This document shows positions 1-64,000 of a stretch of 64,000 nucleotides of DNA, piece by piece. Origin of the DNA: Bacteroidia bacterium (GTDB taxonomy: Bacteria > Bacteroidota > Bacteroidia > B-17B0 > Aurantibacillaceae); the NCBI GenBank assembly GCA_016787785.1, contig JAEUTO010000006.1, forward strand, positions 310,001-374,000, in the 5' to 3' direction. The notes below the pieces were generated by a model. The model did no database searches. It saw nothing but the letters and a program-made list of their open reading frames with translations, and was not told the DNA's origin. Every line of letters starts with the position of its first letter. Within the stretch, counting starts at the first letter, position 1. The translations under genes were made by a program, and so were the position numbers.

Positions 1-48
1 AACATTAATAATTACAAAACTAACACCAATTAAAACGTTGAAGTTTGA

Positions 49-930
49 TTAATACCCAAACTTATTCAATCGGGTATCGTTACTGCGCCAGTCTTTATCT
101 ACTTTAACAAATAGTTCTAAGAATATTTGTTTTTTAAAGAAGGTCTCAAGGTCTTTACGGGCTTGAACACCAACACGCTTTAAAGCAGCGCCCTTGTCAC
201 CAATAATAATACCTTTCTGACTATCACGCTCCACTAAAATATCTACCTGTGTTTTAATGATCTTTTCTTCTTCTTTAAATGTGTTCACTACAACTTCTAC
301 GCTGTAAGGAATTTCTTTTTTATAATTCAATAAGATCTTTTCGCGGATAATTTCACTTACAAAAAAACGTTCCGACTTATCAGTAAATTCTTCTTTACTG
401 TAATAAGCGTTACCATCGGGAAGTTTTTCGATAATGCGCGCCATGATCTTATCGATATTGAATTTTTCGAGCGCAGAGATCGCAATGATCTCGGCTTGTG
501 GTAATTTTTCTCTCCATGCAACCAGCTTTTCTTCCAGTTGTTGTTGCGTAGCAATATCAATTTTGTTTATTAATAGTAGAATAGGGGTATCTGTTTTTTG
601 AAGTTTGGCCAGGTAAGATTCTTCCAATTGTATATCTTCAAAAACATCGGTTATTAAAAGAAAAACGTCAGCATCTGTAAAAGCAGTAATTACAAATTGC
701 ATCATTTTTTCCTGTAAACGGTAAAGCGGTTTAATAATGCCGGGTGTATCGCTAAAAACGATTTGGTAATCGTCGCCACTCACAATACCCATTATCCGGT
801 GGCGTGTAGTTTGGGCTTTAGAGGTAATAATACTCAAACGCTCTCCTACCAAGGCATTCATGAGTGTTGATTTGCCAACATTTGGACAGCCAATAATATT
901 TACGAAACCTGATTTATGTGCTTTTGTCAT
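49..930 (-). CDS. era: GTPase Era
   Basis: Ribosome-assembly GTPase that binds the 3' end of 16S rRNA during 30S maturation. The N-terminal G domain shows the P-loop GCPNVGKST (residues 14-22), the switch region TTRHR, the G3 motif DTPG and the G4 motif NKID. The C-terminal KH domain has the IIIGDKGAALKRVG signature around residue 240, which separates Era from other TrmE-Era-EngA family GTPases. At 293 residues it has the usual family length and looks complete, with an ATG start. It is transcribed away from the initiator tRNA; the 131-nt gap between them holds the tRNA promoter on the other strand. The identification is secure. Confidence 0.97.
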   Translation of the reverse strand: MTKAHKSGFVNIIGCPNVGKSTLMNALVGERLSIITSKAQTTRHRIMGIVSGDDYQIVFSDTPGIIKPLYRLQEKMMQFVITAFTDADVFLLITDVFEDIQLEESYLAKLQKTDTPILLLINKIDIATQQQLEEKLVAWREKLPQAEIIAISALEKFNIDKIMARIIEKLPDGNAYYSKEEFTDKSERFFVSEIIREKILLNYKKEIPYSVEVVVNTFKEEEKIIKTQVDILVERDSQKGIIIGDKGAALKRVGVQARKDLETFFKKQIFLELFVKVDKDWRSNDTRLNKFGY

Positions 931-986
931 TTAAAGCAAAATTAATCATTTAAACACCGTATTCTCGTAACAATGTTCATAAATAA

Positions 987-1018
987 TTTGCTTAACAACC
1001 AAACTAGTCGTATATTTG
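987..1018 (+). promoter_or_regulatory. Bacteroidota sigma-A promoter of the initiator tRNA
   Basis: TTTG at 987-990, a 20-nt spacer, then TATATTTG at 1011-1018. This is a full match to the Bacteroidota -33/-7 consensus. The tRNA begins 43 nt after the -7 box. Confidence 0.8.
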
Positions 1019-1061
1019 CACCCGAATTTACAGCACATTTACTCCAATTAATAAGATATAG

Positions 1062-1136
<75 letters not shown>

Positions 1137-1140
1137 AAGG

Positions 1141-1174
1141 AAACCCTTCAGCAAAGCTGAAGGGTTTTTTATTT
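1141..1174 (+). terminator. rho-independent terminator of the tRNA gene
   Basis: A perfect 12-bp stem (1141-1152 with 1156-1167, core CCCTTCAGC/GCTGAAGGG) with a 3-nt loop, followed by a T-rich tail. It starts 5 nt after the tRNA CCA end. Confidence 0.88.
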
Positions 1175-1257
1175 TACATCAAGCCACGAGCTTGCTTGCA
1201 AGGCTCAGCGAGCATTAGCGAGTTAATCCAAGCAAATGTTTTAATTAGCAAAAAAAA

Positions 1258-1818
1258 TCAATTCAACCAGATCCGGCCGAAAGTTTCGTATTTCTGTTTT
1301 GATCCCAGTTCTTTTCTTAAAATGGTAATACTATCACAAACAAAACAACCGTTGACGTAATAACTCCTAAGGTCTTTAATTCTTCTAAAATCTCTATTGG
1401 GGACCGAACGGGCTATAGTAAGATGAGGTTTGAAAGGATTTGGCTTAAACAAAAATTCGTTCAGTATCCTGTTATTGATCTCCTGCAACAAATCAGGATT
1501 CTTAAAATCAAGTACTATCGATTTTTTCTCGCCATGATCAAATACAACCAGGTCTTTTATTTCCACCATAAAACTTTTTACATTGCTCAATGCCTTCTTC
1601 ATTAATGGAAGGATCGTATCTTCTGAATTATAATTCTGAAGCTTAAATAACGAAATATGTGGCACAGAATAAAGATTCTCTTTGTTCAAGCCAATCTCAT
1701 TATGAAGTTTCAGTTTTTCGTTCTTTACTTTGGCACGTATATTAACGTCCGGAGACGCGAGAAAGAAATATTCATAAACTTTTTTTTCTTCCGTTGCGAA
1801 TAAATTAAGTTGATCCAT
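1258..1818 (-). CDS. 2H phosphoesterase, LigT / 2'-5' RNA ligase-like
   Basis: Small cytoplasmic protein of the 2H superfamily, which acts on 2',3'-cyclic or 2'-5' phosphodiester ends in RNA and nucleotides. The two catalytic H-x-[ST]-x tetrads are visible: HISL (about residue 54) and HLTI (about residue 132), roughly 78 residues apart as expected for this fold. Length is 186 residues, typical of the family. ATG start. A possible -7 box (TAAATTTG, minus strand, 1842-1849) lies 23 nt upstream. It sits alone between the tRNA terminator and the tail-tube gene. The actual substrate cannot be told from sequence. Confidence 0.82.
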   Translation of the reverse strand: MDQLNLFATEEKKVYEYFFLASPDVNIRAKVKNEKLKLHNEIGLNKENLYSVPHISLFKLQNYNSEDTILPLMKKALSNVKSFMVEIKDLVVFDHGEKKSIVLDFKNPDLLQEINNRILNEFLFKPNPFKPHLTIARSVPNRDFRRIKDLRSYYVNGCFVCDSITILRKELGSKQKYETFGRIWLN

Positions 1819-1953
1819 GATTTCTTGTTTTAGGTATAGATCAAATTTACTACAAATTAAAGTGTTATATTGCTACGATTTGTAGTATTTTTTATACGCT
1901 AAGTAGAACTGAAATACGAACATGTAAAAGGAATTTAATTTCTCAATTAATCG

Positions 1954-2319
1954 TTATTTTTTAACGCTCATTTCAGTACATGAAAGCTCAATTGCTTCAA
2001 GAGGAACATCTTTACATTTTAAACGTGCCGGCGAACTTTTTACAGATACGATGTGGGCACTTCTCAATGTCCACATTCTTATTGGGGTATCAAGGTCGTC
2101 CGTTAGTTTAATAAAAATGGTAATGGTTTTGGTAATAGCTTTAAGATCTTGTTCAACATTGGTCCACACGCTGTTATTAACATCCATCAAGCCTTTTTTA
2201 AGCACTATATTGCGCATGGAGATACAACTTTTTAATTCTAAGCCAATAGCTTCGCGAAAGGGATAGTTTTTCCCATTAATGCTCACTAAAAAATAAAATT
2301 TTGAAAAGATTTTTGACAT
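1954..2319 (-). CDS. orphan gp19-family tail-tube-like protein
   Basis: 121 residues that read along the gp19/Hcp-fold tail-tube family of contractile phage tails and extracellular injection systems. The N-terminal strand pattern FYFLVSINGK..F.E..GLELK, the middle motif NIVLKKGLMDVNNSVW (family form: NITLKRG..N..W) and the C-terminal block WTLRSAHIVSVKSS...AIEL (family form: W...NAWPVK......AIE.IEL) all appear in the right order. It is about 20 residues shorter than usual, because the loop between the first strands and the NIVLKKG motif is missing. No sheath, baseplate, spike or ATPase gene lies nearby. Function is unknown; it could be a relic or a domesticated tube protein. Confidence 0.72.
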   Translation of the reverse strand: MSKIFSKFYFLVSINGKNYPFREAIGLELKSCISMRNIVLKKGLMDVNNSVWTNVEQDLKAITKTITIFIKLTDDLDTPIRMWTLRSAHIVSVKSSPARLKCKDVPLEAIELSCTEMSVKK

Positions 2320-2466
2320 AGATTTTAAGTTCCGTTCACTAAATAGGCTTAAATATCAAATATTTTTTTTAACAAAACTAACAGAAATGGGGAAATCTCT
2401 GCCATATCTAAGAATGATATAAATAGGCATTAAAATTGAAGGTACTTATATAATAAATTGGGTATC

Positions 2467-2712
2467 ATGAAAAAAATAGTATTGCTACTAAGTGTTATGC
2501 TGAGCTGCCAGATTAGCCGGACACAAGATCCAATGAGAACACCAGGAACTCCGAAACTAACAACTTCGGGTACAGTAGATGGATCAAATGGTAAATATGT
2601 ATCGGAACATAAAGTTCGTAAAAGCAATTTTGTGAAACACCGTTTACATATTAAAAAAGCTAAAGGCCATGCTAATGAAAAGACAGGAAAGAAGTATGCA
2701 TCAACTAAATGA
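2467..2712 (+). CDS. small basic secreted protein
   Basis: 81 residues with a Sec signal peptide (MKKIVLLLSVMLSC, residues 1-14). A cysteine at residue 14 could be a lipidation site, although the lipobox is poor. The mature part is short, without hydrophobic segments, and lysine/arginine rich towards the C-terminus (KHRLHIKKAKGHANEKTGKK). I do not recognise a family. The ATG at 2467 is preferred over the TTG at 2458, since it places the basic KK directly before the hydrophobic core. It stands on its own, with a separate putative promoter before the next gene. Confidence 0.55.
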   Translation: MKKIVLLLSVMLSCQISRTQDPMRTPGTPKLTTSGTVDGSNGKYVSEHKVRKSNFVKHRLHIKKAKGHANEKTGKKYASTK

Positions 2713-2751
2713 TCTTGCATATTTTTTTTATTCGGTTTTAAAAAATTGTAT

Positions 2752-2759
2752 TATCTTTA
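2752..2759 (+). promoter_or_regulatory. -7 box six nt before an ATG (leaderless candidate)
   Basis: TATCTTTA lies six nt before the ATG at 2766, with a T-rich -33-like stretch (TTTT at 2726-2730) about 20 nt further upstream. If used, the transcript would start at or next to the start codon. Confidence 0.45.
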
Positions 2760-2765
2760 ATTTTA

Positions 2766-3116
2766 ATGGTTGAAACTGCTGAAAAAGTTGAAATAGAAGT
2801 AAAAACGCTGCAAAGCGAAGAGCGACAAACTATTGTGCATTGCAGTTGTGGCGAGGATTATGCGTACCGTGTTTGGCCGTCTACTTTTTTAATAGAGCAC
2901 GGTACCGGCCGGCGGGCAAAACTTATTACAGCCTACAATATTTCTTTTGCGCCGCAATGGACCATTAATGATGGCAGAGGCTTTACGTTGATCTTTGAAG
3001 GTTTAAGTAAAGGCTGTTCTAAATTTGATCTTAAGGAGATCATTCCGCAGGATGGAGGTTTTGAAGTACTTGGCATTCCGCGCAACAAGATGGATGTTTA
3101 TAATGTAAATTTCTAA
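2766..3116 (+). CDS. conserved hypothetical protein, 116 aa
   Basis: Soluble, no signal peptide or membrane segment. A C-S-C pair lies near residue 26 (HCSCGEDYAYRVWPST), followed by a stretch rich in aromatic and basic residues (FLIEHGTGRRAKLI) and an alternating strand-like pattern to the end. Only one further cysteine is present, so a classical zinc site is unlikely. I do not recognise the family. It starts the run 2766-4415 of three tightly packed plus-strand genes: the next gene begins 10 nt after its stop. A hypothetical with real coding character. Confidence 0.6.
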   Translation: MVETAEKVEIEVKTLQSEERQTIVHCSCGEDYAYRVWPSTFLIEHGTGRRAKLITAYNISFAPQWTINDGRGFTLIFEGLSKGCSKFDLKEIIPQDGGFEVLGIPRNKMDVYNVNF

Positions 3117-3126
3117 CATCGTTCCA

Positions 3127-3615
3127 ATGTCTCATCCAAAACCGAACTTTCAACGCATGCTTACACTTATTGATGAGGTGTTTGCAACGCGCAACGATCC
3201 CGGTCAAATACAGGTTAATCAAAAACAATTAAAAAAGTTGCAAAACATCCATCCCGCAACGTTATCTGAGCTAGAGAACGAAGGTGGGCCGATAATATGG
3301 ATATTGATAATTCCCACCACAAAAGATGTAATGAATGATTTTTTGCAACACAGGATCTCAGAAAAAGAACTTTTAGAAAAAACAAAAGTAGGAGATAGCT
3401 ATGACAGTATTTACTTATGCTCAGCCACAACGTTGCCCGAGTATAGGGGAAAAGGCGAAACAAAAAAACTTTGCCTTACAGCAATAAGATCTGTTTGTAA
3501 CACACATCCAATAAAAACGCTGTTTGTTTGGCCGTTTACTAAGGAAGGCGAACAACTTGCCGCGCAAGTGGCCAAAGAATGCGGCATGGAACTATTAAAA
3601 GTAAAGAATAGATGA
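3127..3615 (+). CDS. GNAT-like acetyltransferase domain protein
   Basis: 162 residues. The central strand YDSIYLCSATTLPEYRGKGETKKL (about residues 97-120) matches the GNAT motif A layout, where Q/RxxGxG/A binds the acetyl-CoA pyrophosphate; here the loop reads EYRGKGETKKL. The last third (KTLFVWPFTKEGEQLAAQVAKECGM) fits the GNAT strand-helix that ends in a residue shift to the C-terminus. Substrate unknown. The gene lies 10 nt after the previous stop and overlaps the hydrolase gene by 4 nt (ATGA), so the three are probably co-transcribed. Confidence 0.65.
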   Translation: MSHPKPNFQRMLTLIDEVFATRNDPGQIQVNQKQLKKLQNIHPATLSELENEGGPIIWILIIPTTKDVMNDFLQHRISEKELLEKTKVGDSYDSIYLCSATTLPEYRGKGETKKLCLTAIRSVCNTHPIKTLFVWPFTKEGEQLAAQVAKECGMELLKVKNR

Positions 3616-4415
3616 AAAGATTCTTTATAAATACATTAAAGACTTTAGTGATCATTTACGTTGGTGTTTGCGTGTTCTTATATTTTTACCAGGAGCATTT
3701 AATTTTTTTTCCGGAAAAATTGGCAAAAGAGTATAAATTTAAATTCGACCGAAACTTTGACGAATTAAATATTAAAACGGATGATAAAATTCTATTGAAT
3801 AGTTTGTTGTTTAAAGCAGATAGCTCAAAAGGATTGATTTTTTATTTACATGGTAATAGTGGATCTTTAAAAACCTGGGGCAGCATAGCAAAAAATTATA
3901 ACAATAAGCATTACGATTTTTTTATGTTGGATTACCGCGGCTATGGTAAAAGCGATGGTGAAATAAATAATGGTGAAGAAGAGCTATTTAAAGATATACA
4001 AATTGTTTACGATACGTTAAAGAAACGTTATAACGAAGATAGGATCATAATTCTTGGTTATTCAATAGGCACTGGTCCCGCCACCAAACTGGCTTCCACC
4101 AACAAACCCAAACATTTAATTTTGCAGGCGCCCTATTATAGTTTAACAGATATGATGATGCATGAATATCCGGGTGTACCTACTTTTATTTTAAACTATA
4201 AATTCCAAACCAATAAATATATACCTAACTGTAAATCACCCATTACTATTTTTCATGGCGATAAAGATGAGGTGATCTATTATAATTCTTCTGTAAAATT
4301 AAAGGCGCTGTGTAAACCAACAGATAAATTTATAACCTTACCAGGTAGAGGACATGGTGGTATCAATGATGATCCTATTTATATTACGGAAATTGATAAG
4401 ATCTTAAAAGAGTAG
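3612..4415 (+). CDS. membrane-anchored alpha/beta hydrolase
   Basis: 267 residues. An N-terminal hydrophobic helix (about residues 5-25) anchors it, followed by an alpha/beta hydrolase domain. The oxyanion-region motif LHGNSGS, the nucleophile elbow GYSIGTG (Ser in GxSxG), the acid in FHGDKDEV and the catalytic His in GRGHGG are all in order, so the triad is complete. It resembles the YqiA/BEM46-type 'alpha/beta hydrolase, Xaa-Pro family' proteins that face the periplasm. The start codon overlaps the stop of the GNAT-like gene. Substrate unknown. Confidence 0.85.
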   Translation: MKRFFINTLKTLVIIYVGVCVFLYFYQEHLIFFPEKLAKEYKFKFDRNFDELNIKTDDKILLNSLLFKADSSKGLIFYLHGNSGSLKTWGSIAKNYNNKHYDFFMLDYRGYGKSDGEINNGEEELFKDIQIVYDTLKKRYNEDRIIILGYSIGTGPATKLASTNKPKHLILQAPYYSLTDMMMHEYPGVPTFILNYKFQTNKYIPNCKSPITIFHGDKDEVIYYNSSVKLKALCKPTDKFITLPGRGHGGINDDPIYITEIDKILKE

Positions 4416-4427
4416 ACCTCTCTTAAA

Positions 4428-4458
4428 TTTCCTTAAGTGAAAAATTTCTGTATATTTA
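4428..4458 (+). promoter_or_regulatory. promoter with the -7 box three nt before the ATG
   Basis: TTTC at 4428-4431, a 19-nt spacer, and TATATTTA at 4451-4458; the ATG of the next gene is at 4462. Spacing and boxes fit the Bacteroidota consensus, so the RNA would begin on the start codon. Confidence 0.5.
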
Positions 4459-4461
4459 CTT

Positions 4462-5067
4462 ATGCAAAAAAATTGTGTTTTCACAAAGTGTATATTAGTA
4501 ATTGGTATATGCCTGGTATTGCCTGCCGCAATAAAAAGCCAAAACGAAAAAGAATTAACGCCGCAAGATTCGGTTAAAAAGAAAAAGGCAAAACGTTTAT
4601 TTGAATTAAGTTTGGGGCAAACGCTTTTATTTATTTCTGATAGTAAATTAGAGACTATAAAAGATAAGTCTGCCATAATTGTGCCAACAAGCGCTAAATT
4701 ATTTTTTGCAGAATTCAGACCGGTAAAAAAAATGAAGATACCGGTGTTCTTTAATTTACCTACCGAAACCAAACAATTTATTGTAGATGGTGAGTTGGTT
4801 AATGAACGTGCGTCTCCCACATTTGGCACCGGTTTACAGTTTAGAGTATTTAAATTTCCTTTAGGTGTAAAGTCCGCAGTTGAATTAGAAATGGGTCCGC
4901 TGGCTAGCTTTTTAGTAAGTGAAAAAGCAGTGTTACGTTTTGCGCCAGTAGGGGCGGGACGTGTGAGATTTATTAAGAATGAGGATTTTGTACTTTATTT
5001 TGGTGGCAGTTACTCTGCCGGTATAAATGCATTTGGTATATTATTTGGAATAGGTTATGTTTTTTAA
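4462..5067 (+). CDS. predicted outer-membrane beta-barrel protein
   Basis: 201 residues with a Sec signal (residues 1-27, ending near AIKSQ). The mature part alternates hydrophobic and polar residues, ends in ..GIGYVF with a terminal aromatic, and is rich in glycine and aromatic residues, as in small outer-membrane barrels. A lysine-rich spacer (KKKKAKRLFE) follows the signal. No specific family recognised. It is separated from the hydrolase gene by 46 nt that hold a good promoter, and it ends 29 nt from the stop of the convergent phosphatase gene. Confidence 0.6.
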   Translation: MQKNCVFTKCILVIGICLVLPAAIKSQNEKELTPQDSVKKKKAKRLFELSLGQTLLFISDSKLETIKDKSAIIVPTSAKLFFAEFRPVKKMKIPVFFNLPTETKQFIVDGELVNERASPTFGTGLQFRVFKFPLGVKSAVELEMGPLASFLVSEKAVLRFAPVGAGRVRFIKNEDFVLYFGGSYSAGINAFGILFGIGYVF

Positions 5068-5096
5068 TGAATAAAGAATTGTAACATTAAATTAGA

Positions 5097-7454
5097 TTAC
5101 ACTTTTACTCCAATTACTAAAACATCATCTACCTGATTAAATTCTCCTTTCCATTCGGTAAATGTTTTGTCTAATATTTTTTCCTGCTCGCTCATGGGTT
5201 TAGTGTAAATACTTGTAAACAGATCTCTTAATTGACGTTTCATAAATTTGCGGCCTTGTGCACCGCCAAACTGATCGGCAAACCCATCGCTAAAGATATA
5301 AAGCGCATCTCCTTTTTCTAATTTAATGGTATTATTCTTAAATGGTGCCACTGCGCCAGTTTCGCTTATACCAACAGGAAAGAGGTCGGCTTTGTGCTCA
5401 ATTAATTCTCCATTTCTAACAAGGTAAAGAGAATTGTGTGCTCCGGCATATTGTATAAAAGGCGTATTGTTTTCAAAATAAATAACTGCAATATCCATCC
5501 CATCTTTACTTTCAGAGTCTTTACGATTTTGATTGAGCGATTTAATGATCATATCACTTAACTCATCGAGCACCTGCGCTGGTGTAACATTTTCGTTCAG
5601 TGTTACTATCTCATTTAAGAAGGCATTACCTATCATACTCAAAAAGCCTGCAGGAACACCATGTCCTGTACAATCTGCCACAGCAAGGAAAATGCCTTTT
5701 TTGGTTTCTTTATAAAAATAAAAATCGCCGCTTACAATATCTTTTGGTTTTGATAGGATAAAAAAGTCATTAAGTTTTGCCGCTATTTCTTTTTTAGGAA
5801 CAAGAACCGCATCCTGTATAGTTCGTGCGTAAAGAATACTATCCATAATATCTTTATTTTTTCGAGCGATCATTTCGGCATTGGCTTTTCTTAAAGTAAT
5901 ATCGCGGCAAATGCCGGAATTGCGTACGAGGCTTCCATATTTATCAAAAATAGGGGATGATTTTTCGGCGATCCATTTTATTTTATCATCTACCAAAATT
6001 CGGTATTCGATATCGTAAGCTATTCCTGAATCCACTTTTGTGTTGGCGTCAACTACCAATTGAAGATCATCTTTATGAACGATAACCTTCGTGCTTTTTC
6101 CTTTGTAAAAGTAATCCGGCTTTAAACCAAAAATTTTTTCGCAATTAGGACTTATATATTCGTATTTTTTTCTAACGATATTATATAAATAGAAAACATC
6201 GTTAATGGTTTCTGTAATTTGTTTAAAGTTGCCTTCGCTTACTGCAAGCGTTTGGTAAGCCATTTCGATCTCTCTGTTTCGCAGGTCAAGCTCTTTTATA
6301 GCCTTTTGCTTTTGTTTATTTTCTTTAAAAATAAACAGTGCAAAAATAAAAACAAGAGCAAAACCAATTAAAAAGGCATTACGCAATGTGGTTTGGCGTT
6401 GCGCATCTGCTAATACTTTTTCTATTTCCGAATCTTTTAAAAGCAATTTTTGTTTTTCCAGTTCTTCTTCCAGATTATGTTTTATTTGCGAGAGATTGTT
6501 GTTGTATTTGGCGGCTCTAAAATTTATGGAGTCATTTAAATACCGCGACTCTTTAAAATACTCTGCCGATTTTTTAAAATCACCTAAATTATAATACACA
6601 TTTGCAATACCAATATTAATACTGTACATGATATCGAAATTGTTCTTTAATGTTTTGCCAAGGTCATAAGCCTTAAGCTGGTATTCTAAACCTCTTTTGT
6701 AGTCGTGCAGCCTAAATGCATAATCATTGCCAATAACATGTGCTAGTGAAACAATATTTTCTTTGCTTCCCGATTTTTCAGCGATCTCTAGACCTCTTAT
6801 CCTTAATAGAATGGTTTTATTATATAAGCCCATGAGATCATAAATACGCGAAGTTTCGTTCAACGAAGAAGCAATTTCGTCGTACGATCCTTTCCTTTCT
6901 CGTATGTTTAAACTTTCGAGGTAATATTTTAAAGCTCTGTCTTTTTTTTCTGAAGCACCTTCATAAATATTTCCAATCGCACTTAAAGCATATGAGGCCG
7001 CTATCTCATCGCCTGTTTCGCGGCATAGTTGCAAACTTTTTTTGTAATAATCTTCTGCCGTGTAGGGGTCATTTCCTCTATAAACAAATCCAATGTAACG
7101 GTAAGCAGAAATAAGCACCTTTTTATTGTTTATCGCTTCGCCGGCTTTTATCGCTTTTATTAAGTAGTCAAGCGCAAGATCTTGTTGACCACTAAAATAA
7201 TAATGCCTTCCAATGTCTAATAAAGACATAGCAATGCCGCGTTTATAACCAATTTTTTTAGCCAGTTCAAGAGCTTTGAAAGAAAAGTTTACTGAGTCGC
7301 TTGCAAGAGCGAGTTGGTGCAAGATCTCTATCTTTGTACTATCATCAACGTTGGTATTTAAAATTTTACCAAGTGAATCTATTTTGTTTTTTTGGGCAAA
7401 GACGCTTATCCCCAAAAAAAGCAGTAACAGAAAATATATGGAATATTTTTTCAC
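5097..7454 (-). CDS. TPR-PAS-PP2C (SpoIIE/RsbU-type) serine phosphatase, SiaA-like role
   Basis: 785 residues starting with GTG. Order of parts: signal sequence (1-20); a TPR superhelix of about six repeats (about 40-310, outside the membrane); a coiled segment; one membrane helix (about 357-375); a second coiled coil; a PAS domain (about 405-530, with IKWIAEKSSPIFDKYG and GICRDIT); and a SpoIIE-type PP2C domain (about 545-785). The metal ligands are in place: SGDFYF, VADCTGHGVPAG and IFSDGFADQFGG. It probably dephosphorylates a partner in response to a periplasmic or PAS-sensed signal. The SiaC-like gene lies 46 nt upstream in the same direction and is the likely substrate, as in the Pseudomonas SiaABCD pathway. 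Confidence 0.9.
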   Translation of the reverse strand: MKKYSIYFLLLLFLGISVFAQKNKIDSLGKILNTNVDDSTKIEILHQLALASDSVNFSFKALELAKKIGYKRGIAMSLLDIGRHYYFSGQQDLALDYLIKAIKAGEAINNKKVLISAYRYIGFVYRGNDPYTAEDYYKKSLQLCRETGDEIAASYALSAIGNIYEGASEKKDRALKYYLESLNIRERKGSYDEIASSLNETSRIYDLMGLYNKTILLRIRGLEIAEKSGSKENIVSLAHVIGNDYAFRLHDYKRGLEYQLKAYDLGKTLKNNFDIMYSINIGIANVYYNLGDFKKSAEYFKESRYLNDSINFRAAKYNNNLSQIKHNLEEELEKQKLLLKDSEIEKVLADAQRQTTLRNAFLIGFALVFIFALFIFKENKQKQKAIKELDLRNREIEMAYQTLAVSEGNFKQITETINDVFYLYNIVRKKYEYISPNCEKIFGLKPDYFYKGKSTKVIVHKDDLQLVVDANTKVDSGIAYDIEYRILVDDKIKWIAEKSSPIFDKYGSLVRNSGICRDITLRKANAEMIARKNKDIMDSILYARTIQDAVLVPKKEIAAKLNDFFILSKPKDIVSGDFYFYKETKKGIFLAVADCTGHGVPAGFLSMIGNAFLNEIVTLNENVTPAQVLDELSDMIIKSLNQNRKDSESKDGMDIAVIYFENNTPFIQYAGAHNSLYLVRNGELIEHKADLFPVGISETGAVAPFKNNTIKLEKGDALYIFSDGFADQFGGAQGRKFMKRQLRDLFTSIYTKPMSEQEKILDKTFTEWKGEFNQVDDVLVIGVKV

Positions 7455-7500
7455 GGTATATTTTACATAAATATAGCATAAAAAATTACTTTTTTAAAGG

Positions 7501-7875
7501 CTATTCGAGTTCTATTTTCTCGATAGGGTAATCGAGGGATTTGGCATAGCTGATAGAAGCGTCAATGCTGTCTTCATCGCCATCGTTGTAAAACCATTTT
7601 ATTACCAATGTTTTATCTTTTTCTAATACAGTTTTACACTTTTTTAAAAAATTGAAAAGTAGTTTATGGAAAACAGAATTATAATAATCTAAATAAAGTT
7701 CAATAACGGTATCTTTAGGGTTATTTGTATAATCATCCAACCAGGCACTAAGACTCTTATAAAAGACAGTAATGTCACTTGAATAGGCTCTCCCCGAAAT
7801 TTTTAATACTCCCGTTTCCGGATTAAAATCTATTCCTGGTGTTTCAAGAGTTTCTGCAATAATTAAACTATTCAT
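7501..7875 (-). CDS. SiaC family (DUF1987) regulatory phosphoprotein
   Basis: 124 residues, close to the family length. The N-terminal TPGIDFNPETGVLKISGRAY, the centre IELYLDYYNSVFHKLL and the WFYNDGDED segment (family form: WYYDEED) match SiaC-type STAS-like proteins. These are switched by phosphorylation on a Thr/Ser in the centre. Here the residue that aligns best with the Pseudomonas phosphosite Thr is Ser67 (in YYNS). The downstream PP2C protein is the expected phosphatase. No SiaB-like kinase or SiaD-like diguanylate cyclase is in the window, so the output partner is not visible. Confidence 0.82.
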   Translation of the reverse strand: MNSLIIAETLETPGIDFNPETGVLKISGRAYSSDITVFYKSLSAWLDDYTNNPKDTVIELYLDYYNSVFHKLLFNFLKKCKTVLEKDKTLVIKWFYNDGDEDSIDASISYAKSLDYPIEKIELE

Positions 7876-8091
7876 TCAGACAAAAATTTGATTGCTATCG
7901 GGTAAATGTAACGATTGTACTTATTCAAAAAAAAGTTGTTTTAAACAAAATGACAACATGTAAAGATATCGATTTTTTTCCTTGTTTTTAAGGGTGATAT
8001 ACTTAGAATTGGGGAAATTGATTTGCTTCGTGTTTTCCGGGGTTGTTTGGGGTCTTATTCTATCTTTATTTATTGCGCAAATATTCCGGCT

Positions 8092-8655
8092 TTATTTTAA
8101 AGGTGGCCAAAGGCTGCTTAGCGCTGGGTTTTCGGGCATGTAAACCACCCAGACCTTATCTCCAACTTTTTTTTGCTGGTCAATAGGATCAAATATATTA
8201 CCCACATTTCCGATATGTTTTTGCCCGCCGGCCTCAAATAAAAATTCTACTACAAAAGGCGATTTGTTGTTTATTGTTTTGGTATAATCACGCTCAATAG
8301 AAGTTATTTGGCCTAATATGGCTGTTCCGTGTTCAAGAGGTATTAATTCGTTGTTTGCTTCTTTTATGCCTTTACGCCAGCATATTATTCCAATTATAGG
8401 AAAGATAACGGTCCAGAAAAAAGGAATCGTAAAAGCAATGCCAATCATAGTCATTACATTACCCGTGTATTTTATACGGCGAATGAATTTTTTTGGCAAC
8501 TCGCGTGGGCTCATTGGTGGCTTTATACCGGGATCACCCATTACTAAGTTATATTCGAGTGTGCCGCCACAATTGCTGCAATTAGCCATTGTAGTGTTCA
8601 TGAATTGTGATTTACACCAGGCGCATTTGATTATTGAATTTCCGGAAACTGACAT
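8092..8655 (-). CDS. zinc-ribbon membrane protein with DUF3592-like domain
   Basis: 187 residues from the ATG at 8655; the upstream in-frame start would add a short hydrophobic piece without support. The N-terminus has two C-x2-C knuckles (CAWC and CSNC, 13 residues apart), a zinc ribbon. A membrane segment follows (about 70-100, split by a proline), and then a soluble beta-rich C-terminal part (ILGQITSIERDYT...VEFLFEAGGQKHIGN...VGDKVWVVYMPENPALSSL) that resembles DUF3592. Function unknown, possibly an envelope stress or sorting role. It stands alone, with over 200 nt on either side. Confidence 0.6.
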   Translation of the reverse strand: MSVSGNSIIKCAWCKSQFMNTTMANCSNCGGTLEYNLVMGDPGIKPPMSPRELPKKFIRRIKYTGNVMTMIGIAFTIPFFWTVIFPIIGIICWRKGIKEANNELIPLEHGTAILGQITSIERDYTKTINNKSPFVVEFLFEAGGQKHIGNVGNIFDPIDQQKKVGDKVWVVYMPENPALSSLWPPLK

Positions 8656-8933
8656 AATAATCAAAGATATAATAAACAATTAAATCGATGACTATCAAAT
8701 AAATAAAAGTTTAAATATTTTTTTGTTGCAAATAAAAGTACTTTCTAAACCGATTAAGAAAAAAATAACATACTGTTTTTTTAGCGTCCGATTTGCCGGA
8801 AGACCCTCAAAATCTAAGATGCATGGTATTATGTAATTGTAAAATTATTAGTTGTAAATCAAAACTTGACTCTTATGATTAAAGTTCTCAGGTTTTTTTG
8901 TATATTTTTGTGCTCGAAATTTTAACCATCACT

Positions 8934-9290
8934 ATGAAATATATCAGTAAGATCAGTTTGATTTTTTTTATGCTTATCAGCTTTAAGTTTTTCAGTCAAT
9001 CAAAGGGTAATAGCGTAGAGGTTAAAAAACAGTATCAGTATTCTTTTGATGGCCAACTTAACGCACAGAGCATAGTGGACATTGAGAGCAAACTCTCTAC
9101 GCTTAAATTTGTTACCATGGCTAAAATAAAATACAAAGCAGATTCTCAGAGAGGTGAAGTGTTTTTGTATACGCTCGAAAGAACCGCAACTTCTGAAAGT
9201 GATAAGGGTTTTGACCTGGTTGAGCTAAAAAAACTACTTGTTTCGAATAATTTAACACCAATTGAATTAACAAGCGCAATAATTAATTAA
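8934..9290 (+). CDS. secreted hypothetical protein, HMA/ferredoxin-like size
   Basis: 118 residues from the ATG at 8934, which places a signal peptide (MKYISKISLIFFMLISFKFFSQ) at the very start. The upstream in-frame alternative lacks that logic. The mature 95 residues show one alpha/beta repeat (YSFDGQLNAQSIVDIESKLSTLKFVTMAKIKYK), which might be a small ferredoxin-like fold, but there is no metal-binding CxxC. A -7-like box (TATTTTTG, 8903-8910) lies 23 nt upstream. It is 30 nt upstream of the giant adhesin and may share its transcript. A link to adhesin function is inference only. Confidence 0.55.
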   Translation: MKYISKISLIFFMLISFKFFSQSKGNSVEVKKQYQYSFDGQLNAQSIVDIESKLSTLKFVTMAKIKYKADSQRGEVFLYTLERTATSESDKGFDLVELKKLLVSNNLTPIELTSAIIN

Positions 9291-9320
9291 TTCTTGATCG
9301 CTTTAAATAATTAATTATCC

Positions 9321-12300
9321 ATGAAAAACTTTTTATCAACTATCATATTCTCTTTAATTGCAGGATTTAGTTTCGCTCAAAGTGATAATTGTTCATTGGC
9401 GCCCGCGTTAACAATTGGGGCTACCTGTAGTTCACCGGTTGCGGGTACATCATTTGGTGCAACACAATCTATAGCCGGTTGCACGGGTAATGCCGATGAT
9501 GATGTTTGGTATAAATTTACTGCAACAGCCACAAGTCACTCTGTTAATGTAACGCCATCAGCGGGATACGATCCGGTTATCGAAGTGTTTTCTGGTACTT
9601 GCTCAACATTGATCTCTTTAAATTGTGTTGATGGCGGTTTAACTGGTGGAGCAGAAAGCATGTTATTGACAGGTCTTACAATTGGTAACACGTATTACTT
9701 AAGAATATATGATTATTATGCGGGCAGTGGTTCTAGTACCTTTACTACCTGTATTTCAAACGCGCCGCCGGCACCGGGTAATAATGCTTGCGCAGGTGCT
9801 TTACCGTTAACAGTAAATGCAGGCTGTGTCAACACATCAACTACTTCTTATGGCGCAACGCAGTCGCAACCTGCCTGTGCCGGTACTTCTGATGATGATG
9901 TGTGGTTTAGCTTTACAGCTAATAATTATACACAAACCATTCAGGTAACTTCTTCAATAAATATGGATGCCGTGGTTGAATTGTTTAGTGGCTCTTGCGG
10001 AGGATTAACATCTTTATACTGCCAGGATAATACATTTACCAATGGTATAGAAACTATTAATGCTATTGGCCTTACACCAGGAAATACATATTATATTCGT
10101 GTATACGATTATTACTCCTCCGGTGGATTTCCTTTTAGCATATGCGTTAGTGGCAACTCTATTGGCCCGGGTCAACCAAACGATGATCCTTGCAACGCCT
10201 TGCAATTACCAGCGGTAACTTCCAATTGTAATTATTTACAATTTTCAACGGTGGGTGCAACTTCAACATCGTCTGTGCTTGCGCCTTTGCCTTCAAGTTG
10301 CAGCGGGGGGAGCTCTCCTTTTATGGGTGGATATTCTGCAGGTACAAAAGACGTTTGGTTTAAGATCACAGTTCCTGCTACCGGAAGCGTTTTTATTACA
10401 CCGCAACCCAATTTAGGAGCTGGCTACATTACCGATGGTGTGATGGCTTTATATAGTGGCGCGTCTTGTTCTGCGCTTACACAGATAGCATGTTCTGATG
10501 ATTACACAAATTATCCCGGCTCTGCAAATGATCTGTTACCTTATATTGCCGCTTCGGGATTAACTCCCGGCTCAACTATATACTTGCGCTATTGGGCATT
10601 TGCAACTTCTCAGGGAAGTTTTGGTATTTGCGTTCAATCGCCTACCAACGATAATTGTTCCAACTCATTATTTATTTGCGATCTAAACGGATACTCGGGT
10701 TCAACAAGTGCTGCGTATTCACCAGACCGGCCTTGCAATATGTTTGGCAACAACGAAACAAATGCAGGTGTTGATCAGCCCAACGGTGTTAATACCGGCG
10801 GCCCTTTTGGACAGGGAGGTCCTTGGGGAGTAGGTTCTCCAAGTATTGATGTAAATATCAATAATAATTCCTGGATAAAATTTACTGCTGCAGCTACCAA
10901 TGCATCCTTTAAAGTAATTATTGGAAACTGTTGGGTAGGAAATTATCCAAGTGGTGGTTTGCAAATGCAGATATTTAGTGCTGGTTCGGCCTGTTGCAGT
11001 TTTACACCTGTATCCGATTTTAAGGAAGGAAGTTCTACTTTTACTATAAACGCAACCGGTTTAGTTGTTGGTAATACATATTATTTAATGATTGACGGTT
11101 ACGCCGGTGACATTTGCAATTATAGTATCAGCGCTCTAACGGGGGTTTCGTTCGCAAATATTGCGGCAACATCCAGTTCTATTTGTCCCGGAGGGAGCGT
11201 AACGTTAACAGGGCCAGCTGGCGCAAGCAGTTATACATGGTTACCAAGTGGATCGAATGCAACAAGCATTGTTGTAAATCCTGGTAGTACGATAACCTAT
11301 ACGTTAATTGCCGGAGGCGTTTGCGGCTTTAAGCAAACCTTAACCAAACAGATAACGGTTAATCCTTTGCCAACTGTTTTAATAAATGCCGGAAGTGCGA
11401 TAAGCACCTGCGGTACGCAAACCACTATTTTAACTGGTAGTGGAGCTTCTACTTACACATGGAATACAGGGCCAACAACTTCAACAATTAGTGTTTCGCC
11501 ATCTACAAACACCACTTATACGTTAACAGGAACAAGTTCTCAGGGATGTGTAAATTCAACCGTTACTACCATTAATGTTAACCCGGTACCATCAACATCC
11601 GTTACGGCTTCTTCAGCGACAATTTGTTCAGGATCGAGTGCTATATTGACAGCAAGCGGCGGCGGAACTTATTTGTGGAATACTGGTGCTACGAGCGCAG
11701 CTATTTCCGTAACGCCTGCTTCTTCAACGGTTTACTCGGTTACAGCAACCAACGGTTTTAGTTGTTCAGCCACGTCTACATTAAACGTTGGCGTAAATAG
11801 TTTACCAACAATTAATTCAACTTCAACAACTATTTGTTCCGGCAGTCCGGGAACCGTTACTGCAAGTGGCGGTGTGAGTTACGTTTGGAGCAATAGTGCA
11901 ACCACAAATTCTACGGTAGTTTCGCCAGGATCAACTACAAATTATACTGTTATTGGTACCGCGGCAAATTCATGTACAAATATGGCTATATCACAAGTAA
12001 GTGTGAATGCTTTGCCTTCTATCTCAGTTAATTCGTCTACCCTGTGTTCTAATAGCAATGCAACCTTAACAGCAGGCGGTGGAAATACATATACATGGAG
12101 TACCAGCGCCAACGGACCAAACATTGTTGTATCACCAACACTTTCCACTTCATACACGGTAACCGGCACCGCGGTAACAGGGTGTACAAACTCGTCAGTT
12201 TCAAATATAACGGTTTTCGCCATACCGCAAATTGTAAGCACACCAAGTATTTCTCCAAGTAATTGCTCACCCGCTCCTCCAACCGGATCAATAACCAATG

Positions 12301-14471
12301 TGAGTATTAGCGGCACACCTGCTTTTACATACACCTGGACAAATGGTGCAAGTGCAGTAGTTGGAAACTCACCAAACTTAAATACGCAACCCGCAGGCAC
12401 GTACAATTTACAGGTAAAAGATGGGGCAGGGTGTATTAATAATTTTGGCCCCTATTCAATTATCAATCCCGGAGCGCCAGCGGCACCAACAGCCAGTGCA
12501 TCTTCATCACAGTTGTGTGCCGGCGGAACCATCAATTTATTTGCAAGTTCGTCAACATCTTTGGCTACATTTAATTGGAGTGGGCCGAATAGTTTTTCTT
12601 CCACGGCACAAAATCCAACATTGCCTGGCGCAACAAATTTAATGAGCGGTATTTACTCTGTTTATGCAACATCTTCGGGATGTAGCGGCGCTGCCACTAA
12701 TGTGTCGGTAACGGTTAATAATAATCCTAGTCCGGTTGCTAATTCGTCATTTACAAATTATTGCGCTGGCGGCACAGTTTTATTATTTGCATCAAGTGCC
12801 AGTACATATAATTGGACCGGCCCAAACAGTTTTTCATCTTCTATCCAAAATCCAACTATCACTCCGGCGGGTATAGTAGCTTCAGGTTTATATCAGTTGG
12901 TGGTAACCAATTCTGCGGGATGCACCGGAACAACAAATATTTCGCTTACAATTAATTCAAACCCGGTGTTAAATGCGTTTGCTTCAAATACCGCTGTTTG
13001 TTCCGGTAATGCTATTAATTTAAATGCAAGTGGTGGAAATAATTATGTATGGAGTGGACCAAATGGTTTTAATTCTTTTTCTCAAAATCCAACTATTTCA
13101 CCAAGCAGTACTTTGAGTTCTGGCGGCTACAGCATTGTAATAACAAATACTTCAACCGGTTGCAGCAGCAATACTGCAGTTACGGTAGCTGTAAATTCTT
13201 TACCGGTGTTTACCGCTGCAGTAAATTCTGCAAGTGTTTGTAGTAATTCTGTAATTCAGTTAAATGCCAACGGTAATAATATAAGTAATTATAATTGGTT
13301 AGGGCCACTTTCTTACACGGCATCCGGAAGTGCGCAAACTATCGCGAATGCATTGCCGGCCAACTCGGGTAATTATACCGTTACAGCAATCGATAACAAT
13401 TCATGTCAATCTACGTTGGTTGTTCCTGTTTTTGTATATTCATTAAGTGCAGTAAATGCAAACGCGGGAGCGTTAACAAATACTTTTTGTACAGGAACTT
13501 CAATTAACTTATTTGGTAGTTCAAGCGCAATATCATTTAACTGGACTGGTCCAAATAGTTTTACTTCTTCGGTTCAAAATCCTGTAGTAACAAATGCGCA
13601 AGCAAGTGCCGCCGGGATTTACACGTTAACAGTAGTTGACAATAATAATTGCACAAGTTCAGATACGGCTGTTGTTTATATAAATACCACACCAACTTTA
13701 ATAAGTAGTAATGGAGGTCTTGCCTGTCTTGGTCAAAGTGTAGTACTTAATGCAAATTTTGGAACAGGTGCTGCTGTAAATTGGTTTCAAGACCTTGGCT
13801 TAACAACATCATTAGCTACCAATACAAATACATTTAGTCCAACATTTGGGGTATTTGGTACGTACACGTTTTATGCTCAAGGCATTTTAAACGGATGTAC
13901 AAGTTCTGTTACGCCAATTATTGCTAATTATTATAATGTTGTTGCGGGCATTGCAAGTTCTACTTTATCCGGACCGCCTCCATTGTCAATTCAATTTACA
14001 AATACAAGTATTGGAATAAATCCAAGCAATTCTGTTAACTGGACTTTTGGTGATGGAAATGGAACAGGTATTTACGATCCTACAAATACGTTTAATCAAC
14101 CCGGAACGTATACTGTAACATTAATTGTTTCGAATGGCTTTTGTGCTGACACTGCAGACATAGTAATTAATGTGAATATTAAGAACATTAAAATTTCAGA
14201 AGTTCTTACACCCAACGGAGATGGACATAACGATTTTTTTAATATTGAAAATATAGAATTTTTTCCAGACAATGAATTATTGATCTTTAATCGCTGGGGT
14301 AATCAGGTTTACAGTATGAAGAGTTATAAGAACGATTGGAATGGTTCTTCTAATGCCACAGGTAAAACAGGCTCGGGAGTTTTACCGGCCGGAACTTATT
14401 TTTATTTATTAAAAGTAATTATTGAAGGAGAAGAAAACGTATATCGTGCCTTTGTGCAATTAATATACTAG
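9321..14471 (+). CDS. giant repeat adhesin with T9SS type B sorting domain
   Basis: 1716 residues. Signal peptide 1-20 (ending SFAQ). Residues about 22-605 hold four related beta-sandwich units with the motif DDDVWYKFTA and the turn GLTPGNTYYIRVYDYY, similar to pre-peptidase C-terminal-like domains. Residues about 606-1530 hold about a dozen Ig-like units of 70-80 residues, each with a Cys near its start (CSGSSAILTASGG) and GWSGPNSFSS-like or YxWNTG motifs. A PKD domain with WTFGDGNG follows at about 1540-1620. The last 90 residues carry the CHU_C / gliding-associated sorting domain (LTPNGDGHNDFF, FNRWGNQVY, GTYFYLL), the T9SS type B signal. Probable role: surface adhesion or gliding, comparable to SprB-type proteins. 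The Asp-rich DDD motifs may bind calcium. Confidence 0.93.
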   Translation: MKNFLSTIIFSLIAGFSFAQSDNCSLAPALTIGATCSSPVAGTSFGATQSIAGCTGNADDDVWYKFTATATSHSVNVTPSAGYDPVIEVFSGTCSTLISLNCVDGGLTGGAESMLLTGLTIGNTYYLRIYDYYAGSGSSTFTTCISNAPPAPGNNACAGALPLTVNAGCVNTSTTSYGATQSQPACAGTSDDDVWFSFTANNYTQTIQVTSSINMDAVVELFSGSCGGLTSLYCQDNTFTNGIETINAIGLTPGNTYYIRVYDYYSSGGFPFSICVSGNSIGPGQPNDDPCNALQLPAVTSNCNYLQFSTVGATSTSSVLAPLPSSCSGGSSPFMGGYSAGTKDVWFKITVPATGSVFITPQPNLGAGYITDGVMALYSGASCSALTQIACSDDYTNYPGSANDLLPYIAASGLTPGSTIYLRYWAFATSQGSFGICVQSPTNDNCSNSLFICDLNGYSGSTSAAYSPDRPCNMFGNNETNAGVDQPNGVNTGGPFGQGGPWGVGSPSIDVNINNNSWIKFTAAATNASFKVIIGNCWVGNYPSGGLQMQIFSAGSACCSFTPVSDFKEGSSTFTINATGLVVGNTYYLMIDGYAGDICNYSISALTGVSFANIAATSSSICPGGSVTLTGPAGASSYTWLPSGSNATSIVVNPGSTITYTLIAGGVCGFKQTLTKQITVNPLPTVLINAGSAISTCGTQTTILTGSGASTYTWNTGPTTSTISVSPSTNTTYTLTGTSSQGCVNSTVTTINVNPVPSTSVTASSATICSGSSAILTASGGGTYLWNTGATSAAISVTPASSTVYSVTATNGFSCSATSTLNVGVNSLPTINSTSTTICSGSPGTVTASGGVSYVWSNSATTNSTVVSPGSTTNYTVIGTAANSCTNMAISQVSVNALPSISVNSSTLCSNSNATLTAGGGNTYTWSTSANGPNIVVSPTLSTSYTVTGTAVTGCTNSSVSNITVFAIPQIVSTPSISPSNCSPAPPTGSITNVSISGTPAFTYTWTNGASAVVGNSPNLNTQPAGTYNLQVKDGAGCINNFGPYSIINPGAPAAPTASASSSQLCAGGTINLFASSSTSLATFNWSGPNSFSSTAQNPTLPGATNLMSGIYSVYATSSGCSGAATNVSVTVNNNPSPVANSSFTNYCAGGTVLLFASSASTYNWTGPNSFSSSIQNPTITPAGIVASGLYQLVVTNSAGCTGTTNISLTINSNPVLNAFASNTAVCSGNAINLNASGGNNYVWSGPNGFNSFSQNPTISPSSTLSSGGYSIVITNTSTGCSSNTAVTVAVNSLPVFTAAVNSASVCSNSVIQLNANGNNISNYNWLGPLSYTASGSAQTIANALPANSGNYTVTAIDNNSCQSTLVVPVFVYSLSAVNANAGALTNTFCTGTSINLFGSSSAISFNWTGPNSFTSSVQNPVVTNAQASAAGIYTLTVVDNNNCTSSDTAVVYINTTPTLISSNGGLACLGQSVVLNANFGTGAAVNWFQDLGLTTSLATNTNTFSPTFGVFGTYTFYAQGILNGCTSSVTPIIANYYNVVAGIASSTLSGPPPLSIQFTNTSIGINPSNSVNWTFGDGNGTGIYDPTNTFNQPGTYTVTLIVSNGFCADTADIVINVNIKNIKISEVLTPNGDGHNDFFNIENIEFFPDNELLIFNRWGNQVYSMKSYKNDWNGSSNATGKTGSGVLPAGTYFYLLKVIIEGEENVYRAFVQLIY

Positions 14472-14487
14472 ATTTATCTAACAGCAA

Positions 14488-14709
14488 TTATTTTTTTGGA
14501 GGTAAAGCAAAAGCAATTGCTTCATGTTCAAAATGACCATTGTGCGAGCCGTCGCAAAAAGGTTTGTTCTTTGACAGACCGCAGCGACATATAGATACAA
14601 TTTCCCTTCCACCAAGGTCGTAGGTAGTTCCGTTCTTATCTACTATCTCAAAATCACCTTCTAAGCGAATAGAGCCATTATTATTTACTGTAATTTTTGT
14701 TTTAGCCAT
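14488..14709 (-). CDS. CDGSH iron-sulfur domain protein
   Basis: 73 residues from the ATG at 14709 (MAKTKITV). The canonical CDGSH motif is complete: CRCGLSKNKPFCDGSHNGHF, with three Cys and one His as ligands of a [2Fe-2S] cluster. No membrane segment, so it is a soluble, single-motif bacterial member of the mitoNEET superfamily. The exact role (electron transfer or iron/redox sensing) is not known for such bacterial proteins. It is convergent with the adhesin gene, only 16 nt from its stop. Confidence 0.92.
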   Translation of the reverse strand: MAKTKITVNNNGSIRLEGDFEIVDKNGTTYDLGGREIVSICRCGLSKNKPFCDGSHNGHFEHEAIAFALPPKK

Positions 14710-14786
14710 AATTTTGTTTTGGCTAAATATAATCAAAATTAAAAGGTTAAGTACCTTTTAAGGAACTAGAAATTTGAAATGTAATA

Positions 14787-15125
14787 CTAATCTTTCGCAA
14801 TTAAATTTTTCACGTCAGTTATTGCGGCACTAATATTCTTTTTTTGCTCTTTTAAATGTTCTTCACTTTCGGCTTTACCTAACGATAATTGTAACTCAAG
14901 ATGTTGGAGTTTAGCCTTAAAATGGTCAAAAATTCCTTTGTCTTTTTGAATTTCAGAGTTCACATCCCATTTAATGTGATTGATCTTATCTTTTGTTTCT
15001 TTTTTGATTTCTTCCAGTTTATCTGAAAGCTCTGCTTTACCAAGTGCGGTTTGAAGTTGGAGTTCTTCTAATTTTGATGCCGCTTTTTTTAAAAAAGCTG
15101 TTACATCGTCGCCAAAATGATTCAT
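14787..15125 (-). CDS. coiled-coil protein with an internal duplication
   Basis: 112 residues, charged, no signal or membrane segment, predicted to be one long helix pair. Two copies of a unit can be aligned: about residues 16-42 (LEELQLQTALGKAELSDKL) and about residues 74-100 (LQHLELQLSLGKAESEEHL). Each has the L.LQ..LGKAE core. Between them lies KDKINHIKWDVNSEIQKDKG. It may be a scaffold or stress protein; I do not recognise a named family. ATG start. 77 nt separate it from the CDGSH gene, without a visible terminator. Confidence 0.6.
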   Translation of the reverse strand: MNHFGDDVTAFLKKAASKLEELQLQTALGKAELSDKLEEIKKETKDKINHIKWDVNSEIQKDKGIFDHFKAKLQHLELQLSLGKAESEEHLKEQKKNISAAITDVKNLIAKD

Positions 15126-15311
15126 ATTAAATAAGATTTAGTTTAACAAAAGTATCGTTATTCAAAGCTAAAGTAAATGATCTAAAACACACAAGTTACT
15201 GATAATTGTCATAAGATACCATTTTTAAATCCTTAGTCTAATCAGAGCTTTGATGTAATTAAAATTTAGGATTTTGTTTTTTTTGTCATAGATTAGTATT
15301 CTATTTTATTA

Positions 15312-18248
15312 ATGAAGATAATACAATGCTTATATAGTGTTTTCTTGATCTGCTTGTTGTTGATCCCGGGTAATATGTTTGCCCAATTTGATAAATTGGT
15401 AAATTATAATGTAAAAGACGGGCTGTCTAGTTCTGAGATATATGGAGTGATGCAAGACTCTAGGGGATTTATTTGGGCAAACGGAGATATGGGTGTGAGC
15501 AGATTTAATGGCTATGAATTTAAAAATTTTAGCACCGAAAATGGCTTGCCTGACAACACAGTTTTTGGAATATATGAGGATAAAAAAAGCAGACTTTGGT
15601 TTCAATCAATGTCGGGTAAACTATCTTATTATATAAACGATCAAATACATACAATACCTTGTAATGATACCCTGGAAGTTTTGATGAAAAATAACTTCAT
15701 TAATTCGATGATAATAGATAAGGGAGATACCATTTGGCTGGGCGTGACGAACAATTTTTTTATCAAGATTGCACCCGGCTGGAAGTCGGCTAATTTAGAA
15801 AAAGTAAAAACACCGTCCGGAAAATATTTTTTTGACGTTGACGATGGTATAATATTTGGCGGAAATAATCCAGAAAATTGCTGTATTACCGGGTATACTA
15901 AACGGATGAAAGAAATTTTTACCATTGACCCAAAGATACAAAATAGAGAAAAGAATTATTTGCGCTTTTATTTGATCCGGTTAAAAGAAGGTGGATACAT
16001 TGCTTCGTTAAATAAAGAAATAATTAAGTTCAACTCTAAAGGTATTATTGAGCAAGAACAAGTAGATGCTATTTCAATACACCTTCATGAGGATAATAGT
16101 TCTGTTCTGGTAACTACCTATAACGGCATTTCTTTTTATTTGAGCAGCACCTTAAAAAAAATAAGAACTATAACTCAACTTAAAAATAAAATTGTTACAG
16201 GTGTTTGCATTGATAAAGAAAATGGTTTATGGTTATCTACTGAAGGTCAAGGTTTATTTTATATTCCTCATCGTAACTTTCTTTATTACACGTCGCAAAA
16301 TGGCGTTCCGGAAACTAAGATCATCTGTGTTGGACTTTGTGATACGAATGTCGCAATTGGGCATTTAGATGGTTCAGCAAGTATTTTATATCGTGACACC
16401 GTTCATAAGATATTAAATAAGTATAAAACAAATGATCACGCTCAATCCAAAAGGATTACCAGTATTTCCATGTGTGGCGATAAAACAATTGTTACGTCTA
16501 TGCGAGGCGTATACTATCTTACTAATACTGCGTTAAAAGAAATTCCTGAATTTAAAAATAGCTCTCTAAAAAAATGTATCAAAAGTAAAGATGGTAATAT
16601 CTGGGTCTTAAATTATAGTCAAATTATTAAATATAATGTTCAACGATCTTTTAGAAAAGTCGACTCTTCGCAATTAAAGGCTCGTACAGACAATATTTTT
16701 GAGGATAGTAAAGGGGCAGTGTGGTTGAGCGCTTTAAATGGTGTTTATGTATATAAGAATAGAGAACTAATTTATTTGGGGCTTAAAAATGAATTGTTTT
16801 CTATACGTGCCTCTGATATTTGTGAAGCTAGTGATAAAAGTATTTGGATAGCAACAAGGGGCGGAGGCGTAATTGTAAAAAGAGGAAATAAAACGATACA
16901 GATCATCGAGAAACAAGGTTTGTCGGGTAACATGTGCAGGTGTTTATTTGCTGATTCAAGCGCTGTTTGGGTAGGAACAAACAAAGGTTTATCCAGAATT
17001 ACAATACATGGAGATGATACATATAGTATAGATAATTTTTATGCAAAGAATGGTTTGTTGACCAACGAGGTAAACACGATATTAAAACAAAATAATAAAT
17101 TATGGCTAACGCATAACAACGGCGTTTCGGTTTTTGATGTCGCAAATATAAAGCCAAATAAATACCCACCACCTATCTATATTCTAAACACTTTGGTAAA
17201 TGATAGTTTATGTAGAAAAGAAGATCTAATGAACCTGGCGTACGATCAAAATTACTTAACCATCAACTATATTGGGTTATCATATAAGGATGCAGGTAAT
17301 ATTGAATATAAATATAAGATGGATGGAATAGATTCTAATTGGATCTATACTCATTATACTTCGGTTAATTATAGAACTCTTCCCCCAGGCACTTACCGCT
17401 TTGTTGTTTCTGCAAAAAATAATGATGGTTACTGGAGTTATCATCCTGCAACCGTTTCAATTACAATATTACCGGCATGGTGGCAAACAAAGATATTTAT
17501 TGCATGTAGTATTATTATTACAGTTGTATTAATAATCCTCATTTTTAAGTACCGATTAAATTTTATAAAGAAAAGAGAACGTTTAAAAACAATACATCAA
17601 ACTAAGTTATCAAATGCAGAGTTGAAAGCTTTGCGTTCCCAAATGAATCCTCACTTTGTTTTTAACGCAATAAATTCGGTGCAATATTTTATAACTAATA
17701 ATGACCCCGCTTCTTCACAAAAATACCTGTCAAAATTTGCGCGGCTGATACGTTATGTTGTGGATAATTCAAAGCCATCCGTAATTCCGTTAAGTAAGGA
17801 GTTAGAAGCAATTAATTTGTATCTCGATCTGGAATCGTTGAGGTTTGAAAATAAGTTTGAATATAGTGTCGAAATTAACAAGAACATAGATATTGATAAT
17901 GTGCAAATTCCTTCAATGTTAATACAGCCTTTTGTTGAAAATGCGATATGGCATGGCCTAATGCATAAGGAAACGAAAGGAAAAATAAAAATTGAGATCG
18001 ATATTAAGCAAAATGTAATGCTATGTGTGATCGAGGACAATGGTATTGGTAGAAAAAGAGCGCAGGAAATAATGATCGAAAAGGGTAATGAGTTTCATAA
18101 ATCTGTTGGGATGTCGCTTACGCAAGAACGTTTAGATGTTTTAAATCTTCAAAACAACAGTAAGTTAAGCGTTGAGATCATAGATCTGCTTGACAGAGAC
18201 GGTAACGGTATAGGAACCCGGGTAGAATTAAATTTACCTTTTCAATAA
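15312..18248 (+). CDS. two-component sensor: beta-propeller, Y_Y_Y domain and LytS-type histidine kinase
   Basis: 978 residues. Signal peptide 1-24. Two seven-bladed propellers built from regulator-propeller repeats (VKDGLSSSEIYGVMQDSRGFIWANGD, later IWVLNY, WLSALNG, WIATRGGG, WVGTNKGL; about 30-630). Then a Y_Y_Y domain (about 640-720, YKYKMDGIDSNW and LPPGTYRFVVSAKN), one membrane helix (about 730-752), and a LytS/His_kinase domain with the phosphoacceptor in MNPHFVFNAI (His781) and an N box (PFVENAIWHGL). It lacks the AraC fusion of classic hybrid two-component systems. It passes phosphate to the LytTR regulator encoded 21 nt downstream. The ligand is likely sensed outside by the propeller. 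Confidence 0.93.
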   Translation: MKIIQCLYSVFLICLLLIPGNMFAQFDKLVNYNVKDGLSSSEIYGVMQDSRGFIWANGDMGVSRFNGYEFKNFSTENGLPDNTVFGIYEDKKSRLWFQSMSGKLSYYINDQIHTIPCNDTLEVLMKNNFINSMIIDKGDTIWLGVTNNFFIKIAPGWKSANLEKVKTPSGKYFFDVDDGIIFGGNNPENCCITGYTKRMKEIFTIDPKIQNREKNYLRFYLIRLKEGGYIASLNKEIIKFNSKGIIEQEQVDAISIHLHEDNSSVLVTTYNGISFYLSSTLKKIRTITQLKNKIVTGVCIDKENGLWLSTEGQGLFYIPHRNFLYYTSQNGVPETKIICVGLCDTNVAIGHLDGSASILYRDTVHKILNKYKTNDHAQSKRITSISMCGDKTIVTSMRGVYYLTNTALKEIPEFKNSSLKKCIKSKDGNIWVLNYSQIIKYNVQRSFRKVDSSQLKARTDNIFEDSKGAVWLSALNGVYVYKNRELIYLGLKNELFSIRASDICEASDKSIWIATRGGGVIVKRGNKTIQIIEKQGLSGNMCRCLFADSSAVWVGTNKGLSRITIHGDDTYSIDNFYAKNGLLTNEVNTILKQNNKLWLTHNNGVSVFDVANIKPNKYPPPIYILNTLVNDSLCRKEDLMNLAYDQNYLTINYIGLSYKDAGNIEYKYKMDGIDSNWIYTHYTSVNYRTLPPGTYRFVVSAKNNDGYWSYHPATVSITILPAWWQTKIFIACSIIITVVLIILIFKYRLNFIKKRERLKTIHQTKLSNAELKALRSQMNPHFVFNAINSVQYFITNNDPASSQKYLSKFARLIRYVVDNSKPSVIPLSKELEAINLYLDLESLRFENKFEYSVEINKNIDIDNVQIPSMLIQPFVENAIWHGLMHKETKGKIKIEIDIKQNVMLCVIEDNGIGRKRAQEIMIEKGNEFHKSVGMSLTQERLDVLNLQNNSKLSVEIIDLLDRDGNGIGTRVELNLPFQ

Positions 18249-18269
18249 TTTTTTTTATTTTAGTTGAAT

Positions 18270-19025
18270 ATGATAAAGGCATTAATAGTTGACGATGAAG
18301 ATAAAAGCAGAGTAACGCTTAAGAATTTAATAGGCATGTATTGTCCGAATATTGAGGTAATTGAACTATGCGATTCGGTTAATTCTGCTTTGGCCTCAAT
18401 AAATAAACAAATGCCCGATGTTGTTTTTTTGGATATTGAAATGCCCTTTCATAACGGATTTACGTTACTTGAAAAAGTAAAAGACCCTAGGTTTAAAGTT
18501 ATTTTTACAACAGCTTACGATCATTATGCAATAAAGGCTATAAAATACAGTGCTTTAGATTATTTGTTAAAACCCATTGATTCGGATGAGTTAACCGCGG
18601 CAGTTGAAAAATTAAATACTAATAAGCCAACACCGGCGCAGCTAACTCAGAACTTTGAACTCTTATTGTCTAATTTAAAAGTAAAAAGTAATAATGCGAA
18701 AATTGCGATACCGACTTTTGATGGTTTACAAATGGTGAGTGCCGGCGATATTGTTAAATGTACGGCTGATGAAAGCTATACGCATATTACTTTAACCAAC
18801 AATACTAAAATAACCGTATCACGCATTTTAAAAGAATATGAAGAATTGTTATCTGATCTTAATTTTTTTAGGGTACACAATTCGTGTTTAATCAATCTGG
18901 TACATGTAACCAAGTATGTTAAAGGTGATGGCGGTTATGTTGTTATGACGGATGGATCGAGTGTTGAGGTTTCGCGGAGAAAGAAGAATGATCTCTTAAA
19001 TAAATTATCAATGGTACAAATGTAG
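18270..19025 (+). CDS. LytTR family response regulator
   Basis: 251 residues from the ATG at 18270 (MIKALIVDDED), preferred to the TTG two codons upstream. The receiver domain has the acidic pair DDED, the phosphoacceptor Asp55 in VVFLDIEMP, the Thr in FTTAYD and the Lys in LLKPID. The C-terminal LytTR DNA-binding domain (about 150-250) shows the ADESYTHITL, FFRVHNSCLINL and VEVSRRKKNDLL signatures. It is the partner of the preceding LytS-type kinase and is followed by a strong terminator. Targets cannot be read from the sequence. Confidence 0.96.
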   Translation: MIKALIVDDEDKSRVTLKNLIGMYCPNIEVIELCDSVNSALASINKQMPDVVFLDIEMPFHNGFTLLEKVKDPRFKVIFTTAYDHYAIKAIKYSALDYLLKPIDSDELTAAVEKLNTNKPTPAQLTQNFELLLSNLKVKSNNAKIAIPTFDGLQMVSAGDIVKCTADESYTHITLTNNTKITVSRILKEYEELLSDLNFFRVHNSCLINLVHVTKYVKGDGGYVVMTDGSSVEVSRRKKNDLLNKLSMVQM

Positions 19026-19044
19026 AAAGTCCTCATTTATAATA

Positions 19045-19077
19045 AAGATCCCTTTGGCTAATCACCAAAGGGATCTT
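19045..19077. terminator. bidirectional terminator between convergent genes
   Basis: Perfect 13-bp stem: 19045-19057 (AAGATCCCTTTGG) pairs with 19065-19077, loop of 7 nt. It serves the LytTR gene and the opposing T9SS protein gene. Confidence 0.85.
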
Positions 19078-19090
19078 AAAATTACAATAA

Positions 19091-21781
19091 TTATTCTTTT
19101 ATTATTTTTTTCGAATAAGATGAGCCTTCGCTGACAAATTTGATATTATATAGCCCATTTGGCAAATTAGAAATATCAATTCGAATATCTTGTTCTTGTA
19201 CATCCTTTTTTGCAAAAACTATTTTTCCCATCGCATCATAGATATATACATCTTTCATGTTATCAGTAAAACTCTTAAGTGTAAAAGAGCCATTACTGGG
19301 ATTTGGTACAATTGAAAAATTATATGCTTTTTGCGAACCAATCATTTTATTGATCTTATCCTGACCAATATATTCAAATCCTGATTTTGTAACCTGTATT
19401 TCCGGGGTATTGGATAGTTTTCCTCCCCAACCTGCAGAAACAGTTGCTGTTGTTTGAGCCCAGGGACAAACCTCTGTGCCTGTTATATGTGTGATACGAT
19501 AAATATTTCCTGAAGGAAACAAACCAACAGGATCAGTAGAACTACAAGGTGTGATAAGAGGACTTACTCCTAAGTATTTATTAAAGGCTGTTGTCCCTGT
19601 TGGTGTGTTCCAGCATGCAGGACCCGACACTGTTGTTCCGGGAACAATTGTACCAGCACTATTTATCTGCGACACTTCCCAGAAATAATACAATCCCGGG
19701 CAAGGTGAAACTATTGGTGTAGCAAAACAAGTAAAGTTTGGACTGGAAGTGTAGGGTAGAGTTGCGGTTACGGCAAAATCCGGATTATTGCATAATACAT
19801 TTACAGTAAAATAAGCTATTCCAACACAAAATCCTTGATTTACAGTTACAGTATAAGTTGTAGTTACCGTTGGTGAAACAGTAATGCATTGTGTTGATTG
19901 ACCCGTATTATTCCACCAAACCGAAGTTCCATGTCCAGGTAAATAGTTTACACAAAGGGTTGTAGTGCCACCAAAACATATTGTACTATTACCTGTAATA
20001 ACGGGTGTAGGATTACAACTTATATAAATTATAGAAGTAGTTTCAGCCCAGCCCCCCCCACACGCATTACCTAAGGCTAATTTTACTCTGTAAAATTTAT
20101 TACAGGGTAAAGTGTTTGATCCCGGAAAAGTAAATACTCCAGGACTTCCAGAAAACCATTGACTCCATGAATAACCTGCGGGTATAGTATTTCCACTTCC
20201 ATCGCATTCAACAAGTTCCCAATATGTATCAGACGGAGCTTCGCCTGTATAACTACCAGTTACTGTAACTAACGATCCCTGACAATAATTAGCTGTTGTT
20301 AAAAAAGGTTGATACGCTTTTCGTTCAATTAGCACAGCTGCAGGCAAGCCAGTACTACAATTACTTCCAGGCGTTAATAAAGGTGACCCGGTGCTATTAG
20401 TCCTATAATCCCAAGCTGTTCCAGTATTATTTGGATCTCGTATTACGTCAATATATGCTTTACTGGGTCTTGCAATGTAAATTCTTCCATCAGGGCCTAA
20501 ATACATATATCCAAAACCAGGCTGGTTACTTGCGGGTAATGAAGCAACAAGCTGTTTTGGTCCGGGTGTACCAGTAATGTCATACCTATATATTCTCGAG
20601 GTCATGTTTGTTGGGGTTGTTCCATCATTTGCTGTTGTAAGGTGTCCAGAACCAACTGTAGACGTAACGTATAAATAATTTCCGTTTGGAGAAAATTCTA
20701 AACCACCGGCAGATCCGTCTTTAGTTGCGTTGTCAGCATTTATAAAATTTAAACTAAACTCGGTAGCGTTAACTCCTCCTACTACACCCGTAGTTAAATT
20801 AAAATCAAACAACTGGCATCTTGGTGTTACACGCCAGCCTGTGTTGCCTTCTACATTTCCTATCCATGGTAAGGTACATGCTACTTTTTTTCCATCGGAG
20901 CTAAATTTTAATTGACCCTGAGAGTTGATTTGCGCCTGTGGTGTACCGACAGTCTGGATCAAAGATCCTAAATCAAAAGGAGTGCCAGCAGAAGTATGAT
21001 TCCATGATCTGTGAGGAGTAAAACCTGCACCTGTAAAAGTGCTTTGAACTTCAGTTCCATCTAATAAACTGATATTTGTGGTTGCGCATGTAACATGATA
21101 TGCATAAAATGTACTTTCTCCGGGCTGCGCTAATGTAGTTGTATTAACTAATCCATTAGTTGAAGTTGGATTTCCCTTAAATGCGCCAACACCATGTGTA
21201 AGCACCCAATAACCTCCCTTTCCATCCTCTGTAACAGATAATCTTTCAGAAGTAAGAACATTTAACGGGGTAATTCTTTTATTGATTTCTGTAGGAGCAA
21301 TTGTAATGGCGCAGCTAGGAGCAATACCACTTATTGTTGCTAAAGAAACTCTTAAACCATAAATATCATCGGCCGCTCGTGTAAAATTTCCGTATGCAGT
21401 TTCAGCGGCATTTACAGTAAAAATAAAAGATTTAGTTCCGTTAGTGCCCGGAATAGGAACTATTAATGCACATTCGGTAGAGGATGAATGACCTGAAAGA
21501 GAATAAAATGGTCCTCCACTTGGTTGCTGAACATGTGAACCATTCCAAATCTTCTGACCATCTGTATATAGAATTACGTTGTTACTTTCGTCTACCAGCA
21601 CGGATGAACCTTCACCGGTATTAATTGTTACACCTGTTATTGGCATTGCGATTGGTGCAGCAGAGCCTCCCGGAAATTTTAGACCGGCTTTATTGCCAAA
21701 ATACCATGTAGTTTGCGCTTGCATACTTGTTATGATAACGAGGGCAGCTATTAAATTGCTTATTCTTTTTATTTTTTTCAT
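19091..21781 (-). CDS. T9SS type A sorted surface protein with propeller-like N-terminus
   Basis: 896 residues. Signal peptide 1-22 (ending MQAQ). The N-terminal part (WYFGNKAGLKFPGG, SSVLVDESNNVILYTDGQKIW, then SSDGKKVACTLPW, LEFSPNGNYLYV, GPDGRIYIARP) reads as a WD-like propeller of the family often found on Bacteroidota surface proteins. A middle region (about 490-790) with paired Cys and C..G.....V..Y.G repeats looks Ig-like. The last 75 residues form a type A sorting domain (IVPNPSNGSFTLKS, VYIYDAMGKIV, LPNGLYNIKFV...KKIIKE). It is probably exported by T9SS and anchored on the surface. The ligand is unknown. Confidence 0.88.
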   Translation of the reverse strand: MKKIKRISNLIAALVIITSMQAQTTWYFGNKAGLKFPGGSAAPIAMPITGVTINTGEGSSVLVDESNNVILYTDGQKIWNGSHVQQPSGGPFYSLSGHSSSTECALIVPIPGTNGTKSFIFTVNAAETAYGNFTRAADDIYGLRVSLATISGIAPSCAITIAPTEINKRITPLNVLTSERLSVTEDGKGGYWVLTHGVGAFKGNPTSTNGLVNTTTLAQPGESTFYAYHVTCATTNISLLDGTEVQSTFTGAGFTPHRSWNHTSAGTPFDLGSLIQTVGTPQAQINSQGQLKFSSDGKKVACTLPWIGNVEGNTGWRVTPRCQLFDFNLTTGVVGGVNATEFSLNFINADNATKDGSAGGLEFSPNGNYLYVTSTVGSGHLTTANDGTTPTNMTSRIYRYDITGTPGPKQLVASLPASNQPGFGYMYLGPDGRIYIARPSKAYIDVIRDPNNTGTAWDYRTNSTGSPLLTPGSNCSTGLPAAVLIERKAYQPFLTTANYCQGSLVTVTGSYTGEAPSDTYWELVECDGSGNTIPAGYSWSQWFSGSPGVFTFPGSNTLPCNKFYRVKLALGNACGGGWAETTSIIYISCNPTPVITGNSTICFGGTTTLCVNYLPGHGTSVWWNNTGQSTQCITVSPTVTTTYTVTVNQGFCVGIAYFTVNVLCNNPDFAVTATLPYTSSPNFTCFATPIVSPCPGLYYFWEVSQINSAGTIVPGTTVSGPACWNTPTGTTAFNKYLGVSPLITPCSSTDPVGLFPSGNIYRITHITGTEVCPWAQTTATVSAGWGGKLSNTPEIQVTKSGFEYIGQDKINKMIGSQKAYNFSIVPNPSNGSFTLKSFTDNMKDVYIYDAMGKIVFAKKDVQEQDIRIDISNLPNGLYNIKFVSEGSSYSKKIIKE

Positions 21782-21985
21782 TGGAATAAAATTTTGTTGG
21801 TTATTATTCTGTAAAAAAAGTCTAAAAATAGTGCCTCTAAAACCCTAAACTAATAGTAGGCAGTATTTTGGAAATAATTGGTTGGATAGCGTAATAACCG
21901 GTTGATGAAAATCAATAAATTCGAATTTATATTTCTTTTTTTTGTCATACTACAAATCATAGCAATAAAAAGCTATTCAATATAG

Positions 21986-21993
21986 TAACTTTG
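21986..21993 (+). promoter_or_regulatory. -7 box five nt before an ATG (leaderless candidate)
   Basis: TAACTTTG ends at 21993 and the ATG of the next gene is at 21999. It matches the -7 consensus; no -33 TTTG is seen at the usual distance. Confidence 0.42.
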
Positions 21994-21998
21994 CTGTA

Positions 21999-22256
21999 AT
22001 GACCAAAGAAGAATTCATAAAACTAACTTTTGAAGATAAGACTGAATTTCTTTGGAGATATGCCGAGACGGTATCTGAAAAAGTGTACTACGAATGTAAT
22101 ATTACCCTCTTTTTATTAGATGGTTTTTATGTAGAAGTTTTTTTTAACCGTAACTTAAATGAAATTGTAGGAATAGAGATCCAGGAAAATGATCAGATCT
22201 TGTATGAGTACGTTAAGAGCCTTGATCTTAATGAAATAGTAAAATTGTTGCATTAA
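21999..22256 (+). CDS. small hypothetical protein, 85 aa
   Basis: Acidic soluble protein without signal or membrane segment. The pattern MTKEEFIKLTFEDKTEFLWRY..., then two hydrophobic strands (ITLFLLDGFYVEVFFNR, IVGIEIQEND) and a final helix (ILYEYVKSLDLNEIVKLL) suggests a compact alpha/beta fold. I do not recognise a family. The stop codon overlaps that of the convergent receptor gene by the shared TTAA at 22253-22256, so the two transcripts must run into each other. Confidence 0.55.
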   Translation: MTKEEFIKLTFEDKTEFLWRYAETVSEKVYYECNITLFLLDGFYVEVFFNRNLNEIVGIEIQENDQILYEYVKSLDLNEIVKLLH

Positions 22257-25120
22257 TAACTGCCACCACCCGGTCTTTGCGGCATACCCGGCATATTTTT
22301 CATTGGGTTTTCTTCTACTTCTGATTTTGGCTGTGTGCCACTCTTAAATTTTTTAAACGTATAGGTTAATGTAAACATAAAATAACGTTTTAAAACAGTT
22401 GTATTATAATCTTCAGTATAATTACCTGTTACAGTTCTGCCAATGCTACGGTTTTGGTTCAATAGATCAAACACAGAAACCTTTGCTTCTAACGATCTGT
22501 CTTTAAAAAATTTATAACCTAAATAGGCATTCCACAAAAAATAATCCTGGTTATAGCTTTGACTTAAGCCATTATAAATAGTATAAACCACATCTGTGTT
22601 TACAACAAAACCTTCCAAAAAGATCCAGTTCAATTTAAAAGTGGTAGCCTGTGTTACAAAATTATTATCCGATTGTTTTTGCACAGAATTTTTTACAATG
22701 TTATAGGTGCCATTATAACCCAAAGAAAAATCGATATTCTTACTAATGTTACTGCCAATATATACACCGCCATTTAACGCATAATTGTCAGAGAGGTTTA
22801 TAATAGTATTGATCAGCGATGGCGTGTGATTATAAGTAACGCCGCCATTAACATTCAAATTACTTTTAATGGCAGAAACAGGAAAACCATACACAAAAAA
22901 TGCGCGGGCAGAATAAAAGCCATTTAAATTTACAGGTTTGCTTAGCTGACTACCAGATTTAACTAAAAAACCTTGTATAACAGAATCGGAAGTTAAAATA
23001 TATGTAGCATTACTTATATAATTATCAGTATAATTTCCATTTATAAATACCATGGCGTTGCGGGATGTAACAGAATTAAAACCGCCATAACGCATGTATA
23101 TATTGTTCTCAAAGGTTTGCTGCAGCTCTGTATTACCAGATTTAATTTGCAAAGGGTTTGATACATCAATAACATTTTGTAATTGTGTGAGCGAAGGAAT
23201 ATTTGTTGAGGTACGATAATTAATACGCATATTTTTACTTTTGCTAAACTTGTAATTCATTTGCGCATTTGGCAAAATGTTTTGGAATGTTTTGTTCAGA
23301 GTAAAAGCCACCGGAAAAGTTTGTTGTCCACTCAGCGTCGACTGCTGAACATCTGCACCATAACCAAAATTTAATTTGTCTTTTTGATATTTATAACTTA
23401 AGCCACCTCTTTGCGTTTGATATATGTTATTGTATTTGTTTGATAATGCAGAATTAAAAGCACTATAATCTTGCATAATAGAATCGTAATCATCTGTTGC
23501 TTTATTCGAAAGCCCCTCTGTATACGAAGGGTTATAACTTATTTGTATTTGTGCGTTTTTGGTTACTGGTTCAGTGTACGAAAGGTTAACCGAGATCTTT
23601 TTTGTACTGCTGTAAGTGGTAAACGTTTGGTTTAGACCTGACATAGCAGTATCACCATAATTATTTAATGAGTTGTACGTACCGTTATTATTTTTCTCCG
23701 TCAATTGTGAATTTACATTTAAAGAAATGGTTCTTCCTTTTTTGTTGAATTTATGCTGGTATAAAATAGTGTTCGAGAAATCGTAACCTACGTTGTTAAT
23801 GTTTGAATGTGTATTGGTATTGCTCAAGAATTTGTTGTCGTAGATCATATTCGTAGCAAGCAAGGAACTCTTTGTAGAATTATTCTGAAAATTAAAACTG
23901 GGCGATACAATTATTTTATTCAATGAATCAATATTATATTCTAATCTAAAATTTATTCTATGATTTTGGTTTAGCGTTTGGTCGTCATTAGTTTGTTTGT
24001 ACACCAGGCCATTATCAGTAAAATAATTTCGTGTAATGTCTGAATGGTTCTTGTTATCGGTATAATTAAAAAAGTAACTTCCCGAGAAATTTATCTTTTT
24101 GCCCCAGGCGTCGCTAAAATTTAAACCTGCAGAGTGGGTAATCGAATTTCCGTTTTGCGGACTGATCAATAAACTTTGGTCGCCCGAGTTGCCACCACCG
24201 CGCCCACCGCCGCCACCGCCAGGGCCGCCGCGTCCAGAATTCTGTCCTGTGTTGCTCATTGCACCGGTAATATCGGAAGTGCTAAAATTTTGCTGATTGA
24301 TATTATTTGAAAGTAATAATAAAGAAACACGACGTTTATTATTAAAACTATTTACTGTTGCACCGCCATTAAAACGTTCATCAGTTCCGTAACCGCCATA
24401 CACTTTGCCAAAGGTGCCAACGTTCTTGCCTTTTTTTGTAATAAGGTTAATGGTTTTTTGTTGGTTGCCATCGTTAAAGCCGCTAAATGCAGATTGATCG
24501 CTCATCTTGTCAAAGATCTCAACCTTATCAATAATATCTGCCGGTAAATTTTTTAATGCAGCATTCGGATCGTCGCCAAAGAATGGTTTGCCATCTACTA
24601 AAACTTTTTGGACCGTTTCTCCATTTACTTTTACGCCATTATTATCAGAAGTAACACCGGGCATTTTTTTAATAAGGTCTTCTGCATTAGCATCGGGGTT
24701 AGTTTTAAAACTATCGGAATTGAATTGTGTAGTATCTCCCTTTTGCTCGCCGCGCAATTGTGTGGTCTTAATTTCTACCTCTTTAAGGCTTTGTGCCGTT
24801 TCCTTTAAAATTATTGTTCCTAATGCTATTCCTTCGTTAACGGTCTCAATAGTTTTAAAAAGATCGGCATAACCTAAATACGAGAATTTTAATACAAATT
24901 TTTGGTTAGGCTTAAGTGATAGTATAAAATTCCCGCTTGTATCAGAAGCTGCGCCGGTAACAAAAACAGAATCTGCTGTAGTTACTTTTATAATAGCTCC
25001 GGGTATACTATTTCCAGCTTTATCTGATAAAGATCCTGAAACGTTTATTTGCGAAAAACCTTTTATAGTTACGATAAAAAGGATAAAAAAAACTATATGG
25101 AATCTGGTTTTACCCTTCAT
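22253..25120 (-). CDS. TonB-dependent receptor-like outer-membrane protein
   Basis: 955 residues. Signal peptide 1-23. A carboxypeptidase-regulatory-like domain (about 25-110: NVSGSLSDKAGNSIPGAIIKV) is followed by a plug (about 115-225: LIKKMPGVTSDNNGVKVNGE, VLVDGKPFFGDDPNAALKNLP) and a long beta-barrel that ends in the aromatic strands ..FMFTLTYTFKKF. The C-terminal tail (about 25 residues, with GMPQRPGGG) lies after the last strand, which is unusual. An inserted glycine-rich loop (about residues 295-315, GGPGGGGGGRGGG) sits near the barrel start. It belongs to the outer-membrane beta-barrel family often called OMP_b-brl_3. No SusD partner is nearby, so glycan uptake is not indicated; the substrate is unknown. 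Confidence 0.88.
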   Translation of the reverse strand: MKGKTRFHIVFFILFIVTIKGFSQINVSGSLSDKAGNSIPGAIIKVTTADSVFVTGAASDTSGNFILSLKPNQKFVLKFSYLGYADLFKTIETVNEGIALGTIILKETAQSLKEVEIKTTQLRGEQKGDTTQFNSDSFKTNPDANAEDLIKKMPGVTSDNNGVKVNGETVQKVLVDGKPFFGDDPNAALKNLPADIIDKVEIFDKMSDQSAFSGFNDGNQQKTINLITKKGKNVGTFGKVYGGYGTDERFNGGATVNSFNNKRRVSLLLLSNNINQQNFSTSDITGAMSNTGQNSGRGGPGGGGGGRGGGNSGDQSLLISPQNGNSITHSAGLNFSDAWGKKINFSGSYFFNYTDNKNHSDITRNYFTDNGLVYKQTNDDQTLNQNHRINFRLEYNIDSLNKIIVSPSFNFQNNSTKSSLLATNMIYDNKFLSNTNTHSNINNVGYDFSNTILYQHKFNKKGRTISLNVNSQLTEKNNNGTYNSLNNYGDTAMSGLNQTFTTYSSTKKISVNLSYTEPVTKNAQIQISYNPSYTEGLSNKATDDYDSIMQDYSAFNSALSNKYNNIYQTQRGGLSYKYQKDKLNFGYGADVQQSTLSGQQTFPVAFTLNKTFQNILPNAQMNYKFSKSKNMRINYRTSTNIPSLTQLQNVIDVSNPLQIKSGNTELQQTFENNIYMRYGGFNSVTSRNAMVFINGNYTDNYISNATYILTSDSVIQGFLVKSGSQLSKPVNLNGFYSARAFFVYGFPVSAIKSNLNVNGGVTYNHTPSLINTIINLSDNYALNGGVYIGSNISKNIDFSLGYNGTYNIVKNSVQKQSDNNFVTQATTFKLNWIFLEGFVVNTDVVYTIYNGLSQSYNQDYFLWNAYLGYKFFKDRSLEAKVSVFDLLNQNRSIGRTVTGNYTEDYNTTVLKRYFMFTLTYTFKKFKSGTQPKSEVEENPMKNMPGMPQRPGGGSY

Positions 25121-25279
25121 TTCAACGTATAGACAATTTTTTGCGCAAATGGTTTACTTCGTAGCGAATTAACACAAATTTAAGCAATGTTTGGGGTTAA
25201 TATTCCATAAATTACCGCCAAAAGGGGGAGCTTAAGCTATTTTAAAATAACTTAACTTTATAAAAGGAAATTTGATTTT

Positions 25280-26950
25280 ATGAAGAGAGCATTTCTTATA
25301 CTTTTTATTTTTATAGGCGGTTTTGCAAATGCGCAAAAACCAAAGTATACTCTTTTTGATACTCTTAAAGGTTCAATAACAGATCAACGTAGCTGGTGGG
25401 ATGTTTTGCATTATGACCTGCATGTAGCTTTTAATTATAAAGACAGTAGCATAAAGGGATATAACAAAATCACCTATAAAGTTCTAGGCAAGTATTGTGC
25501 GGATTGTAAGCTGAAAGAACCAATCAGCGTTTTGCAGATCGATCTTCTCGATCCATTAGAAATAGATAGCATTTACATCGATTCAAAAAAACATTTTGCA
25601 TGGCATGGAACCAAAGGTATCTATTGGATAAATGCTCCGGGCTTACAAGCAATAAACGATAAAAAGGACATAACCATTTATTATCACGGTAAGCCTATTG
25701 CCGCTAAACATGCGCCATGGGATGGGGGTGTTATATGGTCGAAGGATGATAAAAATGATCCATGGATCTCTATTGCATGCCAGGGCATGGCGGGCAGTGC
25801 ATGGTATCCTTGTAAAGATCATCAGTACGATGAGCCGGATAGCTCTTCACTTCACATTACAGCACCACAAGATCTTATTACAGTTTCTAATGGTCGTTTG
25901 CGTTCTAAAAAAACAAATACCGATGGAACGGCAACTTACAATTGGGCGGTGGTTAATCCTATTAATAATTATAATATCATTCCATACATTGGTAAGTATG
26001 TAAATTTTAAAGACACCTTTAATGGAAAAGGAGGAATTCTTGATCTTGATTTTTGGGTAATAGAAGGGAATTTAGAAAAAGCAAAAATTCAATTTCAACA
26101 AGTAAAACCAATGCTGCGTTGTTTTGAGAATTGGTTTGGCAAGTATCCTTTTTATGAAGATGGTTACAAATTAGTGGAAGCACCTTTCTTAGGAATGGAG
26201 CACCAGAGCGCCGTTGCTTATGGAAATAAATATATAAATGGGTATAAGGGCAGAGATCTTTCTGCAACCGGCTGGGGAATGAAATGGGATTTTATCATCA
26301 TTCATGAATCAGGTCACGAGTGGTTTGGTAATAATATTACGGTTAAAGATGTGGCTGATAATTGGGTACACGAGGGCTTTACAGCTTATTCAGAAAATCT
26401 TTTCACTGAATCGTTGTATGGAAAAAAAGCAGGCGCAGAATATGTAACAGGCACACAACGCGAAATTAAGAATGATGTACCGGTAATAAGCGATTACAAT
26501 GTTAACCGTGATGGATCGAGTGATAAATATTATAAGGCGTCAAACATGTTGCACACTATTCGCAATATTGTAAACAATGATAGTTTATGGAAAGCCATGT
26601 TGCAAGGCTTGAATAACACCTTTTGGCATCAAACAGTTTCTACAAAACAAATTGAGGATTATATGATCGACTTCTTAAAAAAAGATCTTCAAAAAATATT
26701 TGATCAGTATTTACGTACTACAAAAGTTCCTAGGCTGGAGTATAAAATTTTAAATGGAAAGCTTTGGTATCGCTGGAGCAATTGCGTTTTGGGTTTTAAT
26801 ATGCCCTTAAAAATAAATGACGGTACAAAAGACATTTTGCTACAACCAACAGAAACATGGCAGGAAATAAAATACAACTCTACTAAATTTATTCCTGACT
26901 TTAATTTTTACGTTACAACTAAACTTGTAACAGAAACATTAAAAAAATAG
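25280..26950 (+). CDS. M1 family zinc aminopeptidase
   Basis: 556 residues with signal peptide (1-19, ending FANAQ), so it acts in the periplasm or outside. The zinc motif HESGH (His342-His346) is followed after 18 residues by the third ligand Glu365 (VHEGFTAY). The exopeptidase motif appears as GMEHQSAVAYG (family form GAMEN or GMEHQ), and the catalytic Tyr fits DKYYKASNML. The N-terminal beta saddle domain is present (YDLHVAFNY, GYNKITYKVLG). It lacks the long C-terminal ERAP-like domain, as do many Bacteroidota M1 enzymes. It is transcribed divergently from the receptor gene and ends directly at the convergent caspase gene. Confidence 0.93.
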   Translation: MKRAFLILFIFIGGFANAQKPKYTLFDTLKGSITDQRSWWDVLHYDLHVAFNYKDSSIKGYNKITYKVLGKYCADCKLKEPISVLQIDLLDPLEIDSIYIDSKKHFAWHGTKGIYWINAPGLQAINDKKDITIYYHGKPIAAKHAPWDGGVIWSKDDKNDPWISIACQGMAGSAWYPCKDHQYDEPDSSSLHITAPQDLITVSNGRLRSKKTNTDGTATYNWAVVNPINNYNIIPYIGKYVNFKDTFNGKGGILDLDFWVIEGNLEKAKIQFQQVKPMLRCFENWFGKYPFYEDGYKLVEAPFLGMEHQSAVAYGNKYINGYKGRDLSATGWGMKWDFIIIHESGHEWFGNNITVKDVADNWVHEGFTAYSENLFTESLYGKKAGAEYVTGTQREIKNDVPVISDYNVNRDGSSDKYYKASNMLHTIRNIVNNDSLWKAMLQGLNNTFWHQTVSTKQIEDYMIDFLKKDLQKIFDQYLRTTKVPRLEYKILNGKLWYRWSNCVLGFNMPLKINDGTKDILLQPTETWQEIKYNSTKFIPDFNFYVTTKLVTETLKK

Positions 26951-29900
26951 TTACCACAACTCATAATCCAACACCGTATTCTCCATTCTATAAGTAGGCG
27001 ATTGTTTTCCATCAGAGAGTTTGTATACTTCTTCCGATACAAATTTTTGTAGTTCGCTTAATGTTATTTTTTTATCACCATTCTGATCGGCTTTAAAATT
27101 TTTCATGCCGGTTAGCAAACAATAAGTAAACAAACCATTGTTCCATTTCTCGCCTTCAAAAGCCGCTTCAGTTCCACCGGCTGAAGAAATAATGGTAGCG
27201 CCCGAATTTTGGCGCAGATCTGAAAATACAGCCTTAGACATTTCTAAAGCAGTGCTTTGCGCAAAGGTGCTACCTGCAAGCCGCACAGCACGGGTGCTAT
27301 CTTTTTTTGTTTTGTTCTTATCAGTCGGGTCAACATACAATTCTTCTTCATCAACTTCACCGCTAAAACAGGCATCAATGAACATTAATTTTTTTAAGGG
27401 CTTCATTTCTTTGAAGATCTTCTCAAAACTTTTGTAGGCAACGGCATTAATTTTAGGGTCTGTAAAATCGGTATAATAGGTTGGGAAATAATAACTCATA
27501 TCATTGTCCAAATAACCATGTCCGGCGTAAAATACCATTACCACATCGTTTACTCCGGCCTTGCCAAAAAAGTTATTTAAGTTTTTTATTGAATCGGTTG
27601 TAAACGATTGGTTAAATAATTTTTTTATTTTAATAGTATTAAACGATTTTGAGTTAGACATATTATTGGCCATATCTGTAGCATCCTTTACTGCATAAGC
27701 CAGATCGTATTTGTCATTCTTAAATTTCTCACTTGCAATAACCAGTAGATAAAGGTCAGACTTAGTTGTTGAAGTATTATTGAAGTAACGCGTTAAACGT
27801 GGACTCTCTAAACCGTTCTCATCTTTTAAAATAAATTCAAAACGATTTATACCTGATGAGGTTTCAAAAGATAATGTTTTGTCAAACCTTGAACTTTCTT
27901 CTGCTTTAATTGCTTCAGAAAAGATCTGTGTTCCATTATTGTGTACTTCCAACTTAGTTAATTTACCCTGGCCCTTATTAGCACTTAGAGAGAATTTTAC
28001 AAAGCCCGGTTTTTCTTCAGTCATTTTAATAGTTTGAAAAGTGGGCAATACAGCAAAATTAATTTTGTTATCGGGTTTAAAACCTAATACGCGCATACGT
28101 TTTAAGTAGGCAGTTTCATAAGCTTGAATCAACGCACTATCTGAACAGCCAAAAGCGCGCAGTACTTTGTGTGGCTGATTTAAATATGCATCAAACTGCT
28201 CGAAGCTAAAGATCTCTGACTGATATTTAAAACGAATACTCTTAATAAATTCTTTTGAGCCTAAATAATGAAGGTCAGACGTGATAAGGAAAAAATTATC
28301 GTCTTTTGCATTCGCTAACTGGCCAACGACCTGTTTTTTGCGAAGGTCAACAAAAGTTGCGAGTGAATTAATAGAGCTAGTAACAATGAGGCGATCCTGA
28401 TCTTCAATAAAAAAACAATTTGGCATCGAGATATTAAGAGTCTTTAAGTCGATAAGCGAATCTCCTTTTTCATTAAATGCTTTAAAAAAATCACCAAAGG
28501 GAGAGTTGAGAATAAAGTATTTTCCATTATCACTCGTTGTATGAAACGAAACAATATCCTTTGTTCTAATAAGTGTTTTTGAGAAGATCTCTTTCCCCGT
28601 TTCGGTTTCGTATTCGGTATACGTTGTTTCATAACCTTTTGCAGATTCTTCTCCGGTTGCATACTTCACATACCATATTCCTATTAATTTCCCTTCGTTC
28701 TTAATTTTAAAATCGTATGGATAAAAGGTTTCAGCGTAGTCACGTACGATCTCTTTTTTTAGCATATCAATTTTAACTATGGCAGTTGTAGGAACATCTA
28801 CTTCGGTACCGCCATAATTTTTCTTTTTGGTTATTTGTCCTGATGTGTATACAAACTTTTCATCCGGACTTATATCTACCTTTGCCGTAACAGACCAGTT
28901 AGCGCTTTCGTACTCTACTTTTTTTGTTTTGCGGTTTATGATCTTATACTTTCCGCTCTCAGGAACAAACACAAGGTTTTTTGTAAAATTGATGATCTTG
29001 TAAACAGGAGACGCAGCAAGTGAGTAAAGGCCATCATACTTTTCTTCCTGCAAAGTTTTTAGATTTAAGATATGGAGGCTGTTATAATCGGCATAATAAA
29101 ATTCGCCATTTATAAAACCTGAAGTGGTAGAGTAAACATTTTTCTTAATTGTTTTACCGTATTTTTTCTTGTTGATGTTGTAAATAGTAAGATTTAATTT
29201 GTCGAAAGACTTTCCTGAATTAACAACAACTTCCGAATCATTAAGGAAAAAAACATTGCTAATGTAAGAAGAATCAGATCCTGAAATATCTTTTAGCTCA
29301 GCGTACTTCGTAAAATTAGTAAGGTCCCAAAAAAATCCCGAGGAGGTACCATTCGTATAAAGCCAACGTTTATTAGGACTAATGTGTGCCGAATAAATTG
29401 AGGTGCCCATACTTGGACGTTCTGAGATCATTTTAAGATCAGCCGGATCGTATACACGGACCGCTCTGTATGGCGAAAGACTGTTGGCAACCATCCTGTT
29501 TCCTGCTAAAGATAACTTTATACTAAAAGAAATGCCTTTGGTTTGACGAATTATTTTTTTTGTTTTAAGATCGATAAATTTTATGCCCTTTAGCGTTGCG
29601 TATACAGCCAGGCCAGACTTTGCTAAATAATCAATATCATAAACATATTCATCTTTGGCAAAGTTAACGGTATCAGGTTTGGTAATGGACGGACGCTTAT
29701 TGATATCAATTAAATATTTCTTATCATAAAGTCCATAATTTTCATACCTGGGCATCCGAACTTCATGAACGACCTTTTCAGTTTCAAGATCTAAAATAAA
29801 ATATTTATTAGAAGTAAAACAAAAGGCCAACGAATCGCGCACTTTTATTTTTGTAAAGGTCGATCCATCAGAGATCACCTCGCTTATTTTTGAAAGATCA

Positions 29901-30511
29901 TCTAACGACTGTTTTACCAATGCTGAAACAGTGCCGGATGTTTTCGCAAGGATCACTTCATTTTTTTTAGAAAAATAGCCTGAATGAATTACATAATCTG
30001 TTAAGGGGAATGCATGAGAGCTAATAGCCGCTTTTTTTTCGAGATCGTATTTAAGCGTGAAGGAGCCAATACTGGCATAGATCTCATTTGTTTTACCGGT
30101 AAAAAAACATCCCCCAATGGGCAGTGACGAATAGTACTCGCTATTCGGAAGACCTTTGATGAGCTCAGAAGTTGGTATCTTATAAAGAAAATTAATTTTT
30201 TGATTTATAAAAGAAAAAACATACAGTTCGTTGTTGACAGAAAGCAGCATAGAATTTCCATCAGGGCTAATAGAAAGATTTTTTGCGCCATAACTTAGGT
30301 CGTATTCATCGATCACCTCAGAGGTTTCTGTATTGATAATGGATAGCGCATTGCCACATACCGCGAAAAATTTTTCATTGGGAAAAAATTGCACAAAATC
30401 ATAGTAACTAAAACCTGTTTCTTTAGGGATGATTATTTTTATATCCTTTAGTTGGCTAAAACCTAAAAGCCTAAAAAAAATAAGTAAAAGTATAGCTTGG
30501 TATTTTCTCAT
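26951..30511 (-). CDS. propeller-caspase (C14) protein with an EF-hand
   Basis: 1186 residues from the ATG at 30511 (MRKYQAILLL, a signal peptide). The upstream TTG would only add five residues. About 25-780 is built of WD40-like blades (LSISPDGNSMLL, AHISPNKRWLYT, DISPDEKFVYTS). A short beta-sandwich follows (about 830-920), then a caspase domain (about 930-1186) with the catalytic pair His998 in YAGHGY and Cys1048 in DACFSGE. Residues 1142-1153 (DQNGDKKITLSE) form a complete EF-hand loop inside the caspase domain, which suggests Ca2+-dependent activity as in some metacaspases. It is the last gene of a run from pepA and lies 45 nt after a T9SS cargo gene. Confidence 0.92.
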   Translation of the reverse strand: MRKYQAILLLIFFRLLGFSQLKDIKIIIPKETGFSYYDFVQFFPNEKFFAVCGNALSIINTETSEVIDEYDLSYGAKNLSISPDGNSMLLSVNNELYVFSFINQKINFLYKIPTSELIKGLPNSEYYSSLPIGGCFFTGKTNEIYASIGSFTLKYDLEKKAAISSHAFPLTDYVIHSGYFSKKNEVILAKTSGTVSALVKQSLDDLSKISEVISDGSTFTKIKVRDSLAFCFTSNKYFILDLETEKVVHEVRMPRYENYGLYDKKYLIDINKRPSITKPDTVNFAKDEYVYDIDYLAKSGLAVYATLKGIKFIDLKTKKIIRQTKGISFSIKLSLAGNRMVANSLSPYRAVRVYDPADLKMISERPSMGTSIYSAHISPNKRWLYTNGTSSGFFWDLTNFTKYAELKDISGSDSSYISNVFFLNDSEVVVNSGKSFDKLNLTIYNINKKKYGKTIKKNVYSTTSGFINGEFYYADYNSLHILNLKTLQEEKYDGLYSLAASPVYKIINFTKNLVFVPESGKYKIINRKTKKVEYESANWSVTAKVDISPDEKFVYTSGQITKKKNYGGTEVDVPTTAIVKIDMLKKEIVRDYAETFYPYDFKIKNEGKLIGIWYVKYATGEESAKGYETTYTEYETETGKEIFSKTLIRTKDIVSFHTTSDNGKYFILNSPFGDFFKAFNEKGDSLIDLKTLNISMPNCFFIEDQDRLIVTSSINSLATFVDLRKKQVVGQLANAKDDNFFLITSDLHYLGSKEFIKSIRFKYQSEIFSFEQFDAYLNQPHKVLRAFGCSDSALIQAYETAYLKRMRVLGFKPDNKINFAVLPTFQTIKMTEEKPGFVKFSLSANKGQGKLTKLEVHNNGTQIFSEAIKAEESSRFDKTLSFETSSGINRFEFILKDENGLESPRLTRYFNNTSTTKSDLYLLVIASEKFKNDKYDLAYAVKDATDMANNMSNSKSFNTIKIKKLFNQSFTTDSIKNLNNFFGKAGVNDVVMVFYAGHGYLDNDMSYYFPTYYTDFTDPKINAVAYKSFEKIFKEMKPLKKLMFIDACFSGEVDEEELYVDPTDKNKTKKDSTRAVRLAGSTFAQSTALEMSKAVFSDLRQNSGATIISSAGGTEAAFEGEKWNNGLFTYCLLTGMKNFKADQNGDKKITLSELQKFVSEEVYKLSDGKQSPTYRMENTVLDYELW

Positions 30512-30556
30512 AATAGTGCTTATCAAAGATAATTTTAATTACGGAATAATCTTAGA

Positions 30557-31537
30557 TCATTGTACGATCACTTTTTTGCTTACGGAGCCTTTGTCAGAAG
30601 TGATTTGAATAAGATAAATACCTTTATCAAGGTTTGAGGTGTTTAAAAAACTGTAAGCAGAAGAACCTATTTTTTGCCCGGAAAAATTAAAGACTTCTAA
30701 CGAATTAATTCTTTCTGAAGAATTGAAAATAATTTTATCGCCTTTATTTACCGGATTCGGATAAACGGAAATATTTTTTTCAAGTACATTTTCTTTTAAA
30801 CCCACACTGGTATTTTGATGGATAACGCCAATGGCATCAAGGTCAAAGCCTCCACTACCAAAGGCCGTTGGCCATGGGTCGTTGATCATGTTGTTGTAGC
30901 TATCGCGTTTTGCATAGGCTTTATTTACAGAGCCAACCACATCAATTATCTTAACATGTGTTACTGAGTTTAAATTAATATTTGGATTGCCGGCTAACTC
31001 CTGCAGGTCAAAAGGTGTGCCATAAGAACCTCTGTATTTTCCGGCAAGGTTATTTAATTTAGTGGCATCTGTTGCGCCAAATGTACCGGTTTGATTTACC
31101 GTATCGGTTAAGGAATGTGACGCAAAACGAACGTAATTTAAACCATCGCTACTAACTTCAACGAAAGCCAATTCTAAAAATGTATCATCAAAACTATTTT
31201 CAAAAACTGCAAAATCTGGTCCGCTACCATTTTTTATCGGATATTGAAATGTGCAGATCGCAGAACCGCCATCCCCCAAACTTACAACACCATTTGAAAG
31301 CGCAATGCCAAAAGCCATTGAACTATCTCCTGCGTTTACGTAACCTAAAGAAGTATTTGAAATATCCTGATAGCCTCTAACAAGATCGCAACCTGTAACC
31401 CAGTTAACAAATGCTGAACTATCTTTATACATTGCCGTTGTGCCCGGTTGGCCAACTGGCGGCGCATAGGTTTGAGCTGTTACAGAAAAAAGAGAAATAA
31501 AAAACAATGCAATGAAGATAAAAATTCTATTATGCAT
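30557..31537 (-). CDS. T9SS type A sorted surface protein
   Basis: 326 residues from the ATG at 31537 (MHNRIFIFIALFFI..., signal peptide to about 21, ending VTAQ), which overlaps the upstream gene by 8 nt. The body (about 22-230) has a conserved-looking DFAVFENSFDDTFLELAFVEVSSDG segment, seen in surface proteins of several phyla that often lie near cobalamin or TonB loci. The last 75 residues are a type A sorting domain (ISVYPNPVNKGDKIIF, LEVFNFSGQKIG, LDKGIYLIQI, SKKVIVQ). Ligand unknown. A companion of the caspase gene on the same transcript. Confidence 0.85.
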   Translation of the reverse strand: MHNRIFIFIALFFISLFSVTAQTYAPPVGQPGTTAMYKDSSAFVNWVTGCDLVRGYQDISNTSLGYVNAGDSSMAFGIALSNGVVSLGDGGSAICTFQYPIKNGSGPDFAVFENSFDDTFLELAFVEVSSDGLNYVRFASHSLTDTVNQTGTFGATDATKLNNLAGKYRGSYGTPFDLQELAGNPNINLNSVTHVKIIDVVGSVNKAYAKRDSYNNMINDPWPTAFGSGGFDLDAIGVIHQNTSVGLKENVLEKNISVYPNPVNKGDKIIFNSSERINSLEVFNFSGQKIGSSAYSFLNTSNLDKGIYLIQITSDKGSVSKKVIVQ

Positions 31538-31766
31538 TTTGTTTAGACATTTTATTTTGATATTCCTTATAGTATTCAAGTTTCAATTCTTTTAAACAGC
31601 TGTTGCAAACGCAGGTAGATGCCTTTGAACTTATAAAAGTTTGTTCTTCCGGTGAGATGCGGATCTTCATACAATCGCATTGGCTAATGTCTTTTGGTTT
31701 GCAGGTAAATTCATTACCGCAACGGGTACAATTTTCAGTGGGATACTTTACGGTATAATAGTCCAT
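31530..31766 (-). CDS. cysteine-rich CWC-type small protein
   Basis: 78 residues with eight cysteines: C-x2-C at about 13-16, C near 22, C-D-C at about 30-32, and C-x-C-x2-C near 52-57. The pattern C.RC...F.C........C.C resembles the cysteine-rich CWC family, probably a zinc-binding domain. The C-terminal helix is basic (KELKLEYYKEYQNKMSK). No signal peptide. It overlaps the next gene by 8 nt and begins 5 nt after the preceding stop, so it is co-transcribed with them. Function unknown. Confidence 0.75.
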   Translation of the reverse strand: MDYYTVKYPTENCTRCGNEFTCKPKDISQCDCMKIRISPEEQTFISSKASTCVCNSCLKELKLEYYKEYQNKMSKQNA

Positions 31767-31771
31767 ATAAC

Positions 31772-32878
31772 TTATTCTTTTATCCAGCCCACTAACGTCA
31801 ATACATCTTCAGAATCAACATTTTCCCAACCTTGCTTGTTAAAGTTCCAAACCGCCATTCCTTGCTGATAACTTTCCGGCCCAACAACCAGTTCTTTTAC
31901 TAACGAGGCGATATTGCTTTCTGTTTTAAAGTTTTTTGATTGGAAATGATATTTGCCCACATCTTTGTCATTTAACTTCACTAAGTGACCATAGCTATTT
32001 GTTTTGCACTCATAGCTAAAACCGTCGGAAGGTTTTGTAAAAGGAAGATCGGTAACTGTATTCGCAGCAACGTCTATTAAGATCTGTTTATTGCCAAAAA
32101 AGAAAAGGGCCTGAGTTTCGTTCACTTTTTGCACCTGGGCGGTTTGCGCTTCGGGTTTAATAGCAACTTTGCCAATTAAAGTATTACTTTTTGAATTTAT
32201 GTTTACTTTAAAAAACGAGATCTCTGTATTATCTTTATTAAAATTGGAATAAACAAAAGTTGAGTTGTCTAACCAATACATTGGTGGATCCGGAACGCGA
32301 CCATCTTTGGTGCCAGACTGGCCATAACCTGCATCTGCTACTATTAATACTTTTGGTTTGCTTTGCGGGTAAAAATTTATTTTAAAAGGAGCAGTGGTTT
32401 TATCAAATTCAACATCCGCGCCAATCCTTGGTTTAAATAAAAGATTTTTCACTTCACCATATTGGTTGGTTTTAAAATTATAAACCGAATAATATTTTCC
32501 TTTAAAAATATCGTTGGTATAAAAAATTGCGCTGTCGTTACTACAGCGAATTAAATTAGCACGTCCATCAAATAAAACTTTTTTGTCTTTTAGATCAATT
32601 ATGTTACCAATGCCGGTAATTAAATAACGGTTATTGTAAAGCGTATTAATTCCGAGGTCAGTGCGAATATTATCTTTCCCGTCTTTTTTGCCACTAACGG
32701 TAAGCAATTCAGATCGCCCGGTATAATGGCCATTTAAAAAATGATACATCATTATTTTTTGTTTGAACTCTGCTTTTCCTGTTGGGTCAACATGCACAAC
32801 CACTAATCCTTGTTTAATTTCCTGTGCAAAAAAAGAAAAAACAGCTAAAAATAAAATAAGTGTAATTAGCTTTTTCAT
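31772..32878 (-). CDS. secreted hypothetical protein, 368 aa
   Basis: 368 residues from the ATG at 32878 (MKKLITLILFLAVFSFFAQ, a clear signal peptide); an upstream in-frame start would overlap pepA. The mature part has repeating strands with LIRCSNDSAIFYTND, YSVYNFKTNQYG and PPMYWLDNSTFVYSNFN, so a beta-propeller is possible. No active-site motif is visible. It follows pepA with one nt between stop and start and precedes the CWC gene by 5 nt. I do not recognise a family. Confidence 0.7.
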   Translation of the reverse strand: MKKLITLILFLAVFSFFAQEIKQGLVVVHVDPTGKAEFKQKIMMYHFLNGHYTGRSELLTVSGKKDGKDNIRTDLGINTLYNNRYLITGIGNIIDLKDKKVLFDGRANLIRCSNDSAIFYTNDIFKGKYYSVYNFKTNQYGEVKNLLFKPRIGADVEFDKTTAPFKINFYPQSKPKVLIVADAGYGQSGTKDGRVPDPPMYWLDNSTFVYSNFNKDNTEISFFKVNINSKSNTLIGKVAIKPEAQTAQVQKVNETQALFFFGNKQILIDVAANTVTDLPFTKPSDGFSYECKTNSYGHLVKLNDKDVGKYHFQSKNFKTESNIASLVKELVVGPESYQQGMAVWNFNKQGWENVDSEDVLTLVGWIKE

Positions 32879-32879
32879 T

Positions 32880-34310
32880 TTATAAATTTTTAAAAAAATC
32901 AAATAATAATCTCACGCCATAACCTGTTCCGCCTTTTCCACGGTAACTATCTTTACCGGTAATAAAAGCAGGACCTGCTATATCTAAATGATAATATGGA
33001 TAATCGGTATACTTTTCTAAGAATTTTCCAGCGGTAATAGCGCCACCGTATGGTCCGCCAAGATTTTTTTGATCTGCAATATCGCTTTTCATTAGTTCAG
33101 CATACTCATCCCAAAATGGAAATTCGGCAATACGCTCATGCACATTAAAACCACTTTCGTATAATCTTTCTTTTTGTTTTTGTTTTGCGTTGCCCATTCC
33201 AACAATTCCAAAAGAGCCAATTGCCGCGGCAGCTGCGCCTGTTAAAGTTGCAAGATCAATGGTTAACTCGGGTTTGTAACGTTTGGCATAATGTAATGCA
33301 TCAGCCAATATCATACGCCCTTCGGCATCAGAGTTCAACATTTCAACAGTAGTGCCATCCATCATCGTAATTATATCTCCGGGTGCAAAGGCATTAAAGC
33401 CCGGCCTATTATCTGTTGCAGGCACAAGGCCAATAACATGAACATTTAATTTTGCTTTTGCAATGGCATACATGGCGCAACCAACAGCTGCGGCACCAGC
33501 CATATCACATTTCATAAGATCCATGCTGTTTGGTGTGGGTTTTAAACTTAAACCCCCTGTATCGTAAACAACACCTTTACCAACTAAAACATAAGGGTTT
33601 TTATTTTTTGCATTTTTTGGTTTGTATTCCATAATGCTAAAAGTGGGTTCATCCACGCTACCGGCATTAACCGCCAGTAAGCCGCCCATTTTTTGTTGTT
33701 TTATTTTTGATTTATTCCAGATCTCAACACTAAAACCGGCTTTCTTACCCATGTCTTTAAAAGCATTTGCAAGGTCGGTAGCATTTAAGATATTTACCGG
33801 CTCGTTAACCAGATCTCTTGCTTTACTTGTAGCGTCTACAATAATATTTAAGCGGTCAACGTCAACTTGCTTTACTAAACCAACAATAGTAATAGTTTTT
33901 AATGCGTTTACTGGTTTTTTTGTAGAAGTAATATGTTTGTTAAACTGATAGTTTGCTAAAGCAAGTCCTTCGGCAGCAGCAAGAGAAAGGGAAGCCAAAC
34001 GGGTTTGATTATAAACCACAACTTCTTTTTCTTTTAATGCGTTTATCGAATCTGCAACAGCTGCAGCGTGTTTACGGATCTTTTCTTTTAAAGCATTTTG
34101 ATCGTCTTTAGAATTGATCACCAAAACAGAAATGTATCTTCCTAAATAATTTAAGGCAACGGTTTTTTTATCTTCTTTTTTTAATTCGTTTAAAATATAA
34201 TCACTTACATCTTTGGGTAACGAAAAATCTGCTGAGTTTAAAAATTTATCGGTAACAATTAGCAAACTAGAACCGGTACGTAACTTACTTTTTAGATTAA
34301 TTTGGGCCAT
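32880..34310 (-). CDS. pepA: leucyl aminopeptidase, M17 family
   Basis: 476 residues from the ATG at 34310 (MAQINLKSKL). Cytoplasmic dinuclear zinc exopeptidase. The M17 signature NSDAEGRM (about residue 330) holds the metal ligands Asp and Glu. The preceding block VGKGVVYDTGGLSLKP holds the catalytic Lys region and the metal-binding Asp, and LLTLATLTGA-like DLATLTGAAAAA follows. The N-terminal domain is about 160 residues, as in short bacterial forms. First gene of the operon that ends with the caspase gene. It recycles peptides; a link to the other operon members is not evident. Confidence 0.95.
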   Translation of the reverse strand: MAQINLKSKLRTGSSLLIVTDKFLNSADFSLPKDVSDYILNELKKEDKKTVALNYLGRYISVLVINSKDDQNALKEKIRKHAAAVADSINALKEKEVVVYNQTRLASLSLAAAEGLALANYQFNKHITSTKKPVNALKTITIVGLVKQVDVDRLNIIVDATSKARDLVNEPVNILNATDLANAFKDMGKKAGFSVEIWNKSKIKQQKMGGLLAVNAGSVDEPTFSIMEYKPKNAKNKNPYVLVGKGVVYDTGGLSLKPTPNSMDLMKCDMAGAAAVGCAMYAIAKAKLNVHVIGLVPATDNRPGFNAFAPGDIITMMDGTTVEMLNSDAEGRMILADALHYAKRYKPELTIDLATLTGAAAAAIGSFGIVGMGNAKQKQKERLYESGFNVHERIAEFPFWDEYAELMKSDIADQKNLGGPYGGAITAGKFLEKYTDYPYYHLDIAGPAFITGKDSYRGKGGTGYGVRLLFDFFKNL

Positions 34311-34432
34311 AATGGGTTTTGGTTGTGTACGAATATACAAAATCATAGATTTAAATCAAATAGCCGGGCTATAATAGCCTTTTTGATCTTACATCTAAAA
34401 CAGGATTTAGGTATTTTTTAACTAAAATCCCT

Positions 34433-34440
34433 TAAATTTG
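34433..34440 (+). promoter_or_regulatory. -7 box upstream of crcB
   Basis: TAAATTTG at 34433-34440, 20 nt before the crcB ATG. The upstream -33 partner is weak (TTTA at 34406-34409). No fluoride riboswitch is seen. Confidence 0.42.
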
Positions 34441-34460
34441 AGAAATTATAAGATAAAATA

Positions 34461-34844
34461 ATGAATTTTTTATTGGTTTTTGTAGGAGGGGGGATAGGTT
34501 GCGTACTTAGGTACATAATAGGTTTGGGCTTTATTAGGATAACCGCATCGTTGCCATGGGCCACTTTTGTATCTAACATTGCCGCATGCACTATTTTTGC
34601 AATTACCATGTGGGCTATTAATGGCAAAACACTGTTAAACCTTACCGGTACTCAATCTGAAACAACGCTTAAACTATTAGTTTTAACAGGTTTTTGCGGT
34701 GGTTTAAGCACATTTTCAACCTTTGGTTACGAAACTTTTTTATTGCTAAAGCAAAGCATGTATATGGTTGCTTTTTTAAACATTATTTTTAGCACATTAA
34801 TTTGCCTTGGTATATTTTACATTTTTAGCAGGCAAACAATTTAA
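34461..34844 (+). CDS. crcB: fluoride channel CrcB/Fluc
   Basis: 127 residues, four membrane helices. The pattern GGGIGCVLRYIIGLGF at the start, the pore-lining N in FVSNIAA, and GFCGGLSTFSTFGYE at about 73-87 (the phenylalanine box and sodium-site region) are diagnostic of Fluc channels, which export fluoride as dual-topology dimers. A single gene of normal length suggests a homodimer. It is 5 nt upstream of the queuosine-precursor transporter gene. The two have no functional link that I know of. Confidence 0.93.
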   Translation: MNFLLVFVGGGIGCVLRYIIGLGFIRITASLPWATFVSNIAACTIFAITMWAINGKTLLNLTGTQSETTLKLLVLTGFCGGLSTFSTFGYETFLLLKQSMYMVAFLNIIFSTLICLGIFYIFSRQTI

Positions 34845-34849
34845 TTTTT

Positions 34850-35506
34850 ATGGATTTCAATAAACGAAAAGATCTTGTTTTTATAATTCTTGCAGGATTT
34901 TTTATAACCAATGCCATTGTTGCCGAATTAATTGGCGGAAAGTTGATACAATTCTTTGGCCTTTTTACACAAAGCATTGGGATTATTTTATGGCCTGTTG
35001 TTTTTATTTTAACCGATCTTATTAATGAGCATTACGGCAAACAGGGTGTTCGCAAATTAACTTACATTACTGTTGGTTTAATTGCTTACACCTTTATTTT
35101 AATTTCTATTGGCTTAAATATTAATGCAGTTCCTTTTAGTCCGGTAAACGACGAGAATTTCAGGATCGTATTTGGACAAAGTCAATGGATAATTGTTGGT
35201 AGCATTATTGCATTTTTAGTTTCGCAATTGGTGGATGTGTATATTTTTTGGCTGTTCAGGAACAGAACAGGCGGTAAGATGATCTGGCTGCGTGCTACCG
35301 GAAGTACGGTAATAAGTCAGTTAGTTGATACATTTATAGTGCAATACGTGGCTTTTGTTTTACCGGGTAAATGGACAACCGATGAATTTATTCATAACGC
35401 CAGTTGGGGATATTCATTCAAATTGTTAATTGCCATTGCCCTTATTCCTTTTATTTATCTTGGGCACTACGCCATTAATAAATTTTTACGGTCAGAGAAA
35501 AAGTGA
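34850..35506 (+). CDS. queuosine precursor transporter (YhhQ/VUT family)
   Basis: 218 residues with six to seven membrane helices. The signature ILWPVVFILTDLINEHYGKQGVRK (about 42-65), with its charged TDLINEHYG turn, and the later SQLVDVYIFW and STVISQLVDTFIVQYVAF belong to the vitamin-uptake-like family that imports preQ0/preQ1 or queuine. The tgt gene lies 7.3 kb away on the other strand, so import could feed base exchange in tRNA. Located between crcB and a rhomboid gene, with a 5-nt gap to crcB. Confidence 0.88.
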   Translation: MDFNKRKDLVFIILAGFFITNAIVAELIGGKLIQFFGLFTQSIGIILWPVVFILTDLINEHYGKQGVRKLTYITVGLIAYTFILISIGLNINAVPFSPVNDENFRIVFGQSQWIIVGSIIAFLVSQLVDVYIFWLFRNRTGGKMIWLRATGSTVISQLVDTFIVQYVAFVLPGKWTTDEFIHNASWGYSFKLLIAIALIPFIYLGHYAINKFLRSEKK

Positions 35507-35541
35507 GTTAAATAAAGGGTAACTTAGTCCTGAATTTAAGT

Positions 35542-36171
35542 ATGATCACTTACACATTTTTAGCTATAATAGTTGGTTTCTCTATATACTGTTTTAACGA
35601 CAGGAATGTGATGGCGAAATACTTATTTCATCCTTATTCTATTAATCACAATAAAGAACATTATCGTTTTTTGACCCATGCATTTATCCATGGCGATTTT
35701 ATTCATTTAGCTTTTAATTGTCTTGCTCTTTATAGTTTTGGTTTGGCCTTAGAAGAACATTTTTTCCCTATTTTGTTTGGCGAAAAATTAGGAAAGGTTT
35801 ATTATTTGATCTTGTTTACAGGAGGTATTTATGCAGCTTCCTTTACCGAATATTACAGAAATAAGAATAATCCTGATTATTCGTCGTTAGGCGCCAGCGG
35901 AGCCATTTCATCCATCATGTTCTGTTATATTATGGTGAGCCCCTTAAGTAATATTTCTTTGTTCTTTTTCCCAATGCAGGGTTGGATAGCGGGCATATTG
36001 TTATTGGGTGTAAGTTATTATTTGATCCGCCGTAAAAAAACAAGCGACTATAGCGATAACATTAGCCACGAGTCACATTTTTGGGGCGCTTTGTTTGGTG
36101 TTGCCTTTATCTTAGTTTTAAAGCCCGCATTGTTAAAACATTTTGTATCACAGGTTTTCGGAATTAATTAA
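35542..36171 (+). CDS. rhomboid family intramembrane serine protease
   Basis: 209 residues with six membrane helices. The catalytic Ser lies in SLGASGAISS (about 114-123), and the His of the last helix in SHFWGALFG (about 181). The amphipathic L1 region with HAFIHGDFIHLAFN (about 47-60) is also present. The Ser/His dyad is therefore complete. Natural substrates in Bacteroidota are poorly known. ATG start, 35 nt after the transporter stop; the gap shows no terminator, so read-through from crcB is possible. Confidence 0.93.
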   Translation: MITYTFLAIIVGFSIYCFNDRNVMAKYLFHPYSINHNKEHYRFLTHAFIHGDFIHLAFNCLALYSFGLALEEHFFPILFGEKLGKVYYLILFTGGIYAASFTEYYRNKNNPDYSSLGASGAISSIMFCYIMVSPLSNISLFFFPMQGWIAGILLLGVSYYLIRRKKTSDYSDNISHESHFWGALFGVAFILVLKPALLKHFVSQVFGIN

Positions 36172-36200
36172 TTACTTTTAATTTTATTAAAACTCAAAAA

Positions 36201-36557
36201 ATGAAACATTTAATTCTTGTTAGTTTTTTAACGCTTTCTGGTTTTTGTACAAAAGCGCAATGCATTCGCATTTATGTTGCCGAAAAAGTAAAAGAAGTTG
36301 AGATCCCAATTGAAAGAAGGGATTTTGAGATCACCATCAATGATACTATGAAGTTGAATTTAACCTCTGGTAATAACGGTTTGTTAGGAAGGATCTCTTT
36401 AGAAAAAGGCACGTATAAGGTAATGATCCAGAATCCCGAATATGCTGATGCTATTATGAAGGATGTTGTTGTTGAAGAATCCCGATCAAATAACCTTACT
36501 ATTAATGTAGTGCCATTAACTCCTGCACAAATAGAGGAAAAAAAGAAGGCTAAATAG
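36201..36557 (+). CDS. secreted hypothetical protein, PEGA-like size
   Basis: 118 residues. Signal peptide 1-19 (ending TKAQ). The mature part is a single beta-sandwich-like unit: FEITINDTMKLNLTSGNNGLLGRISLEKGTYKVMIQNPEYA (about 40-90), with the pattern of carboxypeptidase-regulatory or PEGA domains, and a lysine-rich C-terminus. Function unknown. It sits 29 nt after the rhomboid gene and is convergent with the MazG-like gene, 41 nt apart. Confidence 0.58.
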   Translation: MKHLILVSFLTLSGFCTKAQCIRIYVAEKVKEVEIPIERRDFEITINDTMKLNLTSGNNGLLGRISLEKGTYKVMIQNPEYADAIMKDVVVEESRSNNLTINVVPLTPAQIEEKKKAK

Positions 36558-36598
36558 TTTTTTGTTTGGGGTTTCTGGTTTCGTGTTGGTTGGCCAAA

Positions 36599-36991
36599 CT
36601 ACTTATCCAGGATCTTTTTGATCTCCGGTTTAAAATACAAATTAGATTTTAAGATCTTACCGTCTTCCCTAAAAATAGGTTGTCCGTTCTCATCTAGTTT
36701 ACTCATATTACTTCTGTGAATTTCGTCGTAAACTTCTTCTATCTTATGCTGTAAGCCGTGTTTTAAAATGGTGCCAAATAAAATGTATAGTTGGTCGCCC
36801 AAAGCATCGGCAATTTCTATCATATCGCCATTTTTGCAGGCTTCAAGATATTCTTCGTTCTCTTCTTTAATTAAGTTGTAACGCAAGGTATAATCTTTTT
36901 CACTTATCAGGTTCATTTCAGAAGCATTACCGATCTTAAAAATATCGTGAAACTCTTCTACCGATTTTATTTTTTCGTACAACTTGCTCAT
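36599..36991 (-). CDS. MazG-like nucleotide pyrophosphohydrolase
   Basis: 130 residues, all-alpha NTP-PPase superfamily. The helical motif EENEEYLEA (about 42-50) and the ADALGDQLYILFGTILKHGL block (about 61-80) hold the E-x2-E and D-x3-D magnesium ligands. The end motif EVYDEIHRSNMSKLDENG is a family hallmark, shared with the phage and Bacteroidota 'phosphoribosyl-ATP pyrophosphohydrolase-like' proteins. Likely role: clearing aberrant nucleotides; substrate unproven. It lies 3 nt after the Skp-like gene stop, so the pair is co-transcribed. Confidence 0.85.
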   Translation of the reverse strand: MSKLYEKIKSVEEFHDIFKIGNASEMNLISEKDYTLRYNLIKEENEEYLEACKNGDMIEIADALGDQLYILFGTILKHGLQHKIEEVYDEIHRSNMSKLDENGQPIFREDGKILKSNLYFKPEIKKILDK

Positions 36992-36994
36992 GAA

Positions 36995-37651
36995 CTATTT
37001 ATTTTTTTTGCTTTTGCGTTGTTTGTATTCGTCGTTAAATTGCGTAACGATCTGGTCAGTAATATCCAAAGTAGCGTTACCTAAAAGCATGGTTGGCACA
37101 GCATCGCTGTAAGAAAGTATGTAGTCATATTTCCCGTCGTTCCACTTTACTAAAAAATCTTTTACGTTCTTTTGAAAAGAGGCATTCTTCTCGCCAATAT
37201 CAATTGACAAATTGTCCATCTGTATCTGTTTATTCTGTGCTTCTTTTTCAATGGCTTGTATCTCTCTTGCTTTTGCCTCTAACTCGCTTTGTGGCGCTAT
37301 GCCAGCTTTTTGCGACATCTGAAATTCTTCTACCTTTTTTTGGTATTGCATACTCAGACTTTCTACACTCGCTTCAATACTCGCTTTTTTTCTTTTCGAT
37401 TCAGCTATCAGGTCAATTACTTCTAAACTTTTATCATTTAAAATATCAATATTTACAAATGCAATTTTACCGGTGGGTGTATTTCCAACTGGCGCTACCG
37501 TTTTGGTTTCTGCTGGTTTTGTATCTGTCTTAATATCTTCGGTGCTTTCTTTTTTCTCAGAAGTTGGGCCAGTTAAATTATTTACCTTGTAAAATAAAAA
37601 TCCTACAGCGGCAACTAATACAACATTAACACCAATAATTGCTTTGTTCAT
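36995..37651 (-). CDS. OmpH/Skp-like periplasmic protein
   Basis: 218 residues from the ATG at 37651 (MNKAIIGVNVV). N-terminal hydrophobic segment (about 3-22), which may be an uncleaved anchor. A linker rich in Lys/Glu/Thr follows, then the OmpH fold: IAFVNIDILNDKSLEV, a long coiled-coil hairpin (about 85-165, KKVEEFQMSQKAG...) and a return strand (YDYILSYSDAVPTMLL). Skp-like proteins carry unfolded outer-membrane proteins across the periplasm. It probably acts here for the many barrels and T9SS cargos. Upstream of a MazG-like gene, an unexpected partner. Confidence 0.86.
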   Translation of the reverse strand: MNKAIIGVNVVLVAAVGFLFYKVNNLTGPTSEKKESTEDIKTDTKPAETKTVAPVGNTPTGKIAFVNIDILNDKSLEVIDLIAESKRKKASIEASVESLSMQYQKKVEEFQMSQKAGIAPQSELEAKAREIQAIEKEAQNKQIQMDNLSIDIGEKNASFQKNVKDFLVKWNDGKYDYILSYSDAVPTMLLGNATLDITDQIVTQFNDEYKQRKSKKNK

Positions 37652-37684
37652 TATCAACTAATTTTAATGCAAATATAAAGTTAC

Positions 37685-38833
37685 TTACGGTTTAAACAAT
37701 AATTTTTGGCGAGGTTTTACTTCCATTTGTAAATCATTAACAGTTGCCTGCGTTTGGCCTTGTATATACTTATAAATGTTGTTAAATGTAATGCTCTCGC
37801 GGTAGCAGTTAGTGCACAATTCGTCGCGGCACCAGGCGTTATAATCAAGGGTATATAAGGAATCTTTTTTATGACAAAAATGTTGTACATAAGGTGGTAA
37901 TTTATCTAAAACGATTTTTGAGAATTTAATTTCTACTTCATTAACATTGCCGCTTTTAAAATTACCAGAAAGGTTATCGGGCCATATATTTTTTTGATTA
38001 AAACAGGGCATTATCCAAAATAAGGCTATAATGATGTAAAACAAAGGAAACTGCAACAATAGAGTAGGGCTGTAATAGCGCTGTTTTGTTTTGCCTGAGA
38101 ATAATAGAAAAAGAAGTGGGATGAAAGTGATATTGCAAAACCACATGGCGTAATTTTGATTGTTTTCTGAAGGAAATAAAAAAATAATAAGCAACAGGTG
38201 AAAAATAACCGCAAAAGTAATTGCAAGGTATCTTATCGGTCTTATCAATAAACCAACGCCAATAAAAATAAGCACATATGGAATAAACACGCCTATTTTG
38301 TTAATGAAGAGGAATTGGCGCTCACTCATCATTTTTTGTAAAGGCGAAATAAGATCCGGAAAGTCTGTTTCTTTAAATAAAGAATTGAGTTGACTTATGC
38401 CGTTAAAAATATAAATAGAACAAAAGATCAGTTGCAATACAATAAAAAAAGAAGTGAATTTATTTGCATCGTCAATGCGGCCGTTATAGAACATTAATAC
38501 AAATAAAAAGGCAAAATAAATATAGAACCACGGCTGCAATCTATTAACATCGTAAAATACCAGAGCTGCCCCAATTAATAATGCCAGAAAAATAAGTAAG
38601 CGGTGTTTCTTTAAAAATAAAGAAGCAACAATTAATAACATAAAAAAACCAACAACAAAATAATCGTAAGGCGCCTCAACAAAAAACAACTCATAGGCAG
38701 GGGCATATGGAAATAATCTTTCGCCACCCCAAAGATGAAAGGATAATAAAACCGAGATAATAAGCGAGATGCAAATGGTAACCCTGATCAGCAATAAACG
38801 TTGTGGAATTGGTATCGTGAGTCCTTCTATCAT
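37685..38833 (-). CDS. polytopic membrane protein, HTTM-like
   Basis: 382 residues with about nine hydrophobic segments (from residue 15 to about 270), followed by a soluble C-terminal part (about 280-382) with five cysteines (QHFCHKKD, WCRDELCTNCYRES). The membrane part with YFYIYFAFLFVLM, QLIFCSIYIFNGISQL and FAVIFHLLLIIFLF is reminiscent of HTTM/vitamin K-dependent carboxylase-like proteins, but the match is from memory and weak. The start overlaps the preceding NlpC gene stop by 4 nt (ATGA). Function unknown. Confidence 0.6.
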   Translation of the reverse strand: MIEGLTIPIPQRLLLIRVTICISLIISVLLSFHLWGGERLFPYAPAYELFFVEAPYDYFVVGFFMLLIVASLFLKKHRLLIFLALLIGAALVFYDVNRLQPWFYIYFAFLFVLMFYNGRIDDANKFTSFFIVLQLIFCSIYIFNGISQLNSLFKETDFPDLISPLQKMMSERQFLFINKIGVFIPYVLIFIGVGLLIRPIRYLAITFAVIFHLLLIIFLFPSENNQNYAMWFCNITFIPLLFLLFSGKTKQRYYSPTLLLQFPLFYIIIALFWIMPCFNQKNIWPDNLSGNFKSGNVNEVEIKFSKIVLDKLPPYVQHFCHKKDSLYTLDYNAWCRDELCTNCYRESITFNNIYKYIQGQTQATVNDLQMEVKPRQKLLFKP

Positions 38834-39369
38834 TTATTTTTTAGCTTTCCTGCTGTGTAAAAGTATTTCTGATAGTATGTTTCAGTTAAACTGTTAACCA
38901 ATACGCCTCTTGTGGTACTGGCATGTACAAATTTATTGTCGCGTAAATAAACGCCCACGTGTGTAATGGAATTACTGTTTATTTTAAAGAAAATAAGATC
39001 CCCCTCGGTTGCTTTTTCGATCTTTGTTTTTTCACATTCCTTATAGATCTCACCGGCCGTTCTTGGTATTTTTCTGCCGTATACTTTTTCAAATAAATTA
39101 ATGGTAAAGCAGCTGCAGTCAACTCCTGTTTTTTCGCAACCGCCATATTTGTAAGGTGTGCCGTACCAGTCGCTGATAAAGGAATAGAGTTTACTTTCTC
39201 GCACTTCTTTACTGGTAAGACCCATTTTTTCTCTAAACACCACCGAGCCTGATTTGGCCTCTGCCTTGGGTTTGTTAACGGTTTTAACCGATTCTTTTTT
39301 ATGCCTGCAGCCATATCCTACCAATAGAATACAAAAAAACATCATAGTTTTTGACCGTGAAAGACGCAT
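38830..39369 (-). CDS. NlpC/P60 cell-wall hydrolase, probable lipoprotein
   Basis: 179 residues. An N-terminal hydrophobic stretch ends in LLVGYGC (Cys21), a loose lipobox. The NlpC/P60 domain (about 65-179) shows the catalytic Cys in GVDCSCFT, the His in SITHVGVYL and the third residue region HASTTRGV. It therefore should cut the D-gamma-Glu-mDAP bond in peptidoglycan stems. The usual DCSGF motif reads DCSCF here. The gene overlaps the downstream membrane protein by 4 nt, so they may act together. Upstream is a 157-nt gap to the divergent E1 gene. Confidence 0.9.
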   Translation of the reverse strand: MRLSRSKTMMFFCILLVGYGCRHKKESVKTVNKPKAEAKSGSVVFREKMGLTSKEVRESKLYSFISDWYGTPYKYGGCEKTGVDCSCFTINLFEKVYGRKIPRTAGEIYKECEKTKIEKATEGDLIFFKINSNSITHVGVYLRDNKFVHASTTRGVLVNSLTETYYQKYFYTAGKLKNK

Positions 39370-39452
39370 TTACCATAAAAATACACGAATACAGTAAGCC
39401 TTTAACGGCAAGTGGCGGGCAATTGTAGACATAGGCCTGTTAATTACCCAAT

Positions 39453-39474
39453 GTTAAATACTCATTAATTTAAC
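39453..39474. repeat. inverted repeat upstream of the E1 gene
   Basis: GTTAAAT (39453-39459) and ATTTAAC (39468-39474), separated by 8 nt, 53 nt before the E1 ATG. It could be a regulator site; the AT-rich setting makes chance pairing possible. Confidence 0.3.
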
Positions 39475-39526
39475 TATGATTTACTGTTAATTTTCCCTAT
39501 TTTTAGAACTTCTAACCCTATTTATA

Positions 39527-41620
39527 ATGGATGATTTTACGTTGAAACCTACTACCGTGAAAACCAAAATACCTTTAGAGACCCTTAAACATGCCTTTTC
39601 GCTTATGTGCACTGCTAAAAGTATGACAGAGTTATACGAAGCAAATAAGGATGTTACCGCTAAATACGTTCACGCTACAAGCCGTGGCCACGAAGCCGTT
39701 CAAATAGCTTTAGGTTTGCAGCTTTTACCGCAGGATTTTGTTAGCCCCTATTACCGCGACGATAGTATCTTACTTTCTATTGGAATGCAGCCATACGAAC
39801 TCATGTCGCAGCTTTTAGCTAAACGCAACGATCCATTTTCCGGGGGCAGGACTTATTATTCGCATCCAAGTTTAAGGAGAGAGAATATGCCTAAGATCCC
39901 ACACCAGTCTAGTGCCACGGGTATGCAAGCTATTCCTGCCACTGGTATTGCCATGGGCATGCAGTATATTGAGAAGAATGGGATGAACATCGATTACAAG
40001 GGTAACAACCCTGTTTCGGTCTGTTCTTTAGGAGATGCAAGTTGCACAGAGGGTGAAGTTTCTGAAGCTTTTCAAATGGCAGTTCTAAAACAATTGCCAA
40101 TTTTATATTTTGTACAGGATAATGAATGGGATATCAGCGCGCATGCGAAGGAATTCCGCGCGCAGGATATTACCGAGTTTGCTAAAGGGTTTAAAGGTTT
40201 AGAAACAAGGACTATTGACGGTTCTGATTTTATTTTAAGTTATAATACTTTAAAAGAGTGTTTGGATATTATTCGCGAAGAAAGACGCCCCATGTTGATC
40301 CACGCAAAAGTGCCTTTATTGAACCATCATACAAGTGGCGTGCGTAAAGAATGGTACCGCGATGATCTGGAAGAAGCTGCAAAACGCGACCCGTTACCTC
40401 GCTTAAGAAATCAATTGATCATTGCTGGTATAGATGCACCCGAACTTAAAAAAATAGAAGAGGACGCCAAGAATTTGGTAGAAGCAGATTATCAAAAAGC
40501 ACTACTGGAAGAGGATCCAAAACCGGAAGATCTTTTTTTACATGAATTTGCAGCTACGCCAATTACCGAAGAAAAAGGTGAAAGAGCGCCTGCCGGCAAA
40601 CAGCCAACCGTTATGGTGGATAGTGCCTTATTCGCCATACGCGAATTAATGAGCAAACACCCGGAGTGTTTGTTGTACGGACAAGACGTAGGAGCGAGAC
40701 TGGGAGGGGTTTTTAGAGAGGCCGCCACTTTATCGCAACAATTTGGAGAACACAGAGTTTTTAATACACCCATACAGGAAGCATTCATTGTTGGTTCTAC
40801 CGTTGGTATGAGTGCCGTTGGTTTAAAACCAATTGTGGAAGTACAGTTTGCCGATTACATTTGGCCGGGCTTAAACCAATTGTTTACAGAAGTAAGCCGC
40901 AGTTGTTATTTAACCAATGGTAAGTGGCCGGTTAGTATGATACTGCGTGTGCCAATTGGCGCTTACGGCAGCGGCGGCCCATATCACTCAAGTTCTGTAG
41001 AAAGTGTTTTGGTAAATATTAAAGGCATTAAAATCGCTTACCCAAGTACAGGAGCCGATCTTAAAGGTTTGATGAAGGCGGCTTATTATGATCCAAACCC
41101 TGTTGTGATGTTAGAGCACAAAGGTTTGTACTGGAGTAAAATTAAAGGTACAGAAGATGCTAAGACCATTGAGCCGGATGAAGATTATGTGATCCCTTTT
41201 GGAAAAGCACGAAAAGTAATTGAAGCTACCGAAGAAAATATTAAAGCAGGAAAAACCCTAACGATCATTACTTACGGTATGGGCGTGTATTGGGCAAAAG
41301 CCGCTGCTAAGAAATTTGAAGGGCAGGTTGAAATTATTGACCTAAGAACTTTAGCACCTATTGATGAGAATTGCATTTTTGAAAGTGCACGTAAACACAA
41401 TAAAGTCATGGTGCTAACCGAAGAACCCGTACACAATGGTTTTGCGCAAAGTATTGCGGCGCGTATTTCTGAAAATTGTTTTCAATCACTAGATGCTCCT
41501 GTAAAAGTTATTGGCGCCGAGAATTTACCCGCTATTCCATTAAATTCGATCTTAGAAAAAACCATGTTGCCAAATGCTGATAAGGTAGAGAAGGCGATAG
41601 GTGATTTACTTGGGTACTAA
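39527..41620 (+). CDS. fused alpha-keto-acid dehydrogenase E1 (alpha + beta)
   Basis: 697 residues in which the two E1 subunits are joined. The alpha half (about 1-345) carries the thiamine diphosphate motif GDASCTEGEVSEAFQMAVLK...QDNEWDIS. The beta half (about 370-697) carries LYGQDVGARLGGVFREA, NTPIQEAFIVGSTVGMS, the PIGAYGSGGPYHSSS loop and the transketolase C-terminal domain. Fused E1 of this type is common in Bacteroidota and is annotated as 2-oxoisovalerate or pyruvate dehydrogenase E1. The branched-chain assignment is favoured but not proven; E2 and E3 genes are not in the window. Monocistronic by layout. Confidence 0.93.
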   Translation: MDDFTLKPTTVKTKIPLETLKHAFSLMCTAKSMTELYEANKDVTAKYVHATSRGHEAVQIALGLQLLPQDFVSPYYRDDSILLSIGMQPYELMSQLLAKRNDPFSGGRTYYSHPSLRRENMPKIPHQSSATGMQAIPATGIAMGMQYIEKNGMNIDYKGNNPVSVCSLGDASCTEGEVSEAFQMAVLKQLPILYFVQDNEWDISAHAKEFRAQDITEFAKGFKGLETRTIDGSDFILSYNTLKECLDIIREERRPMLIHAKVPLLNHHTSGVRKEWYRDDLEEAAKRDPLPRLRNQLIIAGIDAPELKKIEEDAKNLVEADYQKALLEEDPKPEDLFLHEFAATPITEEKGERAPAGKQPTVMVDSALFAIRELMSKHPECLLYGQDVGARLGGVFREAATLSQQFGEHRVFNTPIQEAFIVGSTVGMSAVGLKPIVEVQFADYIWPGLNQLFTEVSRSCYLTNGKWPVSMILRVPIGAYGSGGPYHSSSVESVLVNIKGIKIAYPSTGADLKGLMKAAYYDPNPVVMLEHKGLYWSKIKGTEDAKTIEPDEDYVIPFGKARKVIEATEENIKAGKTLTIITYGMGVYWAKAAAKKFEGQVEIIDLRTLAPIDENCIFESARKHNKVMVLTEEPVHNGFAQSIAARISENCFQSLDAPVKVIGAENLPAIPLNSILEKTMLPNADKVEKAIGDLLGY

Positions 41621-41622
41621 GT

Positions 41623-41707
41623 TTAACCACTAAAGGCATTAACAAGGCGCAAGCTGCGCTAAGAACTTTGTGTGCTTTGTGAAAAACCTCGTGCTCTTTG
41701 TGGTTAA
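41623..41707. repeat. 85-bp intergenic element with 8-bp terminal inverted repeats
   Basis: TTAACCAC (41623-41630) and GTGGTTAA (41700-41707) bound a gene-free stretch with three copies of CTTTGTG (41666, 41675 and 41696) in one direction. It fills the gap between the convergent E1 gene and the LptF/G gene. It looks like a small repeat unit of the CTTTGTGGTTAA kind seen in many environmental genomes; it could also fold as a transcription stop. Confidence 0.55.
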
Positions 41708-41720
41708 GTATAAACCGAAA

Positions 41721-42839
41721 TTACTTCTGCGCAGTTCTATAAAAATACAACGCCACAAAAGAGAAGATAATATTGGGTGTCCACACTGCTAATAACGGCG
41801 GTGCGAAGCCTGTGGTAGCAATGGTTGTAAAAATATACATAAACATAATATAGATACAGCTTAGCAATAAACCTAAAGCAATTTGTAAGCCCACACCACC
41901 GCGCACTTTGCGTGATGAAACGCAAACCCCGATTATCGTTAATATAAAAGTCGCAAAAGGGAAAGAGGTTCTTCTGTATAATTCTACTTTAAAGAAATCT
42001 ATCTTGTTGGAGCCTTTTAGTTCTTCGCGGATAATGTACTCTTTAAATTCAAAATAAGGCATGGTCTCTATCTTGCTCTCGTAGCGATTCATATCAACAG
42101 GCGAGAAGGCCAGCTTTAATTTTTTGTTCGGATAAAATTTATTTGTTTGTTTAAAAATGGGTTTCCCGGTTTTTAAAGTATCTAATCGATCCTGCGCAAT
42201 TATTTTTCTTTCGTAAACGTTAACCAAACTCCAGTCTCCGCTAACACTATCCCAGGCCATGTTATCGGCACTTAAAAAATAAGTTTGTTTGTTATTTACA
42301 ATGTCTTCAATACTAATTTTAAAAGCGGTCTTTAAACGGTTGTCGTAACTTTCCATGTAAAGCAAACGATTCGGTCCGATCTTTCTGTGAATGTTGTGCT
42401 CATCGTTGTTATAAGTATTGTTAATCCATTTATCTTCAAAACCAATTTTTATTTCTACGGCTTTTGGTAAAATAAAATGATTTAAGATCAACGAAAATGA
42501 AGCTAAAATGCTTGCGCCAATAATGTAGGGACGCATAATACGTTTAAAGCTGGTGCCACTGCTGAGTATGGCCACAAACTCGGTTTGGTGCGCCATTTTG
42601 GAAGTGAAAAAAATAACAGCAATGAACGTAAAAAGCGGTGAGAACAAATTGCCGTAATACGGAATGAACATGAAGTAATAATCAAAAATGATCTCGTTTA
42701 GCGGAATATCTTTTGTGGTGTAGGTTTGTATCTTTTCTTTGATATCAAATACAATAAAGATCAACAAGATCAAGGTAATAGAAAAAAAGAACGTGCTTAA
42801 GAACTTCTTTAAAATATATCTATCCAGGATCTTTAACAT
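41721..42839 (-). CDS. LptF/LptG family LPS-transport permease
   Basis: 372 residues. Six membrane helices in two groups (about 12-120 and about 275-370) around a periplasmic beta-jellyroll (about 125-265). The N-terminal ILDRYILKKFLSTFFFSI and TSKMAHQTEFVAILSSGTSFKRIMRPYI are family signatures. The protein extracts LPS from the inner membrane with LptB and hands it to LptC/A. Bacteroidota encode two such permeases, and whether this is F or G cannot be decided here. It begins 4 nt after the tgt stop, so tgt and this gene form one operon. Confidence 0.92.
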   Translation of the reverse strand: MLKILDRYILKKFLSTFFFSITLILLIFIVFDIKEKIQTYTTKDIPLNEIIFDYYFMFIPYYGNLFSPLFTFIAVIFFTSKMAHQTEFVAILSSGTSFKRIMRPYIIGASILASFSLILNHFILPKAVEIKIGFEDKWINNTYNNDEHNIHRKIGPNRLLYMESYDNRLKTAFKISIEDIVNNKQTYFLSADNMAWDSVSGDWSLVNVYERKIIAQDRLDTLKTGKPIFKQTNKFYPNKKLKLAFSPVDMNRYESKIETMPYFEFKEYIIREELKGSNKIDFFKVELYRRTSFPFATFILTIIGVCVSSRKVRGGVGLQIALGLLLSCIYIMFMYIFTTIATTGFAPPLLAVWTPNIIFSFVALYFYRTAQK

Positions 42840-42843
42840 CTCG

Positions 42844-43974
42844 TTACAATCGTTGCGCTAGTTGAACAACCATTTTATTTTTCCATTCCATAAACGAACC
42901 ATCAATTATGCGGGTTCTGGCCTCTTTAACGAGGCTTAAATAAAAGCCTAAATTATGTATGCTGGCAATTTGCGCGGCTAAAATTTCTTCGCAATGCACT
43001 AAATGGCGCAGATAGGCCTTTGAATAAACCTTGTCCACAAAGGTTGTTCCGTTCTCATCTAAAACAGAAAAATCGTTTTTCCATTTTTCGTTCTTAATAT
43101 TTATTATTCCATTTTGCGTAAATAATAAACCGTGGCGCGCATTACGAGTGGGCAGTACACAATCAAACATATCAATACCTAAGGCAATACATTCTAAAAG
43201 ATTTACGGGCGTTCCTACACCCATCAAATAACGTGGTTTATCTTTTGGTAAAATGTTTGTCACCACTTCGGTCATGGCATACATTTCTTCTGCTGGTTCG
43301 CCAACACTTAAACCCCCAATAGCATTTCCAAAACAATTTTTTGAGGCAATAAATTCAGCTGATTCTATCCTAAGATCTTTGTAAGTGCTGCCTTGCACAA
43401 TTGGGAACAATGCTTGTGTATAACCATATTTGGGTTCAGTTTCAGCAAAACGTGTTATGCATCTGTCTAACCAACGGTGTGTTAATGCCAAAGAATTTTT
43501 CGCGTATTTAATGTCGCAAGGGTAGGGTGTGCACTCATCAAAAGCCATAATAATATCAGCACCAATAGTACGCTGAATATCCATTACACTTTCGGGTGAA
43601 AAAAAATGTTTGCTGCCGTCAATATGACTTTTAAACGTAGCACCCTCTTCGCTTAACTTGCGTTGGTTAGCTAACGAAAAGATCTGGTAGCCACCACTAT
43701 CCGTTAAAATAGGTTTATCCCAGCCATTAAATTTATGTAATCCACCGGCGCCTTCAATAACTTCCAATCCCGGTCTTAAATATAAATGGTAGGTGTTACC
43801 TAAAATTATTTGCGCTTTAATGTCCTCTTTTAATTCGCGCTGATGCACGGCCTTAACAGTGCCTGCAGTGCCAACGGGCATAAAGATGGGGGTCTCTATT
43901 ATCCCATGTCCGGTTTCAAGAGTTCCGGCCCGGGCTTTAGAGTTTTTATCGGTATGTAAAAGGTTAAATTTCAC
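42844..43974 (-). CDS. tgt: queuine/preQ1 tRNA-ribosyltransferase
   Basis: 376 residues with a GTG start (GTGAAATTTAACCTG). The enzyme exchanges guanine for preQ1 at position 34 of GUN-anticodon tRNAs. Catalytic Asp in LTDSGGYQIFSL, the base-recognition GGLSVGEP motif, the second Asp in GIDMFDCVLPTRNARHG, and the zinc ligands in the C-terminal domain (..HCEEILAAQIASIHN.., where the usual C-x-C-x2-C is not clearly kept) are visible. Loss of a clean C-x-C-x2-C could be checked against relatives. It shares an operon with the LptF/G permease, a common Bacteroidota arrangement. Confidence 0.95.
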   Translation of the reverse strand: MKFNLLHTDKNSKARAGTLETGHGIIETPIFMPVGTAGTVKAVHQRELKEDIKAQIILGNTYHLYLRPGLEVIEGAGGLHKFNGWDKPILTDSGGYQIFSLANQRKLSEEGATFKSHIDGSKHFFSPESVMDIQRTIGADIIMAFDECTPYPCDIKYAKNSLALTHRWLDRCITRFAETEPKYGYTQALFPIVQGSTYKDLRIESAEFIASKNCFGNAIGGLSVGEPAEEMYAMTEVVTNILPKDKPRYLMGVGTPVNLLECIALGIDMFDCVLPTRNARHGLLFTQNGIINIKNEKWKNDFSVLDENGTTFVDKVYSKAYLRHLVHCEEILAAQIASIHNLGFYLSLVKEARTRIIDGSFMEWKNKMVVQLAQRL

Positions 43975-44017
43975 TGTGCTTAAAGATAAATATATAGTTT
44001 GAAACTAAAGAGAGTTT

Positions 44018-44045
44018 TTAGTCGTTAGTCATTAGTCGTTAGTCG
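44018..44045. repeat. heptanucleotide tandem array (4 x TTAGTCR)
   Basis: Four exact-length units, TTAGTCG, TTAGTCA, TTAGTCG and TTAGTCG, lie between the HAD gene and tgt. On the other strand they read GACTAAY, which shares the GACTAAT unit of the array at 54525. See the finding on heptamer arrays. Confidence 0.85.
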
Positions 44046-44071
44046 TGATCCAGTATTCATAAGCTTTCCGA

Positions 44072-44737
44072 CTATTTTACCAGAGTTTTAAATAATGTTA
44101 ATACTTCTTTCATGTTAGGTAACGTGTGATCGGCGATAGCAAATTTCTCAGGATGTTTTGTGTCTTCATCGGGTACAACTACCAATTGCATACGCGCTGC
44201 TTTGGCAGCGATGGCGCCGGTTACAGAATCTTCTATAACAACACATTGTTCCGCAGGAACGCCAATGTTCTCAGCGCAAATTAAAAAGACCTCGGGGTGG
44301 GGTTTGCCGTATTTTAAATGCTCTGCAGAAACCGCAGAGTTAAAAGTATCTTCTAGCTTAAGTTTCTTTAATACAGCATTCATAAGGCGTTCAGACGATG
44401 AAGTAGCTAAACCGATCTTTAATTTTTTCTCGCTACAAAACGTAAAAAGGTCTAAAACGCCTGTAATGGCTTTGCCTTCGCTCTCTATCAGCTCCAATAA
44501 GTTATCCATAATGGCCAATTCCACTTCGGCACTGCTATATTTGGTAACAGAATGATAGTTTAGCCAATGATCGACCACTTCGTTTATTCTCCTGCCCATG
44601 GTTTGGCGGCATTCGTCCTCCGAAACCGGCATGCCAAATTGAGCAAATCCCTTTATCATTGCCCGTCGCCATAGGGGTTCGCTGTCAATAATAACCCCGT
44701 CCATATCAAATATCACCGCTTTTACGCTATTATACAT
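44072..44737 (-). CDS. HAD family phosphatase (beta-phosphoglucomutase/hexitol phosphatase-like)
   Basis: 221 residues. HAD motif I FDMDGVIIDSEPLW (nucleophile Asp11, acid Asp13), motif II with Ser/Thr in GLATSSSERLM, the conserved Lys in KYGKPHPEVFL and motif IV in VVIEDSVTGAIAAKAARM. The C1-type helical cap is inserted after motif I. The closest known groups are the hexitol/2-deoxyglucose-6-phosphate phosphatases and beta-phosphoglucomutase. It probably works on small phosphorylated sugars in the cytoplasm. It stands alone, divergent from the glycosyltransferase gene. Confidence 0.92.
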   Translation of the reverse strand: MYNSVKAVIFDMDGVIIDSEPLWRRAMIKGFAQFGMPVSEDECRQTMGRRINEVVDHWLNYHSVTKYSSAEVELAIMDNLLELIESEGKAITGVLDLFTFCSEKKLKIGLATSSSERLMNAVLKKLKLEDTFNSAVSAEHLKYGKPHPEVFLICAENIGVPAEQCVVIEDSVTGAIAAKAARMQLVVVPDEDTKHPEKFAIADHTLPNMKEVLTLFKTLVK

Positions 44738-44796
44738 TGTTAATTATTTTGTTTAATAAAAGCAAAGATATCTTATTTTGCCTCTTGCACAGGTAA

Positions 44797-44804
44797 TAAC
44801 TTTG
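44797..44804 (+). promoter_or_regulatory. -7 box five nt before an ATG (leaderless candidate)
   Basis: TAACTTTG ends at 44804 and the glycosyltransferase ATG is at 44810. A TTTG lies at 44777-44780, but its 16-nt spacer is shorter than usual. Confidence 0.45.
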
Positions 44805-44809
44805 CAGCT

Positions 44810-45952
44810 ATGCTTTTTCCTGAATTTAAAGAATTTGGTTTACCTGAGTTGTTGACTGTTTTAGCCGCCCTTGGATTTATTTTAATTTTAATTAATTATA
44901 TTATAAATACGTTACCACTTAGTTTAATAAAAACTACGCGTAGTGCAAGTAACCAAACCCTGCAACCGGTGTCTGTAATTATTTGTGCCAAGAATGAAGA
45001 TGAAAATCTTACAGAATTCTTGCCAAAGGTGTTAACGCAGGATTATCCTGATTTTGAAGTAATTGTTGTAAATGATTGCAGTTGGGATAATACTGAAAAT
45101 GTAATTGACGAATTTGCGAAGATCTTCCCAAACCTGCGTAAAGCCTCGATAAAAGAGGATGGCTATTACAAACATGGAAAAAAATTCGCTGTATTGGTAG
45201 GCATAAAAGCAACAAAACATAACTTGATGGTATTTACGGATGCCGACTGTTATCCCTCGTCAGATCAGTGGCTAAAAGAAATGGCTATGGGGTTTGCAGC
45301 GCAAAAAGAAATTGTTTTGGGTTACGGCGCTTACGAAAAAGAAAAAGGTTTCTTAAATAAACTAATTCGTTACGATGCGTTTATGATAGCCGTAAATTAT
45401 TTATCGGGTGCAATAAAAGGCAAGGCTTACATGGGCGTAGGCAGAAATATGGCTTACACCAAAGAATTGTTCTATAAAGAAAAAGGATTTTCAAACCATT
45501 ACCATATTAATTCCGGAGATGATGACTTATTTGTGAACCAGGCTGCTAAAAAGGAAAACACAAATGTTTGTATTGATAAAAACGCCATCACCTATTCGCT
45601 TGCAAAAAAAACCTTTAGAGATTGGCGCTTGCAAAAAGTAAGGCATTTAAGTACGTCGCCTTTATACACCCCTTCGTCCAAAACAAAACTGGCTTTCTCT
45701 TATTTTTCTCAATATTACTTTTACTTTTCGTTATTTGCATTGGCAATTACATTAAAAACACTGCTTTTAATACCAATTATTTTATTGTTAAAAATGATCT
45801 TCCAGGTAATTTTTCTAAATAAAGCCAGCAAAAAGTTAAACGAAAAGGATCTTTTATTTGGCAGTGTGATATATGAGTTGATTCTTTTATTTATTTATCC
45901 TATCTTTCACATAGCAAAACTCTTTAACAAGCCAAACAAGTGGACGAACTAG
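44810..45952 (+). CDS. membrane-bound family 2 glycosyltransferase
   Basis: 380 residues. An N-terminal membrane helix (about 12-35) is followed by a GT-A catalytic domain (about 48-280): SVIICAKNEDENL, VIVVNDCSWDNT, the DxD-type motif FTDADCYP, and a later DDDLFVNQAA with basic residues (KKTFRDWRLQKVRHLSTS), the QxxRW-like element. Two or three membrane helices close the protein (about 298-335 and 355-372). It probably makes a surface glycan or glycolipid; the acceptor is unknown. Its stop codon lies 13 nt inside the next gene, so translation may be coupled. Confidence 0.88.
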   Translation: MLFPEFKEFGLPELLTVLAALGFILILINYIINTLPLSLIKTTRSASNQTLQPVSVIICAKNEDENLTEFLPKVLTQDYPDFEVIVVNDCSWDNTENVIDEFAKIFPNLRKASIKEDGYYKHGKKFAVLVGIKATKHNLMVFTDADCYPSSDQWLKEMAMGFAAQKEIVLGYGAYEKEKGFLNKLIRYDAFMIAVNYLSGAIKGKAYMGVGRNMAYTKELFYKEKGFSNHYHINSGDDDLFVNQAAKKENTNVCIDKNAITYSLAKKTFRDWRLQKVRHLSTSPLYTPSSKTKLAFSYFSQYYFYFSLFALAITLKTLLLIPIILLLKMIFQVIFLNKASKKLNEKDLLFGSVIYELILLFIYPIFHIAKLFNKPNKWTN

Positions 45953-46563
45953 AAAATCACGAACAACATCTTACCACTAAAGCTGTTTACGACTATAGGC
46001 TGGTACGACTCGCCCTTGATAAAGGCGACCAGAAAGCCTATGCAGAGTTGTTACAGCGGTACCGTGAAAGCGTTTATTTTATGATGTTGAAGATGTGCAG
46101 TAATAAAGATGATGCTGAAGATCTTACCATTGAAGCCTTTGGTCGCGCTTTTAAAAAACTGGAACATTATAGTCCGGATTTTGCATTTAGCACCTGGCTT
46201 TTTAAGATAGCAAGTAATAATGCTATTGATTTTATAAGAAGAAAAAAACAAAAATATTCTATTTCCATTGATAATAAATCTGGCAATGATGAGAGTTCTG
46301 ATCATGCCGGAAATATTAAATCCAATACCCTGGATCCTGAAGAACATTTTATCCGCAAACAAAAAGTAGAGCTGGTGCGTATTTTGGTAGATAATTTAAA
46401 ACCGAAGTATAAAGAGATGATAGAATTATTTTATTTCCAGGAAATGAGCCATGAAGAGATCTCGCAACGCTTAAACTTGCCAATTGGTACCATAAAAGCA
46501 CAGTTATTCAGGGCTCGCGATCTTTTATACAATGCATTAAAGAACAGGGACGAAAAGATCTAG
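45940..46563 (+). CDS. ECF-type RNA polymerase sigma factor
   Basis: 207 residues starting with GTG inside the end of the glycosyltransferase gene. Region 2 (about 20-95): ALDKGDQKAYAELLQRYRESVYFMMLKM, AEDLTIEAFGRAFKKL, FSTWLFKIASNNAIDFIRRKKQ. Region 4 (about 135-195): LKPKYKEMIELFYFQEMSHEEISQRLNLPIGTIKAQLFRARDLL. A linker with KSGNDESSDHAG separates them. No anti-sigma gene follows; the next gene is rsmG. It might be a constitutive or envelope-linked sigma factor; its target promoters are unknown. The overlap with the preceding gene is unusual for a sigma factor. Confidence 0.93.
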   Translation: MDELENHEQHLTTKAVYDYRLVRLALDKGDQKAYAELLQRYRESVYFMMLKMCSNKDDAEDLTIEAFGRAFKKLEHYSPDFAFSTWLFKIASNNAIDFIRRKKQKYSISIDNKSGNDESSDHAGNIKSNTLDPEEHFIRKQKVELVRILVDNLKPKYKEMIELFYFQEMSHEEISQRLNLPIGTIKAQLFRARDLLYNALKNRDEKI

Positions 46564-46566
46564 AGC

Positions 46567-47190
46567 TTGCTTTCTACTATTACAAAATATTTTCCCAACC
46601 TAACACCAACGCAGCTATCGCAATTTGAACAATTGTTTAAATTATATAGCCATTGGAACGAGCAGATAAATGTGATCTCAAGAAAAGACATTGATCTTTT
46701 GTATGAACGTCATGTTTTGCATTCGTTAGGCATTGCAAAAGTAATTCAGTTCAAGCCCGGCACACAAATTTTAGATGTGGGCACCGGCGGCGGTTTTCCT
46801 GGCATTCCACTTGCTATTTTATTTCCGGAGAGCAGTTTTTTATTGGTAGACAGTATTGGTAAAAAAATAAAAGTAGTAAATGAAGTTGCTAAAGCGCTAG
46901 GTTTAACTAATGTTACCGGCGTTCATAGCAGGGCCGAGGATATTGACAAAAAATTTCACTTTGTTGTAAGTCGTGCTGTGACTGAATTTCCTGTATTTTA
47001 CAATTGGGTAAAGAATAAATTCTTAAAAGAAAATTTTAATGATCTTCCGCATGGTATCTTGTATCTGAAAGGCGGCGACCTAAGGGAGGAATTCGGGAGA
47101 TTTTACGATCATGCAAAGTTCTACGAGCTAAAAGATTACTTTACTGAAGAGTTTTTTGAGACCAAAAAGGTGGTTTATTATAAAATGTAA
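46567..47190 (+). CDS. rsmG: 16S rRNA (guanine527-N7)-methyltransferase RsmG
   Basis: 207 residues. It methylates N7 of G527 in 16S rRNA, with S-adenosylmethionine as donor. The SAM-binding motif ILDVGTGGGFPGIPLAI (about 69-85), LLVDSIGKKIKVVNEVAKALG and the later SRAEDI, VVSRAV and YLKGG blocks are typical of GidB/RsmG. The start must be TTG (46567), since no ATG occurs before the conserved core. It lies 3 nt after the sigma factor stop, so the glycosyltransferase, sigma factor and rsmG genes form one transcript. Confidence 0.95.
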   Translation: MLSTITKYFPNLTPTQLSQFEQLFKLYSHWNEQINVISRKDIDLLYERHVLHSLGIAKVIQFKPGTQILDVGTGGGFPGIPLAILFPESSFLLVDSIGKKIKVVNEVAKALGLTNVTGVHSRAEDIDKKFHFVVSRAVTEFPVFYNWVKNKFLKENFNDLPHGILYLKGGDLREEFGRFYDHAKFYELKDYFTEEFFETKKVVYYKM

Positions 47191-47206
47191 GTATTTTTCC
47201 TAAAGT

Positions 47207-47238
47207 ATTGACTTTTATATCTTTTTAGTTTATCTTTA
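47207..47238 (+). promoter_or_regulatory. promoter of the C25 protease gene
   Basis: TTG at 47208-47210, a 20-nt spacer, then TATCTTTA at 47231-47238; the ATG follows after 19 nt. Good spacing; the -7 box ends in A instead of G. Confidence 0.5.
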
Positions 47239-47257
47239 ATAAGCTAAAAAATACCAC

Positions 47258-49528
47258 ATGAAAAAACTATTATCTATTCTGTTTATTGCAGCAACTTTTT
47301 CGATCACCGCGAAAGATGGTTTTAAAGTAATTAAGACGGAGGCAAATTCTGTTACAGTTGAATATACTTTTTCAGGATTGAATCAGCAGCCCGTTGTTAT
47401 TAATGGTAAAACCTATCAAAAGGTTTATGCAACAGATTGTGTGCCCATGTTAACGGCAGGTTTTCCGCAAGTGTTGCGTTCATCGGTTTCTTTAGCGATT
47501 CCTAATAATGCTATCCCAAAACTCGAGATCATCTCAACGGATTATACAGATATATTAAACACTTCGATCGCCCCTTCAAAAGGAAGCTTAACCCGTAATA
47601 TTAATCCTGACGATGTGCCTTACACATTTGGAGCCATTTACCAGCAAAATAAATTTTACCCGGCTGCAGTTGCGGATGTTAATTCAACTTATCTATTAAG
47701 AGATCAGCAAGGTGTTTCTATCAGTGTTTTCCCGGTAAGGGCTAACCCATTGTTAAATGTGGTAAGAGTGAGCACTAAAATAATCTTTAAAGTAACTTAC
47801 ACAAGTGCAAAAGGACAAAAAGTAAATTTCAGCGCACCACAATTTAGTTCGAACGAAGAAAAAGAATTAATGAATAGTCGCTTTTTGAATTTACCTTCAA
47901 TTGAAGCTGCAGCAAAGGTTCAATATACGCCTACAAGTGAATTTGGCGATATGTTGATCATTTATCACCCTGCTTTTTTAACTAACATTCAACCTCTGGC
48001 AGATTGGAAAAATCAAAAAGGAATTAAAACTGAATTGGTTTCCTCTGTTACAAGCGGCACCACAGGAGCTGCAGTAAAAGCATACATTCAATCTTATTAC
48101 GCAACACATCCAAATTTATTATATGTGTTGTTAGTTGGCGATCACCAACAGATAAATGCTTACAATGCAGGCAACGCCGGCTCAGAAGTAAAATGGAGTG
48201 ATACTTATTATGGATTATTAAGTGGAAATGATCATTATCCTGAATTAATGATAGGTCGTTTTTCAGCGAGCACATCAACAGAGGTTGCAACAATGGTTAA
48301 CCGCACATTAGAATACGAAAAAACACCTATGCCTGGATCATGGTACACAAAAGGTATTGGTATCGGATCTAACGAAGGATATGGTATTGGTGATGAAGGT
48401 GAAGCAGATTGGCAACACATGAGAAAGATCGGGAATAAATTAGTTGCCAACGGTTACACGTATTATCATGAGTTTTACGATAGCTCTCACGCGGGAAACG
48501 ATGCAGCGGGAGATCCAAATGCAACGATGGTTTCAACTGCAGTTAATGGAGGCTCTTCTATTTTTATGTACTGCGGCCATGGTTCTCAAAACTCATGCGC
48601 AACAAGTAATTACAGTAGCTCAAACATTAACGCAGCAACCAATAACGGTATGTATCCTTTCTCTATACAAGTTGCTTGTAATAATGGAACTTTCATTAGC
48701 GGTACTTGTTTATCAGAAGCATTTATCCGCGCTAAAAATACAACTGGCCCAACCGGTGCAATTGCTTCGTGTGGCTCTTCTATTTTAATGGCCTGGGCAG
48801 AACCTATGGATACTGAAGATGAGATTGGAGATATTTTATCAGATCAATACGTAAATAATAAAAAATATACTTTAGGCGGCTTATTTTATAATGCCGAAAT
48901 GCATATGTTAGACATGTATCCAACTGCAACAGGCGAAGAAGTTATGGAAACCTGGATCATGTTTGGCGATCCATCTTGTATGTTCCGTTCTTTAAACCCT
49001 ACAAATATTACAGCAACGCACGATCCTTGTATCTTTACAAATGCAACATCTTTTGCGTTAACATCCTCATTCGGACCAAATACCTACGCTAGTATTTCTC
49101 AAAACAACCAAATAATTGGCACTGCTTTAATTACTTCTGCAAATACAAATATTGCGTTAACACAAACATTTAGTGCTAGTTCGAATTTAGTTTTAACTAT
49201 TACAGAATACAATAAAATCCCATATACAGCTACTTTAACAACTTGTTTACCAACAGGAATTAAAGAGGTAGCTAACAGTTCAGAATTTTTTGTAGAGTCG
49301 CCTGTAAAAGAAGAATTGAATTTTAACTACAAAAATGTGGATGCTACCACTTTAACTTTACAGATAATGGATATGCAGGGTAAGATAGTTAATCAGTCTA
49401 CTTTCGATAACATTTCTAACCAAGGAAATTTAAAAATGAATACCGAGAATTTATCTTCGGGTGTTTATCTTTTAAAAGTAAGTAGCACAGCATCAGTATT
49501 GAAAACAATTAAAGTAGTTAAGGAATAA
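47258..49528 (+). CDS. gingipain-like cysteine protease (C25) with T9SS type A sorting domain
   Basis: 756 residues. Signal peptide (1-18), a propeptide-C25-like N-terminal part (about 20-220), and the catalytic domain (about 225-590). Catalytic His441 in YCGHGSQ and Cys474 in QVACNNGTF are in the spacing seen in gingipains. An Ig-like module follows (about 590-660), and a type A sorting domain ends the protein (FFVESPVKEELNF, LQIMDMQGKIV, LSSGVYLLKVS, KTIKVVKE). It is likely a T9SS-secreted surface protease, possibly a sortase-like PorU relative; PorU itself lacks a sorting domain, so a cargo protease is the better reading. Confidence 0.93.
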   Translation: MKKLLSILFIAATFSITAKDGFKVIKTEANSVTVEYTFSGLNQQPVVINGKTYQKVYATDCVPMLTAGFPQVLRSSVSLAIPNNAIPKLEIISTDYTDILNTSIAPSKGSLTRNINPDDVPYTFGAIYQQNKFYPAAVADVNSTYLLRDQQGVSISVFPVRANPLLNVVRVSTKIIFKVTYTSAKGQKVNFSAPQFSSNEEKELMNSRFLNLPSIEAAAKVQYTPTSEFGDMLIIYHPAFLTNIQPLADWKNQKGIKTELVSSVTSGTTGAAVKAYIQSYYATHPNLLYVLLVGDHQQINAYNAGNAGSEVKWSDTYYGLLSGNDHYPELMIGRFSASTSTEVATMVNRTLEYEKTPMPGSWYTKGIGIGSNEGYGIGDEGEADWQHMRKIGNKLVANGYTYYHEFYDSSHAGNDAAGDPNATMVSTAVNGGSSIFMYCGHGSQNSCATSNYSSSNINAATNNGMYPFSIQVACNNGTFISGTCLSEAFIRAKNTTGPTGAIASCGSSILMAWAEPMDTEDEIGDILSDQYVNNKKYTLGGLFYNAEMHMLDMYPTATGEEVMETWIMFGDPSCMFRSLNPTNITATHDPCIFTNATSFALTSSFGPNTYASISQNNQIIGTALITSANTNIALTQTFSASSNLVLTITEYNKIPYTATLTTCLPTGIKEVANSSEFFVESPVKEELNFNYKNVDATTLTLQIMDMQGKIVNQSTFDNISNQGNLKMNTENLSSGVYLLKVSSTASVLKTIKVVKE

Positions 49529-49565
49529 AACTGAAGTTTTATTTTCTTGGTGTTGGTTGTAATTT

Positions 49566-50081
49566 ATGAAGAAGAAAGACATACTTCTCTTTACGAATAA
49601 ATTTAAAGAAGTATCTGATAAGATCGATCACAATTTACTCAATGAAAAGAAGTTTGAACTGAAAATTGGCTTTTGGCTCGATTCAGTTGTTTTTAGATTA
49701 CAGAAAAAGGCGTGGACGAATAATAAGAATGCGTCCATATTTTTTTCAATATGGTTAAACGAAGAGGGTATAAAAGCGAATAAACTACTTTATAATATTC
49801 ACGCATTAAAGTTGCGCGAGTTTAAAGGGTACTCCATTCAAAGTAGAGATTTTGCTTTTGCCTTTCGGGAAAAATTTAAAAAGTATAAAGCTAAATGGCC
49901 TAATGTGAGCATAGATTATGGCCCGCTAACACTTATGGAGGGTTTTCAAAAAATCGATCTAAGTGATTTTGAAAAGGAAATGCTCGTTTTGATTGATCTT
50001 TTTTTTAAGATGGAACACCTTATTGACGACAATTTGAAAGAAAGAAAAATAGTGGTGGATAAAAAAAGTAAAGCAATTTGA
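49566..50081 (+). CDS. hypothetical protein, 171 aa
   Basis: Basic, helix-rich, soluble, no signal peptide. Blocks such as FELKIGFWLDSVVFRLQKKAW (about 26-46) and FKGYSIQSRDFAFAFREKFKKYKAKWPNVSIDYGPLTLM (about 84-122) show no motif that I know. It follows the C25 gene by 37 nt with a weak hairpin (AAAACT/AGTTTT, 49527-49540) between, so it may be on the same transcript or not. It is convergent with the aspartate kinase gene, 44 nt apart. A real gene by codon character; function unknown. Confidence 0.55.
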   Translation: MKKKDILLFTNKFKEVSDKIDHNLLNEKKFELKIGFWLDSVVFRLQKKAWTNNKNASIFFSIWLNEEGIKANKLLYNIHALKLREFKGYSIQSRDFAFAFREKFKKYKAKWPNVSIDYGPLTLMEGFQKIDLSDFEKEMLVLIDLFFKMEHLIDDNLKERKIVVDKKSKAI

Positions 50082-50125
50082 TTAATTATAAATCTTAAAG
50101 TTTTAAGAACAGGTTTTCCATTCTA

Positions 50126-51400
50126 CTAAGTCGCAGAATCCTCTTTCATTACCATTTGCAGGGTATTTCTGCTTCGTTGTTCTATGATCACGAGTTTGTT
50201 TGCTGTTAGATTAGCAATGATGTCTTGGTCGTAATTTCTAACGGTCATTAACTCAACATCTTTGTTGTACAGGACTTTAAATTGCACCTGTAAGTCATTT
50301 ATCAGAGGTTCTATTTTGTGTTCATCATTATCTGTACAAACACTAAAACTAATAGCAGAATTCTGCATCATGTTAACATGCACATTGTACTTCGAAAACA
50401 ACGTAAAAATGTTGCTTAAATTATCTTCGGCAATAAAGCTAAAATCTTTCGGTTGGATCGATAATAGAATTTGATTTACTTTAAAAATATAGCTTGTAGC
50501 AGTGCTTCTTTTATCACTGTCTTTTACAACGGTACCGGCTTCTTGTGGATTAATAAACGATTTTACAAATAAAGGTATGTTTTTGTTTTGTAAAGGTTTT
50601 ATTGTTTTTGGATGAATAACCGATGCTCCATAATAGGTTAACTCTATTGCATCGTGATAATTTAATTCATCTATTTTCTTTGCATTCTTAAAATATTTCG
50701 GATCGGCATTTAAAACACCCGGCACATCTTTCCAGATTACTACCTGTGTTGCATCTGTAAAATAAGCGAGTAGGGCAGCGGTGTAATCACTTCCTTCGCG
50801 CCCGAGCGTGGTTGTAAAGTTTTCGGAGGTACCGCCAATAAAACCTTGAGTGACTATAATATCACATGATTTAAAAATTGGAATCAGATCTGTTTTTACC
50901 AATTGTTGACTTAATTCATAATCTACTTTTCCTTCGCGGTAAGAATTATCTGTTTGAATAAATCCGCGCGCATCAAGCCATTTATTTTTAATTCCGGTTT
51001 CATTTAAATAGGCAGAAACAATTTTTGTGGCAAGTACTTCGCCCTGCGATACCATTTGATCGTAATGGTGATTGTATGTAGATGATGGTTCTTCTTCCAG
51101 GGCCCATAACAGTTCTACAAAAACATTTTCAATATCGTTATAGATGTTATTTTTTTTATCGGGAATCAATTGTTCTAAAATGGATAGATGATAAGTTTTA
51201 AGTTCTGCTAAAACTGTTTGAATATCACCTTCTTTGTAAAAGTAGGCATTTACTAATTCTTCTAATTTGTTGGTTGTTTTGCCCATTGCCGAAATAACAA
51301 CAATGGTAGAAGCGTTAGCGTGTTTTTTTAGAATAGATGCAACGTTTTTTACCGAATCGGCATCTTTAACAGAGGCGCCACCAAATTTAAAAACCTGCAT
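50126..51400 (-). CDS. lysC: aspartate kinase (monofunctional)
   Basis: 424 residues. First step of the aspartate pathway (Lys, Thr, Met, diaminopimelate). The kinase domain starts VFKFGGASVKDADS (residue 3), with GFIGG, TLGREGSDYTAALLAYF and the VWKDVPGVLNADP core. Two ACT domains follow (about 300-400, ILLSIQPKDFSFIAEDNLSNIFTLFSKYNVHVNMMQNS), which usually bind Lys or Thr for feedback. There is no homoserine dehydrogenase fusion. No lysine riboswitch or leader peptide appears upstream; only a -7-like box is present. Confidence 0.95.
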   Translation of the reverse strand: MQVFKFGGASVKDADSVKNVASILKKHANASTIVVISAMGKTTNKLEELVNAYFYKEGDIQTVLAELKTYHLSILEQLIPDKKNNIYNDIENVFVELLWALEEEPSSTYNHHYDQMVSQGEVLATKIVSAYLNETGIKNKWLDARGFIQTDNSYREGKVDYELSQQLVKTDLIPIFKSCDIIVTQGFIGGTSENFTTTLGREGSDYTAALLAYFTDATQVVIWKDVPGVLNADPKYFKNAKKIDELNYHDAIELTYYGASVIHPKTIKPLQNKNIPLFVKSFINPQEAGTVVKDSDKRSTATSYIFKVNQILLSIQPKDFSFIAEDNLSNIFTLFSKYNVHVNMMQNSAISFSVCTDNDEHKIEPLINDLQVQFKVLYNKDVELMTVRNYDQDIIANLTANKLVIIEQRSRNTLQMVMKEDSAT

Positions 51401-51414
51401 AAATTATTTTTTTA

Positions 51415-51422
51415 CAAAGTTA
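51415..51422 (-). promoter_or_regulatory. -7 box upstream of lysC
   Basis: Read on the minus strand: TAACTTTG, 14 nt before the lysC ATG. No clear -33 TTTG is found at the usual distance. Confidence 0.4.
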
Positions 51423-51470
51423 AAAAGACTGTTCAATTATTAACTATCTGTCTTAAATAAAAGGCAACAA

Positions 51471-51497
51471 AAAAGCCATCTTAAAAAGATGGCTTTT
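51471..51497 (-). terminator. terminator of the miaB-secG operon
   Basis: 12-bp perfect stem (51471-51482 with 51486-51497; core GCCATC/GATGGC), 3-nt loop, and a T-rich tail on the minus strand. It separates secG from lysC. Confidence 0.85.
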
Positions 51498-51517
51498 AAT
51501 ATTGTTAAAGCTGCTAA

Positions 51518-51853
51518 TTACTTCGGTTGTTCTACCGGTGGATTTTGTTGTGCCGGAACTTGCTGTTGAGGGATTGCAACTGCGCTTTGTGCTTTCTTTT
51601 TAGCGATAGAACCATTGTCTTCGCTGCTTGATTGCGTCATGCTGCTTTTTGGAGCCATTAAAATGCTTAAAAGAATTAGTACCATGGCTAAACCCCAGGT
51701 AGCTTTCTCAATAAATTCGGTACCACGTTTAACACCCATAATTTGTGTTGCAGCGCCAAACTGACTTTGAATTCCACCACCTTTAGAGTTTTGAACTAAT
51801 ACTACTAAGATCAGTAAGATGCACACTACAATAATTAAAATCGAAAAGATCAT
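51518..51853 (-). CDS. secG: preprotein translocase subunit SecG
   Basis: 111 residues. Two membrane helices (about 3-22 and about 52-70) flanking the conserved loop VQNSKGGGIQSQFGAATQIMGVKRGTEF, typical of SecG. The C-terminal 35 residues are rich in Gln, Pro and Ser, an extension often seen in Bacteroidota. It assists SecYE in Sec-dependent export. Last gene of the operon from miaB, 12 nt after the TPR-protein gene, and followed by a terminator. Confidence 0.93.
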   Translation of the reverse strand: MIFSILIIVVCILLILVVLVQNSKGGGIQSQFGAATQIMGVKRGTEFIEKATWGLAMVLILLSILMAPKSSMTQSSSEDNGSIAKKKAQSAVAIPQQQVPAQQNPPVEQPK

Positions 51854-51865
51854 GTTATATATTTT

Positions 51866-52768
51866 TTATTGGTTTTTTAATTTTTCAATCAGGGATGCAA
51901 AGTAAGCACTTTTTTGTGGAAATCTCAAACTTAATATCTCATAAGCTCTAACTGCCTTATTTACACTGCCTTGCAAAGCATAAATCTTGGCTAAAGTCTC
52001 TGTTACAAGGTGTTCATTCTCAATTAAGCTCTCTTTTGCCCTACTGTCAGGGGTATAAAATTTAGGCTCTTCTTTGTTCCTTATCAGACCCGGATTGGTC
52101 TCAATTATCTTATCAATGAGTGCCTTATTTTTTTCTTTTTTAGTAAATGTTTTATTTTTTTCTTTTTGCTCGTTTACTTTTTCTTCAATATTCTCGTACG
52201 ACTGGCCATTATTTTTTCTTAAGAATAATAACCAATCGCTAAAATTAGCAGGCTCTTCTTTTTTAATTTCAATGGGGTGATGAAGTTCCTGCGTTTTTAA
52301 AATCTCTTTTTCTACAAAGGATTCAACAACATTTTTTTGAATTTCTTTTTCTAAAACTTCTTCCGGATCTAAAACTTTTTTTGTTGAAACTGAAACTTCT
52401 TCTTCTTTAGTTTCGGTAATAACATCAGTGGCTTTTAAAATATTCAGTTCGTGTTTTTGATCTTCAACTACATTTTTTTCTTCTGTAATTTTTTCTTCAA
52501 CTATCTTTTCTTCTTTTTCAACGGTTAAATTATTTTCTAACTGATGGATAAGAGAAAACAAATGTGCGCGGTTAGTAGCTACTATAGCAGTTTTTTTAAG
52601 GCTTTGCTGGTAAACAGAAGCGTCCCATTTTTTTGACGACATGCTTAATAACAAATGTGCCGTTTGAAAGTATGGAAAATCATTTACCAATTTTTGTAGG
52701 TCGGCAGTGCTTTGTTTATTAAGCAAAGCAGGATCTTTTATATATTTTATAAGCTCAGCCGCTTGCAT
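51866..52768 (-). CDS. TPR-tailed protein of the lptE-secG operon
   Basis: 300 residues. An N-terminal domain (about 1-80: AELIKYIKDPALLNKQSTADLQKLVNDFPYFQTAHLLL), a long charged Lys/Glu linker (about 85-215), and a C-terminal tetratricopeptide-like pair of helices (LVTETLAKIYALQGSVNKAVRAYEILSLRFP). No signal peptide, so it is cytoplasmic. The arrangement next to lptE and secG recurs in Bacteroidota to my knowledge, which suggests a link to envelope biogenesis, but the function is not known. Gaps are 1 nt (lptE) and 12 nt (secG). Confidence 0.72.
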   Translation of the reverse strand: MQAAELIKYIKDPALLNKQSTADLQKLVNDFPYFQTAHLLLSMSSKKWDASVYQQSLKKTAIVATNRAHLFSLIHQLENNLTVEKEEKIVEEKITEEKNVVEDQKHELNILKATDVITETKEEEVSVSTKKVLDPEEVLEKEIQKNVVESFVEKEILKTQELHHPIEIKKEEPANFSDWLLFLRKNNGQSYENIEEKVNEQKEKNKTFTKKEKNKALIDKIIETNPGLIRNKEEPKFYTPDSRAKESLIENEHLVTETLAKIYALQGSVNKAVRAYEILSLRFPQKSAYFASLIEKLKNQ

Positions 52769-52769
52769 T

Positions 52770-53270
52770 TTACCAGTTATTAAAAGCTTTGTTAAAAATA
52801 TCTTCCGTAAGCTGTCTGTAAATTTCCTGCACTAATTCGGGTTCTATGCTCGAAATATTTTTATCACTTGCTACATCTTTAAAACGTGTAAAGTTCTGCT
52901 CAAAATTCTTCGACTCTTCAAATTTATTAATATATTTTACACTAACTGTAATGGTCATCCTGTTCTGACTTGCCTGATCGGCAGAGATGGCAATTGGCGA
53001 TACATTGTAATCAGAAATGTAACCTTCAAACTGTAGGTCGCCATTTGCTTTTATCAAGGCAAGATTGGTTTGTTGCGAAACAACGTCACGCAATTTTTCG
53101 GTAAAACGTTGCGATAAACTTGGCGCTCCTAAAGACGTATTATTGGTAAAAAAACCAACACTGATAGTTTTTGCTTCCGGTGGAATGGTGGCACCACTTA
53201 ACGACACTTTGGTTTTGCAAGCGGTAAGTGCAAACGCCAGAACAATTAAATATGTAAATAAATGACGCAA
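52770..53270 (-). CDS. lptE: LptE-like outer-membrane lipoprotein
   Basis: 166 residues starting with TTG; no ATG occurs ahead of the lipobox LTAC (Cys18). The body has the LptE-family layout: strands TISVGFFTNNT, LSQRFTEKLRDVVSQ, LQFEGYISDYNVSPI and TVSVKYINKFEESKNFEQNFTRF, and a helix with VQEIYRQLTEDIFNKAF. LptE plugs and assembles the LptD barrel, which inserts LPS at the cell surface. It lies in a tightly packed row, one nt after the sigma-54 regulator stop and one nt before the TPR gene start. Confidence 0.88.
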   Translation of the reverse strand: MRHLFTYLIVLAFALTACKTKVSLSGATIPPEAKTISVGFFTNNTSLGAPSLSQRFTEKLRDVVSQQTNLALIKANGDLQFEGYISDYNVSPIAISADQASQNRMTITVSVKYINKFEESKNFEQNFTRFKDVASDKNISSIEPELVQEIYRQLTEDIFNKAFNNW

Positions 53271-53271
53271 T

Positions 53272-54516
53272 TTATTCTTCTATTTTGTATTCGTTTATTT
53301 TGCGGTAAAGCGTTCGTTCGCTTATGCCTAGTTCTTTTGCGGCGTATTTACGTTTACCCTTGTGTTTACGTAAAGCTTTTTTTATCATGTCAATTTCCTT
53401 ATCCTGTAACGATAAAGTTTCTTCTACTTCAATTACCTGACTGTTGGATCCATTATTTTGAAGGTTGTTAGGTGAGTGAAAACTCAACGCAGTATTATCG
53501 TTACTTAATTCAGTGCCATTATAAATTCTGTTTATGATCTGAACATCGTCTGTATTAATAGCATTTATTTTCCCCGTTGCAGCCGATACAAGATCGTATA
53601 CTACTTTTTTAAGGTCGTTCAATTCGGCACGCGTATCGCGTAAAACTTTAAAGATAATTTCTTTATCGGCACTCTCAAACGCTGAGCCTGATGCAAAATT
53701 ATCGTTCCTTAAAACAGTTGGCACATTATTTGAATTGTATTGCGGTAAATATTTTAAAAGTAATTCTGCATTTATTTCTCTGTTCTTTTCAATGATCGAA
53801 ATTTGTTCGGCAATATTTTTTAGCTGACGGATATTTCCCGGCCAAAAATAATTTATAAGAACCTGTTCTGCATCTGCTGTTAATTTAATAACCGGCATTC
53901 TGTATTTCGCCGCAAAATCATTTGTAAATTTTCTAAACAATAAATGTATATCATCTTTTCTTTCGCGTAACGGCGGAAGGTAGATGGGCACTGTATTTAA
54001 ACGATAGTATAGATCGGGACGAAATTTCTCTTTTTCTAAAGCCTGGTAAAAATTAATGTTTGTTGCTGCAACAACACGTACATCTGTTTTTAAAACCTTA
54101 CTGCTTCCAACTTTAATATATTCTCCGCTTTCTAATACGCGTAACAAACGTGCTTGCGTTGAAAGAGGTAACTCGCCAACTTCATCTAAAAAAATGGTAC
54201 CACCATTGGCAACTTCAAAATAACCTTTGCGCGCTTCTGTTGCGCCTGTAAATGCTCCTTTTTCGTGACCAAATAATTCGCTATCAATTGTGCCTTCAGG
54301 TATTGCGCCGCAGTTTACGGCAATGTACGGACCATGTTTTCTTGCGCTATTTTGATGAATGATCTGCGGAAAAACTTCTTTACCCGTTCCGCTCTCGCCA
54401 TTAATAACAACATTAAGATCGGTTGGTGCAACCTGACGAGCAATGTCCACAGCTCTTTCAAGCAAGGTATTATTTCCTATAATTCCGAATTTTTGTTTTA
54501 AGTCCTGTGTATTCAT
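53272..54516 (-). CDS. sigma-54-dependent transcriptional regulator without sensor domain
   Basis: 414 residues. AAA+ domain (about 15-240): Walker A GESGTGKE, the sigma-54 contact loop GAFTGATEARKG, Walker B GGTIFLDEVGEL, and the sensor regions. A linker (about 255-365) precedes a Fis-type helix-turn-helix at the end (DMIKKALRKHKGKRKYAAKELGISERTLYRKINEYKI). There is no receiver, GAF or PAS domain, so it would be controlled by amount or partners. In Bacteroidota this gene commonly sits between miaB and lptE. Here a four-helix-bundle element has come in between it and miaB. Confidence 0.95.
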   Translation of the reverse strand: MNTQDLKQKFGIIGNNTLLERAVDIARQVAPTDLNVVINGESGTGKEVFPQIIHQNSARKHGPYIAVNCGAIPEGTIDSELFGHEKGAFTGATEARKGYFEVANGGTIFLDEVGELPLSTQARLLRVLESGEYIKVGSSKVLKTDVRVVAATNINFYQALEKEKFRPDLYYRLNTVPIYLPPLRERKDDIHLLFRKFTNDFAAKYRMPVIKLTADAEQVLINYFWPGNIRQLKNIAEQISIIEKNREINAELLLKYLPQYNSNNVPTVLRNDNFASGSAFESADKEIIFKVLRDTRAELNDLKKVVYDLVSAATGKINAINTDDVQIINRIYNGTELSNDNTALSFHSPNNLQNNGSNSQVIEVEETLSLQDKEIDMIKKALRKHKGKRKYAAKELGISERTLYRKINEYKIEE

Positions 54517-54524
54517 AGGGTTGA

Positions 54525-54952
54525 CTAATGATTTATGATAAATGATTTATGACTTTTTTAGCAACTATTTTCTCACGAAAATTAAAGATCATATTTTTTA
54601 GTTCATTTATTTTCTCTGTTAATTCTATTCTTAATTCCTTTTTTCCAAAATCTCTTCTTTCACAAATTACAATATGTGTTTCTAATTCAAAACAAGAACC
54701 CAATGAAGCAGACAAATATTCAGCAAAATGGTTCGAAGTTCTTTTTCCGCATCCTTCAGCAATATTAGTTGGGATAGAGCAGGCGCAACGAGTAATTTGA
54801 GAAATAAGATTATATTTTTCTTCTTTTGGAAGATCCTTTACAAAATCATAGCAAACATCAACAAGATCGATCCCTTTTTGCCAAATTTTTAATTCTCTGA
54901 AATTATGACCCATAAACAATTCTATCTTAAATCATTCATCCTTTATCATTAA
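54525..54952. mobile_element. four-helix-bundle (23S IVS-type) element with inverted heptamer ends
   Basis: About 428 bp between miaB and the sigma-54 regulator gene. The ends 54525-54549 and 54928-54952 form 25-bp inverted repeats (20 of 25 positions match), both built of GATNNAT-like heptamers. The right end contains the miaB stop codon; the left end stops 8 nt short of the regulator gene start codon. Its only gene codes for a four-helix-bundle protein. No target duplication is seen, so the mechanism of insertion is open. Mobility is an inference from the structure. Confidence 0.6.
54533..54913 (-). CDS. four-helix-bundle protein (23S rRNA intervening-sequence family)
   Basis: 126 residues from the ATG at 54913 (MGHNFRELKIWQKG). 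The family motifs LKIWQKGIDLVDVCYDFVKDLP, IPTNIAEGCGKRTSNHFAEYLSASLGSCFELETHIVI are clear. Proteins of this family were first seen in intervening sequences of 23S rRNA genes and are also found alone beside repeats. The fold is a pentameric four-helix bundle; function unknown (RNA-binding suggested). Here it lies inside the inverted repeat element in the miaB operon; no rRNA gene is near. In-frame TTG starts upstream are less likely. Confidence 0.93.
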   Translation of the reverse strand: MGHNFRELKIWQKGIDLVDVCYDFVKDLPKEEKYNLISQITRCACSIPTNIAEGCGKRTSNHFAEYLSASLGSCFELETHIVICERRDFGKKELRIELTEKINELKNMIFNFREKIVAKKVINHLS

Positions 54953-56385
54953 TCCACTACAACGTGTCCAATCAAAGTCGATGCCGTACATGAAGTAACA
55001 AGCACATCAACATAGTCGCCCTTTTTATAATTTTCCTTAGGAAAAACACAAACTGTGTTCTGTGTATTTCTTCCCATGAACATTTCATCTGATTTTTTTG
55101 AAAAGCCTTCAATTAAAACCTTGTGAATTTTTCCAACACCGGCTTTTGTTTTAATAGCGCTGTTCTCGCGTTGCACGGCAACAATTTCGCTTTGTCTTCT
55201 GCTTTTTATTTCTTCAGGTACGTCATCTTTAAATTTTCGTTCAGCTAAAGTTTTTGGTCTTTCGCTATACATAAATAAAAATGCGTAATCGTATTGCACT
55301 TGCTTTAATAAGCTTAAAGTATCTGCGTGATCTTCTTCTGTTTCTCCACAAAAACCTGTAATAATATCTGTGCTAATGCCGCAACCGGGAAGAATTCTAT
55401 TGATCGCTTCAATTCTATTTAAATACCATTCGCGTGTATAGCCACGGTTCATGGCTTCTAAAATTCTGCTGTTACCACTTTGTACAGGTAAGTGAACGTA
55501 CTTGCAAATGTTCTCATACCTGGCCATTGTTTCCAACACTTCGTCCGACATATCTTTCGGATGTGAGGTTGAAAAACGGATGCGCAACTCCGGACTTACC
55601 AAAGCAACTTTTTCTAATAGCTGTGCAAAGTTTGTTGCTGATTTTTTCTGTTCCTCAGTAAGTGTTTCCTTTTTTAATCCGCCGCCACTGTATAAATAAC
55701 TGTCTACATTCTGTCCTAATAATGTTACTTCTCTATAACCTTTTTCAAAAAGATCTTTTGCTTCGGCAACAATACTTTCAGGGTCGCGACTTCTTTCTCG
55801 CCCTCTTGTAAAAGGCACAACGCAAAAACTGCACATGTTATCGCAACCGCGCATAATACTGATTAAAGCGGTTACACCATTTGTACCCAATCGCACGGGC
55901 GTTAGGTCAGCATAGGTTTCTTCTTTACTTAATATAACGTTTATGGCTTTGTGGCCATCTTCTGCTTCTTCAATTAAATTTGGCAGATCGCGGTAAGAAT
56001 CCGGTCCAACTACTATATCAACTAATTTTTCCTGTTCTAAAAATTGTGATTTTAAACGTTCGGCCATGCAACCTAACACGCCAACCAACGCTTTTGGATT
56101 TTTTTGTTTTACGCGTTTAAAGTCGTTTAAACGGTTACGCACCTTTTGTTCTGCATTCTCTCTGATAGCGCAGGTATTCACAAAAATAATATCCGCTTCT
56201 TCGTAGTTTTGGGTGGTTGTATAACCATCTTTCATTAAAATAGAAGCTACAATTTCGCTATCACTAAAATTCATAGCGCAGCCATAACTCTCTAAAAACA
56301 ACTTTTTGCCGTTTAAAACCTTCGATTCTACCATCAGGGGTTTTCCTTGAATGCTTTCGTCTATTATTTTTTCTTCCAGATTCAT
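54949..56385 (-). CDS. miaB: tRNA-2-methylthio-N6-dimethylallyladenosine synthase MiaB
   Basis: 478 residues. A radical-SAM methylthiotransferase that adds a methylthio group to i6A37 of tRNAs reading UNN codons. The N-terminal domain holds the three Cys for the auxiliary cluster ([35 protein letters not shown]). The radical-SAM motif is CDNMCSFC (C-x3-C-x2-C). A TRAM domain ends it ([19 protein letters not shown]). ATG start. First gene of the operon down to secG, although the four-helix element now follows it. Its stop codon lies within the element's right repeat. Confidence 0.96.
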
Positions 56386-56527
56386 TTTGAACCATCAAAA
56401 ATACGACTTTTATGCCAATTTGACATATTTTTAACATTTTTAAGGGTCATTTTCCAAAAAAAATGAAATTTTTCGAATTTGTGTTATTTATTTTTTTCCT
56501 TTGCAAACTTTTGGAGCGGTATATTGC

Positions 56528-56562
56528 CGAACCAAAAAGACAAGAATGTCTCTTTTTTGGCG
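56528..56562 (+). promoter_or_regulatory. hairpin in the topA leader
   Basis: GACA (56539-56542) and TGTC (56547-56550) enclose AGAA, extended by A-rich and T-rich flanks (CCAAAAA/TTTTTTGG) with bulges. It ends in a run of six T, 35 nt before the topA ATG. It could be a weak attenuator or a site for control of topA; function inferred only. Confidence 0.35.
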
Positions 56563-56596
56563 TTCATTGAATTGATCTTATACATATATATTATAC

Positions 56597-59308
56597 ATGG
56601 CGAAAAATTTAGTTATAGTTGAGTCCCCGGCGAAAGCCAAAACAATAGAAGGATTTTTAGGAAAAGATTTTACGGTTAAATCAAGCTTTGGTCACATTAG
56701 AGACCTCGTAAAGAAAGGTTTTGGTGTTGACATAGAGAATAATTTTACACCCACTTACGAAGTACAGCCCGATAAAGAAAAAGTAATTGCCGAATTAAGA
56801 AAATTATCTAAAGGAGCCGACATGGTTTGGCTTGCATCCGATGAGGACCGTGAAGGAGAGGCTATTAGCTGGCATTTATATGAAACTTTAGGATTGACAA
56901 AAAAGAATACGCGTCGTATTGTTTTTCATGAAATTACAAAGCCTGCCATTTTAAATGCTATTGAGAATCCCCGCGAGATAGATATTAATTTAGTTAACGC
57001 GCAACAAGCCCGTCGTGTGTTAGACAGGTTAGTGGGTTTTGAATTATCGCCAATTTTATGGCGTAAGATCCGCCCGAGTTTATCTGCAGGGCGTGTACAA
57101 TCCGTGGCCGTTAGGTTAATTGTTGAACGTGAAAGAGAGATTCAAAAATTCGTGTCCACTTCTGCCTATAAAGTATCTGCTTTATTTAAGGTAGGTTCTG
57201 GTATTTTAAAAGCGGAATTAGATAAGCGTTTTAATACCGAAGCAGAAGCACAGGTTTTTTTAGAAAAATGTAAAGTAGCTTCTTTTACAATTGAAAGTTT
57301 AGAGACCAAACCTGCGAAACGTTCGCCGGCTGCACCCTTTACTACATCTACATTGCAGCAGGAAGCTGCCCGTAAATTAGGTTTTTCGGTAGCGCAAACC
57401 ATGCAGGTGGCGCAACGTTTATACGAAGCCGGTAAAATTACTTACATGAGAACTGACTCCGTTAATTTATCGGAAACAGCCATGAACCAGGCTAACAAAG
57501 CCATTAATGCCAACTACGGCGCAAAATATTATAATCCTCGTAAATACAAAAACAAGAGTAAAGGCGCGCAAGAGGCTCACGAAGCCATTCGCCCTACATA
57601 TATAGACAGAACAGCTATTGAAGGAGAACGTAACGAACAACGTTTATACGATCTTATCTGGAAGCGCACAATCGCTTCACAAATGAGCGATGCAGAATTG
57701 GAAAAAACAACAGCTAAAGTAAAAGTTAGCGGTGCAACAGAATTATTTGTGGCACAGGGTGAAGTATTAAAGTTTGATGGTTTCTTAAAAGTGTACATGG
57801 AAGGAACCGATGATGAAGATACTGATGAAGAAAATTCATCAATGTTACCGCCAATGAAAGTTGGGGAAAAGTTAGAAAGCCAGGAAATTTCTGCTACACA
57901 ACGCTTCTCACATCACCCTGCAAGATATACTGAGGCAAGTTTGGTAAAAAAATTGGAAGAGTTAGGCATCGGTCGCCCGAGTACTTATGCACCAACTATT
58001 AGCACGGTTCAAAAACGTAATTACGTTGAGAAAACGGATCGGGAAGGAACACCAAGAAATTATGTTCAATTGGTTTTGACTAAAGGAAATTTAAAGAAAG
58101 AAACCAAGACGGAAAATACGGGCGCTGAAAAATCAAAATTATTTCCAACAGATATTGGAATGGTAGTAAATGATTTTCTGTTACAATATTTTCCAACCAT
58201 TTTAGATTTTAATTTTACTGCTAAAGTTGAAGAAGAATTTGATGAGATTGCAGATGGAAATTTAGACTGGCAAAAAATGTTGAAATCGTTTTACACACCA
58301 TTTCACAAAACAGTTGAAACAACTTCTGAAAACAGCGAACGCGCCAGCGGCGAACGTACTTTAGGAAAAGATCCTGTAAGCGGAAAACCCGTAACCGTGC
58401 GAATTGGAAGGTTTGGTCCTTTAGCGCAAATTGGCGAAACAATTGAAGGCTCGGAAGAAAAGCCACGCTTTGCCAGTTTAAGAAAAACGCAAAGTATTGA
58501 AACCATAACATTAGAAGAAGCTTTAGATCTTTTTAAATTGCCAATGAATTTGGGAGTTTATGAAGGTAAAGAAGTAATTGTGGGTGTTGGTCGTTTTGGT
58601 CCGTATATTAAATTAGACGATGCGTTTATTTCAATTCCAAGAACGATAGATCCCCTAACACTTGAAATGGAAGGTGCTATTGCTATTATTAAAGAAAAAG
58701 AATTAGCTGATGCACCGGTTGCACAATATAGAGGCAAAGGAGTTACCAAAGGCAAAGGTCGTTTTGGCCCTTTTATTAAATACGAAGGTTTGTTTATTAA
58801 TGTACCACGCGCTTACGATTTTGATAATTTATCGCAAAAAGATATTGAAGAACTGATCGAAAAAAAATTAGCCAAAGAAGCAAACCGTTATATACAAAAC
58901 TGGGAAGACGAAAAGATCTCGATAGAAAATGACCGTTGGGGACCAATTGTGAAGTTCGGTAAATTGAAATTAAAATTAATTAAAGATGGTGGGGGAAAAT
59001 ATACACCGGATGAATTATCGAAACTATCTTTAGATAAAGTAAAAGAAATGATAGTGGCGCAAGTGCCAAAAGCATTTGATAAAAAGGGCGGTAAAAAAGC
59101 AGCTACTAAAACGGCAGGAACAAAAACCGTTGTTAAAACACTTCCAACTAAAAAAGCTGTTACTAAAACTGTTGTAAAAAAAGCAGCTTCTAAAAAAGCC
59201 GCGCCCGTTAAAAAGGCCGCAGTAAAAAAAGCAGCTTCAACAAACAAAGCGGTAATTAAAAAAGTAATTAAAAAAGGCGCTGCAAAAAAGAAAGCGACTA
59301 AAAAATAA
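56597..59308 (+). CDS. topA: DNA topoisomerase I with histone-like basic tail
   Basis: 903 residues. Type IA topoisomerase that relaxes negative supercoils. TOPRIM domain at the start (NLVIVESPAKAKTIEGFLG, with the acidic ASDEDREGEAISWH). Catalytic Tyr283 in TYMRTDSVN. Instead of zinc fingers it has the Topo_C repeats (GRFGPLAQIGE, VGRFGPYIKL, GKGRFGPFIKY, RWGPIVKF). The last 75 residues (about 830-903) are an Ala/Lys-rich tail (KKAATKTAGTK..KKAAVKKAAS), like eukaryotic linker histone ends, which should bind DNA non-specifically. Such tails are known in several bacterial topA genes. Long 5' leader with a hairpin. Confidence 0.97.
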   Translation: MAKNLVIVESPAKAKTIEGFLGKDFTVKSSFGHIRDLVKKGFGVDIENNFTPTYEVQPDKEKVIAELRKLSKGADMVWLASDEDREGEAISWHLYETLGLTKKNTRRIVFHEITKPAILNAIENPREIDINLVNAQQARRVLDRLVGFELSPILWRKIRPSLSAGRVQSVAVRLIVEREREIQKFVSTSAYKVSALFKVGSGILKAELDKRFNTEAEAQVFLEKCKVASFTIESLETKPAKRSPAAPFTTSTLQQEAARKLGFSVAQTMQVAQRLYEAGKITYMRTDSVNLSETAMNQANKAINANYGAKYYNPRKYKNKSKGAQEAHEAIRPTYIDRTAIEGERNEQRLYDLIWKRTIASQMSDAELEKTTAKVKVSGATELFVAQGEVLKFDGFLKVYMEGTDDEDTDEENSSMLPPMKVGEKLESQEISATQRFSHHPARYTEASLVKKLEELGIGRPSTYAPTISTVQKRNYVEKTDREGTPRNYVQLVLTKGNLKKETKTENTGAEKSKLFPTDIGMVVNDFLLQYFPTILDFNFTAKVEEEFDEIADGNLDWQKMLKSFYTPFHKTVETTSENSERASGERTLGKDPVSGKPVTVRIGRFGPLAQIGETIEGSEEKPRFASLRKTQSIETITLEEALDLFKLPMNLGVYEGKEVIVGVGRFGPYIKLDDAFISIPRTIDPLTLEMEGAIAIIKEKELADAPVAQYRGKGVTKGKGRFGPFIKYEGLFINVPRAYDFDNLSQKDIEELIEKKLAKEANRYIQNWEDEKISIENDRWGPIVKFGKLKLKLIKDGGGKYTPDELSKLSLDKVKEMIVAQVPKAFDKKGGKKAATKTAGTKTVVKTLPTKKAVTKTVVKKAASKKAAPVKKAAVKKAASTNKAVIKKVIKKGAAKKKATKK

Positions 59309-59314
59309 TTTCTG

Positions 59315-59335
59315 ATTTAAAATTTATAATTTAAA
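59315..59335. repeat. heptanucleotide array (3 x ATTTAWA)
   Basis: Three units, ATTTAAA, ATTTATA and ATTTAAA, directly after the topA stop and just before the terminator hairpin. See the finding on heptamer arrays; in an AT-rich genome chance is possible for this short one. Confidence 0.5.
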
Positions 59336-59364
59336 AAGCGGAAAGAATTCATTCCGCTTTTTTT
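59333..59364. terminator. bidirectional terminator between topA and gldB
   Basis: Stem AAAAGCGGAA / TTCCGCTTTT with an inner palindrome GAATTC and an A-A mismatch, followed by T7. It lies between convergent genes and is usable from both sides. Confidence 0.8.
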
Positions 59365-60382
59365 ATGGTCTGTATTTACTCTTGCTCAATATTTTTTGGC
59401 TATCAGCATCCGTCATCAATTGCTCCAGCGTAACATCTTTATTGTTTTTCATGTAGCTACGAATAATTTGCAAGCCCACCCACATAGCAATTCGTGGCGG
59501 ACACTCTTTACTGATAGATCCTGTAAATGGTCCGTCGGTTGTAAGCTCCTGTATGGTCTTTAAATTATTTTCATACAAACGATTTTTTTCAGCAAAGTAG
59601 CCCCATAAATTCTTTTCATTCTCATTCACATATTTCATTTGGGCTGTAGTGTAGCCAACTAATAAACTATCATTTATGTTTGGTAATAGGGCGTTCATTG
59701 CATAAAAGATCTTACCGTAAAAAATTGTATGGTATAAGAGTGTGTTCACGGGTTTGTCATTATCAAACTCTGTTAACATCCATCCTTTAGCCAGGTTTGG
59801 TAGAATATAATTTTCGTTCATCATCCTTAGCTGATACTTTGGCGTGTTAAGCATTTGGTAGAATTTTGCAGTATCGTTCAAATACATATCTAAACCTAAC
59901 ACCAAAGCGCTATCGGTATACGCAACGGCATAATTGTAACCATTTGTGCAGGTAATTAATCGTGTAGGTAATTTTCTTTTGGGGAAATGATATTTAAAGC
60001 GTTTTACACAATTTGTTAGCTCGTTGTTTATTTCTTCTATGCTCGTATTAGGGTACAATTTTTTCACATAATCGTACGTTTCATGCATATCCTTATCATG
60101 CGTAAAACCTAATAAGGCCGGCTTATATAAACTGTCATGCGTACCACCAGCGGGGTTAAGGAAACTACTAACGTAATGCTCATAAAAGGGACCATATTTT
60201 ATCAGTAGTTCTTTGCTCTTTTCATCAACGTTTTCAGCATTTACCCCAAAAATGTCGTTCTCAAGGCGCAATAATGTTAGGGGTTTTACGTCCACAGTTG
60301 AGATGTCAACATCCAGGGCATTGTTTTTGCAGGAGTTTAAAAGCAAAATAAAAAAAGGTAACAAAAGAATTCTTTTATACAT
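59363..60382 (-). CDS. gldB: gliding motility lipoprotein GldB
   Basis: 339 residues. Signal peptide with lipobox LLNSC (Cys18). The body matches the GldB family as I know it: LLRLENDIFGVN, YGPFYEHYVSSFLNP, LPTRLITCTNGYNYAVAYTDSALVLGLDMYLN, and the CPPRIAMWVGLQIIRSYMKNN end. GldB is a lipoprotein needed for gliding of Flavobacterium; it resembles Zn-protease-like folds without activity. The usual neighbour gldC is absent. It is divergent from a beta-barrel gene, 44 nt apart, and convergent with topA. Together with the sorted proteins it supports a gliding organism with T9SS. Confidence 0.92.
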   Translation of the reverse strand: MYKRILLLPFFILLLNSCKNNALDVDISTVDVKPLTLLRLENDIFGVNAENVDEKSKELLIKYGPFYEHYVSSFLNPAGGTHDSLYKPALLGFTHDKDMHETYDYVKKLYPNTSIEEINNELTNCVKRFKYHFPKRKLPTRLITCTNGYNYAVAYTDSALVLGLDMYLNDTAKFYQMLNTPKYQLRMMNENYILPNLAKGWMLTEFDNDKPVNTLLYHTIFYGKIFYAMNALLPNINDSLLVGYTTAQMKYVNENEKNLWGYFAEKNRLYENNLKTIQELTTDGPFTGSISKECPPRIAMWVGLQIIRSYMKNNKDVTLEQLMTDADSQKILSKSKYRP

Positions 60383-60402
60383 GAAGTAAATTTTTATATT
60401 TG
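60373..60402 (+). promoter_or_regulatory. promoter of the beta-barrel gene
   Basis: TTTT at 60373-60376, an 18-nt spacer, then TATATTTG at 60395-60402, 24 nt before the ATG at 60427. It overlaps the gldB start region on the other strand. Confidence 0.6.
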
Positions 60403-60426
60403 TAAAGTTAATTATAAAATAAAATA

Positions 60427-61332
60427 ATGATGAAAAAATTACTATTCACGTTTATTTCAATTTGTATGTTATGCGTTTCTGTTAACGCGCAAACAACTCC
60501 GGAGACGCCTGAGGGCAATCCAAACTTTGACAAAAAATTTCGTTTTGGTATAAGGGCTACTCCGCAACCTACATGGTATAAAAGCGACAATAATAATTCA
60601 AAGGGTGCAGGAGCTGCTTTTGGATTTGGATTTGGCTTAATCATGGAGCGTAAATTATCAAAGATCGTTCATTTTTCATCAGGTATTGGTGGCGATTTTG
60701 AAGGTGGTTATATTACTTACCGTAATGATGCTGATTTTAGCGTTAATGCGGTGCTTAACGACGAAGGTCAATATGTTGAAGCAAAGAATGGGGTTATGAA
60801 AGATGATTACCAGTTTAAAAATGGTAATACGCAATACGTGCTTCAGGAAAGAAGATTTAAAACAACATTCGTAACAATTCCGGTAATGCTAAAAATGATG
60901 ACCGATGAGTATAGCGGAATGAAATATTTTGCAAATGCAGGTTTAGAATTGGGTATCAGAACTAAAACACGGGCCACCGACACTTACATTTCTGGTGTAA
61001 AAACCGTTGTTACCGGAACTACTATAACTACACCACCAGCAGATGAATTAACCAAATCTGACATCAATCTGGGTAAAGACGCTTCTTTAGCACCTTTTAG
61101 AATTGGAATGAATTTAGGACTTGGGTTTGAATACAGGATAGGCGGAAGTACTTCTTTACTGTTTTCGGCCAATTATTTCCAGTCCTTCACTAATTTAATG
61201 AGAAGTGAATCAAAATACCTTGTAAAAGGAAAAGATACGTATGTCGGGTCTGATAATACAGTAACTTTTACACCATTAGATCAAGGCTATTTTATGAGAG
61301 CGGTTCGTCTTAATATCGCAATTCTATTTTAA
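60427..61332 (+). CDS. outer-membrane beta-barrel protein (PorT-like class)
   Basis: 301 residues. Signal peptide 1-21 (ending VNAQ). Mature part with strands of alternating residues (FRFGIRATPQPTWYKSD, GFGFGLIMERKL, YFANAGLELGIRTKTRA, IGMNLGLGFEYRIGGSTSLLFSANYFQSF) and a final strand RLNIAILF. It belongs to the general class of 8-10-stranded Bacteroidota barrels that includes PorT; assignment to a T9SS component is possible but not supported by a specific motif. It has its own promoter and terminator. Confidence 0.7.
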   Translation: MMKKLLFTFISICMLCVSVNAQTTPETPEGNPNFDKKFRFGIRATPQPTWYKSDNNNSKGAGAAFGFGFGLIMERKLSKIVHFSSGIGGDFEGGYITYRNDADFSVNAVLNDEGQYVEAKNGVMKDDYQFKNGNTQYVLQERRFKTTFVTIPVMLKMMTDEYSGMKYFANAGLELGIRTKTRATDTYISGVKTVVTGTTITTPPADELTKSDINLGKDASLAPFRIGMNLGLGFEYRIGGSTSLLFSANYFQSFTNLMRSESKYLVKGKDTYVGSDNTVTFTPLDQGYFMRAVRLNIAILF

Positions 61333-61359
61333 CAAAAACCTGTGTTTTACATTTTTATT

Positions 61360-61388
61360 AAAGGCTGCCTTTAGGGTGGCTTTTTTTT
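61360..61388 (+). terminator. terminator after the barrel gene
   Basis: Stem AAAG(G)CTGCC / GGTGGCTTT with one bulge and two G-T pairs, then eight T. 27 nt after the stop. Confidence 0.6.
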
Positions 61389-61463
61389 GGTCGAAAATAT
61401 GGGGTTTTTTGACGAAAATGGGTAAAAAATCATCATTTTGTTAAGAAACAAGGGCAAAATCGC

Positions 61464-61493
61464 TTTTTTTAATTAAAAATACAGTTATTTTTG
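61464..61493 (+). promoter_or_regulatory. promoter of accB
   Basis: T-run (TTTT, 61464-61467), about 18 nt spacer, then TATTTTTG at 61486-61493; the accB ATG is at 61522. The -7 box is a full match; the -33 is weak. Confidence 0.45.
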
Positions 61494-61521
61494 CCCCCAC
61501 TAACTAACTAAACATTTTATC

Positions 61522-62010
61522 ATGAAATTAAACGAAATTCAGGATTTAATAAAATTTGTTTCAAAAAGCGGGGTAAGCGAAGTTGAGCTGGAAACAAAAG
61601 AAATTAAAATTGTGATCAGGACTCCAAAAAGCAGTACACAGTTCATAACTCAGGCTGCGCCCGTTATTACAGCGCCTGTTATAACTACACCGGTTGCAAA
61701 TGTTACAAATACACCGGTAGTAAACGAAAATAAAACAACACCTCCGGTTACCAATAACGAAGAATCAAAATACGTTACTATTAAATCGCCCATGATCGGT
61801 ACTTTCTACCGTTCTGCCGGGCCAGACAAACCAGCTTTTGTTAATATTGGTGATGAGATCGCTCCGGGCAAACCCGTTTGCATTATTGAGGCCATGAAAC
61901 TTTTTAACGAAATTGAAAGTGATATTAAAGGTAAGATCGTTAAAGTATTAGTTAACGACTCTACACCTGTTGAATACGATCAACCATTATTTTTAGTAGA
62001 CCCGTCGTAA
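61522..62010 (+). CDS. accB: biotin carboxyl carrier protein of acetyl-CoA carboxylase
   Basis: 162 residues. N-terminal domain (about 1-40: MKLNEIQDLIKFVSKSGVSEVELE), then a Thr/Pro/Asn-rich swinging linker (about 40-80) and the biotinyl domain (about 82-162). Biotin is attached to Lys126 in IIEAMKLFNEIE, 36 residues before the end, the canonical place. It carries CO2 from AccC to the carboxyl transferase in the first step of fatty acid synthesis. accC follows after 84 nt filled with heptamer repeats, so the pair remains an operon. Confidence 0.96.
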   Translation: MKLNEIQDLIKFVSKSGVSEVELETKEIKIVIRTPKSSTQFITQAAPVITAPVITTPVANVTNTPVVNENKTTPPVTNNEESKYVTIKSPMIGTFYRSAGPDKPAFVNIGDEIAPGKPVCIIEAMKLFNEIESDIKGKIVKVLVNDSTPVEYDQPLFLVDPS

Positions 62011-62013
62011 TGT

Positions 62014-62044
62014 TAAATGCTAAATGTTGAATGATAAATGATTT
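62014..62044. repeat. heptanucleotide array between accB and accC
   Basis: Units of seven: GTTAAAT, GCTAAAT, GTTGAAT, GATAAAT, then GATTT. The string GATAAATGATTT is identical to part of the left end of the element at 54525. TTGAATG (62027) and CATTCAA (62045) also form a 7-bp hairpin around it. Confidence 0.75.
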
Positions 62045-62062
62045 CATTCAAATTGATTTAAC

Positions 62063-62090
62063 ATTTATAATTTATAATTTAAAATTTCGA
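62063..62090. repeat. second heptanucleotide array before accC
   Basis: Four units of seven in the form ATTTATA, ATTTATA, ATTTAAA and ATTTCGA end 4 nt before the accC start codon. Confidence 0.7.
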
Positions 62091-62094
62091 AACT

Positions 62095-63438
62095 GTGTTT
62101 AAAAAAATATTAATAGCCAATCGTGGTGAAATTGCCCTAAGGGTAATTCGCACTTGTCGCGAAATGGGCATAAAAACGGTTGCTGTTTATTCAACCGCCG
62201 ATAAAGATTCTTTGCACGTAAAGTTTGCCGATGAAGCTGTTTGTATTGGACCACCTCCAAGTAAAGACAGTTACCTGAACATGGCCAGCATTATTGCTGC
62301 AGCCGAAATTACTAATGCAGATGCTATTCACCCGGGTTATGGTTTCTTAAGCGAGAATGCAAGATTTTCTGAGATCTGTCGCCAAAATAAAATAAAATTT
62401 ATTGGTGCCAGTCCTGAGATGATCAATCAAATGGGCGATAAGAGTAATGCAAAAGCAACGATGATCGCTGCCGGCGTACCTTGTGTGCCGGGTTCTGTAG
62501 GTTTATTAGAGAGTGCCGATCAGGGAAAAGAATTGGCAAAAGGAATTGGGTATCCTGTTATTATTAAGGCAACTGCCGGTGGTGGTGGAAAAGGGATGCG
62601 TATTATCTGGAAGGAAGAAGATTTTCAAACTGCATGGGATAGTGCTACGCACGAGGCAACAGCTGCCTTTGGCAATGGGGCCATGTACATGGAAAAATAT
62701 ATAGAAGAACCACGTCATATTGAAATTCAAATTGTAGGAGATCAACATGGCAAGGCTTGCCATTTAAGTGAGCGTGATTGTTCTATTCAACGCCGTCACC
62801 AAAAGTTGGTTGAAGAAACACCGTCGCCATTTATGACACCTGAATTGCGCGAGGCTATGGGCGATGCAGCCGTTAAAGCTGCTTTATCCATCGCTTATGA
62901 AGGAGTAGGTACAGTAGAATTTTTGGTTGACAAACACCGCAATTTTTATTTTATGGAAATGAACACCCGTATTCAGGTGGAACATCCCATAACAGAAGAA
63001 GTTATTAATTACGATCTTATACGCGAACAAATTTTAGTTGCAGCAGGTGTTCCTATTTCAGGAAAAAATTATTATCCGGTGTTGCATGCTATTGAGTGCC
63101 GTATCAACGCAGAAAATCCTTTCATGAATTTCGTTCCGTCTCCGGGGGTTATTACAACTTTACATACACCGGGTGGACATGGTATTCGTGTTGACTCGCA
63201 TGTTTACAGTGGTTACAGGATTCCGCCAAATTACGATAGTATGGTTGGAAAATTAATTACTGTTGCGCAAACGCGTGAAGAAGCAATTGCAAAAATGCAC
63301 CGCGCTTTAAGCGAATACGTAATTGAGGGTGTAAAAACAACAATTCCGTTCCACATCAAATTAATGCAGAACGAGGATTTTAAAGCAGGTAATTATACTA
63401 CCAAATTTATGGAGACCTGGGATTTTAAGAACGCCTAG
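62095..63438 (+). CDS. accC: acetyl-CoA carboxylase, biotin carboxylase subunit
   Basis: 447 residues with a GTG start (the family start [16 protein letters not shown] follows at once). ATP-grasp enzyme that carboxylates biotin on AccB with bicarbonate and ATP. The glycine-rich ATP loop [13 protein letters not shown] (about 158-170), [12 protein letters not shown], the metal-binding [14 protein letters not shown] (about 288-301) and the C-terminal biotin carboxylase domain ([21 protein letters not shown]) are all present. Downstream, a small secreted protein gene begins 5 nt after the stop. Confidence 0.97.
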
Positions 63439-63443
63439 TATCT

Positions 63444-63818
63444 ATGAAAAATATACTTAAACTTTCTTTCTTAATTATTTTAGCATTGCCTGTTTTTGTA
63501 AAGGCTCAGGACAAAACTTTTTTAAAGAAGTATGCCGGAACCTACCATATGTTGGTTAACGAACAGAAGGAAACAGGCACGTCAGACAAGTATATTCTTA
63601 AACCGGATGGCAGCGCAACATGGACAATGTTTACGGCTGCAAATAAATCAACCACAAAACAAGGTAAATGGTTGGCCGAGGAAGGTGTGATCCATTTAAA
63701 ATTTAGTCTTGGCCAGGAAGAAGGCGGAGATCTTTTAAGTGATTTTAATTTAAAGGATGGTGTGTTTAGAGCTGAGAATGTTTTTTTAAAGAAGGTTGTT
63801 GCTAAAGCAAAGAAATAA
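63444..63818 (+). CDS. secreted hypothetical protein, 124 aa
   Basis: Signal peptide 1-21 (ending VKAQ). The mature part looks like a small lipocalin or META-like beta fold: LKKYAGTYHMLVNEQKETGTSDKYILKPDGSATWTMFTAANK...GKWLAEEGVIHLKFSLG. Proteins with the 'KYAGTYHM..DGTATW..' pattern occur in Bacteroidota but have no known role. It is 5 nt after accC, likely on the same transcript although without a functional link. Followed by a terminator. Confidence 0.62.
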   Translation: MKNILKLSFLIILALPVFVKAQDKTFLKKYAGTYHMLVNEQKETGTSDKYILKPDGSATWTMFTAANKSTTKQGKWLAEEGVIHLKFSLGQEEGGDLLSDFNLKDGVFRAENVFLKKVVAKAKK

Positions 63819-63840
63819 AACTTAAAATTAAGAATAGTTA

Positions 63841-63872
63841 AAACCTTCACACATAGTGGAGGTTTTTTTATT
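63841..63872 (+). terminator. terminator after the accB-accC operon
   Basis: 10-bp stem AAACCTTCAC / GTGGAGGTTT with one G-T pair, 5-nt loop and seven T. Confidence 0.8.
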
Positions 63873-63901
63873 TCGGGTCGAACAGGAGAATAGTAATAAA
63901 C

Positions 63902-64000
63902 TCATTTATTATTTAGTAAAAGAAGAAGCCCAACCGACAATCCAAGATACAGTAAAAAAGCAGCTACTATAACACCAACAACCTTTAAATATTTTAAAGG
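63902..64000 (-). CDS. partial gene, membrane-spanning C-terminus
   Basis: The minus strand is open from the window edge to a TGA at 63902-63904 and codes for the last 32 residues of a protein: PLKYLKVVGVIVAAFLLYLG, then LSVGLLLLLNNK. One hydrophobic helix with a short polar end points to a membrane protein with a C-terminal helix. The beginning lies beyond the window, so no function can be given. It is convergent with the accC operon and separated from it by the terminator. Confidence 0.45.
   Translation of the reverse strand, partial: PLKYLKVVGVIVAAFLLYLGLSVGLLLLLNNK

Follow-up and report, generated by a model that had tools for sequence, protein, structure and literature searches.

Heptameric repeats have been described in cyanobacteria since about 1990, and the STRR sequences of these bacteria are heptameric intergenic repeats. 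The REP/BIME sequences, which are associated with the RAYT transposases, are abundant intergenic hairpins as well, and a few versions of them bear a gene flanked by the same hairpins. Further heptameric intergenic repeats are GGGAATC of Xanthomonas, with related ones in Nostoc, and TAACTGA of Beggiatoaceae, Cyanobacteria and Bacteroidetes (PMC4692102, PMC4679880). The Xanthomonas heptamers often occur as inverted pairs, with 70 and 75 cases in two genomes (PMC4692102). A link to an S23p gene was not found in these two papers, where searches of both main texts for 'S23' and 'four helix' gave 0 hits. The S23p protein is known from insertions in 23S rRNA. The intervening sequence (IVS) in the 23S rRNA of Coxiella is 428 nt long and cut by RNase III, and its S23p ORF is preceded by heptameric repeats of GACAGAT; in the same account Leptospira and Brucella are named alongside Coxiella for 23S IVSs with an S23p ORF (PMC4990558). 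A homology between S23p and Avd has also been suggested (PMC10053308). Among the matches listed from the PMC literature, no paper tied S23p genes outside rRNA to heptamer arms; most subscription papers lie outside that scope. The element described here carries a member of the S23p family in a setting unlike the known 23S one, and it is one of a widely distributed set of insertions, which appear and disappear at recurring operon joints across many bacteria.

In the window, i.e. the whole 64-kb stretch of DNA that was analysed, an S23p gene (PF05635/TIGR02436) is located between miaB and the gene of a sigma-54 regulator, with a heptamer array at each end and all the parts on the minus strand. 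The S23p (23S_rRNA_IVP) four-helix-bundle gene occupies positions 54533..54913 and encodes 126 aa from the ATG at 54913, which is a likelier start than the TTG at 54919 (128 aa). The 5' arm (54921..54955) consists of five NGATNNA heptamers, on the coding (minus) strand GGATTAA, TGATAAA, GGATGAA, TGATTTA and AGATAGA, and holds the last codon and the stop codon of miaB (54949..56385, an ORF with Radical_SAM, UPF0004 and TRAM matches). The 3' arm (54519..54553) is complementary to the 5' arm and is built of four RTCATNN heptamers and a degenerate fifth, on the coding strand GTCATAA, ATCATTT, ATCATAA, ATCATTA and GTCAACC. It overlaps the last S23p codons and ends 2 nt before the start of the regulator ORF (53272..54516, Sigma54_activat match). 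In the local alignment of the arms, 26 of 33 positions were paired with a score of 19, which was equalled in 0 of 2000 shuffles (shuffle mean 9.6, maximum 18). The inverted repeat at 54520-54552 and 54925-54957 was determined to be 33 nt long and 79% complementary, an overlapping 26-nt pair being 81% complementary, and the lag-7 matching at 54520-54557 was 20/28. Just two ORFs of at least 80 aa lie inside the element, that of S23p and, antisense to it, one of 83 aa. No transposase was found in the element, the S23p ORF matching PF05635 alone in its profile search. By eye, no target duplication was detected at the miaB, sdh, gyr and suf junctions, where none of the empty sites was base-exact. 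Rfam gave no family at the element, and its sole match in the window was a tRNA. Hence the element lies at an operon joint and not inside a 23S rRNA gene. The original prediction of a four-helix-bundle gene related to the 23S IVS proteins, inserted in the miaB - sigma-54 regulator operon, bounded by complementary heptamer-built ends and fitted exactly between the two genes, was right in all these respects. The observation is larger than first described, as the insert is one of a family of elements.

The S23p protein matched PF05635 with an E value of 2e-32 and 111.9 bits (cut-off 33.8) over model positions 1-105 of 106, and TIGR02436 'four helix bundle protein' with an E value of 6e-30 and 103.7 bits (cut-off 24). 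The match with the crystal structure PDB 2gsc had an E value of 1e-15. Gln39, Glu53 and Glu76 were invariant in 20 diverse members. The protein is under purifying selection, because the dN between the S23p genes of relatives G020 and G025 is 0.053 at a dS of 1.24.

The element resembles the Coxiella IVS by having the same protein family, one ORF inside complementary arms and a similar size (428 nt in comparison with a median of 476 nt between the outer arm ends of the elements collected here). However, the host sequence is an operon joint instead of helix 45 of 23S rRNA, and the RNA stem is predicted only. Tandem seven-nucleotide units, a mostly intergenic location and frequent inverted pairs are shared with the heptameric intergenic repeats. 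Abundant intergenic hairpins with a few gene-bearing versions recall REP/BIME-RAYT, whereas the arrays here are variable heptamers instead of a fixed palindrome and the element has no Y1 transposase. With Avd of the diversity-generating retroelements the protein shares a related four-helix bundle (weak PHROG match, E 4.5e-5). In contrast to these retroelements, the own genome (G000, 100% complete) contains no PF00078 reverse transcriptase. Retro-insertion by a resident reverse transcriptase was considered and is not a general requirement, since PF00078 is absent from G000, G048 and G056; G048 and G056 had 9 and 8 S23p matches among those listed. PF00078 was found in 18 of 60 relatives, including the S23p-richest G045 and G043 (12 and 10 matches among those listed), and a reverse transcriptase could have a role where it is present.

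The own genome has two PF05635 genes, and a match was detected in at least 52 of 60 relatives, with at least 12 in the richest genome. A first set of 141 loci was composed of 31 loci from the own genome and the PF05635 matches in relatives, 30 miaB-joint loci and 80 stretches. The stretches were the best PF05635 matches among those listed, down to about E 7e-23; weaker ones were mostly left out, as were some contig-edge loci and one with an internal stop. This set resulted in 122 unique elements with flanks of at least 160 nt (32 from the own-genome and relatives' PF05635 loci, 9 from miaB-joint loci and 81 from the stretches). With a criterion of at least 19/28 matches, lag-7 matching was determined in 48 upstream and 30 downstream flanks of the 122, compared with 19 of 1118 control pieces from the same loci, and all other lags from 3 to 12 gave at most 6 flanks each. 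The arms of 65/122 elements were complementary beyond the 99th percentile of different-joint arm pairs (2/306 for control genes), and the true partner arm ranked first among the 122 in 61 cases. The heptamer theme was diverse across the elements (GTGATTA, GTATTAG, AGTTGGC, CAAGAAT and others). As the theme varies while the two arms of one element are matched, the complementarity is kept and the sequence is not. Among the 122, 37 elements failed both the lag-7 and the strict arm test, and a lag-7 array in a flank was also found with 26/306 control genes.

A second set of named genomes comprised 80 of 582 relatives, of which 77 elements had usable flanks, and contained no S23p protein at least 90% identical to any of the first set. 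This set is biased to relatives of the miaB clade, S23p having no conserved stretch for a wide profile scan. Lag 7 was detected in 35/77 upstream and 32/77 downstream flanks in comparison with 33/1805 controls; 27/77 arm pairs exceeded the 99th percentile and the true partner ranked first in 32/77. By record title, the hosts included Bacteroidota, Cyanobacteria, Planctomycetota, Chloroflexi, Gemmatimonadetes, Ignavibacteriae, Clostridia and a Rickettsiales MAG. The arm test was passed by 2/3 cyanobacterial and 7/9 other non-Bacteroidota copies displayed. Between elements of different joints, protein similarity was weakly correlated with heptamer theme (r 0.17, as high in 0/500 permutations), which indicates that the arms and the gene tend to travel together.

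Both neighbours were co-directional with the gene in 107 of the 118 elements having two neighbours of at least 90 aa, compared with 139/296 genes in a sample of the own genome. In the second set, 65/77 elements were placed between two co-directional genes. In the 65 strong-armed elements of the first set, the 5' arm started close to where the upstream stop codon ends, at a median of 2 nt before that point (52/65 within 15 nt), and the 3' arm ended at a median of 6 nt before the downstream start (43/58 between -5 and +20). The same joints recurred: miaB-regulator 14 times, sufB-sufC 9, a gyrB-type topoisomerase gene 8, pdh E1-E2 8, sdhA-sdhB 6 and fadA 5, where the gene names except miaB and the regulator were read from the translated proteins. 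In the named genomes, occupied joints were miaB-regulator in two Mucilaginibacter, fadB-fadA in Flavobacterium fluvii, pheS-pheT in a Rickettsiales MAG and sdhA-sdhB in a Chloroflexi MAG. In Flavobacterium columnare, a four helix bundle gene has been placed between the guanylate kinase and nicotinate-nucleotide adenylyltransferase genes in a region described as 'phage' (PMC5524665).

Carriage of the element by phages was rejected, as tblastn gave 0 matches in 50,697 phage records. Plasmid matches were found in 17 of 72,556 records, and the 16 with a genus name belonged to cyanobacteria and one Gemmatirosa. Five cyanobacterial plasmid copies were compared. Two of them (L255, L256) had clear inverted heptamer arms, L252 and L253 had long repeat arrays with weaker arm matches (scores 17 and 12), and L254 had a short 5' array with the second arm absent. 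L252 and L253 come from plasmids of two cyanobacteria; in each of them the S23p gene is flanked by cas6 and cas4, and in L252 cas1d follows at some distance.

The empty-site comparison proposed with the original prediction gave a positive result at the miaB joint of relatives. Matches were obtained in 39 genomes, of which 30 genomes of the genus, the own included, were compared. The S23p gene was present in 12/30 and absent from 18/30. By eye, the latter consisted of a plain spacer shorter than 60 nt (7/30), a solo 3'-arm relic (4/30, with L058 weak and L047 lying beside two other ORFs), a gene-less heptamer hairpin (1/30), a hairpin of apparent period 9 (3/30) and other sequence (3/30). The relics of G034 and G006 keep the last S23p codons, and a similar relic is seen at the gyrB joint of G018 (both by eye). 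At the sdh, gyr and suf joints 30 loci each were compared, of 38 to 40 genomes with a match. The gene was found in 6/30 at sdhAB, with gene-less hairpins in three and the upstream gene not found in 1/30; in 9/30 at gyrB, with the upstream gene not found in 5/30; and in 4/30 at sufBC, where sufB was not found directly upstream in 16/30.

Two other kinds of sequence were seen at the miaB joint. L035, L039 and L046, from G011, G061 and G001, contain a hairpin family of apparent period 9 (CACTAATTT/CACGAATTA), the C/G polarity of which is opposite by eye. In L047, from G002, two small ORFs occupy the place of the S23p element beside a leftover 3' arm, and one of them is PIN-domain-like by eye.

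On balance, we consider it rather probable, if only somewhat better than even, that the insert is a small mobile and probably selfish element of the S23p type, living in operon joints instead of 23S rRNA. In its anatomy, a single S23p gene is enclosed by two mirrored heptamer arrays, and the whole fills the gap from stop to start. It would have no promoter of its own and would be expressed within the operon message. The S23p ring may bind the arms, either as DNA or as an RNA stem, and the insertion could be carried out by host enzymes or, between relatives, by ordinary homologous recombination. The arms would be kept matched mainly by copying or slippage at the DNA level and not by selection on RNA pairing, and gene-less heptamer hairpins would be remnants or non-autonomous relatives. 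Among the points against this reading are the lack of a mobility enzyme and of a visible target duplication, the 37 of 122 elements that failed both tests, and the heptamer arrays, which are far commoner than the S23p gene.

The lack of an enzyme is instead expected of a passive passenger without mobility of its own. After DNA uptake, homologous recombination in the conserved genes on either side would carry it between species, each time to the same joint, and the heptamer arrays would act as hot spots for crossovers and slippage. We regard this alternative as rather unlikely, although several results agree with it and weigh against the mobile element. The nearest neighbour of an S23p was at the same joint in 59/72 cases; the S23p clades are thus largely joint-specific and jumps to new joints are rare. 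The identity of S23p correlated with that of the flanks (r 0.58 over 251 same-joint pairs), which indicates a largely vertical inheritance. In G025 and G034, the similarity at the gyrB joint has a sharp upstream border and extends on the other side about 500 nt into gyrB, a stretch that was apparently co-converted with the element, as plain recombination would give; the identity at third positions of gyrB was 0.64-0.82 in the first six windows and then about 0.5.

The miaB joint speaks against the passenger. The own regulator and that of G020 share 98% protein identity (dN 0.012), whereas their S23p proteins share 50% (dN 0.43) and their heptamers are not the same. Of 15 windows of 120 nt in the own flanks, 14 had G018 or G020 as the closest match and one had G034, so that only the element, foreign to both G018 and G020, appears to have been exchanged. 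Between G020 and G018 the dS of S23p was 0.057 and that of the adjoining regulator 0.43. Along their alignment, the identity was about 91% on either side of the element and rose to 95-100% across the S23p gene and the 3' arm. The high identity covers the inner 5' arm, the gene and the 3' arm and stops short of both flanking genes; the outer 5' arm, with an identity of 0.88, was no more alike than the flanks and had a 23-nt indel, which counts against the mobile reading. In five same-joint pairs (L033/L034, L173/L188, L097/L098, L018/L065 and L174/L188, one locus being counted twice) the elements exceeded the flanks in identity by 7.7 to 13.3 points, and in other same-joint pairs (sdhAB, miaB, sufE) they fell 26 to 31 points short of them.

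Two further results weigh against passive carriage to one joint. Within one gene cluster of G027 (L122), two consecutive joints each hold an S23p copy; the copies belong to one lineage (81% protein identity) and their flanks are unrelated, so that the element appears to have jumped once from one joint to the other in this genome. Hosts as distant as Mucilaginibacter, with 64-66% identity to the own protein in MiaB and 61% in the regulator, also carry an element at the miaB joint. In the midpoint-rooted tree of the miaB-joint proteins, the two Mucilaginibacter and G054, which is labelled as another family, grouped with one subtype of the genus (support 92). The other subtype was separate (support 96), and the own protein lay outside both, in a clade of 19 with a support of 74. 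Exchange of the element between species at the same joint, without or with little flanking DNA, is therefore well supported, and homologous recombination may account for much of it.

The original prediction had further proposed that the ends serve RNA-level processing of the operon message. In such an RNA-level intervening sequence the arms would form a long mRNA stem, and a cut by RNase III would separate the S23p message from those of miaB and the regulator, as the RNase III-cut Coxiella element with heptameric repeats in its 5' region might suggest (PMC4990558). The predicted minimum-energy fold of the mRNA does pair the two arms, and the arms have a polarity on the coding strand which suits this reading, the 5' arm having more G than C in 60 and more C than G in 3 of the 65 strong-armed elements (23 vs 4 of 27 in the second set). 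However, the whole fold was no better than shuffles (z -0.72, 25/100 shuffles as good). Selection on an RNA stem should also leave an excess of G·U over A·C among the arm mismatches on the mRNA strand, and none was found: 82 G·U vs 115 A·C in the first set, 34 vs 37 in the second and 116 vs 152 pooled. The lean to A·C in the first set had a p value of 0.02 with mismatches pooled and disappeared when each element was counted once (22 vs 27 elements, p 0.57). The idea that selection acts on RNA pairing was accordingly rejected, and the matching is more likely to arise at the DNA level. Thus the proposed purpose of the arms was not borne out, and the RNA-level reading is unlikely. An ordinary host gene, i.e. 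a conserved operon member tuning the expression or assembly of its neighbours' products, would suit the purifying selection and the location of joints in clusters that encode enzyme complexes (suf, sdh, pdh), but it is highly improbable given the 18 genomes without S23p at the miaB joint, the replacement by a 50% identical protein between close species and the unrelated joints across hosts. The idea that arms of period seven act as an all-frame stop/start signal was dropped, since themes such as CAAGAAG contain no stop codon.

To return to the reading as a mobile element, its putative gene-less relatives are abundant. With a threshold of 20/28, a search of 464 kb of G000 that included the window detected 16 lag-7 arrays, and one simulated sequence gave 0. 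All 16 were intergenic and 13 were between co-directional genes; one was the miaB-joint element and 15 lay away from the two S23p genes of the genome. Lags of 6, 12, 14 and 15 gave 11, 7, 12 and 11 arrays in the same 464 kb, lag 14 being twice seven and the multiples of three being taken as coding repeats. By extrapolation, a genome would contain about 160 heptamer arrays vs two S23p genes. A second arm was sought for 12 arrays, and its score was at least 15 in 7 and at most 10 in 5. A gene-less heptamer hairpin (62005..62097, plus strand) was found between what read as accB and accC, with lag-7 arrays at 62008-62043 and 62053-62092, an arm score of 20 and a theme close to that of the miaB element. 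A solo array of the 3'-arm type with GTTAGTC units (44008..44059, minus strand) lies between two co-directional genes; its partner arm was not found and it is read as a relic.

Two old puzzles, the purpose of the S23p protein and the origin of the heptameric intergenic repeats, may be one, and the link between S23p and heptamers is a testable handle on both. It would also explain 'four helix bundle protein' genes inside unrelated operons, e.g. between cas6 and cas4, where a functional partnership with the adjacent genes can wrongly be assumed. The '23S rRNA IVP' in a figure legend of a CRISPR survey could be explained by an insertion between cas genes (PMC10910872). A broader proposal is possible and so far doubtful: a class of mobile elements across phyla, requiring only the 120-residue S23p and self-made heptamer arms, would home to the joints of polycistronic messages, and its gene-less derivatives would be the heptameric intergenic repeats of cyanobacteria, Xanthomonas and others. 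The seven-nucleotide step, the arm matching and the coding-strand polarity would then be traces of an undescribed reaction of insertion or end copying. As regards the length of the repeat unit, some arms of L030 and L022 look made of 8-nt instead of 7-nt units (GGGCAAAT).
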